Assembly: GCA_020859755.1 (NCBI GenBank)
Contig: JAJBVP010000248.1
Coordinates: 1 to 39,844 of the forward strand
Length of the DNA stretch: 39,844 nucleotides
Direction of reading: 5' to 3'
Origin: Bacteroidales bacterium
Lineage (GTDB): Bacteria > Bacteroidota > Bacteroidia > Bacteroidales > Muribaculaceae
Positions 1 through 39,844 of this stretch are shown piece by piece; position 1 is the first letter of the stretch, and every line of letters begins with the position of its first letter. The translations under genes were made by a program, and so were the position numbers. The notes beneath the pieces were generated by a model. The model saw only the letters and a program-made list of their open reading frames with translations, did no database searches and was not told the origin of the DNA.

Positions 1-40
1 ATGGTACTGCGAAAGCGGGAGAGTAGGTCGCCGCCACCCT
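1..40 (+). rRNA. rrf: 5S ribosomal RNA, 3' end only (truncated by window edge)
   Basis: ATGGTACTGCGAAAGCGGGAGAGTAGGTCGCCGCC matches the conserved 3' segment of bacterial 5S rRNA; a strong terminator follows. Confidence 0.85.
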
Positions 41-46
41 TACCCC

Positions 47-86
47 GAAGCCCCCAACGCTATCCAGCGTCGGGGGCTTTTTTTAA
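47..86 (+). terminator. Rho-independent terminator of the rRNA operon
   Basis: AGCCCCCAACGCT-atcc-AGCGTCGGGGGCT stem followed by TTTTTTT. Confidence 0.85.
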
Positions 87-95
87 TTGGTTACA

Positions 96-130
96 ACGAC
101 AATAAATGTCGTAGTTGGCGGGTATCTTTG
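96..130 (+). promoter_or_regulatory. rtcB promoter: ACGACA-N5-TGTCGT palindrome (96-112) plus -7 box TATCTTTG (123-130)
   Basis: Perfect 6-bp arms; TAnnTTTG box as in Bacteroidetes; no TTTG -33 element at normal spacing; the same layout recurs at 6529-6566. Confidence 0.7.
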
Positions 131-164
131 TGGCGTAAAATAAATATAAAGATGATTGAGAAAG

Positions 165-1334
165 ATGATTAAGAAGGTAGTAATGGGCACAAGGTTGCCT
201 GCCAAGATGTGGCTAGATGAGGTAGAGGACTCGTGTATGTCCCAGATTATCAATCTTGCGTCGTTGCCTTTTGCGTTTAAGCATATAGCTATTATGCCTG
301 ATGCTCATGCTGGTAAGGGAATGCCGAATGGTGGAGTCTTGGCCACCAAGGGGGTGGTTGTTCCTAACGCTGTAGGGGTGGATATAGGCTGCGGTATGTG
401 CGCTGTGAAGACGTCGCTGAAGGCCTCGGAACTTGTGCGTACCGACCTTACGGGGATCATGCGCCATATACGCAAGACCATACCGTTGGGTTTCGACCAT
501 CAGGCCAAGGCTGTTGACGAGTCGCTACTACCGGAAGTCGACTTGTCAACCTTGCCTTTCCTCAAGGACAAAAAAAACGCCATGCTCAGGGAAATCGGTA
601 CTCTTGGCGGCGGCAATCATTTTATCGAGATCCAGCGCGACGTGGCCACCGACGATGTATGGGCTATGATCCACTCGGGAAGCCGTCATGTGGGTTTGAC
701 GGTCGCCAACCACTACAATAAGTTGGCTGAGCATTGGTGTGAGCGGTGGTATGCCGACACGCTCCCGGGGCTGGCTTTTCTCCCGATAGAGACGGAGCTT
801 GGCAAGGATTACATGCGCGAGATGGAGTTTTGCGTGGCTTTGGCGTTGGCCAATCGCAAGGCGATGATGGAAAGGGTGATGGAGGGTTTCCGAGGGGTGC
901 GCCCGGCGGTGGAGTTTGAGCCGATCATCAACATCGCCCACAACTATGCGGCTTGGGAGAATCACTATGGCCACGATGTCATTGTTCATCGGAAGGGTGC
1001 GACCCGGGCCCGGGCCGGGGAGATCGGCATTATACCCGGCTCGATGGGCACGAAGTCGTATATCGTGGAAGGGTTGGGGAATCCCGAGTCGTTCATGAGT
1101 TGCTCCCACGGGGCCGGTCGACGGATGAGTCGCAGCCAGGCTTTCAAGACGTTGTCGCTTGAGCAGGAGTGTGCGGCGATGGATGCCAAGGGGATTATCC
1201 ACGGCATGCGACGTGACGGGCTGGATGAGGCACCGTCGGCCTATAAGGACATAGAGCAGGTGATATCCCTGGAGAGCGACTTGGTGCGACCCTTGGTTGA
1301 GCTTTCGCCGTTGGCCGTGATCAAAGGCGACTAA
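165..1334 (+). CDS. rtcB: RtcB family RNA ligase
   Basis: Motifs PDAHAGKGMPNGGVLAT, GVDIGCGM, GTLGGGNHFIE, HSGSRHVG, SHGAGR. ATG at 165 preferred over the TTG at 156. Confidence 0.93.
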   Translation: MIKKVVMGTRLPAKMWLDEVEDSCMSQIINLASLPFAFKHIAIMPDAHAGKGMPNGGVLATKGVVVPNAVGVDIGCGMCAVKTSLKASELVRTDLTGIMRHIRKTIPLGFDHQAKAVDESLLPEVDLSTLPFLKDKKNAMLREIGTLGGGNHFIEIQRDVATDDVWAMIHSGSRHVGLTVANHYNKLAEHWCERWYADTLPGLAFLPIETELGKDYMREMEFCVALALANRKAMMERVMEGFRGVRPAVEFEPIINIAHNYAAWENHYGHDVIVHRKGATRARAGEIGIIPGSMGTKSYIVEGLGNPESFMSCSHGAGRRMSRSQAFKTLSLEQECAAMDAKGIIHGMRRDGLDEAPSAYKDIEQVISLESDLVRPLVELSPLAVIKGD

Positions 1335-1363
1335 TACCGGGGAGCAGGCTGTTGTAAACATGA

Positions 1364-1406
1364 GAATGTCGATGGCTTAAAATGGGCTGTCGACATTCAT
1401 TTTTTA
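1364..1406 (+). terminator. Rho-independent terminator after rtcB
   Basis: GAATGTCGA...TCGACATTC perfect 9-bp stem followed by ATTTTTTA. Confidence 0.7.
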
Positions 1407-1459
1407 GCGGTGAAAGTGAGGGATAGGGTAAGAGCGTGCGGAGATAAAGAAAAAATTTG

Positions 1460-1467
1460 TAAATTTG
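1460..1467 (+). promoter_or_regulatory. -7 promoter box TAAATTTG upstream of the small ORF/dxs operon
   Basis: Matches TAnnTTTG about 40 nt upstream of ATG 1509. Confidence 0.5.
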
Positions 1468-1508
1468 CGGGTTAATTGGCGTGAAAGGCCAAAAATGAAA
1501 TTAACGTT

Positions 1509-1691
1509 ATGAAAGGTGCATTGATTGCGAGATTTGTTTGCCTGCTGCTGTTGTGGCTATTACTGTGCTACATCCTGCTGAAGACCCGCGACTGGAATTT
1601 CTGGACCTTATTTGTAGTAGTGGCCTCGGGAATTGTGGTGTTTGTGCCTCTTTATAAGAAATATATCCGCGATGGGAAAGGACGCAAGTAA
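1509..1691 (+). CDS. Small two-TM hydrophobic membrane protein
   Basis: 60 aa with two hydrophobic stretches; just downstream of a promoter box; overlaps the dxs start by ~20 bp. Confidence 0.65.
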
Positions 1692-3576
1692 TCTCCTTGA
1701 CACGATACAAAGCCCCGACGACCTACGTCGGTTGAGCGTGGAGCAGTTGCCGCAAGTGTGCCGCGAGCTGCGCCAGGAGCTGATTCGTCAGCTGTCGTCC
1801 AATCCGGGGCATTTGGCCTCGTCGATGGGTGCCGTCGATCTCACGGTGGCTCTACATTATGTGTTCGATACTCCTCGCGACCGTCTGGTGTGGGACGTTG
1901 GACACCAGGCATATTCCCATAAAATCCTTACCGGGCGACGCGAGCAATTCGCTACCCAGCGCACTTTAGGAGGCCTGAGCGGTTTTCCTAACCCAGCAGA
2001 AAGCGAATACGACACTTTCACGGCGGGCCACGCTTCCAACTCTATCTCGGCGGCTCTGGGCATGGCCGTTGCATCGGAGCTCAACCACGATGAGCCGCGT
2101 CGTAACGTGGTGGCAATCATCGGTGACGCTTCGATAAGCGGTGGACTTGCTTTCGAGGGGATCAACAACGCGGCCAATACCCCCAACAACCTGCTTATCA
2201 TCCTCAACGACAACGACATGTCGATTGACCGGAATGTTGGGGCTCTCAACGACTATCTCACGCATATCACGACCTCCAAGGCTTACAACCGCCTACGGTA
2301 CAAGGTGTACCGTTTCTTGCGGAAGTTTAGGTTGATCTCGGAGCGCAAGAGGGGAGTGATTTTGCGATTCAACAATTCGCTGAAGTCGCTCTTGACCCAC
2401 GAGCAGAATCTGTTTGAAGGGTTGAATATCAGGTATTTGGGGCCTTTTGACGGCCATGATGTGGAGCGTATCGTCAGGGTGTTGAAAGACGTGAAGGACA
2501 TGGAAGGCCCTCGCATCCTTCATTTCCGCACGATCAAAGGAAAAGGTTACGGCCCAGCTGAGCGCGACCCGGCCTCGTGGCACGCCCCTGGCAAGTTTGA
2601 TCCCAAGACAGGGAACCGCCTAAGCGGGTCCAACGGCAACCAACCGCCAAAGTATCAGGATGTTTTCGGCGAAACGTTAGTTGAATTGGCTCTAAAGAAT
2701 CCCAAAATCGTGGCTGTAACGGCGGCGATGCCGTCGGGTACCTCGGTGAGCGAGATGCAGGACGCATTGCCCGATCGCACCTTTGACGTGGGGATTTCGG
2801 AGGGGCACGCCGTCACCTTTTCGGGAGGCATGGCCAAGGATGGGCTTCGGCCCTTCTGTGCCATCTACTCGTCGTTTCTCCAGCGAGGTTACGACCATAT
2901 CATCCACGACGTTGCTATTCAGCGACTTCCGGTGACTTTTTGTATTGACCGCGCGGGGCTGGTGGGCGAGGATGGCGTCACCCATCACGGGATGCTCGAC
3001 ATCTGCTACCTGCGTTCCATTCCGGGCATGATTGTTTCGGCTCCTCGCGACGAGGTGATGCTGCGCAACCTGATGTACACGGCTCAGGCCGATGATCATG
3101 GCCCGTTCGCCATACGTTATCCTCGTGGGGCCGGTCATAATCTCGACTGGCTCCAACCGATGCGAGCGCTTCCCATCGGTAAGGGGGAGAAACTCACTGC
3201 AGGCACCGACGTGATGGTAATCTCGGTGGGCACAATGGCTTATGAGACTGCGCAAGCCATTGCGCAAGCCCGTAGGCAGGGCGTGAACGCGTCCCATTAC
3301 GATGCCATTTTCGTCAAGCCGCTCGACGAGGAGATGCTTGAGGAGATTGCCCAGACTAATCGACCGATAGTCACCGTGGAGGACGGGGCCGTGGCCGGTG
3401 GGTTCGGTTCGGCTGTGATGGAATGGCTTCAAGCCCACGGCTACAACCGCGCTGTCACCACCATCGGAATCCCCGACAACTTCGTCACCCACGGCACCGT
3501 GGCTCAATTGAAAAAGATATGCGGAATGGATCCCGATAGTATTGCGCAAGCCATCATAAAAGCCAATGAATCATGA
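1672..3576 (+). CDS. dxs: 1-deoxy-D-xylulose-5-phosphate synthase
   Basis: [66 protein letters not shown] at 1672 (MGKDASNLL) preferred over the upstream GTG. Confidence 0.96.
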
Positions 3577-4904
3577 AGATAGTGATTGTAGGAGCGGGAG
3601 AAGTGGGTAGCCACTTGGCCAAACTTCTTTCCAAGGAGGATCAAGACATAACGCTGGTCGACGCCGACGAGCAGAAGCTTGCGCCGCTCGACAGCAACTA
3701 CAACCTGATGACTGTCACTGGCCAACCCACTTCCTTTGCCGCATTGAAGCAGGCGCGAGTGGAACAGTGTGACCTGTTTATCGCCGTCACGCCCTACGAG
3801 ACTGAAAATATCACATCGTGCGCCATAGCCAAAAGCCTTGGGGCCCACAAAACAGTAGCGCGCATCGACCGCTACGAATTCCTAAAGGAGGAGCACCGCG
3901 GCTTTTTCACTCGCATGGGTGTCAACCACTTGATTTACCCTGAGCTGTTGGCCGCCGAGGAGATCGTCACCTCGTTGCGACGCTCCTGGGTAAGGCATTG
4001 GCTTGAGCTACACGAGGGGGAAATCATATTGGTGGGTGTGAAGGTGCGCGAGGGGGCCAAAATCGTGGGTCAGATGCTTAAGGATCTGGCCATCCAAGCG
4101 GCCATCCACGTTTCGGCCATCAAGCGCAAGCATGAGACGATCATCCCCCGAGGCTACGACCGTATCGAGCCGGGCGACATCGTCTATTTCACCACCACGC
4201 GTGACCATGTGGAAGCTTTGCGCGAGATATGCGGCAAGGTGGATAAGCGCGTGCGGCGAGTGATGGTGATGGGTGGGAGCCGTATCGCTGTGCGGCTATG
4301 CGCCTTGGCTGGAGATGAATTCCGCCTGAAAATCATCGAGCAAAGTCCTGAGAGATGCCGCTGGCTTGCGGAGCTATGTCCCAACGCCGAGATTATCCTG
4401 GGCGACGCTCGCGATAACGAGGTATTGTCGGACGAGGGGATTCGCGACATGGACGCTTTCGTGGCCCTCACCGATCAAAGCGAGACCAACATTTTGGCTT
4501 GTCTCTCGGCCAAGGAGTTGGGCGTTCATAAGACGATTGCCGAGGTTGAGAATATCCAGTTTATCTCGGAGGCCGAGGGCCTTAACATTGGCACAATCAT
4601 CAACAAAAAGCTGCTGGCTTCGTCCAAGATATTCCAGCTTCTGCTTGACGCCGATACCGATTCGTCGAAATGCCTGGCACTGGCCGATGCCGAGGTGGCG
4701 GAAATCGAGGTAAAGCCCCACAGCAAGATAACTCGCGCCCCGGTCAAGGATCTCAATCTGTCGCGCGACATGACCATCGCCGGATTGATTCGCGATGGTC
4801 GGGGGATGCTCGTCGAGGGTAACACCCTTATCCAGCCTGGCGATCACGTGATGGTATTCTGCCTTAGCGGCGCGCTTTCCAAAATCGAAAAATTATTTAA
4901 TTAA
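3573..4904 (+). CDS. trkA: Trk system potassium transport NAD-binding protein TrkA
   Basis: [22 protein letters not shown]; two RCK_N/RCK_C repeats; ATGA overlap with dxs; followed by trkH. Confidence 0.93.
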
Positions 4905-4910
4905 ATTATA

Positions 4911-5002
4911 GTCTTCAGTGTTCAGCAGATACTTTCTGAAGACTGAAAGCTGAAGACAGAAAACTGAAAACTGAAGACTGAAAACTGAAGACTTCAAACT
5001 GA
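4911..5002. repeat. Heptameric tandem array (CTGAARA-type) with an inverted partner segment, upstream of trkH
   Basis: From 4936: CTGAAGA CTGAAAG CTGAAGA CAGAAAA CTGAAAA CTGAAGA CTGAAAA CTGAAGA CTTCAAA in uninterrupted 7-nt register; the 5' part reads TTCAGTG TTCAGCA. Confidence 0.85.
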
Positions 5003-6469
5003 ATGTTCAAGACCAACATAAATCTGCCGATGCTGCTGCGAGTAGTGGGCTGGCTTCTCATGATAGAGGCGGCTTTTATGCTCGTGCCTTTCCTCACGTG
5101 CCTGATTTATGGGGAAAATGACTATGATGCCTTTCTTTTGTCGATTATCATCACCGTTGGGGCAGGCGCGTTGATGACCTTCGGGATCCACCCCGCTCGA
5201 CACGATATGGGCAAGCGTGAAGGCTTCCTGCTGACGGCTTTGGTGTGGGTGATTTTTTCGGCGTTTGGCATGATACCGTTCATGCGGTGTCACACACCCA
5301 TGTCGCTGAGCGACTCCTTTTTTGAGGCTATGTCGGGTTTCACCACTACCGGGGCGTCGATCCTCGAGGATATGACCCATCTAAGCCATGGGATAGTGAT
5401 ATGGCGATGCCTGATGCAGTGGATTGGGGGTATGGGAATCATCCTTTTTACCGTCGCCGTGTTGCCGATGCTCAACTCCTCGGGGGGCATGGCCATGTTT
5501 AACGCCGAGGTCACGGGAATCACACGCGAGAAGCTGCGGCCTCGCGTGAGCCAAACGGCGATGAGTCTGTGGCAACTCTACATCACCCTCACGGTGTTGC
5601 TCATCGCGTTGCTGTGGCTTGGTCCCATGAATTTCTTCGAGGCGGTATGCCACGGGTTTTCGACGATTTCCACCGGAGGCTTCTCTACCGAGAACGATTC
5701 AATCGCGGCGTTCCATTCGGTATATATCGACATTGTGGTCACCATCTTTATGTTCCTGGGGGGCGTCAACTTCGCTCTGCTGGTGAAGGCCGCATCGGGC
5801 AAAATTCGCTCGGCGTGGAGCAACGACGTTCTGCGCACCTATGTGGGGATTATAGGGGTGATGATGGTGCTCTTCGTTATCACAGTCATCGTCAACGGGC
5901 AAGCGCGGACGTGGCAGGATGTGACCATCGCCCCGTTGTTTCAGATCGTGTCGACGATGACCTCCACGGGCTACACTGTCTCCAACTTTGAGAACTGGGG
6001 GGCATTCGTGCTGTCGCTCGTGTTTGGGATGATGTTCTTCGGGGCTTGTGCCGGCTCTACCAGCGGTGGAGCGAAGATCGACCGGCTGATCTTCCTGCAG
6101 AAGTACGTCAAGAACGAGCTACGCAAGTGTGTCCATCCCCGTCAGGTGTATGCGGTGAGAGTAGGGGGCAAGGTGATGCCTACGGAATTGGTAGCCAAGG
6201 TCGTTGCTTTCTTGTGCTTCTACGTCATCTTGATCATGGCTGGGGGCATCGCACTGACGGCGTTGAACATCCCCTTGGTCGACTCTTTCTTCTCCTCCTT
6301 CTCGGCCATCAGCAACACGGGCTTGGGAGCTGGAGTGACCGGCTACGGCTCCTCCTATGAGATAATTCCGGCGGCCGGCAAATGGATACTGTCGTTCTTG
6401 ATGCTCGTTGGTCGTCTCGAGATCTTCACCGTTCTGATTCTCTTCACCTCGGCTTTCTGGAAAAAATAA
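5003..6469 (+). CDS. trkH: TrkH family potassium uptake protein
   Basis: Selectivity-filter-like segments FTTTGAS, STGGFST, TSTGYT, NTGLGAG; multi-TM; adjacent to trkA. Confidence 0.93.
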   Translation: MFKTNINLPMLLRVVGWLLMIEAAFMLVPFLTCLIYGENDYDAFLLSIIITVGAGALMTFGIHPARHDMGKREGFLLTALVWVIFSAFGMIPFMRCHTPMSLSDSFFEAMSGFTTTGASILEDMTHLSHGIVIWRCLMQWIGGMGIILFTVAVLPMLNSSGGMAMFNAEVTGITREKLRPRVSQTAMSLWQLYITLTVLLIALLWLGPMNFFEAVCHGFSTISTGGFSTENDSIAAFHSVYIDIVVTIFMFLGGVNFALLVKAASGKIRSAWSNDVLRTYVGIIGVMMVLFVITVIVNGQARTWQDVTIAPLFQIVSTMTSTGYTVSNFENWGAFVLSLVFGMMFFGACAGSTSGGAKIDRLIFLQKYVKNELRKCVHPRQVYAVRVGGKVMPTELVAKVVAFLCFYVILIMAGGIALTALNIPLVDSFFSSFSAISNTGLGAGVTGYGSSYEIIPAAGKWILSFLMLVGRLEIFTVLILFTSAFWKK

Positions 6470-6489
6470 CGCTGGGATGTCGCCAAAAT

Positions 6490-6516
6490 AATTCCCATAA
6501 AAAGAGGAATTTTTTG
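6490..6516 (+). terminator. Terminator after trkH
   Basis: AATTCC-N10-GGAATT followed by TTTTT. Confidence 0.6.
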
Positions 6517-6528
6517 AAATTTTTTGTG

Positions 6529-6566
6529 CTACGACAAAGGATGTCGTAGTAGGGGGGGTAATTTTG
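6529..6566 (+). promoter_or_regulatory. Palindrome CTACGACA-N5-TGTCGTAG (6529-6549) plus -7 box TAATTTTG (6559-6566)
   Basis: Perfect 8-bp arms; same core (ACGACA-N5-TGTCGT) and near-identical spacing to the -7 box as at the rtcB promoter. Confidence 0.7.
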
Positions 6567-6589
6567 CAGCGTCAATAGGGCATTCACAT

Positions 6590-6640
6590 AGCGGGATGGT
6601 GCAGTGGCTAGCATTTGAGTCTCATAATCTCCCTTGTCGC
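6590..6640 (+). other. tRNA-Met-like 5' half (acceptor 5' strand, D-arm, CAU anticodon arm), incomplete
   Basis: AGCGGGATGGTGCAGTGGCTAGCATTTGAGTCTCATAATCTCC: D-arm GTGC/GCAT and loop CTCATAA with CAT anticodon; no matching 3' acceptor strand. Confidence 0.6.
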
Positions 6641-6792
6641 CGATGTTCTATGAGAAGGCCGACGATCGCGTGGAGCGTATCGTGAGGCTGGTGGAGCGTT
6701 GCGACGACCGGTTTGTTGCCCAGCTGGCAGTGTACACGCGTCAAAAGATGAATCTGCGCAGTGTGCCCCTGATGCTGGTTGTGGATCTTGCC
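6640..6792 (+). pseudogene. Truncated TROVE-domain (Ro60-like) protein fragment
   Basis: FYEKADDRVERIVRLVERCDDRFVAQLAVYTRQKMNLRSVPLMLVVDLA resembles the conserved N-terminal part of bacterial TROVE proteins; homology stops abruptly on both sides. Confidence 0.7.
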
Positions 6793-6824
6793 CTCACGCC
6801 TTGGAGGCGTGGGGGTTTATTTTT
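6791..6824 (+). terminator. Rho-independent terminator directly after the TROVE fragment
   Basis: CCCTCACGCC-TTGGA-GGCGTGGGGG 10-bp stem (one GU) followed by TTTATTTTTT on the + strand. Confidence 0.75.
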
Positions 6825-7767
6825 TGCGGTGGGCGGCGATTCGGGCCGAGATGTTGGGGCCGAGGGTTGATTGGTAGAGCCATGGCTCGCAGGAATGGAT
6901 GTCGCCCACATTCAGGAAACCGTAGATGGGCGGGTACTCCGCGCCGTCGTAGCCCGTGACCACGAGCACGTGATGCTCGGGGGAAACCGTGACGGTGATT
7001 GTGTCGTTGAAAGTGGCGGGGGTTGCGTCGGTGACCCAGTTCACGGGGTTGATGCACATGGCGCATGGGGCCGAGATGATGGGCACGATGTACTTCACAT
7101 CCTTCACGGTGTTGTAGCAGATGGTTACTCCCGTGTCGGTTTCGCCCTGGGCGGCTTTGATGTGGGAGCATGAGGCGACATCATCGGGAGTGACCTTGTA
7201 GCCAAGCACGTAAGCGGCGGCAAGATCCTGGTAGGTAGCGTCGTCGAGGTGTTTGAGCAGCTCGACCACGGCCAATCCCCCTTGGCTGAAGCCGGCTAAT
7301 ACAAATGGGCGGCCTTTGTGGCGATGAGAGTTGAAATGGTCGAAAGCGTCGCACACGTCTTTCATCGACAGCCGCGTCCACTTGTACACTTGGTCCTCGT
7401 CCTGGGTTGCCCAAATCTCGATTGTCATGTGGCGGTAAAAGGGGGAGTAAAAATTGTTACCCGAGCCCATGTAGTCGGCCACCTTGGATATCTCGCGGGT
7501 CATGTGCTCGCGATGGGAGGGGTTCCATGGGTCGGCGTAGTGGCACAATTGGCCGTCGTCGGAAGTCCAGTCGGTTTCCCACGTCGACACGATGTAGAAG
7601 ACGTCTCCACCGGTGCCGTCGAGGTCATTTTCTTGGGTGTACCACATCGTGGCGTCGGTGTAATCGGGGGCTTGGGGGATAAACGTTGAGGAGGTGGACG
7701 CGTTGTCGTCGGCACAAGCGGGCAGAAGCAGCGTCGCCAATGAGAAAAGTAACAGTAGACGTTTCAT
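6817..7767 (-). CDS. DUF3089-like alpha/beta-hydrolase lipoprotein
   Basis: Lipoprotein signal MKRLLLLFSLATLLLPAC; lipase elbow GFSQGG; overall resembles DUF3089 proteins. Start taken at MKRLLLL. Confidence 0.75.
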   Translation of the reverse strand: MKRLLLLFSLATLLLPACADDNASTSSTFIPQAPDYTDATMWYTQENDLDGTGGDVFYIVSTWETDWTSDDGQLCHYADPWNPSHREHMTREISKVADYMGSGNNFYSPFYRHMTIEIWATQDEDQVYKWTRLSMKDVCDAFDHFNSHRHKGRPFVLAGFSQGGLAVVELLKHLDDATYQDLAAAYVLGYKVTPDDVASCSHIKAAQGETDTGVTICYNTVKDVKYIVPIISAPCAMCINPVNWVTDATPATFNDTITVTVSPEHHVLVVTGYDGAEYPPIYGFLNVGDIHSCEPWLYQSTLGPNISARIAAHRKK

Positions 7768-7774
7768 TTCCAAT

Positions 7775-8110
7775 CTATTGGTTGCCAATGGCTGCGAGGA
7801 GGGCGGCGACGGTTTCGCGGGCCGAGCGGAGCGTCTCCACGACTCGAGCCTCGCGCTCGATACCCTCGGGGTTGCGCTTGATCATGGCCTGAGCGGCGTC
7901 GAGTTTCAACCCTTTCTCCTTCACCAAATATTTCACCTGATGTATCTTCTCGATGTCGCTTGGGGTGTAGAAACGCGATCCCTTGGCGTTACGCTTGGGG
8001 TTGATGATCGTGAACTCTTTTTCCCAGAATCTCAGGGTGGACATTGGCAAGCCGACGATTTCGGCTACCTCGCTGATTTTGTAGTATTTTTTTGACAAGG
8101 GATCGTTCAT
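7775..8110 (-). CDS. MerR family transcriptional regulator
   Basis: [59 protein letters not shown] is a canonical MerR HTH. Confidence 0.92.
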
Positions 8111-8131
8111 GGCGGTGAAATTGGCTTAACG

Positions 8132-8158
8132 CCACAAATTTACGAATTTTATTTGTGG
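8132..8158. promoter_or_regulatory. Dyad CCACAAAT-N11-ATTTGTGG in the divergent merR/alaS promoter region
   Basis: Perfect 8-bp arms; overlaps a minus-strand TAAATTTG box (8136-8143) and lies upstream of a plus-strand TAATTTTG box (8178-8185). Confidence 0.55.
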
Positions 8159-8236
8159 TTATGTAGTGGAAAATGCCTAATTTTGCAGGAAATTTCAACC
8201 AATTGTTTTCGCAAAAACGTTAAAACCACTTATACA

Positions 8237-10855
8237 ATGCTTACAGCCAAAGAGATACGCGAATCCTTCAAGGAGTTCTTTCGCACCAAAGGCCACACCA
8301 TCGTTCCCTCGGCTCCGATGGTAATCAAGGACGACCCCACGCTAATGTTCACCAACGCGGGCATGAACCAGTTCAAGGACATTATCCTGGGCAACAAGGC
8401 GGCGAAACACACCCGCGTGGCCGATTCCCAGAAGTGCCTGCGCGTATCGGGCAAGCACAACGACCTCGAGGAGGTGGGGCACGACACGTATCACCACACG
8501 ATGTTTGAGATGCTTGGCAACTGGTCGTTTGGCGACTACTTCAAGAAGGAAGCCATTGACTGGGCTTGGGAATATCTCGTGGATGTGCTTAAATTGGATC
8601 CCAAGCGCTTGTACGCCACCGTCTTCGAAGGCTCGCCCGAGGAGGGCCTAAGCCGCGACGACGAGGCCGCAGGTTACTGGGAGAAGCACCTTCCCAAGGA
8701 TCATATTATCAACGGCAACAAGCACGACAACTTCTGGGAGATGGGCGACACTGGTCCTTGCGGTCCTTGCTCGGAGATCCACATCGACCTGCGCAGCGAC
8801 GAGGAGCGTGCCCAGAAGGATGGCCGCGAATTGGTAAACCACGACCATCCGCAAGTGATCGAGATATGGAACCTGGTGTTCATGCAATACAACCGTAAGG
8901 CCGACGGCACGTTAGAGCCACTGCCCGCCAAGGTGATAGACACCGGCATGGGCTTCGAACGCTTGTGCATGGCTCTGCAGGGCAAGACGTCCAACTACGA
9001 CACCGATGTGTTCACCCCCCTGATCGACCGTATCTCCCAACTTTCGGATAAGAAATACGGCGAGGACAATGACGTTGATGTGGCCATGCGAGTGATCGCC
9101 GACCACGTGCGCACCATTGCTTTCTCAATCGCCGACTCCCAGCTGCCCGGTAACGCCAAGGCCGGCTACGTGATTCGACGCATTCAGCGCCGCGCAATCC
9201 GTTACGCCTACACGTTCCTGGGCCAGAAAGAGGCATTTATGTACAAGCTGATCGACACCCTTATCGAGTCGATGGGCGAGGCTTACCCCGAGTTGAAAGC
9301 ACAACGCGAATTGATCATGAAGGTGATCAAGGAGGAGGAGGACTCCTTCCTGCGCACCCTGGAGAACGGTATCAACCTGCTCAATTCCACCATCGAGAAA
9401 GCCCAGAAGGAGGGCAAGAAGGAGATTTCGGGAGTCGACGCGTTCACCCTTTACGACACCTATGGCTTCCCTCTCGATCTTACTGAGCTGATCCTCAAGG
9501 AGAAAGATATGACCTTGAACCACGACGAGTTCACCCGTGAGATGGAGGCGCAGAAATCGCGTGCCCGTAACGCCGCCGCTGTCGAGGCCTCGGATTGGGT
9601 TACGGTTAACGAGGGCGAACAGGAATTTGTGGGCTACGATCTCACGGAGGTTGACACCCGCATTCTACGCTACCGCAAAGTGAAGCAGAAAAACCGCGAG
9701 TACTACCAGATGATCCTTGAGCGCACACCCTTCTACGCCGAGATGGGCGGCCAGGTAGGCGACCGCGGCACTCTCACATCTCCCGACGGGTCGGTGACCG
9801 AGATCTACGATACCAAGCGCGAGAACGGCGTGGGCGTGCACCTTTCCACCACCCTTCCCGCCGATCCCACGGCCACTTTCCAAGCCAAAATTGACACCGA
9901 GGCTCGCAACGCCACGGCAGCCAACCACACCGCTACCCACCTCCTCCATGAGGCCCTGCGCGAGGTGCTCGGCACCCACGTCGAGCAGCGTGGCTCGTTT
10001 GTGTCGCCGCAGGTGTTGCGTTTCGACTTCTCCCACTTCCAGAAACTCACTCCCGATGAGATTCGTCGCGTGGAGCATCTGGCTAATGCCAAGGTGCGCG
10101 AGGCTATCGCTCGCGACGAGCGACGCAACGTGCCCATCGCCCAAGCACGCGAAATGGGAGCCATGGCCCTCTTTGGCGAAAAATATGGCGACGAGGTGCG
10201 CGTAATCAAGTATGGGACATCGGTAGAGCTTTGCGGTGGCACTCACGTCGACAACACGGGCAACATCGGCATGATCCGCATCATATCGGAAAGCTCGATC
10301 GCAGCTGGTATCCGCCGTATCGAAGCCATCACTGGCGAGCGCGTGGAGAACGCCATGGACGACATGGCAAGTACCCTGCGCGAGATCGGCTCGATGTTCA
10401 ACAACGCTCCCAACCTCGTGCAAGCCCTGCGCCGCTCCATCGACGAGAACGCCGAGCTACGCAAGCAGGCCGACGAGTACATGGCCGAGCGTGTCGAGAA
10501 CCTTGCCAAGAAACTCATTGACGACGCCGTGATCAAGAATGGCGTCAAGGTGGTAACCATGACTGGCATCCGCATCCCCGAGGTGGTGAAAAACGTAGCC
10601 TTCAAGGTGCGCGCCCTGTCGCCCGAGAACACCGCGTTTATCGCCGCTACGGTAGATGTGGCCCACAAGCCGCTGTTGACCGTTGCTCTCACCGACGACG
10701 TGGTTGCAGCCGGCCACAATGCCTCCCAGATGGTGCGCGAAGCCGCCAAGGCCATTAAGGGTGGCGGTGGGGGCCAGCCCGGTTTCGCCCAGGCTGGCGG
10801 CAAGGACGGCAACGGCATCTCCACGGCCATGGACACCCTAATGAACTCAATATAG
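8237..10855 (+). CDS. alaS: Alanyl-tRNA synthetase
   Basis: [84 protein letters not shown]. Confidence 0.97.
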
Positions 10856-10857
10856 TA

Positions 10858-10931
10858 TTCAGTCTTCAGTGTTCAGTCTTCAGTATTTTGTGAAGGCTGA
10901 AAGCTGGCAACTGAAAGCTGAAAACTTAATT
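10858..10931. repeat. Heptameric dyad array between alaS and the AraC gene
   Basis: TTCAGTC TTCAGTG TTCAGTC TTCAGTA - 11 nt - CTGAAAG CTGGCAA CTGAAAG CTGAAAA CTTAATT, ending at ATG 10932. Confidence 0.85.
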
Positions 10932-11843
10932 ATGCGCGGTCATTACCCCACAATGAACTACTACCGGAATATTTGGGAGCTGGAGTCGATTCCGCTCCCC
11001 CAGGACGCCGTGGCTCTGGGTCAAAGCGTCCTGGTAATCAATTCCGTCGACATGCTGCGCAAAATCAACTTCCCGCTGCGCACCGAGTCGGTCGTGTCGA
11101 TTGTGGGTTTGCAAGGCGAATTGACTCTTGAGGTTGACCTCGGCGAATACACCGTTAGGGCCAACTCGCTGATGGTGCTCGGCCCGGGCCACACGATCAA
11201 GGGCTACCGCGTGAGCGACGATTTCCGGGGTTTCTCCATCATCGCCACCATGAAATCGATGACCCGCGCGCTGCCTTACTTGTCGCGTGTGGTGGTGTGC
11301 TTCATCCACTTCCGCGAGAACCCCGTGATTCATCTCACCGATGAGGAAACCGACACGCAGAGCCGCTTCCACGACCTGTTGCAGCGCAAACTCACGGAGC
11401 CGCAGACACCCTACAACGGTATGGTGATCAAGCGCTTGGGAGAGGCGATCCTTTATGAGACCCTCGGCCTCTACGCCGCCCACATGGGCGACCCGATGCT
11501 GGCCTCCCATCGCCGCGGCGAGGAGCTGTTCTACAAATTCCTCACCCTCGTCGAGCGCCATTACAAGGAGGAACGCTCAGTGGCTTTCTACGCCGACAAG
11601 ATGTGCGTCTCGCCCAAACACCTTTCGGCCGTGGTCAAGGAATCCAGCGGGCGCACGGCCGGCGACTGGATCGACTCCTACGTGATCCTGGAGGCAAAGA
11701 TGATGCTCTCGGGGAGCGACCTCACCGTGCAGCAGATCTCCTCCCAGCTCAATTTCCCCAACCAATCCTTCTTCGGCAAATACTTCAAGCACCACACCGG
11801 CTACTCCCCCCGCCAGTACCGCAACGACCATCAGCACGAATAA
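10932..11843 (+). CDS. AraC family transcriptional regulator
   Basis: C-terminal HTH_18: VAFYADKMCVSPKHLSAVVKESSGRTAGDWIDSYVILEAKMML...QISSQLNFPNQSFFGKYFKHHTGYSPRQYR. Confidence 0.9.
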   Translation: MRGHYPTMNYYRNIWELESIPLPQDAVALGQSVLVINSVDMLRKINFPLRTESVVSIVGLQGELTLEVDLGEYTVRANSLMVLGPGHTIKGYRVSDDFRGFSIIATMKSMTRALPYLSRVVVCFIHFRENPVIHLTDEETDTQSRFHDLLQRKLTEPQTPYNGMVIKRLGEAILYETLGLYAAHMGDPMLASHRRGEELFYKFLTLVERHYKEERSVAFYADKMCVSPKHLSAVVKESSGRTAGDWIDSYVILEAKMMLSGSDLTVQQISSQLNFPNQSFFGKYFKHHTGYSPRQYRNDHQHE

Positions 11844-11898
11844 CCCCCGAGGCCCTCAAAAATCGTTAAGGGTTTTTGCGAATTCATGGCAAAAGCGT

Positions 11899-11906
11899 TA
11901 TCTTTG
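11899..11906 (+). promoter_or_regulatory. -7 promoter box TATCTTTG
   Basis: Consensus Bacteroidetes box ~28 nt upstream of ATG 11934. Confidence 0.6.
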
Positions 11907-11933
11907 TAGGCGGACACCTAAAGCATCACTACC

Positions 11934-12809
11934 ATGGCATCCAAGGACTCGTTCTATATCCGTTTTGACTGGGCCGCGAAACGATTGCTTCGCGACAAGG
12001 CCAACTTCGCAATCCTCGAGGGTTTTCTTTCCGCTCTCTTGGGCGAACAGGTAACGATTCTCGAGATCCTCGAGAGCGAAAGCAATCGCCTCAACCCTTA
12101 CGACAAATACAATGTCGTTGACATTAAGGCGCGCAACCATCGCGGCGAGGTCATCATAATAGAGGTGCAAAACCTCTATGAGATGGACTTCGTGAAGCGC
12201 ATCATTTACGGTGCCTCAAAAGCCGTGGTGGAGCAAGTGTCGTCGGGCGACCCGTATGGTGTGATCCACAAGGTTTACTCAATCGCGATTGTGTATTTCG
12301 ACCTTGGTTCGGGAGGCGACGACTATGTTTTCCGAGGCCACACCAACCTCATAGGCATGCATAGCCACAAGGAGTTGAAGGTGTCGGAGCGCGACCGCAA
12401 GGGTTATGAAACCGACACCTACGACGTGTTCCCCGAATACTATGTGTTGAAGGTCAACAACTTCGATCAGGTGGCTACCACTCCTTTAGAGGAATGGATG
12501 GACTATCTGAAGCGTGGTTATATCTCTCCCTCCACCCAGGATTCTGGTCTACAACGCGCCCAAGAGGTTCTCGGTCGCGAGGCTATGACCGATGCCGAGC
12601 GTTATGAGTATGACCGATACCTCATCGCCAAGCGTAGCCAGCAGGATTCGATGGAAAAGGAGCGGGACGAGGGCCGCGCCGAAGGTCGAGTGATAGGCTT
12701 TTCTGAGGGCCGTATCGAAAGTGCCCTATTGATGCTGGAAAGCGGCATGACGCGGGAGCAGGTAATCTCAATCCTTCATCTAAGTGACGAAGAAGCAGCC
12801 CAATTATAG
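11934..12809 (+). CDS. Rpn family recombination-promoting nuclease / PD-(D/E)XK nuclease family transposase-like protein
   Basis: FDWAAKRLLRDKANFAILEGFLSALLGEQVTI...VVDIKARNHRGEVIIIEVQ...RIIYGASKAVVEQ; charged C-terminal tail typical of the family. Confidence 0.88.
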   Translation: MASKDSFYIRFDWAAKRLLRDKANFAILEGFLSALLGEQVTILEILESESNRLNPYDKYNVVDIKARNHRGEVIIIEVQNLYEMDFVKRIIYGASKAVVEQVSSGDPYGVIHKVYSIAIVYFDLGSGGDDYVFRGHTNLIGMHSHKELKVSERDRKGYETDTYDVFPEYYVLKVNNFDQVATTPLEEWMDYLKRGYISPSTQDSGLQRAQEVLGREAMTDAERYEYDRYLIAKRSQQDSMEKERDEGRAEGRVIGFSEGRIESALLMLESGMTREQVISILHLSDEEAAQL

Positions 12810-12813
12810 AAAT

Positions 12814-12858
12814 ACAAACAAGAGTGCATCAAGAGGTTTCTTAATGCACTCTGTTTGT
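12814..12858. terminator. Hairpin between convergent genes
   Basis: ACAAACA-a-GAGTGCAT...ATGCACTC-TGTTTGT, 15 bp with one bulge; no strong U-tract. Confidence 0.5.
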
Positions 12859-14468
12859 TAGGTGCTGAGGGTGGGGTCGGTGCCGCGGCCCGACATCCAG
12901 CGGCGGACGGCGATGATGCGGGGAACGAGGCGACGCACGGCGGTGGTGTAGCGGGTGAGCAGCACAAGGGCCATAATGAAGATGCCCAGCAGGATCATGT
13001 AGCCGTACACCTCCTTGGTGGCCATCATCAGGGCCTGGCGGGTGAGCTGCGACATCCAGTCGATGCCCTCCTGCGTCATGCGGGAGGCTTTGTCCAAGTC
13101 GAGTCCGGCCGAGCCCAGGAGCCAATTGCTGGTGAACGAATAATTGTACATGCGATGCACCAAGGCGCCGGCGGCAGCCAGTCCCGGGCCGCACCTGACG
13201 AAGCCGATGATCATGATGTTCATGAAGAAATGCTTGAACGGTATCGCCTGTGACAGATAGTAGGTGGCCAGGCCCTCCATCATCACCTCACCGACGCCGA
13301 AAGCGAACATCGGTATCCAGAACATCTCCTCGTCGGTCGCCGGGTCGATCAGGAAGTAGATGGCCACCTCGTAGTAGGTGATGAAAAAGATGATCGAGAA
13401 CAGCACTTGCTTTATTCCCCAGCGCCATCTCACGAGGGAGAAATAAAACAGGATCGAGCCCATGATGATGCCGAAAAGCTCGGGATAGTTCAACGACACG
13501 ATATTGAGGTAGCCGTAATGGAACAAACCTCCCATCAGCGCTGGTTGCACGGAATGGGCGGTTGACTGGAGCACGGCCACGCCAAGGAGCACGGCGCAGA
13601 TGGTCCACGTGCCGGGATATTGGAAGGCTTTTAGGTCGATAAACGGCTGGTCGACTTGCTTGGTGTGCCACAACGTGAGGGCGAGCATGGCCAGGAAGAT
13701 GCAGGTGGCGGCGCGTATCTGGGGTGCGTCCCACCAGTCGTAATGCTCGCCGAAGCAGAAGATCCACGTGAGGACGACGCAGGTGCCGGTCCACAGCACC
13801 ATTCCCATCCAATCGATGCCCTTAAGAGGCCAATGCGGGCCTGAGCGGTGGTCGTGACGCATGGTGAAGTATACCCATCCCTCCACGGCCAGCATCAGCA
13901 CCACAATCACCAGGTACATCATCCGCCAGTTGGAGAAATAGCTCACGTAGGCTGTGATTATTCCCGACACCTGGATCGCGCCACAAACAAGCAGGTAGAT
14001 CACCGAGAAGAACACCGCGAAATTACGGGTGGGGGTGAAATTAAGCTGCACCGTGCTCATGCATCCGAACATCCCCAGCATCTTGAAGAAACCAGCGACC
14101 AGGCAGATCACCCACAGCACGGGAGCCCACGTGGCATACATGGCGGCTATCGCGCAGGCTATCTCCACCCCTGCGGCGATAAACCAGAGCTGGCGGGTGA
14201 ACAGGCCGAATTTCAAGCGGAACAGTATCGGGAAAATGATGTTCAACCCTATCAGGGAACAGTAGGAGGCCATCGTCACGTCCTCATCGAGGAAGGCCAG
14301 GGAGCCAACCATTTGGGTCAACGCGGCAAGGTAAACGCCTCCGGTGAGCTGGAAGAAGAACGCCATGAGCACTACCGACCAAAAGCGCACTCGGTGGGGC
14401 ACCTTGGATCGGAACATCAACAGCTGGCGCACCAGATTTACTGGCGGCAATTTAGGAGGACCTGCCAT
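12858..14468 (-). CDS. MFS efflux transporter (EmrB-like position in tripartite operon)
   Basis: Polytopic MFS-like protein (~14 TM) directly downstream of HlyD-family and TolC-family genes. Confidence 0.82.
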   Translation of the reverse strand: MAGPPKLPPVNLVRQLLMFRSKVPHRVRFWSVVLMAFFFQLTGGVYLAALTQMVGSLAFLDEDVTMASYCSLIGLNIIFPILFRLKFGLFTRQLWFIAAGVEIACAIAAMYATWAPVLWVICLVAGFFKMLGMFGCMSTVQLNFTPTRNFAVFFSVIYLLVCGAIQVSGIITAYVSYFSNWRMMYLVIVVLMLAVEGWVYFTMRHDHRSGPHWPLKGIDWMGMVLWTGTCVVLTWIFCFGEHYDWWDAPQIRAATCIFLAMLALTLWHTKQVDQPFIDLKAFQYPGTWTICAVLLGVAVLQSTAHSVQPALMGGLFHYGYLNIVSLNYPELFGIIMGSILFYFSLVRWRWGIKQVLFSIIFFITYYEVAIYFLIDPATDEEMFWIPMFAFGVGEVMMEGLATYYLSQAIPFKHFFMNIMIIGFVRCGPGLAAAGALVHRMYNYSFTSNWLLGSAGLDLDKASRMTQEGIDWMSQLTRQALMMATKEVYGYMILLGIFIMALVLLTRYTTAVRRLVPRIIAVRRWMSGRGTDPTLST

Positions 14469-15502
14469 CAGTCGAGCACTTTACATTCCACGTTGAGGCC
14501 TGCGCGCAGGCGTGTCATGTCCTCCTTAGGCGTGTTGGGGGCGAAGCGTATCTTCACGGGCACGCGTTGCTCCACCTTCACGAAGTTGCCCGTGGAGTTG
14601 TCCTGGGGCACCACCGAGTACTGAGCGCCCGTGGCTTGTGAGATCTGCTCGATGTAGCCCATGAACTTGACGCCGGGGATGGCGTCGACGGTCATCTTCA
14701 CCGAGTCGCCCACGGCCATGCGTGACGTCTGAGTTTCCTTATAATTGGCCACAACCCAGGTGTCGGCGGTGTCGACCACGGTGAGGAGTGTTTGGCCCGG
14801 TTGTACCAGTTGTCCCACTTGGATGTTTTTCTTGGAGGCGTAACCGTCGCAAGGGGATATAATAACCGTGTAGCTGAGATTGAGCTCGGCCAACTCGACA
14901 GCGGCCTTTGCGAGCTCAATTCCGGCGTCGTTCTGTCCCAGGCGTTGGGTTTGCTCTTGGGAGGTGAGGTCGGTAGAGCGTTTTTGGTGGGATAGCATGT
15001 CGTATTTGGCTTTGAGGGCCGTGTAGTTGGTTAGGACGGCGTCGTATTGTTGCTGTGTGACAGCTTCTTGGGCCAAGAGCACGCGATATCGGGCGAGGTC
15101 GCGCTCGGCGTTGTCCATCAAGGCTTTCACCTCGGCGAGGGCCGCGTCGTTGACGGTCAAGTTGTTGCGCGTGGTTGTGATAGCGGCCGACATAGCTCCG
15201 CGGCCCGAGGTGGCGTTCTGCAGGTCGGCATGGGCTTGTGCCAGTCGCAGGCGGAATTCGGTGTCCTCAATCAATGCGAGAGTGTCTCCTTTGTGCACGG
15301 GGGTATAGTCGTCGAAATAAACGGCTTTCACGAAGCCTTGCACGCGGGAATTGACGGGGATGATCTGTTGTCTTACTTGGGCATTATCAGTGTAGGTGGA
15401 CGATGTAAAGCCCATAAATTTCACGGCCACCCAGCCGAGGCCGAGCAGTATCAAGGCGATTACTCCAACGTTTTGGAGCGCGCGCCGTGTTTTTTGTCTC
15501 AT
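14468..15502 (-). CDS. HlyD family membrane-fusion protein (EmrA-like)
   Basis: N-terminal TM, DNAQVRQQIIPVNSRVQGFVKAVYFDDYTPVHKGDTLALIED biotinyl-lipoyl-like half motif, coiled-coil, SPCDGYASKKNIQVGQLVQPGQTLLTVVD. Confidence 0.93.
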   Translation of the reverse strand: MRQKTRRALQNVGVIALILLGLGWVAVKFMGFTSSTYTDNAQVRQQIIPVNSRVQGFVKAVYFDDYTPVHKGDTLALIEDTEFRLRLAQAHADLQNATSGRGAMSAAITTTRNNLTVNDAALAEVKALMDNAERDLARYRVLLAQEAVTQQQYDAVLTNYTALKAKYDMLSHQKRSTDLTSQEQTQRLGQNDAGIELAKAAVELAELNLSYTVIISPCDGYASKKNIQVGQLVQPGQTLLTVVDTADTWVVANYKETQTSRMAVGDSVKMTVDAIPGVKFMGYIEQISQATGAQYSVVPQDNSTGNFVKVEQRVPVKIRFAPNTPKEDMTRLRAGLNVECKVLD

Positions 15503-16797
15503 AATGTTCCTGAAATGTATTTAAGTTGGTAGAAATAGAGGAGAGTGTTGATGCGGGCGTTCACGAGGCGTGTCTCGGCGTCGAGTCGAGCCGTGGATGC
15601 GTCGAGCATGTCGGTGAGCAGGGCGAGCTGGTTGTTGAAGCGGTTTTCGACCACGCGGTAGTTTTCGGTGGCGAGTTCCACGTTCTTGAGCTCGGTGAGG
15701 ATCATCTCCTGGGATTGAATGTACATTGTGTAAGATGCGTCGATACGTTGCGACAGGTCATCGTCGATCGACTCGCGCGAGGCTCGCAGTTGCTGTCGCT
15801 CGATGCGGTTGAGGCGAGTCTTTTTGTTGGTTTTGTAGAGCGACGAGAGGTTGTAGGTGATGTTGACTCCCACCCACCATGCGTTGTAGTTTTTGTCGAT
15901 GGCAGGAATCTCGAATGTGACGGGTCCACCGAGGTTGTCGCCGGCGATCACTCCTACCTTGGGGAATCTCTCGGCGCGGTCGATCTTGTCGCGGGCCTCG
16001 AGGATGTCGATTTGAGAGGTGTTGATCTGGAGCAGGGGGCTTTGGCCACGGGCAATGGCGAGCCAATGGGCTGAGCCGTCGCAGGGTAGGGGGGTGTCGA
16101 GGATGGCGGAGTCGGGCAGGATTTCTTGTTCCTCGTCCAATCCGCAGAGGACACGTAGGTCGTGGGATAGGGTAGCCACCGAGTTGGTCAACGTCAGGCG
16201 GTCGTAACGCAGAGAGGACAGTCGCAGCTCGTAGCGGGTGATGTCGTTTTTGAGCACGACGCCTTGTGCGCGGCGCGCGTTCATCTGCTCAAGGAGTTGC
16301 TCGGTGAGGGCGATGTTTTGGTCGTACACGCTGATGAGGTTGTGACACTTGAACAGATTCAGGTAGCATTGCGCCACTTGGAAACGCTTGTCGGCGAGCG
16401 TTTGGCGATAGTCGGCGCGGCTAAGGCTGGTTTGGCTTTTTGCCAAGTCAACGCCTCCGGTGATGGCCCCGCCGGTGAAGACGGGCTGGTAGAGCGAGGC
16501 GGTGAACGTATTGGAAAAATGCGGCAGTGGGTCGCGTGTGGGGTTGGTGAAATCGCGGTCGAGGATGGTGCCGTCGCCCAGGTAGGACAGTTGCACCGAG
16601 GCGTTTAAGTCGGGTAACCAAGCCGATCGGGCCACGCGTTCCTGTTGCTCGTTGACCTCGATGGCCATTGCCGAGGCTCGCACGGCTGAGTTGTCGGATT
16701 CCACGCGCTGCAGCAGGGCGTCGAGCGAAGTGATCGACTGCGCTTGTGCTCCGATTGCACATGCCGCAATCACCACGTTGGTGTATATTTTTCTCAT
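15499..16797 (-). CDS. TolC family outer membrane efflux protein
   Basis: Signal peptide, OEP repeats (LPDLNASVQLSYLGDG, YNLSSLYKTNKKTRLNRIERQQLRASRESIDDDL); overlaps the HlyD gene start. Confidence 0.9.
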   Translation of the reverse strand: MRKIYTNVVIAACAIGAQAQSITSLDALLQRVESDNSAVRASAMAIEVNEQQERVARSAWLPDLNASVQLSYLGDGTILDRDFTNPTRDPLPHFSNTFTASLYQPVFTGGAITGGVDLAKSQTSLSRADYRQTLADKRFQVAQCYLNLFKCHNLISVYDQNIALTEQLLEQMNARRAQGVVLKNDITRYELRLSSLRYDRLTLTNSVATLSHDLRVLCGLDEEQEILPDSAILDTPLPCDGSAHWLAIARGQSPLLQINTSQIDILEARDKIDRAERFPKVGVIAGDNLGGPVTFEIPAIDKNYNAWWVGVNITYNLSSLYKTNKKTRLNRIERQQLRASRESIDDDLSQRIDASYTMYIQSQEMILTELKNVELATENYRVVENRFNNQLALLTDMLDASTARLDAETRLVNARINTLLYFYQLKYISGTL

Positions 16798-17112
16798 AAA
16801 AATGAATGGAGTTGCAGAGTAAAAGCTTAATCAAGGATTGTGATACCTCATTTTATGATTCGTAATCGCGTAATCTCGATATTACGAATGGACGGGGGTA
16901 AAGGCTCCCTATGCTAAATGTCTCTGCGTCACACCCCACAAGCAGCGCTGGCAGTAGCAGCGCATAGCAAACTTTGCGGATGAATCTCTTGTAACCTTAG
17001 AAAACATTGAATATTTTTGGGCTGTATGACCCATTTCCCGCCGCGAAGTTACAAAAAATTTTTGAGTAATGGGGGATGCTGGGGCAGTTTTCAGGATTTA
17101 TACTTTAAACCT

Positions 17113-17170
17113 TTAAAGGAGGAAAGGATTAAAGGAGGAAAGGATTAAAGGAGGAAAGGATTAAAGGAGG
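17113..17170. repeat. Tandem repeat, 16-bp unit TTAAAGGAGGAAAGGA x ~3.6
   Basis: Three exact copies at 17113, 17129 and 17145, then TTAAAGGAGG. Confidence 0.95.
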
Positions 17171-17188
17171 TATATTCACGGGTCACCG

Positions 17189-17761
17189 CTACTCTTGGGA
17201 GTAGGCTACGGGGGTGGCGAGCATCGGGGCGATGGTGGTAAGGTAGTAGTCGAGGCGACCCTCGTTGCGCAGCTTTGTCAGCAGTTCAAGGCCGTCGAGC
17301 GATCCGATACGGTCGCGATTGGACTGGTAATAATTGATAGCGGCCCATAGCGAGTGGTACTGCATTGAGGAGGAGTAGACAGGAGATTGTGCGTCCATCG
17401 CGTAGATAGCGGCAGCGGCCAGGTAGGCCACGAGCACCTCGCGATTCTCCATCAGTGGGTAAATCTCGTTGCCGAGCGACAGCGTGATATGGTCGGTGAG
17501 ATCCATCCAAGCCACGAGAAACCGAGAAGCCTCCTCGCGCTCGTCCTCGCTCTCTTCGCTCTGCGGGGCCTCCAACAGCCAATGGGCACACCGCAGAGCC
17601 GCCGCGTCGTAACAATCGGGATTGGAGCAAGCCTGCAACTTCTCGAGTGAGGGAACGAGAGGTGCTCCGATTTGGGCCGAGGTGGCAACCCCGGGGGTAG
17701 CTTGCGCCATTGTAAGCGCGCTTATGGCGATGGCCGTGGCCAGAGAGAGTAAAGTTTTCAT
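17189..17761 (-). CDS. Hypothetical secreted protein
   Basis: 190 aa with N-terminal signal peptide (MKTLLSLATAIAISALTMAQA); no family recognised. Confidence 0.7.
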   Translation of the reverse strand: MKTLLSLATAIAISALTMAQATPGVATSAQIGAPLVPSLEKLQACSNPDCYDAAALRCAHWLLEAPQSEESEDEREEASRFLVAWMDLTDHITLSLGNEIYPLMENREVLVAYLAAAAIYAMDAQSPVYSSSMQYHSLWAAINYYQSNRDRIGSLDGLELLTKLRNEGRLDYYLTTIAPMLATPVAYSQE

Positions 17762-18031
17762 ATCCCGTGCGTTGTTTTAAGGGTTAGTGTCACTATTACA
17801 ACAATTTACCTCCATGTTAAAGTTTAGCCTCGCATACACAAATAACGTTAACGACCACATGGGACGCCCGTCTCACTCGTCGCCTGGCAAGGGGCGAATC
17901 TTATGAAATTTCACAAATTAATTTCCGGGATTTAATTAATGTGTGGGGGAATTTTTGTAAATTCGCGGTCGAGTTTCACAGTATTTATACTAAACGCAAG
18001 TAACAGAATCATTTATCATAAAAGATTGTTT

Positions 18032-19570
18032 ATGGCGCAACCCAAGAAGATTAAAACAGCACTCGTGTCGGTGTTCCACAAGGACGCTGGCTTGGACGAA
18101 ATCATCCGCACGCTCGCAGCCGACGGCGTGAAGTTCCTCTCCACTGGTGGCACTCAATCATTTATCGAATCGTTGGGTATCCCCTGCGAGGCCGTTGAAG
18201 ATCTTACCGGTTACCCGTCGATTCTTGGGGGTCGCGTCAAGACATTGCACCCCAAAGTGTTCGGTGGCATCCTCAATCGTCGCGAAAACGCCGGCGACCA
18301 GGAGCAGATCGCCCAATACGAAATCCCTGAGATCGACCTTGTGATTGTCGACCTCTATCCCTTTGAGGCGACGGTAGCCTCCGGCGCGTCCCACGCCGAC
18401 ATCATCGAGAAAATCGACATCGGTGGCATCTCGCTCATCCGAGCCGCCGCCAAGAACTACGCCGACGTGGCCATCGTGGCCTCCAAGGCCCAATATCAGC
18501 CCTTCCTCGAGATGATCAAGGCGCAAGGCGCGGCCACCACCGAGGAACAACGCCGCTGGCTTGCCAAGGAGGCCTTCAAGGTGTCCTCGGGCTACGACAG
18601 CCACATTTTCAACTACTTTGACTCTCTGGAGGACGAGGCAGTTCCCTCGGCCCTGCGTCTGGCCATCGACGGCTCCAAGGCAATGCGTTACGGCGAGAAT
18701 CCCCACCAGAAGGGAGTGTTCGCGGGCGACTTGAACGCTATGTTCGACCAGCTCCACGGCAAGGAGATCTCCTACAACAACCTTTTGGACATCGATGCCG
18801 CAGTGTCGCTGATCGGTGAGTTCCAGGAGCCCACCTTCGCCATCCTCAAGCACAACAACGCATGTGGCCTCGCCACTCGCCCCACGATGGTGGAGGCGTG
18901 GAAGGATGCCCTGGCTGGCGACCCCGTGAGTGCCTTCGGAGGCGTGCTGATCGCCAACCGCGAGATCGACGCCGCTGCAGCCGAGGAGATCAACAAGATT
19001 TTCTTCGAGGTGATCATCGCCCCCTCCTACACCCCCGAAGCTCTCGAAATTCTGAAACAGAAAAAGAACCGCATAATCCTCGTGCAGAAGCAACAGAACA
19101 CGTCCAAGCGTCAGGTGCGCACCGTGCTTAACGGGGCCCTGATTCAGGACCGCGACCTGCGCGTGGAGACCCCCGCCGACCTCACTCCCATGACCAAGGC
19201 CGTGCCCACCGACGATCAGGTCGCCGACTTGCTTTTCGCCAACAAGATCGTGAAGCAATCCAAGAGCAACGCCATCGTGCTCGCTCGCGGCGGCCAGTTG
19301 ATCGCCTCGGGTGTGGGCCAGACCTCGCGTGTCGATGCCCTTAAGCACGCTATCGAGAAGGCCCACTCCTTCGGTTTCGACCTCAAGGGTGCTGTCATGG
19401 CCTCCGACGCGTTCTTCCCCTTCGGCGACTGCGTGGAGATTGCCCACAAGGAGGGCGTGACCGCCGTGATTCAGCCCGGCGGCTCGGTGCGCGACCAGGA
19501 ATCCATCGACTATTGCGACGCCAATGGTGTGGCCATGGTGAAAACCGGCATCCGCCACTTCAAGCACTAA
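18032..19570 (+). CDS. purH: Bifunctional AICAR formyltransferase/IMP cyclohydrolase
   Basis: KTALVSVFHKDAGLDEIIRTLAADGVKFLSTGGT, GGRVKTLHPKVFGGIL, RYGENPHQKG, KHNNACGLA, SDAFFPFGDCVEIAHKEGVTAVIQPGGSVRDQE. Start at MAQPKKIKTA. Confidence 0.96.
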   Translation: MAQPKKIKTALVSVFHKDAGLDEIIRTLAADGVKFLSTGGTQSFIESLGIPCEAVEDLTGYPSILGGRVKTLHPKVFGGILNRRENAGDQEQIAQYEIPEIDLVIVDLYPFEATVASGASHADIIEKIDIGGISLIRAAAKNYADVAIVASKAQYQPFLEMIKAQGAATTEEQRRWLAKEAFKVSSGYDSHIFNYFDSLEDEAVPSALRLAIDGSKAMRYGENPHQKGVFAGDLNAMFDQLHGKEISYNNLLDIDAAVSLIGEFQEPTFAILKHNNACGLATRPTMVEAWKDALAGDPVSAFGGVLIANREIDAAAAEEINKIFFEVIIAPSYTPEALEILKQKKNRIILVQKQQNTSKRQVRTVLNGALIQDRDLRVETPADLTPMTKAVPTDDQVADLLFANKIVKQSKSNAIVLARGGQLIASGVGQTSRVDALKHAIEKAHSFGFDLKGAVMASDAFFPFGDCVEIAHKEGVTAVIQPGGSVRDQESIDYCDANGVAMVKTGIRHFKH

Positions 19571-19582
19571 CGACTCCCCCCT

Positions 19583-19708
19583 CTTTAATCCTTTAATCTT
19601 TTCATCCTTTAAAGGAGGAAAGGAATAAAGGCCATTCACTGAAAACTTGAAACTAGAAACTATAAACTAGAAACTTGAAAATAGAAACTAGAAACTTTTA
19701 ACTCCATA
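19583..19708. repeat. Composite intergenic repeat: TTTAATCC/GGATTAAA-type dyad followed by ten 7-nt units ending at the mreB start
   Basis: CTTTAATCCTTTAATC...TTTAAAGGAGGAAAGGAATAAAGG, then CTGAAAA CTTGAAA CTAGAAA CTATAAA CTAGAAA CTTGAAA ATAGAAA CTAGAAA CTTTTAA CTCCATA ATG. Confidence 0.8.
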
Positions 19709-20725
19709 ATGCGCTTATTCTCATTAACAAAAGAAATAGCCATCGACCTTGGCACCGCCAACACGATCATCATCCACAACGGCAAGATCGTGATTGACGA
19801 GCCCTCGATCGTGGCCCTTGACCGTCGTACCGACAAGCTCATCGCAGTGGGCAAGGAAGCCCATCTGATGCAGGGCAAAGAAAATCCCAACGTCTACACC
19901 GTTCGCCCGTTGCGCAAGGGAGTGATCGCCGACTTCAACGCTGCCGAGCTTATGATACGCGGTTTTGTCAAGAAAGCATCCACCAAGAGCTGGTTCTCCC
20001 CCTCGCTGCGTATGGTGGTAGGTATTCCCTCCGGCTCGACCGAGGTAGAGATCCGTGCCGTGCGCGACTCCTCGGAGCACGCTGGAGGCCGTGACGTGTA
20101 CATGATTTACGAGCCCATGGCGGCCGCCCTGGGTATCGGCCTTGATGTAGAGGCCGCCGAGGGCAACATGATTGTGGATATCGGTGGCGGAACCTCGGAG
20201 ATCGCCGTGATCTCCCTGGGCGGTATCGTCACCCAGAAATCTATCGCCGTGGCAGGTGACGACCTTACCGACGACATCCAGAGCCACATGCGCCGCGCCC
20301 ACAACGTGAAGGTAGGCGAGCGCACGGCCGAGCAGATCAAGTTCCACGTCGGTGCCGCGTTGACCGAGCTTGACAATCCCCCGGAGGACTTCATCGTGCA
20401 TGGTCCCAACCAGATGACAGCCCTGCCTATGGAGGTGCCGGTATCCTATCAGGAGATCGCCCACTGTATCGAGAAATCGATCTCCAAGATCGAGGCTGCC
20501 GTGCTGTCGGCGCTGGAGGACACCCCTCCCGAGCTGTACGCCGACATCGTGCGCAACGGAATCTGGCTGGCTGGTGGCGGCGCGTTGATTCGCGGTCTCG
20601 ACAAGCGTTTGACCGACAAGATCGGCGTGCAGTTCCACGTGGCCGAGGATCCCCTGCTGGCTGTGGCAAAGGGCACAGGCGTTGCTCTGAAGAATATTCA
20701 GAACTTCTCCTTCCTCATCCGATAA
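19709..20725 (+). CDS. mreB: Rod shape-determining protein MreB
   Basis: MreB/actin-like motifs IDLGTANTII, RPLRKGVIADFNAAE, VGIPSGSTEVEIRAVRDS, DIGGGTSEIAVISLGGIV; followed by mreC/mreD. Confidence 0.97.
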   Translation: MRLFSLTKEIAIDLGTANTIIIHNGKIVIDEPSIVALDRRTDKLIAVGKEAHLMQGKENPNVYTVRPLRKGVIADFNAAELMIRGFVKKASTKSWFSPSLRMVVGIPSGSTEVEIRAVRDSSEHAGGRDVYMIYEPMAAALGIGLDVEAAEGNMIVDIGGGTSEIAVISLGGIVTQKSIAVAGDDLTDDIQSHMRRAHNVKVGERTAEQIKFHVGAALTELDNPPEDFIVHGPNQMTALPMEVPVSYQEIAHCIEKSISKIEAAVLSALEDTPPELYADIVRNGIWLAGGGALIRGLDKRLTDKIGVQFHVAEDPLLAVAKGTGVALKNIQNFSFLIR

Positions 20726-20822
20726 AGCCCATTCCCTTAAAGATTTAACGTTTTAAAGATTGGATTCATTAAACCATTAAAACTTTATGTCCGTTTAAAT
20801 CCTTAAAGGATTGTAACAGCCG

Positions 20823-21686
20823 ATGCGTAGCCTGCTCAACTTCTTAATGCGCTTTAGCTCGGTGATAGTGTTCGCGTTCTACGTGATACTGTCGCTGATG
20901 CTGCTCTTCGACCGCAATCCCTACCATCACCACGTCTACATGACCTCGGCTGGGACTGTGGCCTCGGCAGTATATAAGCAGACCAACGCTGTGACCTCCT
21001 ACTTCCACCTCCACGACATCAACGAGGACTTGCAACGTCGCAACGCCTCGCTCGAGGCCGAGGTGATCGCCCTGCGCCATCAGCTCAGGCAGTACGAGGA
21101 GGTGATTTACGCCGACTCGATGACCGTCCCCGAGGCTCTCCACCCCTATTCGTTCATCATCGCCCACGTGATCAACAACTCCATCTCCAAGCCCTACAAC
21201 TATATCACCATAGAGAAGGGCACGCAGGACGGGGTGAAGCCCGAAATGGGCGTGGTGGACCAGAACGGCGTGGTAGGAGTGGTGAATGTCACCGGGGCGC
21301 ACAGCTCGCGCATCATCTCGCTGTTGAACCCCAACTTCCGCCTGTCGTGCCGCGTAAAGGGGAGCGACTCGTTTGGCTCGCTCGTGTGGGACGGCCGCAC
21401 CTACGAGGAAGCTATCCTCGAGGAGTTGCCCAAGCACACAAAGTTTCTCCCTGGCGACACCATCGTCACCTCGGGCTTCTCGGCCGTGTTCCCCGAGGGG
21501 ATACCCGTGGGCACCGTCATCGGACGCAGCCGAGAGGGCAACGACAACTTTTTCACCTTGCGTGTCAAGTTGTTGACCGACTTCTCCCAGCTGTCGACCG
21601 TGCGTATCATCGCCAACGCCCAGCTCGACGAGATCATCCAGGTGGAAAACGAAAACCTACCCAAAGAAGAATCAGAAGTGAATTAA
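20823..21686 (+). CDS. mreC: Rod shape-determining protein MreC
   Basis: KGTQDGVKPEMGVVDQNGVVGVV, ISLLNPNFRLSCRVKGSDSFGSLVWDG; in mre cluster. Confidence 0.93.
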   Translation: MRSLLNFLMRFSSVIVFAFYVILSLMLLFDRNPYHHHVYMTSAGTVASAVYKQTNAVTSYFHLHDINEDLQRRNASLEAEVIALRHQLRQYEEVIYADSMTVPEALHPYSFIIAHVINNSISKPYNYITIEKGTQDGVKPEMGVVDQNGVVGVVNVTGAHSSRIISLLNPNFRLSCRVKGSDSFGSLVWDGRTYEEAILEELPKHTKFLPGDTIVTSGFSAVFPEGIPVGTVIGRSREGNDNFFTLRVKLLTDFSQLSTVRIIANAQLDEIIQVENENLPKEESEVN

Positions 21687-21690
21687 CCCA

Positions 21691-22206
21691 ATGGCAAAAA
21701 CCGCACTCAACCTCGCAGTCCTCTTCGTGCTCCTGGCGCTGGCGCAGGTGGTGGTATTCAACCACCTCTTCCTGTTCGGCGTGGCGTTGCCGTTGGTGTT
21801 CATCTACTTTATAATACGCTTGCCGGTCACCCTCGGCGCCAACTGGTCGATGACCCTGGCGTTCCTGATGGGACTGACGATCGACATCTTCTCGGACACC
21901 CAAGGCATGAACGCCCTCGCGTGCACCATCTTCTGCACCCTGCGCAAGCCCGTGCTGAGGCTCTACTTCCCCCGCGAGGAGGATTTGACCAATCCCGAGC
22001 CGTCGATTCGCTCGCTGGGCATGGGTATCTTCATGAAGTACCTGATAACGATGGTGGTGATCTACTGCGCCCTGTACTTCTTGATCGAGCAGATGTCGCT
22101 GTTGAATCCCCTTAGGTGGCTGATACGGGTGGCCGCCTCGTCGGCCCTCACATTCGTGCTAATCCTCGGCATCGACTGCCTCACTCTCGGACGCTCACCT
22201 CGATAA
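21691..22206 (+). CDS. mreD: Rod shape-determining protein MreD
   Basis: Small polytopic protein between mreC and mrdA. Confidence 0.85.
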   Translation: MAKTALNLAVLFVLLALAQVVVFNHLFLFGVALPLVFIYFIIRLPVTLGANWSMTLAFLMGLTIDIFSDTQGMNALACTIFCTLRKPVLRLYFPREEDLTNPEPSIRSLGMGIFMKYLITMVVIYCALYFLIEQMSLLNPLRWLIRVAASSALTFVLILGIDCLTLGRSPR

Positions 22207-24072
22207 ATGAGAAAGGACTATCGACTGGAAAAACGTAAATATGTGATCGCGGGATTCCTTCTCGTGGTCGCTTTCATATTTGCCGTGCGGCTTTACGAGT
22301 TGCAGTTGGGCGACTCCCGTTACAAGGAGTTTGCCGACATCAACGCGTTCCTCAAAAAGACCCAATACCCCTCTCGCGGGCTTATCTACGACCGCAACGA
22401 CGAGCTGATTGTCTTCAACCAGCCCGCCTACGACGTGATGATGATCCCCCGCGACGTCAAGGATCTCGACACGCTTGAATTCTGCCAAACCCTCGGGCTG
22501 ACCAAGGAGCAGCTGCTCAAGCGCTTCGACGACATGAAGGACAAGCGTCTCAACCCCGGCTACTCCACCTACACGCCTCAGAAGTTGATCTCCCACCTCT
22601 CGGCACAGGAGTACGGCCGCCTGCAGGAGAAACTCTACCGTTTCCCCGGCTTCTTTATCCAGCAGCGTATCCTCCGTCAGTACAACCACACCTCGGCTGG
22701 CAACATCCTTGGCAACATCGGCGAGGTGGGCCCGCGCGACATCGAGCGTGACCCCTACTACCAGCGCGGCGATTACAAGGGCGACCAAGGCATCGAAAAG
22801 AGCTACGAGGAGCACCTGCGCGGCGTGAAGGGGGTGGAGATCCTTATCCGCGACGCTCATGGCCGCATCAAGGGACGCTACAACAACGGAGCCAACGACG
22901 TGGCCCCGATCTCGGGTCGCAACCTCAAGCTAAGTATCGACATCAATCTCCAGCAATACGCCGAGAGCCTGATGGTCAACAAGATAGGTGCTGTGGTGGC
23001 GATTGAGCCCGCTACGGGCGAGATTCTGGCCATGGTATCGTCGCCCACCTATGATCCCAACTTGCTGGTGGGTCGCCAGCGCGGCAAAAATTACGCCATG
23101 CTGCAGGCCGACCCCGAGAAGCCGCTCTTCGACCGCGCGCTGATGGGCGCTTATCCTCCCGGCTCCACATTCAAGCCCAGCCAGGGCCTGATCCTGCTCC
23201 AGGAGGGGATTATCACCCTGAGCACCCAGTACCCCTGCTACCGCGGATATATCAACGGTGGATTGCGCGTGGGTTGCCACGGCCACGGCTCGCCATTGGC
23301 CCTGAAACCAGCCCTGCAGACGTCGTGTAACGCTTTCTTCTGCTGGGGCTTGAAGAATATGCTCGACACCAAGAGAGATAAATACGGCTCGGCCGCCAAC
23401 GCTTTTGAGGTGTGGAAAAACCACCTGGTGTCGCTCGGTTACGGTTACAAATTGGGCGTAGACCTCCCCAGCGAGGGTCGAGGATTCATCCCCAACGCCA
23501 AATTCTACAACAAGATTTACGGCGAGAATCACTGGAGCGCCAACACGATCATCTCCATCGCCATCGGCCAGGGCGAGATCCTGGCGACACCGCTCCAGAT
23601 CGCCAACCTGTGCGCCACGATCGCCAACCGCGGCTGGTTCATCACTCCTCACGTGGTCAAAGAGATTGAGGACACGGTGATGGATCCCGAATTGTTGCGC
23701 AAGCGCATCCCCACAATCGACCACCAGCACTTTGAGGACGTGGCCGAGGGCATGCGTATGGCCGTCACCGGTGGCACATGCCGATTGGCCAATCTGCCCG
23801 ACATCGAGGTGTGCGGCAAGACGGGTACCGCCCAGAATCCCCACGGCAAGGACCACTCGGCGTTCATCGGCTTCGCCCCGTATCACGACCCCAAGATAGC
23901 GGTGTGTGTCTACGTCGAGAACGCCGGCTTCGGCGCCACTTTCGGCGTGCCAATCGGCTCGCTCGTGATGGAGAAATACCTCAATGGCGAAATCTCCCCC
24001 TCGCGCAAATATATCGAGGAACGAATGCTCAATTCCAACACCAAGATCTACAGTGGAGTTAAGAAACACTAA
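22207..24072 (+). CDS. mrdA: Penicillin-binding protein 2 (peptidoglycan transpeptidase)
   Basis: PSRGLIYDRNDELIVFNQPAYDV, GAYPPGSTFKPSQGL (SxxK), TSCNAF (SxN), CGKTGTAQNPHG (KTG). Confidence 0.96.
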   Translation: MRKDYRLEKRKYVIAGFLLVVAFIFAVRLYELQLGDSRYKEFADINAFLKKTQYPSRGLIYDRNDELIVFNQPAYDVMMIPRDVKDLDTLEFCQTLGLTKEQLLKRFDDMKDKRLNPGYSTYTPQKLISHLSAQEYGRLQEKLYRFPGFFIQQRILRQYNHTSAGNILGNIGEVGPRDIERDPYYQRGDYKGDQGIEKSYEEHLRGVKGVEILIRDAHGRIKGRYNNGANDVAPISGRNLKLSIDINLQQYAESLMVNKIGAVVAIEPATGEILAMVSSPTYDPNLLVGRQRGKNYAMLQADPEKPLFDRALMGAYPPGSTFKPSQGLILLQEGIITLSTQYPCYRGYINGGLRVGCHGHGSPLALKPALQTSCNAFFCWGLKNMLDTKRDKYGSAANAFEVWKNHLVSLGYGYKLGVDLPSEGRGFIPNAKFYNKIYGENHWSANTIISIAIGQGEILATPLQIANLCATIANRGWFITPHVVKEIEDTVMDPELLRKRIPTIDHQHFEDVAEGMRMAVTGGTCRLANLPDIEVCGKTGTAQNPHGKDHSAFIGFAPYHDPKIAVCVYVENAGFGATFGVPIGSLVMEKYLNGEISPSRKYIEERMLNSNTKIYSGVKKH

Positions 24073-25522
24073 ACAGCAATCCCCGTGGCGGTCGGTCGAC
24101 TGGATCACCGTCGTGCTTTACCTGGTGCTCGTGCTGATGGGCGCCCTGAGCATCTATGCGGCGAGCTATGAGTTTGACGGCACCTCGTTCTGGGATTTCC
24201 AAGGCTTCTCGGGAAAGCAGATCCACTGGATTGGCGTGGCCCTTGTGGTGGCGTTGATAGTGATGCTGATCGACGCCCGCATGTACGACACCTACGCCTA
24301 CCCGATATACGTGGCGATGATAGGCCTGCTTGTGGTGACGATATTCATCGCCCCCGACGTCAAGGGGTCGCGCTCGTGGATTGTGCTGGGCTCGTTCTCC
24401 ATCCAGCCCGCCGAGTTCGCCAAATTCGCCACGGCGTTGGCCCTGGCCAAGCTGTTCAGCGGCTACGGCTTCTCGCTCAACGCCAAGACCTCCAACTATG
24501 CCCGCGCCCTGGGTGTCATCTTCCTCCCCGTGGTGCTGATCCTTGCCCAAAAGGAGACAGGCTCGGCATTGGCCTACATGGCCCTGTTCTTCGTGCTCTA
24601 CCGCGAGGGCATGAGCGGATTGACGCTGCTGGCGGCACTGTTTGCCGTGGTGATTTTCGTCGTGTCGGTGAAATACTCCGAGGGTATTACGATGGGTATC
24701 CCCACGGGCGAGTTTGCCGTGTTCATAATCATCATGGTGATCATGCTGGGGATGCTTCTGATCTACTGCAAGAACCTGGAGGTGACGCGCAACGTGCTGA
24801 TATGGTTCGTGGGGACGGCCGTGATAGCTTGCGTGGTCGAGCTGTTGGGCGTAGAGGTGCCCGGCACATGGTTCTTCCTCGGCGTGATAGGCGTGGCCGC
24901 TGTCTACTGCATGGTGGAATTCCTTCGCGCTCCTATGCAGAAGCTGATGATCACCATCGCCACCGTCGTGCTGTCGATCACATTCCTGTTCTCGGTCAAT
25001 TACGTGTTCAACAACGTGCTTGAGCCCCACCAGCAGATGCGTATCAAGGTAACCCTCGGCCTCGAGGAGGACCTGCGCGGGGCGGGCTACAACGTCAACC
25101 AGTCGAAAATAGCCATCGGCTCCGGTGGTTTCCTGGGCAAAGGATTCCTCAAAGGTACCCAGACCAAGATGTCATACGTGCCCGAACAGCACACCGACTT
25201 CATCTTCTGCACCATCGGCGAGGAGGAAGGCTTCTGGGGCACGATGACCGTCATGGCCCTGTTCGTGATCCTGATATTGAGGGTGATATGGCTCTCGGAG
25301 CGGCAACCCACCACCTTCTCGCGCGTCTACGGCTACTGCGTGGCCAGCATCCTTATTTTCCACTTCTGCATCAACATCGGCATGGTGATCGGCATCTGCC
25401 CGGTGATCGGCATCCCGTTGCCGTTCTTCTCCTACGGCGGCTCCTCGCTGCTTGGTTTCACCCTGCTTCTCTTCGTGTTCTTGCGCCTCGACGCCGCCCG
25501 CCGCGACTCCCTCGCCTACTGA
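24053..25522 (+). CDS. rodA: Rod shape-determining protein RodA (SEDS glycosyltransferase)
   Basis: VKGSRSWIVLGSFSIQPAEFAKFATALALAK, PEQHTDFIFCTIGEEEGFWG, PVIGIPLPFFSYGGSS. Start uncertain; GTG 24053 overlapping mrdA is plausible. Confidence 0.94.
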   Translation: MELRNTKQQSPWRSVDWITVVLYLVLVLMGALSIYAASYEFDGTSFWDFQGFSGKQIHWIGVALVVALIVMLIDARMYDTYAYPIYVAMIGLLVVTIFIAPDVKGSRSWIVLGSFSIQPAEFAKFATALALAKLFSGYGFSLNAKTSNYARALGVIFLPVVLILAQKETGSALAYMALFFVLYREGMSGLTLLAALFAVVIFVVSVKYSEGITMGIPTGEFAVFIIIMVIMLGMLLIYCKNLEVTRNVLIWFVGTAVIACVVELLGVEVPGTWFFLGVIGVAAVYCMVEFLRAPMQKLMITIATVVLSITFLFSVNYVFNNVLEPHQQMRIKVTLGLEEDLRGAGYNVNQSKIAIGSGGFLGKGFLKGTQTKMSYVPEQHTDFIFCTIGEEEGFWGTMTVMALFVILILRVIWLSERQPTTFSRVYGYCVASILIFHFCINIGMVIGICPVIGIPLPFFSYGGSSLLGFTLLLFVFLRLDAARRDSLAY

Positions 25523-25551
25523 TCCCCGTCTCCCTCGCCTACCACCCCATC

Positions 25552-25646
25552 CCACTATACTGGCAACAAATCGCCCAAAACCTTCCACTATAGTGAAAAC
25601 TTTCCCCCGATTTTCTACCACTATATCGGAAACTTTTGTATCTTTG
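25552..25646 (+). promoter_or_regulatory. Three CCACTATA direct repeats at exact 33-bp spacing, the last adjoining -7 box TATCTTTG
   Basis: CCACTATA at 25552, 25585, 25618; each followed by a G/AAC-containing segment; TATCTTTG at 25639-25646. Confidence 0.8.
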
Positions 25647-25662
25647 CAAAAAATCTCTCACC

Positions 25663-26925
25663 ATGGCGGATAAAGCATTAATAAAAAGGTTGATCGCAGA
25701 GTATCAAGATTTTGTAATGAATATTCATTACATTCCCCGCTTGATCGAAGTGGATTTGGCGAAGTGCAACGTTTTTGTGGGACTGCGCCGAGCTGGGAAG
25801 TCGTATTTAATGTACCAATGCATCCACGCGATGGCGCGTCAAGGGATGAACCCCGAGCAGATACTCTTCTTCAACTTCGAGGACGACCGTTTAAACGACT
25901 TTAAACTTGAGGATCTCGACTTGTTGTTGGTTTGTTACGGGGAGATGTACCCTCACAAACCAGTCCTCTTCCTCGACGAATTACAAGTGGTGGAAGGCTG
26001 GGAACGGTTTGCGCGGAGATTGGCCGACACTGGATACCATGTGTTCGTCACAGGGAGCAACGCCAAAATGCTCAGCAGCGAGATGGCGGGCATTTTAGGT
26101 GGAAGATACGCCCTTACTGAAGTATTCCCCTATTCTTTCCGGGAATACCTCTCGGCTATCGGCGTTGACCTACCCTCCCAATGGCAATATCGGGAATGTG
26201 GGGAAATTAAGCGCGCTTTCTTCTCTTATTACAAAATGGGTGGACTCCCCGAAGTGGCGGTAACCGTTCCTCAGTTCTGGCGCCTATGGCTCAGCGGGCT
26301 TTTCGACCGCATATATTTGGGCGACATAGTGATGCGCAACAAGATACGCAAGCCCGAGGCGTTGAAGTATCTCATCCGAAAAACCGCCGAATCTATTGGG
26401 CAACCGTTGTCGGCCAATCGCGCCGCCGCTGTGGTCACATCAGGGGGTTATTCTCTGAAATCCGAAACCACTGGTGAATATTTTGGTTTTATGGCCGATG
26501 CGTTTCTCGACTTGCAATTGGAAAATTATGCTGGTAAATTCGACGATAAGATTTCACTCAAGAAACATTACTTCATTGACAATGGATTGATTTCCTTGTT
26601 CCGTGACAATTGCGACGGAGAGTTGCTCGAAAACCTTGTGGCCGTAACCTTACGCCGTAGCCACTCCGGGGGCTTATATTACTACAAGCACAACATTGAG
26701 GTGGATTTCTATCTGCCAGAGCAGGATAAAGCTTGGCAAGCCTGTTACGAGTTTGACAACCAGGGGACCCGCGCAAGAGAAATAAACGCGTTGCTGGCTT
26801 TACACCGCTATCGCCCTTTGAGAGAGGCTTATATTGTAACGTTCGACGAGCCAGAAGAAGAAATCACGGAAAACGGCTTAACAATTCACATCCTTCCAAT
26901 CTGGAAGTGGTTGTTGCTTGCGTAG
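25663..26925 (+). CDS. AAA-family ATP-binding protein, DUF4143-type
   Basis: Walker A-like VGLRRAGKSYLMYQ, Walker B-like VLFLDELQVVEGWE, VTGSNAKMLSSEMAGILGGRY, PYSFREYL, DUF4143-like C-terminus with YYYKHNIEVDFYL. Start taken at MADKALIKRL. Confidence 0.92.
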   Translation: MADKALIKRLIAEYQDFVMNIHYIPRLIEVDLAKCNVFVGLRRAGKSYLMYQCIHAMARQGMNPEQILFFNFEDDRLNDFKLEDLDLLLVCYGEMYPHKPVLFLDELQVVEGWERFARRLADTGYHVFVTGSNAKMLSSEMAGILGGRYALTEVFPYSFREYLSAIGVDLPSQWQYRECGEIKRAFFSYYKMGGLPEVAVTVPQFWRLWLSGLFDRIYLGDIVMRNKIRKPEALKYLIRKTAESIGQPLSANRAAAVVTSGGYSLKSETTGEYFGFMADAFLDLQLENYAGKFDDKISLKKHYFIDNGLISLFRDNCDGELLENLVAVTLRRSHSGGLYYYKHNIEVDFYLPEQDKAWQACYEFDNQGTRAREINALLALHRYRPLREAYIVTFDEPEEEITENGLTIHILPIWKWLLLA

Positions 26926-27127
26926 CCCCATCAATCAACGTGCTGTGACACCCTCGGTTACTGATCCATCCTGTGATCGCCCACAAACAAGGAGCATGGA
27001 CGCCCCGGATTGACTTACCTGTCCGTCGATACAAGAAGTGGAGGAAAGGATAAAGGATAATCCCCTCCACGACTTCTCCCTCCAAGCCACCCCAAAAGCA
27101 GGTCGCGGGCTTTTCTTGCCTCCCTGA

Positions 27128-27159
27128 TTTGGTTTTTCACGGCCAAAGAATTATCTTTG
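27128..27159 (+). promoter_or_regulatory. Promoter with TTTG (-33) and TATCTTTG (-7)
   Basis: TTTG at 27128 and TATCTTTG at 27152-27159; 20-nt spacing; upstream of yqgE-like gene. Confidence 0.65.
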
Positions 27160-27218
27160 CAGTAAATCGGAGTGACCTTTAGGGCGTTTCGGTTGTTATA
27201 TATGTAAAATAGAATGAG

Positions 27219-27824
27219 ATGGCGACTGATTTGAGGCATATGTTGTTCGACTTCGATTTCCCGACGGGCAAGCCCCGGACGGGGGCGTTGCTGGTGTCGG
27301 AGCCGTTCCTGCGCGAGGCCTATTTCAGTCACTCGGTGATTCTCCTGATCGAGCACGACGCGCGCGCCAACGCCATGGGTATCGTCCTCAACAAGTCGAC
27401 CAACTACGCCATCGGTCAGGTAATCCCAGGCGTTGACGACGACGTGGACGTGCCGCTGTTTTGCGGGGGTCCGATGTCGCTCGACCGCCTCTATTTCCTT
27501 CACACGCTCGACGCCTTGATTCCCGGCGGACGGGAGGTGATCCCCGGGCTGTGGATTGGTGGCGACTTCGAGGCGATGACCGATTACATCAACTCGCGCT
27601 ACCCGACGGAGGGGCGCATACGTTTCTTCGTGGGTTACAGCGGCTGGGACCCCCAGCAGCTTGAGGGGGAGTTGCGCAAGAAGGTGTGGACAGTCGCGCC
27701 CCCGCCTACGCCGACACGGTTGCTAACGGGCGATGACGACGCCTACTGGCACCGTATCGTCCACTCCCTGGGTCCCGAATACCGCGGCTGGCTGTACCAT
27801 CCCGAAAATCCCCGCGCCAACTAA
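27219..27824 (+). CDS. YqgE/AlgH family protein (UPF0301)
   Basis: GALLVSEPFLREAYFSHSVILLIEHDARANAMGIVLNKST, FCGGPMSLDRLYFLH, RFFVGYSGWDPQQLEGEL. Confidence 0.94.
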   Translation: MATDLRHMLFDFDFPTGKPRTGALLVSEPFLREAYFSHSVILLIEHDARANAMGIVLNKSTNYAIGQVIPGVDDDVDVPLFCGGPMSLDRLYFLHTLDALIPGGREVIPGLWIGGDFEAMTDYINSRYPTEGRIRFFVGYSGWDPQQLEGELRKKVWTVAPPPTPTRLLTGDDDAYWHRIVHSLGPEYRGWLYHPENPRAN

Positions 27825-27892
27825 AGCAATGCGCTATGCATTCTGCATTAAAATTTGTATCTTTGCGGCAATAACCAATCATTATTGAGAAA

Positions 27893-28957
27893 ATGACACT
27901 GAAAAATATATTAGTTGCGGCCGCTGGGGCGACGCTGATGGCGGCTTGCTCAACCCAACCGCGTTTCACCGTCGAAGGCACCATAGCCGGGGCCGATGGC
28001 GACCAACTGATCCTTGAAGCCTCTCACAACGGCTCATGGTGGGGCGTCGACACCACCGAGGTGGGCAAGAACGGCCAGTTTAAATTCCGCGCCGACGCTG
28101 CCGGCTATCCCGACATCTACCGCTTGCGCCTGGGCTCCGAGATGATCTACTTCCCCGTCGACTCCATCGAGACTGTTTCAATCACTGCCGACAAGGCCGC
28201 GTTCTCCACGAAATACACCCTGAGGGGTACTGCCGCCGCCGAAGCCGTGGCGCGTGTCGACTCCATCCTGCGCGTCAACCAGCCTGTCGATTCGGTCACC
28301 AAGCGCTCGCTCAGCCAGATCGCCCTTGCCGACCCCGCGGGAATCGTGGCCTATTACATTATCCAAAAGACAGTTAACGGCGTGCCGCTTTACAATCCCG
28401 CCAACCGCCAGGACCTGCGTGTGATCGGGGCTGTGGCCAACTGCTACACCCAGCAACGCCCCATGGACCCGCGCACCGAGTACCTCAAATCGCTTTACCT
28501 GCGCAACCGCAAGGCTGGATTGGCACAAGCCGACACAATGGTTGTAGCCGCCCTGCCCCTGATTGATTTCGCCCTTGGCGACGAGACGGGTACCGTACAC
28601 AACCTCAGCCAGATAGCCTCAAAAGGCAACGTCGTGCTGCTCAATTTCACGGTCTACAACGCCGACGGTTCCCCCGAGTTCAACCGCCTGCTCGCCAACC
28701 TCTACGAGCAAAAACACTCGCAAGGCCTTGAAATCGTGCAAGTAGCCGTTGACGACGACCAATTCGCCTGGGCCAATTCGGCCAAAAACATCCCCTGGAT
28801 TGCCCTCTACGCCCCCGAGACCACCCGCGCCAAGGTGCTCATGAGCTACAACGTGGTCGACATCCCCACGTCGTTCATTATCAACCGTCAGGGCGAGCTC
28901 GTCGAGCGCGTTGACGACCCCGAGAAGCTCCCGGCGGCGGTCAACCGTTACCTCTAA
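27893..28957 (+). CDS. DUF4369/thioredoxin-fold (TlpA-like) lipoprotein lacking a CxxC motif
   Basis: Lipobox LMAAC; N-terminal DUF4369-like beta domain (FTVEGTIAGADGDQLILEA); C-terminal AhpC/TSA-like fold, with TVYNADGSPEF where CxxC is expected. Confidence 0.78.
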   Translation: MTLKNILVAAAGATLMAACSTQPRFTVEGTIAGADGDQLILEASHNGSWWGVDTTEVGKNGQFKFRADAAGYPDIYRLRLGSEMIYFPVDSIETVSITADKAAFSTKYTLRGTAAAEAVARVDSILRVNQPVDSVTKRSLSQIALADPAGIVAYYIIQKTVNGVPLYNPANRQDLRVIGAVANCYTQQRPMDPRTEYLKSLYLRNRKAGLAQADTMVVAALPLIDFALGDETGTVHNLSQIASKGNVVLLNFTVYNADGSPEFNRLLANLYEQKHSQGLEIVQVAVDDDQFAWANSAKNIPWIALYAPETTRAKVLMSYNVVDIPTSFIINRQGELVERVDDPEKLPAAVNRYL

Positions 28958-28973
28958 TCACGTTTCCAAGGGA

Positions 28974-30131
28974 ATGCGCATCCTCCTATTTGGCGACGCC
29001 AGTGGATTCCATGCTACCCTTGCCAAAGGGTTGAAAGCCCTTGGCCATGAGGTGGTTGTGGCATCCCATGGCAGCTACTGGATGGATACCCCGCGCGACA
29101 TCGACCTGCGCCGCGGCAACGGGAAAATCGGAGGGGCCATTCTGTGGGCCAGGATCAGCACCATCCTGAGCCGCCACCTCAAGGGTTACGACATCGTGGC
29201 GATCACCAACCCCGTGCTTGTGGAGCAGCGTCCCAATAGATGTAAAGTGTTGTTTGACAGGTTAAAGCGTGACAACGGCGCTGTCGTCTTGACCGCTCTG
29301 GGCACCGACACCCCCTACGTGGAGATGTGTGTCGACCCGTCCCATCCCCTCCGATACAACGAGTGGCGACTTCCCGACGGCTCCCCCTCGCCCTACGCTG
29401 TCGAGCATCCCGAGATACTCCAGGCGTGGCTCCGTGACCCCCTGCGCGACCTTTGCCGCCACGTCTACGACCACGTCGACGGCGTGGTGACCGCCCTCTA
29501 CGAGTACCACCTCTCGGCCTCCCGCTGGCTCCCCGCCTCAAAACTCGCCTACGGAGGCATCCCCGTTGAGATCAACAAACAAGGAGCATGGGCGCCCTCG
29601 CCCGCGCATACCAAAAAAGGATCGTCATCGCCCTCGCCCGCGCGCAAAATTACCCTCTTCCTGGGGCGCCATCGCTCCCGCATCGCCGAGAAAGGTACCG
29701 ACCGCCTCGAATGGGTAGTGCGCGAGGTAAACCGCCTTCGCCCCGACAAAACCCAAGTGCAAGTGGTGGAGAATGTGCCCTTTGAGCAGTATTCCCGAAT
29801 GCTTGCCGATGCCGATATCGTATTCGACCAACTCTACTCCTACACCCCCGCCACCAACGCCCTGATGGCCATGGCACGAGGCCAACTGGCCGTGTCGGGT
29901 GGCGAGCCTGAGTATTACCAATTCATTGGCCACGAGGGCGTTAAGCCCATTGTCAACATAATCCCCGGACGAGAGCAAGATACAGTAAACCAGCTGGTGA
30001 AGCTGATCGACTCCCCCAATGATCTTTACGACCTGCGTGTGGCCAGCCGTGAATTTGTCGAGGCCCACAACTCGCTTGACGTCGTCGCCCGCCGCTTCGC
30101 AACCTCCTACGAAAATATCCTAAACGAGTAG
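28974..30131 (+). CDS. Glycosyltransferase (GT1/GT4-like)
   Basis: MRILLFGDASGFHATLAKGLKALGHEVVVASHG; C-terminal GRHRSRIAEKGTDRLEW...DIVFDQLYSYTPATNALMAMARGQLAVSGG. Confidence 0.82.
   Translation: MRILLFGDASGFHATLAKGLKALGHEVVVASHGSYWMDTPRDIDLRRGNGKIGGAILWARISTILSRHLKGYDIVAITNPVLVEQRPNRCKVLFDRLKRDNGAVVLTALGTDTPYVEMCVDPSHPLRYNEWRLPDGSPSPYAVEHPEILQAWLRDPLRDLCRHVYDHVDGVVTALYEYHLSASRWLPASKLAYGGIPVEINKQGAWAPSPAHTKKGSSSPSPARKITLFLGRHRSRIAEKGTDRLEWVVREVNRLRPDKTQVQVVENVPFEQYSRMLADADIVFDQLYSYTPATNALMAMARGQLAVSGGEPEYYQFIGHEGVKPIVNIIPGREQDTVNQLVKLIDSPNDLYDLRVASREFVEAHNSLDVVARRFATSYENILNE
29575..29643. repeat. Repeat-derived insertion in the glycosyltransferase linker; contains a 15-bp direct repeat CGCCCTCGCCCGCGC
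   Basis: Direct repeat at 29593-29607 and 29629-29643 (36-bp period, in frame); 5' part matches intergenic 26983-27005 in 22/23 positions. Confidence 0.75.
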
Positions 30132-31058
30132 CCAACTGAGGTGACCGGCACCGGGGAGGCCCGTCGAGGTGTAACGGAAAACGATGCGCATGGCTCGGCG
30201 TAGCCCACGGTCGTCGATTCCATCAAGACGCTTGCTTAAGTCCTCCTTACCCAACGGCGAACCCTCCTTATGGTACATCCCAAATACCACCGCGCGACGC
30301 AATTCAACAAGCCGCATGGCCCGGCGACGCTCCTTTTCGGTCATCGCTGTGGAGGCCAACACCTCGATACAGCGATCGAGAGCCTTTTCCCACCATCCCC
30401 GGCGGTCGATGTACCTCAGTCCGGTAATCGACTCTTCCTGAGGATAAACGTCAACGGTATCCGGTCCAGGGAGGAATACAGTGTTGGGATTTTTGGACAA
30501 CACCCTCAGCCCCGAGACGTAATCGTCCCATTGCCTTAGATCCTCATCCCACACTCCCGGCGGCAGCAACTCGCGACGGGCCGCATAGCGCTGCGAGGCC
30601 AGCGAGCCGTGCAACAGATGACGCTCGATGTCGCTTCTCCCCGACATGTGCTTTTGGCGAGAGAAACGGCCTCCCACGACGTTGATATCCCACCAAAGCA
30701 AGGCCGCATCGGGGTGGGCCGCGATGCCGTGTGCCACTCTTTCGATATGCCCTGGGCGCATGGTGTCGTCGCTGTCGAAATGCATCACCCATTGGCTTTC
30801 CACGTGTCGCAATCCCTCATTGCGGGCGCAAGCGGCTCCTGGCTTGCGACATTCCACCACCTTGACATCCATCCCCTTGCGTTCCATCTCCATAGCCCAA
30901 TCCTGAGCCACCGAGAGGGAGGAGTCGGTCGAGGCGTTGTCGACGATCACTACCCTCCGAGGCTTCACCGTTTGGGCCTCAATAGAGCGCAACGTGCGAC
31001 CCAACAGCTCGGTGCGGTTGTACACGGGGATAATGACGGTGATGTCGGCGGCTTCCAT
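30120..31058 (-). CDS. Glycosyltransferase family 2
   Basis: DITVIIPVYNRTELLGRTLRSIEAQTVKPRRVVIVDNASTDSS...HFDSDDTMRPGHIE. Confidence 0.93.
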   Translation of the reverse strand: MEAADITVIIPVYNRTELLGRTLRSIEAQTVKPRRVVIVDNASTDSSLSVAQDWAMEMERKGMDVKVVECRKPGAACARNEGLRHVESQWVMHFDSDDTMRPGHIERVAHGIAAHPDAALLWWDINVVGGRFSRQKHMSGRSDIERHLLHGSLASQRYAARRELLPPGVWDEDLRQWDDYVSGLRVLSKNPNTVFLPGPDTVDVYPQEESITGLRYIDRRGWWEKALDRCIEVLASTAMTEKERRRAMRLVELRRAVVFGMYHKEGSPLGKEDLSKRLDGIDDRGLRRAMRIVFRYTSTGLPGAGHLSWLLV

Positions 31059-31068
31059 TCAGGCGGGA

Positions 31069-32388
31069 TTATTTCTCGCGCATGAACACGTTGATGGGCG
31101 TGCCCGTGAAGTCCCAGTTCTCGCGAATCTTGTTCTCCAAGTAGCGGCGATAAGGCTCCTTTACCCACTGCGGCAGGTTGCAGAAGAAGATAAACGTGGG
31201 CACGCTGGAGCCTTTCAGCATCGTCACATATTTGATCTTCACGAATTTGCCCTTGTTGGCTGGTGGCGGGTAGGCCGCGATGGCCTCGAGCATCACCTTG
31301 TTGAGCTGAGAGGTGGGCACGATGCGGTGGCGGTTGTTGTACACCTCCATGGCCGTCTCGAGCACCTTGAAGATGCGCTGCTTGGTCAACGCCGAGGTGA
31401 ACAGGATGGGGAAATCGGTGAACGGGGCGAAACGCTTGCGGATGGCCGTTTCGAAGGTCTTGATAGCCTCCTGCGACTTGTCCTCAACCAGGTCCCACTT
31501 GTTGACGCACACCACCAATCCTTTCTTGTTCTTCTGGATCAACGAGAAGATGTTAAGGTCTTGATTCTCAATGCCGCGGGTAGCGTCGATCATAAGGATG
31601 CACACGTCGCTGGCCTCGATGGCGCGGATCGAGCGGATCACCGAGTAGTACTCGATGTCCTCGTTCACCTTGTTCTTGCGCCGGATGCCTGCCGTGTCGA
31701 CCAGGTAGAAGTCGAAGCCAAACTTGTTGTAGCGCGTGTAGATCGAGTCGCGGGTCGTTCCGGCGATGTCGGTGACGATGTTGCGCTCCTCGCCTATGAA
31801 CGAGTTGATCAGCGACGATTTGCCCGCGTTGGGACGGCCCACGATGGCGAATTTGGGGATGTCGGCCAGGTTGTCCTCCTCATCCTCTGGTTTCTCGGGA
31901 AGCAGCTTGACCACCTCATCGAGCAGGTCGCCCGTGCCGAAGCCGCTCACCGCCGACACCGGGTAGGGATCACCCAGCCCCAGCTTGTAGAACTCGGGCA
32001 CGTTGTACAGCCAGTCGTTGGAATCAACCTTGTTGGCCACCAGGGTCACCGGCTTCTTCGATTTGCGCAGGATCTCGGCCACGTGATCGTCAAGGTCGGT
32101 AACCCCGTTCATGGCGTCGACCACGAAGAGAATCTCGTCGGCCTGCTCGATGGCCAGGGCCACCTGCTTGTTGATTTCGGCCTCAAACACGTCGTCGCTG
32201 TTGACCACCCAACCGCCGGTGTCGACAATCGAAAACTCTTTGCCGTTCCAATCGACCTTGCCATACTGGCGGTCGCGTGTCGTGCCCGCCGTCTCGTCAA
32301 CAATTGCTTGACGCGACTGGGTGAGGCGGTTGAAAAGGGTGGATTTCCCCACATTGGGGCGCCCTACGATGGCTACTAATTGTCCCAT
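31069..32388 (-). CDS. der: Ribosome biogenesis GTPase Der (EngA)
   Basis: Two GTPase domains: [19 protein letters not shown] and [24 protein letters not shown]-like C-terminus. Confidence 0.97.
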
Positions 32389-32426
32389 TATATCATTCTT
32401 TTTCGCGAAATTACTAAAAAAATTTA

Positions 32427-32543
32427 AGTTTTAAGGAGTTAGGAGTTTTAAGGAGTTAGAAGATTTGAGAGGTATCGGCCAGTGGAATCAGGCGATTGGA
32501 AAACTTCTGCTAATTCCTAAAAACTACTAATTCCTGAAAAACT
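32427..32543. repeat. Dyad of paired 17-bp repeats between era and der
   Basis: AGTTTTAAGGAGTTAGG/AGTTTTAAGGAGTTAGA (32427-32460) and, in inverted sense, CTAATTCCTAAAAACTA/CTAATTCCTGAAAAACT (32510-32543). Confidence 0.8.
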
Positions 32544-33505
32544 TAGTCGATGTACCCGAAGGCGCGCAGCTTGTTCTCGCGGTTGCGCCAATTGGCCTCG
32601 ACCTTTACGAAAAGCTCGAGATAAACCTTCTTGCCGAAGAACGCCTCGATGTCCTTGCGGGCCTCCATGCCCACCTTCTTCAATTTCGAGCCACCCTTGC
32701 CGATGAGGATCCCCTTCTGGGAGTTGCGCTCGACGTAGATGACGGCCATGATGTGGATGGCGCCCTCCTTCTCGTCAAATTTCTCAACGATCACCTCCAC
32801 GGAGTAGGGCACCTCCTTGTCGTAATTGGTAAGGATCTTCTCGCGGATAATCTCGGTGACGAAGAATCGCGCGGGCTTGTCGGTGAGGGCGTCCTTGCCG
32901 AAGTAGGGTGGCGACACGGGTAGCAGCTCCACGATGCGGCGCATCAGGTTGTCGGTGTTGAAATGCTCCTTGGCCGAAGTGGGGTAGATTTCAGCGTTGG
33001 GGAGCAACTTCTTCCACATGTCGACTATCTGCTCCAGCTCCTGTTGGCTCTTCACGAGATCGACCTTGTTGATCACCAGCAGCACGGGAATCTTCTCCTT
33101 GGCCACCTTGGCCAGGAAGTCGGCATTCTTGGTGGGATCCTCAACGACATCGGTCACGTAAAGGAGGATGTCGGCGTCGGTGAGTGCGCCCTCCGAGTAG
33201 CCCAGCATCTGCTCCTGCAACTTGTACTTGGGAGCGAGCACGCCCGGGGTGTCGGAGAACACTATCTGGTACTCGGGGGTGTTGACGATACCCATGATAC
33301 GGTGGCGGGTGGTCTGGGCCTTGGAGGTGATGATGCTCACGCGCTCGCCCACGAGGTCGTTCATCAGCGTCGACTTGCCCACGTTGGGGTTGCCCACGAT
33401 GTTGACAAAGCCCGCTTTATGTTGAGGAGTTGTCGAGGTGGACGGCTCTTGCTGCTCGTCGGTGTTAAGCTCTTGTTCCGTAGGGGTAGGAAGCTCTTTT
33501 TCCAT
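32543..33505 (-). CDS. era: GTPase Era
   Basis: [45 protein letters not shown]-terminal KH domain GILIGKGGSKLKKVG. Confidence 0.97.
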   Translation of the reverse strand: MEKELPTPTEQELNTDEQQEPSTSTTPQHKAGFVNIVGNPNVGKSTLMNDLVGERVSIITSKAQTTRHRIMGIVNTPEYQIVFSDTPGVLAPKYKLQEQMLGYSEGALTDADILLYVTDVVEDPTKNADFLAKVAKEKIPVLLVINKVDLVKSQQELEQIVDMWKKLLPNAEIYPTSAKEHFNTDNLMRRIVELLPVSPPYFGKDALTDKPARFFVTEIIREKILTNYDKEVPYSVEVIVEKFDEKEGAIHIMAVIYVERNSQKGILIGKGGSKLKKVGMEARKDIEAFFGKKVYLELFVKVEANWRNRENKLRAFGYID

Positions 33506-33537
33506 ATTGATAGTTTTTAGAAGTTACACTATCTTGT

Positions 33538-33570
33538 AAACAAAAATAGCACCTTAAAAGATGCTATTTT
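33538..33570 (-). terminator. Hairpin between fabH and era
   Basis: AAAATAGCA...TGCTATTTT with A/T-rich flanks; minus-strand stem is followed by TTGTTT. Confidence 0.6.
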
Positions 33571-33607
33571 AGTGTTTTTTATTGAACGGGGCCTTAACTG
33601 CGACCGG

Positions 33608-34588
33608 TTAAAGGTCCCAGATGATGTACATGGCGCCCCAAGTGAAGCCGGCACCGAAGGCGGTGAGGACAATCTTGTCGCCGGGCTTGAGCTGGCTCTT
33701 GAACTCGTCCAAGCAGATGGGAATCGACGCGGCCGAGGTGTTGCCCACGTGCTCGATGTTGACAAGCACCTTCTCGCGGGCGATTCCGGCACGGTCGGCC
33801 ACGGCCTCGATGATACGGAGGTTGGCCTGGTGGGGCACGAGGTAGTCGACGTCGTCAACCGAGAGGTTGTTTCGCTTCATGATGTCGAGCGAGGAGGTCA
33901 ACATGTCGGTTACGGCGTGCTTGTACACCTGACGGCCCTCTTGGTACACGAAGTGCTCGCGGGCGTCAACGGTCTCGTGGGTGGCGGGATGAGCCGAGCC
34001 GCCGGCTTTCATCAGCAGGTGCTCGAGGCCCGAGCCGTCGACGTGGAAGATACCGTCGATCACGCCCACAGGCTTGTCGGTAGGCTCAACGAGCACGGCT
34101 CCTGCGCCGTCGCCGAAGAGGGGGCATGTCGAGCGGTCCTCGTAGTTGGTCATCGACGACATCTTCTCGGCTGCGACGACAATCACCTTCTTGCGCATAC
34201 CGCAACGCACGTAGGCCGCGGCGTCCTCCAGGGCGACGATGAAACCGGCGCAAGCGGCCTGGATGTCATAGCCGTAAGCCTTGCGCAGGTGGCATTTTTC
34301 GGCTATTACCGAGGCGGTGGAGGGGAAGCGGTAGTCGGGGTTGGATGTGGCGCAGATAATCAAGTCGACCTCCTCAGGCTTGGTGCCCGTGTCGGCCAAC
34401 AGACGGTTGACGGCCTGCTCGCCCAGATAGGACGAGCCCTCGCCGTTTTTCAAAATGCGGCGCTCTTTAATACCTACGCGAGTGGTGATCCACTCGTCGT
34501 TTGTGTCGACGATTTTCGACAACATCTCGTTGTCGAGGATATCATCGGGGATGTAGGAGGAGATTCCAGCGATCCTTGCGTTGTACAT
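33608..34588 (-). CDS. fabH: 3-oxoacyl-[acyl-carrier-protein] synthase III (KAS III)
   Basis: ARIAGISSYIPDDILDNEMLSKIVDTNDEWITTRVGIKERRI; AACAGF active site; LVPHQANLRIIEAV; GNTSAASIP. Start at MYNARIAG. Confidence 0.96.
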   Translation of the reverse strand: MYNARIAGISSYIPDDILDNEMLSKIVDTNDEWITTRVGIKERRILKNGEGSSYLGEQAVNRLLADTGTKPEEVDLIICATSNPDYRFPSTASVIAEKCHLRKAYGYDIQAACAGFIVALEDAAAYVRCGMRKKVIVVAAEKMSSMTNYEDRSTCPLFGDGAGAVLVEPTDKPVGVIDGIFHVDGSGLEHLLMKAGGSAHPATHETVDAREHFVYQEGRQVYKHAVTDMLTSSLDIMKRNNLSVDDVDYLVPHQANLRIIEAVADRAGIAREKVLVNIEHVGNTSAASIPICLDEFKSQLKPGDKIVLTAFGAGFTWGAMYIIWDL

Positions 34589-34754
34589 TATTGGAAAAAT
34601 GGGTTGTGGATTGGTGACAATAATTGGGGTATGTATACACGACAACACCCCCAGGGATCCGTAGGCCTTGCTTAGCGCTTGCCGATTCGATCACCCCGGG
34701 AGAGCGGAGGGTTGCCGATGAAGAGGCTTGTGGATCAAAGTGATCCCTGCTGGA

Positions 34755-34940
34755 TTACACAGCCGCGAATTTCTCGATGGCGAGCTTGCCGCGATAGTAA
34801 CCGCACTCGTTGCAAACGGTGTGGTAGATGTGCCATGCGCCGCAGTTGGGGCAAACGGCGAGCGTGGGCATAGCGGCCTTGTCGTGGGTGCGACGCTTGG
34901 CGGTGCGGGTCTTGGATTGCTTTCGTTTAGGATGTGCCAT
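34755..34940 (-). CDS. rpmF: 50S ribosomal protein L32
   Basis: MAHPKRKQSKTRTAKRRTHDKA...CPNCGAWHIYHTVCNECGYYRGK. Confidence 0.97.
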   Translation of the reverse strand: MAHPKRKQSKTRTAKRRTHDKAAMPTLAVCPNCGAWHIYHTVCNECGYYRGKLAIEKFAAV

Positions 34941-34969
34941 TTCTTATTTAATCTTTTATTGTTAATATA

Positions 34970-35533
34970 TCAATTGAGGTCCTTGAGGGCGTCCCAGCGC
35001 GGGTCGGTGGGAGCCTCTTCGGTGCTGTCTATTTGGTCGATTTCGTCGAGCAACTCGTCCTCCATCTCGTCGCCCGACGTGCGAGCGCGGTGTTTCTTGA
35101 GCATCGCGCTCATGGCGCGGTTGCACTTGCCCAGGGGATGCACGTGGCGCGCCGGGATGGCCAGCACCACCGTGTCGTAAATCATGTAGGCCACGTTGAG
35201 GTAGTTGTCGCTCTCGGGGATCTCCAGGATGTCGTCCGAGTCGTCGTTGTAATCCTCGCCGTATTTCACGCCGATGTGGTAAGTGGCCTCGATTGGAAGC
35301 ACGAGGTCGTCAAGGCAACGGTCGCACAAGAGGGTCACCTCGCCGTTGATGGCGAAATTGAGGTCGTAGAGGTCGCCCTTGTGGGTAGCAGTCAACGACA
35401 CGGTGAGGTCGGCACCCTTGACGTCGGTATTCTCCATGTTCTCGAAGAACGTCTTGTCGAGGTGATACTCAATCTCTTCGGTGCCTTGGGGCATCGATTT
35501 TAGCTGGATCTTGAATTGCGAAAACTTTCCCAC
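34970..35533 (-). CDS. YceD/DUF177 family protein
   Basis: LLCDRCLDDLVLPIEATYHIGVKYGE...; directly upstream of rpmF, the typical neighbourhood. Confidence 0.9.
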   Translation of the reverse strand: MGKFSQFKIQLKSMPQGTEEIEYHLDKTFFENMENTDVKGADLTVSLTATHKGDLYDLNFAINGEVTLLCDRCLDDLVLPIEATYHIGVKYGEDYNDDSDDILEIPESDNYLNVAYMIYDTVVLAIPARHVHPLGKCNRAMSAMLKKHRARTSGDEMEDELLDEIDQIDSTEEAPTDPRWDALKDLN

Positions 35534-35570
35534 GGAGGTGTTGGTTTACGAGTTGGTTGAAAAAACTTTG

Positions 35571-35578
35571 CAAAGTTA
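35571..35578 (-). promoter_or_regulatory. -7 box TAACTTTG for the DUF177-rpmF-fabH operon
   Basis: Reverse complement of CAAAGTTA, ~40 nt upstream of the DUF177 start. Confidence 0.55.
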
Positions 35579-35631
35579 GCGTTTTCCCGCGAAACTACCA
35601 ACTTTTTTCACAATTTAGCCTTTTTTCACCT

Positions 35632-36573
35632 TCACCTCCTTGGCTCGTGGCGCTTGCGGGCGGGGAGGGAAATGAGGAACTGGCGCAGGAGCCGCATCAG
35701 GGGGGCGGAGAGGATGATCAGGACAACCGAGACGATGACAAGGGCGACACCGAGGATGGCGCCGGGGCTCAGGCGCTCCCCGAAAGCGAGAATCCCCACC
35801 GCCAGGGCGGTGACCGGCTCGAGCGCGCCGAGGATGGAGGTGGGGATGGAGCCGATGTCGAGGATGGCGACCGTCATGGTCAAGAGGGAGACGACCGTGG
35901 GGAAAATGGCCAATCCGGCAACGTCGATCCAGGCCTCGGCGCATAGCGGGACGGGCTGCAGGGAGAACAGTCCGTCGAGCTGGACCACGAATACGAGTAT
36001 GCCGAATACCATGGAGTAAAAGGTGATTTTCAGAGTGTTGAGACGGCGCAGACAGCTTTTGTTGACCATTACCATGTAGATGGCGTAGGAGATGGCCGAT
36101 AGCAGGACAACCACCACTCCCCAGAGGTTGACCCCATCGCCGTCACCCTCGCCGTGGCCGAGCATGACGATGCCGACGATGGCCAGGGCGATAGCCGCGA
36201 CGGTGACCACCGAGACCCGCTCGCCAAACATCACGACCATCATGATGGTGACGAACACGGGGTAGACGAACAGGATGGTGGAAGCGATGCCCACGTCCAT
36301 CAGGTTGTAGCTTTGGAAGAGGAAGAGGGAAGAGAGGGCGAAGAGGATGCCGGCCACAAGCGCAACGGGTAGCTCTTTCCATGTCAACCGGAAATCGTGC
36401 CCCTTGTAGAGCATGAGTGCCCCGAGTATCAATGCGGCCACGAGGTAGCGGTAGAACAGCACCGACGGGACCTCCATGCCCATAAGGGCGAGAGGCCGAG
36501 CGAACAGGGGGTTGAGGCCGTAGGTGACTGCACCCAGGACGCCCATCACATATCCACGCGCGCGGTGATTCAT
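35632..36573 (-). CDS. EamA/DMT family transporter
   Basis: 10-TM protein with duplicated EamA pattern (GVLGAVTYGLNPLFARPLA..., LWGVVVVLLSAISYAIYMV..., SILGALEPVTALAVGILAFGERL). Confidence 0.92.
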   Translation of the reverse strand: MNHRARGYVMGVLGAVTYGLNPLFARPLALMGMEVPSVLFYRYLVAALILGALMLYKGHDFRLTWKELPVALVAGILFALSSLFLFQSYNLMDVGIASTILFVYPVFVTIMMVVMFGERVSVVTVAAIALAIVGIVMLGHGEGDGDGVNLWGVVVVLLSAISYAIYMVMVNKSCLRRLNTLKITFYSMVFGILVFVVQLDGLFSLQPVPLCAEAWIDVAGLAIFPTVVSLLTMTVAILDIGSIPTSILGALEPVTALAVGILAFGERLSPGAILGVALVIVSVVLIILSAPLMRLLRQFLISLPARKRHEPRR

Positions 36574-36662
36574 TATTTATATAACAAATGAGAGGGAGGA
36601 GGGTTGAAAAAGGAGACGGGCCACAGGGGCCCGCCTCCGGGAAATTTTTTGAGGCGTCCAAG

Positions 36663-38531
36663 CTAAATTTCGGAAACGGCGGGGGTCTCCTGGACGGGCT
36701 CGTCGTCCTTGGGATCGTGCTCCTTGATGATGGCTACGCAGAGGGCGCCGATAACCAAGGAGATACCGGCGATTACCATCATCAGGTACTGGGGAGCCAG
36801 GGAGTCGGCACTGCCCAATCCCGAGAGGATCCAGCCGCCAGCCAACGCGCCGATGATCTGCGGGATGCAGATGGAGCAGTTGAACAGGCCGAGGTAGGCG
36901 CCGATGTTGCCACCCTTGAGCGAGTTGGTGAGGATGGTGAACGGCCATGCGAGCATAGCTGCCCAAGCGCAACCGATGAGGACGAACGACACGAACAGCA
37001 GATAGGGGTTGGTGAAGAAACCTGCCGAGATGAAACCTCCAGCGCCGAGCAACAGGCTCAGGGAGTAAGAGAACTTGCGGCTGCGGAAGCGGGGGAGTGC
37101 CACTGCCCAGAGCACCGAGCCGATGGCCTGAATGGCGAAGAGGATGCCTACCCAGTTGCCGGCGTCGTTGTACTCCTTGCTCTCGGTGTTGAGCACGACG
37201 TGGGTGGCGAATTCGGCCAAGCGGGGATGCTTCAGCTCTTTAACCTCGGCCTCGTCGATGAAGAGGGCGCCGGTGTGGGGGTCGTGGGTGACGATGCCCG
37301 CGAGGGTGATGTTGATAGGCTTGTTGACCTTGTGGATGATGCTCAAATGGTCAACCAGTGTGATCGACTTGGGGGCGTCCTGGGGCAGACCGCCGTTGAT
37401 CGACAGCTTGGCACCCTCGGTGTTGATGATTTCGCCGAAACGGAAGTTGGGCACGCCATTGGTGGAGGTGATCAGGTCGTTGTTGACCACATCGACGGGA
37501 GCCGCGCCCTCACGCAGGATGGAGAGCGACTTGACGGGGATCACCTCGCCCGGCTGCTCGGGGCACTCGTAGCCGGCCACGGTAGCCTTGCCGTTCTCCA
37601 TGATCACTATCGTGTCGTTGTAGAGAATGTATTTCTTGGAGAAAGTCTGGTCGCCGTCGGTGATGCCGTAGATAGAGGTGGTCTCAGGGCAGTCGAAGGC
37701 GTTCTTGGCGATGGTGCCGTTGGTGTAGGTCCACATGAACAGGAATGCGAACCAGCAGAAGAACTGTACCAACCCCACGGTCCAGAATGTCTTAGGAGCC
37801 TTGACCAGGAGCTTGAATACGTTGGTTTTCTCCTTTTTGCCCTCTTCCTTTACCTCGCCGCCACCGTTGTACTCGGCGTAGACGTGCGGGGGCCATTCCT
37901 TGATCTTGGCCAGGGAGTAGACGACGCACAGCAAGAGGATGGCGGCGCCGATATAGAACGAGTAGATTACCGTCTCAGGGATAACGCCCTCAGCGGCAGT
38001 GTTTTGAAATCCGATCCACGTCAAGATGAAAGGGAACACATAGCCTACGATTGAACCTGCGTTGCACAGGAAGCTCTGGATAGAGTAGGCCAGTCCCTTT
38101 TGCTTTTCGTTGACCATGTCGCCCACGAGCATTTTGAACGGCTGCATGGCCATGTTGATCGAGGTGTCGAGCAACATCAGGGCGATCAAGCCGATAAGGA
38201 TGGCCGAGGACACAGCGAGGCCGAATGAACCGGCGTTGGGCAACAGGCACATAACAATCACAGCCACAAGCGCGCCGATAATCAAGTAGGGCAGGCGACG
38301 ACCGAAGCGATTCCAAGTTTTGTCGCTCAGAGTGCCTACGACCGGCTGCACGATAAGGCCCATCAACGGGGGTAGAATCCAGAAGTAACTCAGGTCGTGG
38401 GGGTCGGCACCCAGGGTGGCAAAGATACGCGACACATTGGCGCTTTGCAACGCGTAGGCGATCTGCACGCCGAAGAATCCGAAGCTCAGGTTCCAAAGCT
38501 TCCAGAATCCTAAATCAGGTTTAGTTTTCAT
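36663..38531 (-). CDS. MFS transporter (SLC45/sugar-type) with a large non-TM insertion
   Basis: LGADPHDLSYFWILPPLMGLIVQPVVGTLSDKTWNRFGRRLPYLIIG; roughly 180-residue polar insertion between TM helices. Confidence 0.88.
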   Translation of the reverse strand: MKTKPDLGFWKLWNLSFGFFGVQIAYALQSANVSRIFATLGADPHDLSYFWILPPLMGLIVQPVVGTLSDKTWNRFGRRLPYLIIGALVAVIVMCLLPNAGSFGLAVSSAILIGLIALMLLDTSINMAMQPFKMLVGDMVNEKQKGLAYSIQSFLCNAGSIVGYVFPFILTWIGFQNTAAEGVIPETVIYSFYIGAAILLLCVVYSLAKIKEWPPHVYAEYNGGGEVKEEGKKEKTNVFKLLVKAPKTFWTVGLVQFFCWFAFLFMWTYTNGTIAKNAFDCPETTSIYGITDGDQTFSKKYILYNDTIVIMENGKATVAGYECPEQPGEVIPVKSLSILREGAAPVDVVNNDLITSTNGVPNFRFGEIINTEGAKLSINGGLPQDAPKSITLVDHLSIIHKVNKPINITLAGIVTHDPHTGALFIDEAEVKELKHPRLAEFATHVVLNTESKEYNDAGNWVGILFAIQAIGSVLWAVALPRFRSRKFSYSLSLLLGAGGFISAGFFTNPYLLFVSFVLIGCAWAAMLAWPFTILTNSLKGGNIGAYLGLFNCSICIPQIIGALAGGWILSGLGSADSLAPQYLMMVIAGISLVIGALCVAIIKEHDPKDDEPVQETPAVSEI

Positions 38532-38592
38532 GCGTTGTTTTGAGGTGAAAAAAATTCGATGTAAGTATGTGGTTTATTATCTCTCATGGTTA

Positions 38593-39438
38593 TTACTGGG
38601 CGGCTTGCGAGTAGAGCCAGGCGATTTCGTCGGCCCACAGGGAGTCGTCGGGGGTTTCGAGTATCAATGGTATTTCGTCGAATCGGGAGTCGCGCATCAG
38701 CCGGGTGAAGAAGTCGCGTCCCAGAGCACCTTGGCCGATCGAGGCGTGACGGTCGACGCGAGAGCCGCATCCCTTCTTGCTGTCGTTGATGTGCATAGCC
38801 TTGAGGTAGTCCAGGCCGATCACCCGGTCAAATTCCTGCCAGGCTTGCTCGTAACCCTCCTCCGAGGCGAGATCGTAACCGGCGGCCAGGGTGTGGCACG
38901 TGTCGACGCACACGCCTATGCGGTCCTTCTGGTCGACCAGCTCGATGATGCGGGCGATGTGCTCGAAACGGTGGCCGAGGTTGGAGCCTTGGCCGGCGGT
39001 GGTTTCGATGACGGCCATTACTCCACGGGTGGCCTCAAGTACTTGGTTGATCGACTCGGCGATGCGCTGCAGGCAATCGTCCTCGTCCATAAGGTTGAGG
39101 TGGGAACCGGGGTGGAAGTTGAGCATCTCCAGGCCCAGCTGCTCGCAACGGCGCATCTCGTCGAGGAATGCCTCGCGGCTTTGGGCGAGCTTGTCCTCGT
39201 CGGGCGATCCCAGGTTGATCAGGTAGCCGTCGTGGGGGAGGATGTAGGCCGTGGAGAAACCGTGCTCGGCGCAGTTGCTTTTGAATTCCGTGATATCCTT
39301 GTCGGTCAATGGCTTGGACGACCAGCGGTTGGGGCTGCGGGTGAACACGGCAAAGGCTTTGGCTCCGATTTCGGCTGCGCGAATCGGTGCTTGGGCGATA
39401 CCTCCGGCTACTGACACATGGGCTCCTATCCTTTTCAA
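38593..39438 (-). CDS. nfo: Deoxyribonuclease IV (endonuclease IV)
   Basis: RIGAHVSVAGGIAQAPIRAAEIGAKAFAVFTRSPNRW, LNFHPGSH, ETTAGQGSNLG, GVCVDTCHTLAAGYD, HINDSKKGCGSRVDRHASIGQG. Confidence 0.97.
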   Translation of the reverse strand: MKRIGAHVSVAGGIAQAPIRAAEIGAKAFAVFTRSPNRWSSKPLTDKDITEFKSNCAEHGFSTAYILPHDGYLINLGSPDEDKLAQSREAFLDEMRRCEQLGLEMLNFHPGSHLNLMDEDDCLQRIAESINQVLEATRGVMAVIETTAGQGSNLGHRFEHIARIIELVDQKDRIGVCVDTCHTLAAGYDLASEEGYEQAWQEFDRVIGLDYLKAMHINDSKKGCGSRVDRHASIGQGALGRDFFTRLMRDSRFDEIPLILETPDDSLWADEIAWLYSQAAQ

Positions 39439-39465
39439 GGCTTGTGGCGTCTAAGATTCAACCCA

Positions 39466-39473
39466 CAAAGTTA
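39466..39473 (-). promoter_or_regulatory. -7 box TAACTTTG for nfo
   Basis: Reverse complement of CAAAGTTA ~28 nt upstream of the nfo start. Confidence 0.5.
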
Positions 39474-39590
39474 ATAAAAATTTTTAAAAAGCAACTCCAG
39501 TACCAAGAAAAATCACCGAAAATCGCAAGCCCGGGGGATAATGAACAATGCTCTACAGGCTTTAATGATTTAACGATTTAAAGGGTCAGC

Positions 39591-39692
39591 TGCAAAACTG
39601 TGTGTATGAGCCCCACGGCCGATGGCGGCATCCCATGTCGTGACGCTGCTCCCCCTGGCAATAATCATGATCTTTAAACACACAATTTTGCA
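39591..39692. repeat. Imperfect inverted repeat bounding ~100 bp
   Basis: TGCAAAACTGTGTGT (39591-39605) versus reverse complement of ACACACAATTTTGCA (39678-39692): 14/15 match. Confidence 0.65.
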
Positions 39693-39789
39693 AGTGATAG
39701 CAATTTCTTTTTGTTTCTTTTGTTTCTTGCTGTTTCTTCGGGAGATAATTCTTAAGGGGGCATCAGGAAGGAATTTCTTTTGCGAGGGC

Positions 39790-39844
39790 GCCTAGGGGGG
39801 CCGGCCTTGGACGGCCATCACGCGGATGCCTAGGGGGGCCGGCC
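39790..39844. repeat. Direct repeat GCCTAGGGGGGCCGGCC (38-bp period) running off the window end
   Basis: Exact 17-bp copies at 39790-39806 and 39828-39844. Confidence 0.85.

Follow-up and report, generated by a model that had tools for sequence, protein, structure and literature searches.

The rtcB promoter and a decayed Ro60 locus

The window, which is the whole stretch of 39,844 nucleotides analyzed here from a genome of the Muribaculaceae, carries near its beginning the forward-strand gene rtcB (positions 165–1334), encoding a 3'-5' RNA ligase of 389 aa (Pfam RtcB PF01139, E = 6e-111); its start is the ATG at 165, in frame with the open reading frame 156–1334. The gene is preceded by the palindrome ACGACA-ATAAA-TGTCGT with 6-bp arms (96–112) and by a forward-strand −7 box, TATCTTTG (123–130), whose TTTG lies 13 nt past the 19-bp operator core. 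A similar module at 6.5 kb consists of the palindrome CTACGACA-AAGGA-TGTCGTAG with 8-bp arms (6529–6549; its inner part, ACGACA-AAGGA-TGTCGT, at 6531–6547) and the forward-strand −7 box TAATTTTG (6559–6566), N10 beyond the operator core. Direct inspection placed both palindromes and both TAnnTTTG boxes where the original prediction had put them, and found no TTTG −33 element 19–21 nt upstream of either box, as had also been claimed.

The 6.5-kb locus had been described as a remnant of Ro60, and tblastn searches with Bacteroidales TROVE proteins bear this out. A forward-strand pseudogene fragment of 55 codons (6628–6792) corresponds to residues ~38–92 of a TROVE/Ro60 protein of ~510 residues, the best match being to residues 38–92 of a Prevotella TROVE protein (65% identity, E = 1.5e-17). 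Downstream of this fragment the window shows no TROVE similarity, and no other TROVE gene was matched in the rest of the window's own genome (G000; assembly of 3,623,977 bp). The intact TROVE gene, missing from the window, is present in relatives: Pfam detects it in G060 and G068, and G028 has it too. In relatives with intact TROVE, arrays of putative YrlA-like RNAs (RF02553 matches with E from 6e-7 to 3e-3, below the gathering score) and tRNA-Met-like elements occupy the interval between the operator and the gene, so that these loci would parallel the Salmonella rsr-yrlBA-rtcBA locus in content, though not in regulator. Within the TROVE leaders L121, L122, L124, L083, and L137, ~3–7 units resembling Y RNAs (GCAAGTGCCGTAG...CGCCTTGC) are arrayed, with tRNA-like inserts in some.

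In the window, the forward-strand stretch 6590–6642 is suggestive of what is left of the tRNA-Met(CAT)-like element found ahead of TROVE in relatives: its local alignments to the L122, L083, and L121 elements score above nearly all of 2000 shuffles, and it is, though narrowly (38 vs. 37), the window's top-scoring place for the L122 element. An Rfam search of the first 9 kb of the window returned nothing relevant, and ARAGORN found no tRNA in the window. The palindrome at 6.5 kb is probably vestigial. Hence the claim of the same operator at two loci stands as far as the exact copies are concerned, but not as to a working second operon, the distal copy probably being a leftover that precedes a pseudogene.

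The two palindromes could also be a chance coincidence, or duplicated sequence devoid of a regulatory role. They are the sole exact copies of ACGACA-N5-TGTCGT in the 3,623,977-bp assembly, where composition predicts ~0.2 occurrences and P(≥2) is ~0.02 before position is considered. Common ancestry of the window copies by duplication is conceivable, and the exact form is not enriched family-wide. Nevertheless, a genome scan for the palindrome followed by N9 and TAnnTTTG (at most two mismatches) yielded three real matches, namely rtcB, the intergenic region between a WYL gene and an AAA-ATPase gene (at the C270 contig end), and another AAA-ATPase gene, which lies on contig C277, along with two further two-mismatch matches that look like chance. 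The TROVE-remnant module is an N10 version of the N9 arrangement at the other three loci. Retention of the C270 and C277 modules in a congener (G036), and the recurrence across the phylum of equivalent operators that keep this spacing, make an explanation by chance or mere duplication very improbable. The sharing of the module by two loci, as originally proposed, is correct, and the genome holds at least two more modules. One-mismatch copies (GCGACATCCCATGTCGT and a near-identical form, at seven places in G000) were rejected as operators, since the inspected copies belong to a dispersed repeat without a promoter box. The GCGACATCCCATGTCGT repeat is located on contigs C28, C65, C198, C226, C246, and C264.

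A candidate WYL-family regulator

RtcR, a CARF-AAA+-HTH protein, needs sigma-54. It controls RtcB, Ro60, and Y RNAs and is encoded divergently from its targets (PMC7790460). While the targets and the divergent regulator gene of this E. coli and Salmonella system have counterparts here, RtcR/sigma-54 control can be set aside: a PF06956 search of 149 family genomes detected RtcR in none, with a positive E. coli control. Together with the TAnnTTTG boxes, which are of the housekeeping type in Bacteroidota and lie at the fixed spacing, this supports the suggestion that the operator is not a sigma-54 one; a WYL factor would take the place of RtcR.

By homology to WYL genes that are divergent to class-I rtcB in relatives, we traced the candidate G000 regulator to contig C1, outside the window, in which the original prediction had noticed no regulator. 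It is a protein of 345 aa with a GTG start, containing WYL (PF13280, E = 1e-10) and then WCX (PF25583, E = 1.2e-12) domains. Contig C1 ends just upstream of the gene, and synteny with G036 identifies the end of C270 as the adjoining sequence. The joined intergenic region contains TACGACAAAAGATGGCGTA-N9-TAATTTTG, facing a divergent gene for a 709-aa AAA ATPase; this module, ACGACA-AAAGA-TGGCGT-AGTTAAGGGA-TAATTTTG in G000, is found in G036 as well. WYL genes had been guessed to be among those linked to the palindrome, and this linkage confirms the guess. The fourth module (G000 C277; G036 C60), kept in both species, faces another AAA protein, of 557 aa in G036.

Genes of the 709-aa AAA type are divergent to the WYL gene at L109:2833–4962 and also occur in L234, L236, and L240–L242. 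This protein may be an RNA-repair ATPase, because at rtcB loci of class II its homologues are encoded after prfH; its assignment to a defense system was dropped, PADLOC having given generic AAA similarity only (IetA/TRIP13). The protein of the fourth module has AAA and AAA_lid_6 domains (L231:712–2385 on G036 C60 and L232:1–600 on G000 C277).

The AF2 model of an orthologue (L110) reveals an N-terminal winged HTH, undetected by Pfam, that is composed of helices 5–19, 27–42, and 50–61 followed by two wing strands; residues 50–61 form the recognition helix. The domains are modeled confidently and their arrangement is not (pTM 0.50). The best PDB matches of the model are DriD, then PafBC, and then CapW and BrxR, and a sequence profile agrees. 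The recognition helix and the operator may covary. Two unrelated lineages with ACGCC operators have a helix with R55 and E58, a third WYL protein with this pair (G045) has one ACGCC half-site, and the genus of the window has R at the equivalent of position 55 with the operator ACGACA. These very few lineages suggest covariation; the helices were compared by a regular expression that missed some proteins and thus does not amount to a full survey.

Conservation of the operator in the family and phylum

The congener G036 carries the palindrome upstream of its rtcB, as CTACGACA-AAAGG-TGTCGTAG followed by TATCTTTG with the spacing seen in the window. There rtcB directly precedes lipoprotein, MerR, and alaS genes, which is the place of the TROVE remnant in the window; thus the position of rtcB differs between the window (165–1334) and the G036 locus (L084), where an integrase-bearing element lies upstream. 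In other genera of the family, rtcB genes of the same class have CTACGCAA-N5-TTGCGYAG-like palindromes at the corresponding place, and a conserved gene of the WYL type is the divergent neighbor of five of these rtcB genes. A RING_SCO0854-like protein (757–793 aa) repeatedly adjoins rtcB in Bacteroidales (L085:7458–9839, L089:6258–8531, L115, L129, and L138).

The exact ACGACA palindrome fails as a family-wide marker, since its occurrence in 25 of 149 genomes does not exceed that of the reversed control. It is a genus-level variant of the phylum-wide operator CTACGCA-N7-TGCGTAG. The expectation of a family-wide link to RNA repair accordingly holds for equivalents of the palindrome, found across Bacteroidota before rtcB, TROVE, RlaP, Pnk, and PrfH-linked rtcB2, and not for the ACGACA form itself. 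In the same way, the proposal of an RNA-repair regulon operator is supported at the level of the phylum.

With the WYL alignment alone as a blind query, a search of GTDB genomes identified 80 loci across Bacteroidota. When their neighbors were annotated with a chosen set of RNA-repair queries, RtcB, TROVE, RlaP, Pnk, or Thg1 was present on 61 of them; the remaining 19 had no recognized repair gene in the fetched DNA. The pattern TRCGCM-N7-KGCGYA occurs 95 times in the 905 kb of these loci, related sequences included, compared with 0 for the reversed pattern and 0.2 for shuffles, and 75 of the 95 copies adjoin WYL or repair genes. Ten of 46 WYL clusters (80% identity) lack an exact palindrome. 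Within the family, a class A WYL gene is present in 13 of 15 genomes that have class-I RtcB or TROVE, vs. 5 of 134 other genomes (p = 5e-13, uncorrected for phylogeny).

A second, paralogous WYL class lies between the members of class-II rtcB pairs associated with PrfH, has the same operator, and is often accompanied by a homologue of the 709-aa AAA ATPase. In this way the RtcB2-PrfH rRNA-repair operon, absent from the window, shares the operator and a paralogous regulator with the system described here. In a scan of 12 genomes, nearly all annotated sites at promoter spacing were found at RtcB, TROVE, WYL, P298 (a family of ~300-aa proteins described below), or a homologue of the WYL N-terminus, with two sites in G145 left unassigned; sites without promoter spacing were mostly inside unrelated genes. 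In the literature searched, neither the operator nor the regulon is described, and a prior mention of WYL genes as neighbors of RNA repair is possible.

Promoter geometry and the proposed mode of control

The computed geometry of the sites differs between their two sides. Of the 91 sites that face effector genes, 73 have the −7 TTTG starting 13 or 14 nt past the operator, and a TTTG 19–21 nt before TAnnTTTG occurs in none (0/91). In the WYL direction, the commonest operator-to-TTTG distance is 19–21, and TTTG-N19–21-TAnnTTTG with the TTTG overlapping an operator arm is present in 26 of 70 cases. Taking one representative per WYL cluster (80% identity) preserves the picture: effector spacing in 23/30, an effector −33 TTTG in 0/30, and a WYL-side −33 TTTG in 11/34. 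This two-sided geometry is suggestive of a factor that activates toward the effectors and represses its own gene on the WYL side. At some Prevotella and Bacteroidaceae loci the WYL gene itself carries effector-type spacing; therefore, autorepression is not universal.

The known WYL activators provide a template. DriD binds over a poor −35 element, at a constant distance from the −10 box, facing a divergent operon (PMC12340889), and PafBC acts by sigma adaptation, substituting for −35 recognition (PMC11804915). The regulator reported here resembles DriD in its wHTH-WYL-WCX-type architecture, in the poor upstream element, in an operator that covers the −35/−33 region at a fixed distance from the −10/−7 box, and in a divergent promoter beside the regulator gene, whereas its RNA-repair targets and the Bacteroidota sigma factor and promoter are different, and the identity in the structural alignment is 17–18%. 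PafBC, the second-best structural match and likewise a WYL protein, is a mycobacterial heterodimer that uses a −26 motif and controls DNA-damage genes; here, by contrast, one gene encodes the regulator and the palindrome is symmetric. The features matched are the winged HTH, WYL followed by WCX, the fixed-distance site, and the non-optimal −33 region; binding of the WYL protein to the site is inferred.

We thus consider it likely that the palindrome is the operator of the wHTH-WYL-WCX factor and that this factor controls an RNA-repair regulon by DriD-like activation with frequent autorepression. A WYL dimer on the palindrome would sit at a constant distance from the −7 box, in the position where sigma reads the −33 element, and would recruit the housekeeping RNA polymerase to promoters lacking that element, much as DriD and PafBC do. 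At many loci the same binding would repress the regulator gene, as expected because the palindrome contains the WYL gene's own correctly spaced −33 TTTG. In G000 the predicted targets are rtcB, the decayed Ro60/Y-RNA locus, the divergent AAA-ATPase gene beside the regulator, and the second AAA-ATPase gene.

Alternatively, the WYL protein may be a repressor that covers the −33 region of the repair promoters and is released by a ligand, in the manner of BrxR and CapW. Both are WYL regulators of phage-defense operons and are among the structural matches; BrxR is a demonstrated repressor, of BREX, that recognizes inverted repeats spaced by 5 bp and governs the genes next to it (PMC9122601). No fixed −7 spacing is mentioned in the BrxR/CapW literature consulted. 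The overlap of the operator with a proper −33 element on the WYL side is indeed the geometry expected for repression. But a −33 TTTG is missing from 91 of 91 repair-side promoters, which should therefore be weak unaided; that the sites keep a strict spacing to the −7 box, instead of simply overlapping the promoter, fits a contact with polymerase. Furthermore, BrxR and CapW are weaker structural matches than DriD, and the top two matches, DriD and PafBC, are activators. Repression of the repair genes seems unlikely, and the factor is probably a DriD-like, autorepressed activator.

As for the signal, the WYL/WCX part of the activator presumably detects some nucleic acid that arises when RNA is damaged. 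The nearest structural relatives are ssDNA binders, and the Salmonella rsr-yrlBA-rtcBA operon is induced after DNA damage via tRNA cleavage (PMC7790460), so the regulon might respond to DNA damage as in DriD and PafBC, with RNA repair as a part of that response. We find this somewhat unlikely, given that the recognized targets are RNA-repair genes; the lack of DNA-repair genes among the annotated operator neighbors points weakly the same way, the queries having been for RNA repair. A broader model is tentatively conceivable, if on balance doubtful: one WYL family could act as master regulator of RNA repair throughout the Bacteroidota, directly sensing RNA-damage products (tRNA halves, 2',3'-cyclic phosphate ends, cleaved rRNA), activating all classes of repair module (RtcB, RtcB2-PrfH, Pnk-Thg1-RlaP, and Ro60-Y RNA) from −33-less promoters, and repressing its own gene via the opposite face of the palindrome.

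How RNA repair is switched on in bacteria outside the RtcR/sigma-54 group has been an open question. The analysis addresses it with a named candidate regulator and a predicted regulon, together with a defined operator and a geometry by which activation can be told apart from autorepression, in a dominant phylum of the gut that includes genetically tractable Bacteroides species. In the literature searched, the WYL switch had no earlier link to this palindrome, and sensing of damaged RNA becomes directly testable. If the proposed regulation holds, WYL regulators would extend from DNA damage and phage defense to RNA damage, and Ro60/Y RNAs, RtcB, RtcB2-PrfH, and tRNA end-repair enzymes would belong to one transcriptional program, which would also link unannotated genes, namely, those of the two AAA ATPases and the ~300-aa protein, to RNA repair. 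This last family, P298 (MKKDTIFFTADGKGLTSTSANH..., no Pfam match), turns up repeatedly with a promoter-spaced operator, in two cases divergent to the WYL gene (L225:6144–7040, L226:4336–5325, and L267:2554–3495). Finally, standalone HTH-only homologues of the WYL N-terminus, ~137 aa long, are encoded in several genomes, one of them with the operator at promoter spacing (L256:692–1105, G057).

Follow-up and report, generated by a model that had tools for sequence, protein, structure and literature searches.

A probable remnant of a Ro60/Y-RNA/RtcB operon, with half a tRNA-Met, in a Bacteroidales genome

In Salmonella, a single damage-responsive promoter drives the rsr-yrlBA-rtcBA operon, which encodes a Ro60 orthologue and RtcB together with Y RNAs (Hughes et al. 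2020, PMC7790460). Bacterial Y RNAs with a tRNA-like domain (YrlA) have been described (PMC8394870), and in jumbo phages TROVE/Ro genes occur alongside tRNAs and RNA ligases in the context of RNA repair (PMC7824862). Among the papers searched, we found none on a tRNA-Met in the Y-RNA arrays of Ro operons or on a WYL-controlled Ro operon in Bacteroidota.

Here we analyse a stretch of 39,844 nucleotides (the window) from a gut-type Bacteroidales genome of 3.6 Mb in 294 contigs (completeness 100, contamination 0.16). Each species, that of the window included, was represented by one genome.

Anatomy of the remnant

Between 6529 and 6824 the window holds, in order, a palindrome, a run of G, a -7 box, a 23-base leader, half a tRNA, a TROVE segment and a terminator, with trkH upstream and a convergent DUF3089 gene downstream. 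The original prediction had described a chimera of box, tRNA half, TROVE piece and terminator at 6559-6824; our analysis bears it out. To this element we add the palindrome at 6529-6549. When the whole remnant was searched as DNA in relatives, only short matches were obtained, among them the operator of the sister species G002 and the TROVE promoter of G030, and no conserved counterpart was found in G001 or G002.

Table 1. Positions of the features discussed. Coordinates are those of the window unless a genome and contig are given.
Feature	Position	Strand	Basis
Palindrome (putative operator) CTACGACA-AAGGA-TGTCGTAG	6529..6549	.	unique exact match; sister rtcB
Bacteroidales -7 box TAATTTTG	6559..6566	+	seen in sequence
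tRNA-Met(CAU) 5' half: acceptor 5' strand, D-arm, anticodon loop	6590..6627	+	shuffle test
TROVE (Ro60/Rsr) fragment, 53 codons, single open frame	6634..6792	+	homology, column conservation
Rho-independent terminator: 12-bp stem, loop of 3, T tail	6790..6824	+	terminator search
Synteny breakpoint	6471..6811	.	collinearity of flanks with G002
Palindrome copy CAACGACA-ATAAA-TGTCGTAGTT, then box TATCTTTG (rtcB promoter)	94..115	.	sequence
rtcB, RNA ligase	156..1334	+	Pfam RtcB E=6.5e-111
One-mismatch palindrome sites, window's genome	G000:C270:34108-34127; G000:C277:643-662		
One-mismatch palindrome sites, sister species	G002:C108:8670-8689; G002:C60:2440-2459		

The sequence AGCGGGATGGTGCAGTGGCTAGCATTTGAGTCTCATAA corresponds to the 5' half of tRNA-Met. 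It begins at 6590, contains a D-arm (GTGC..GCAT) and a CAU anticodon at 6623-6625, and may run on to about 6633. Aligned locally to the tRNA-Met of related TROVE loci, it reached a score of 40, against 21.6 ± 3.2 for 1000 dinucleotide shuffles (p ~0.001), and the best-scoring nine among 125 tRNAs were all tRNA-Met. These results confirm the proposed tRNA-Met 5' half with a CAU anticodon and a missing 3' half. A complete cloverleaf is absent from the remnant, which has neither a T-arm nor a 3' acceptor strand; ARAGORN and Rfam returned no matches on it, as one would expect with only half a tRNA. That the T-arm was also preserved, as a GTCGCCG match to L123 only might indicate, is not favoured, because a conserved TROVE Leu and Ser at 6634-6639 account for the same bases. 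The tRNA/TROVE joint lies within about 6626-6634, at or just 3' of the anticodon loop, a range within which its exact base cannot be fixed.

The original prediction had also implied that this half belongs to a Y RNA, as its tRNA-mimic domain. We reject this identity: the mimics of relatives are permuted, and the element that matches is a separate, canonical tRNA-Met inside their Y-RNA array. The Ro-binding motif GCCGTAG..TACTTC with its closing stem is absent from the remnant.

By column conservation, the TROVE fragment extends from a TTG codon at 6634 (a conserved Leu) to 6792, without stop or frameshift. It represents a region near the N-terminus of the intact proteins, and its 53 codons fall far short of a complete TROVE ring and vWA-like domain (~510 aa). 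A tblastn search with the 51-residue translation retrieved phage Ro/TROVE genes (best 2e-5). Identity was 54-63% to intact Bacteroidales TROVE genes and up to 71% in the named genome collection, giving 54-71% overall across 49 aa. The Pfam TROVE profile (PF05731), at E=0.13, was by itself too weak for a query of 51 aa. In a comparison with 72 homologues, 22 columns reached a conservation of 90% or more, and the fragment retains 20 of these; of the remaining two, one lies upstream of the joint and the other is a change from Glu to Asp. The roughly 50 codons of TROVE core proposed from the sequence are thus borne out. No other TROVE was detected in the window's genome by Pfam profile search.

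The terminator was located at 6790-6816 plus the T tail, where shuffles expect 0.5. With the box and the palindrome intact and a terminator stem of 12 bp, the evidence supports the claim that promoter and terminator are still present around the internal losses. The fold of the remnant RNA is somewhat more stable than that of shuffles (z -2.06, 6/200), a low free energy for which the terminator alone may account.

Operator, promoter and a candidate regulon

The exact pattern TACGACA-N3..8-TGTCGTA occurs at a single site in the 3.6 Mb genome, that of the remnant, against none for the control pattern, and the same TACGACA..TGTCGTA palindrome precedes rtcB in G002. In the window, rtcB lies 5.2 kb upstream of the remnant, adjoins dxs and what is probably the end of a 5S rRNA gene, and has its own promoter, whose palindrome at 94-115 matches ACGACA-N5-TGTCGTAGT without mismatch. 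Read by eye, positions 1-40 apparently belong to a 5S rRNA gene, at its 3' end, so that the contig would break at an rRNA operon just upstream of rtcB. A gene for a PD-(D/E)XK nuclease family transposase (PF12784), adjoining an AraC-family regulator, was also noted at 11934-12809.

Elsewhere, an ACGCA-N-TGCG palindrome followed by TAnnTTTGC lies upstream of TROVE, within 1.4 kb, in 19 of 75 loci; it was found downstream of TROVE in 0 of the 75, and 0 times in reversed sequence. The palindrome thus differs in form, with TACGACA/TGTCGTA arms in the window genus and ACGCA..TGCG in intact operons elsewhere. What is more, GCAGCGTCAA, 3' of the -7 box, resembles the leaders of intact TROVE operons (GCAGCGTGAAAAC, GCACCGTCAA and GCAGCGTCAAAC). 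A putative operator/promoter is therefore common to the remnant, to intact Ro operons and to rtcB. Retention of the promoter had been predicted correctly; its tie to an RNA-repair regulon that includes rtcB at 156-1334 had been missed.

Copies of the palindrome with one mismatch stand before two AAA+ ATPase genes, both in the window species and in G002 (Table 1), and in G002 one of these genes is divergent from a WYL-domain gene. A WYL-domain gene is also divergent from the intact TROVE operons of L124, L250 and L252 and lies beside those of G030 and G068, and an orthologue is retained in the window's genome at G000:C1:6748-7743. On this pattern of gene arrangement, the palindrome would be the binding site of the WYL protein. 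The candidate WYL regulon would then consist of rtcB, the TROVE remnant and the two AAA+ ATPase genes, each behind the palindrome. An operator-like site in G004 sits within a coding gene and was taken as chance.

Intact operons in relatives

TROVE is rare in the family (15 of 397 genomes, the window remnant counted), and an intact gene is present in 3 of 118 among the nearest relatives. The intact layout, seen in rumen and gut Bacteroidales and in an IMG/VR contig, is promoter, Y-RNA array with embedded tRNA-Met, TROVE, rtcB. Many rumen and gut Bacteroidales have Y-RNA-like units (GCCGTAG...TACTTC...closing stem) ahead of TROVE. In G030 and G060, rtcB lies 3' of TROVE, and TROVE, Y RNAs and rtcB stand in one operon, as they do not in the window. 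Three intact relatives each have a single cluster of 3-5 exact matches to the Y motif, and G761 has 2 such matches; the window's genome has 7 matches, scattered and all with one mismatch (control 2), and the motif search found no Y-RNA cluster in it.

The original prediction proposed looking in relatives for a complete tRNA-Met upstream of TROVE, and one was found: a complete tRNA-Met(CAU) lies inside the array in L076, L089, L107, L108, L123 (the locus of G030), L144/L145 and L251, so that relatives do have TROVE downstream of such an element. Several of these embedded tRNAs lack the 1:72 pair (C-A, T-T, A-A, C-T, T-C), and the anticodon stem is GGG:CCC in L076 and L251 (the latter read by eye). 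On these features, unpaired 1:72 and GGG:CCC stem, the embedded tRNA-Met often appears initiator-like. Its possible role as a spare initiator, an anticodon-nuclease decoy or a damage sensor is now testable.

Some Y RNAs of these arrays hold a permuted tRNA-like module of their own. Several Y-RNA units with such a module, ordered as T-arm, loop-closed acceptor and then D-arm and so resembling YrlA, were noted on the reverse strand of L051 at about 3820-4500 and upstream of TROVE in L108 and L124. In the loci scanned, tRNA was the sole Rfam family to score above threshold. In the IMG/VR contig L037 (~2230-2330; also L038) a Y-RNA/tRNA/TROVE cassette is apparently fused into a terminase-like frame, which could mean either that a phage took up the cassette or that the contig was joined at this point. 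In other Bacteroidota (L111, L116, L129, L131, L132, L137), TROVE lies in or beside large tRNA arrays of up to about a dozen tRNAs.

Origin of the remnant and relation to known systems

Two contigs of G002 correspond to the flanks of the remnant: one is collinear with the left flank (1437-6470) and the other with the right flank, from 6812 onward. On the latter, operator and rtcB lie directly ahead of the same DUF3089 gene. As the flanks match two different contigs, the remnant sits at a rearrangement breakpoint; it occupies the place held by rtcB in the sister species. We consider it very probable that the remnant is a decayed, resident Ro60/Y-RNA/RtcB operon, whose promoter may still respond along with rtcB. 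Direct support comes from its anatomy, the homologies of its parts, the common palindrome and the break in synteny.

The order of the losses, the regulation and the lack of function of the remnant are what we infer. The ancestor would have had operator/promoter, Y-RNA array with tRNA-Met, TROVE (Ro60/Rsr) and rtcB. Deletions and a chromosomal rearrangement would then have removed the Y RNAs, the tRNA 3' half and most of TROVE, with rtcB displaced or replaced. In G002 the middle of the operon would have been lost, rtcB staying on the operator; in the window species operator, half tRNA and TROVE piece would have stayed, and rtcB now stands beside the probable 5S end with a separate operator copy to itself. 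This history needs at least three joints, to account for the loss of the Y-RNA array, of the tRNA 3' half with the TROVE N-terminus, and of the TROVE C-terminus, probably together with rtcB. The original prediction of a former tRNA plus Ro60 locus holds in outline, but its two deletions are too few.

The intact operons probably answer RNA damage, with a WYL-domain regulator acting at the palindrome that overlaps the promoter. By analogy with Salmonella (PMC7790460), Ro and Y RNAs would handle damaged RNA and RtcB would re-ligate cleaved tRNA. The remnant promoter may fire in step with rtcB, giving a functionless RNA of about 250 nt; a Ro ribonucleoprotein is not possible from the remnant, because neither an intact TROVE gene nor a Y-RNA cluster was found in the genome. 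The open TROVE frame, the 20 of 22 conserved columns and the intact operator count against decay, suggesting that decay is recent or that something has been retained.

What might be retained is a damage-induced small RNA joining the tRNA-Met 5' half to a piece of TROVE mRNA, or an operator that serves as a decoy for the regulator of rtcB. Such reuse would fit the intact state of promoter, operator and terminator, the match between the remnant's operator and that of rtcB in the same genome, and the stability of the RNA fold. However, a low free energy is expected from a terminator plus coding sequence, neither a Y-RNA motif nor a Ro protein is present, and G001 and G002 have no conserved counterpart, so that we regard reuse as improbable. 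Even more doubtful is the thought that a damage-induced chimeric RNA, beginning with a tRNA-Met 5' half, a fragment of the kind that activates the Salmonella operon, feeds back on the rtcB regulon. A tRNA-Met half that ends near the anticodon loop is suggestive, yet a plain deletion explains it; that the joint is an RtcB-ligated RNA copied back into DNA is less likely still.

Two further explanations we hold to be very unlikely. An assembly artefact might be suspected in a draft or metagenome-derived genome of 294 contigs, with the element on a synteny breakpoint and the contig beginning at a probable 5S rRNA end. The pieces, however, stand in the correct order and on the correct strand beneath a genus-specific operator, no second genomic copy of them exists as the source of a mis-join, and the completeness (100) and contamination (0.16) of the genome speak against it. 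Recent horizontal import of a truncated Ro cassette by a phage, in place of decay of a resident operon, would accord with the many phages that carry TROVE and with IMG/VR contigs L144/L145, which hold a tRNA-Met/Y-RNA/TROVE cassette. Against import stands the form of the operator (TACGACA..TGTCGTA), which is peculiar to the genus and is found at rtcB both here and in G002, where rtcB, on this operator, likewise has DUF3089 as its neighbour to the right.

Read as a decayed operon, the remnant itself reflects ordinary decay, and its value is that of a marker, a sign that the genus once had the full Ro/Y-RNA/RtcB operon. The promoter that survives in it pinpoints the operator and, through this, a candidate RNA-repair regulon under WYL control in Bacteroidales, in which RtcR is not the obvious regulator. 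Less ordinary is that a tRNA-Met recurs as a component of Ro/RtcB operons that have an operator of the WYL type.

The intact Bacteroidales operons share with Salmonella rsr-yrlBA-rtcBA (PMC7790460) a Ro60 orthologue, Y RNAs and RtcB; the window copy is a remnant of such an operon. Whereas the Salmonella operon uses sigma-54 and RtcR, with its CARF domain, and includes rtcA, those of Bacteroidales have a -7 box promoter with which a palindrome overlaps, in several cases a divergent WYL-domain protein, and frequently an array that includes a tRNA-Met. The Y-RNA-like units of intact relatives, some with tRNA-like T-arm/D-arm modules, recall YrlA (PMC8394870), whereas the piece in the window, half a canonical tRNA-Met without the GCCGTAG...TACTTC motif, is not a Y RNA. 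Unlike the TROVE genes of jumbo phages (PMC7824862), the window locus is chromosomal and stands under an operator of the host's rtcB type.
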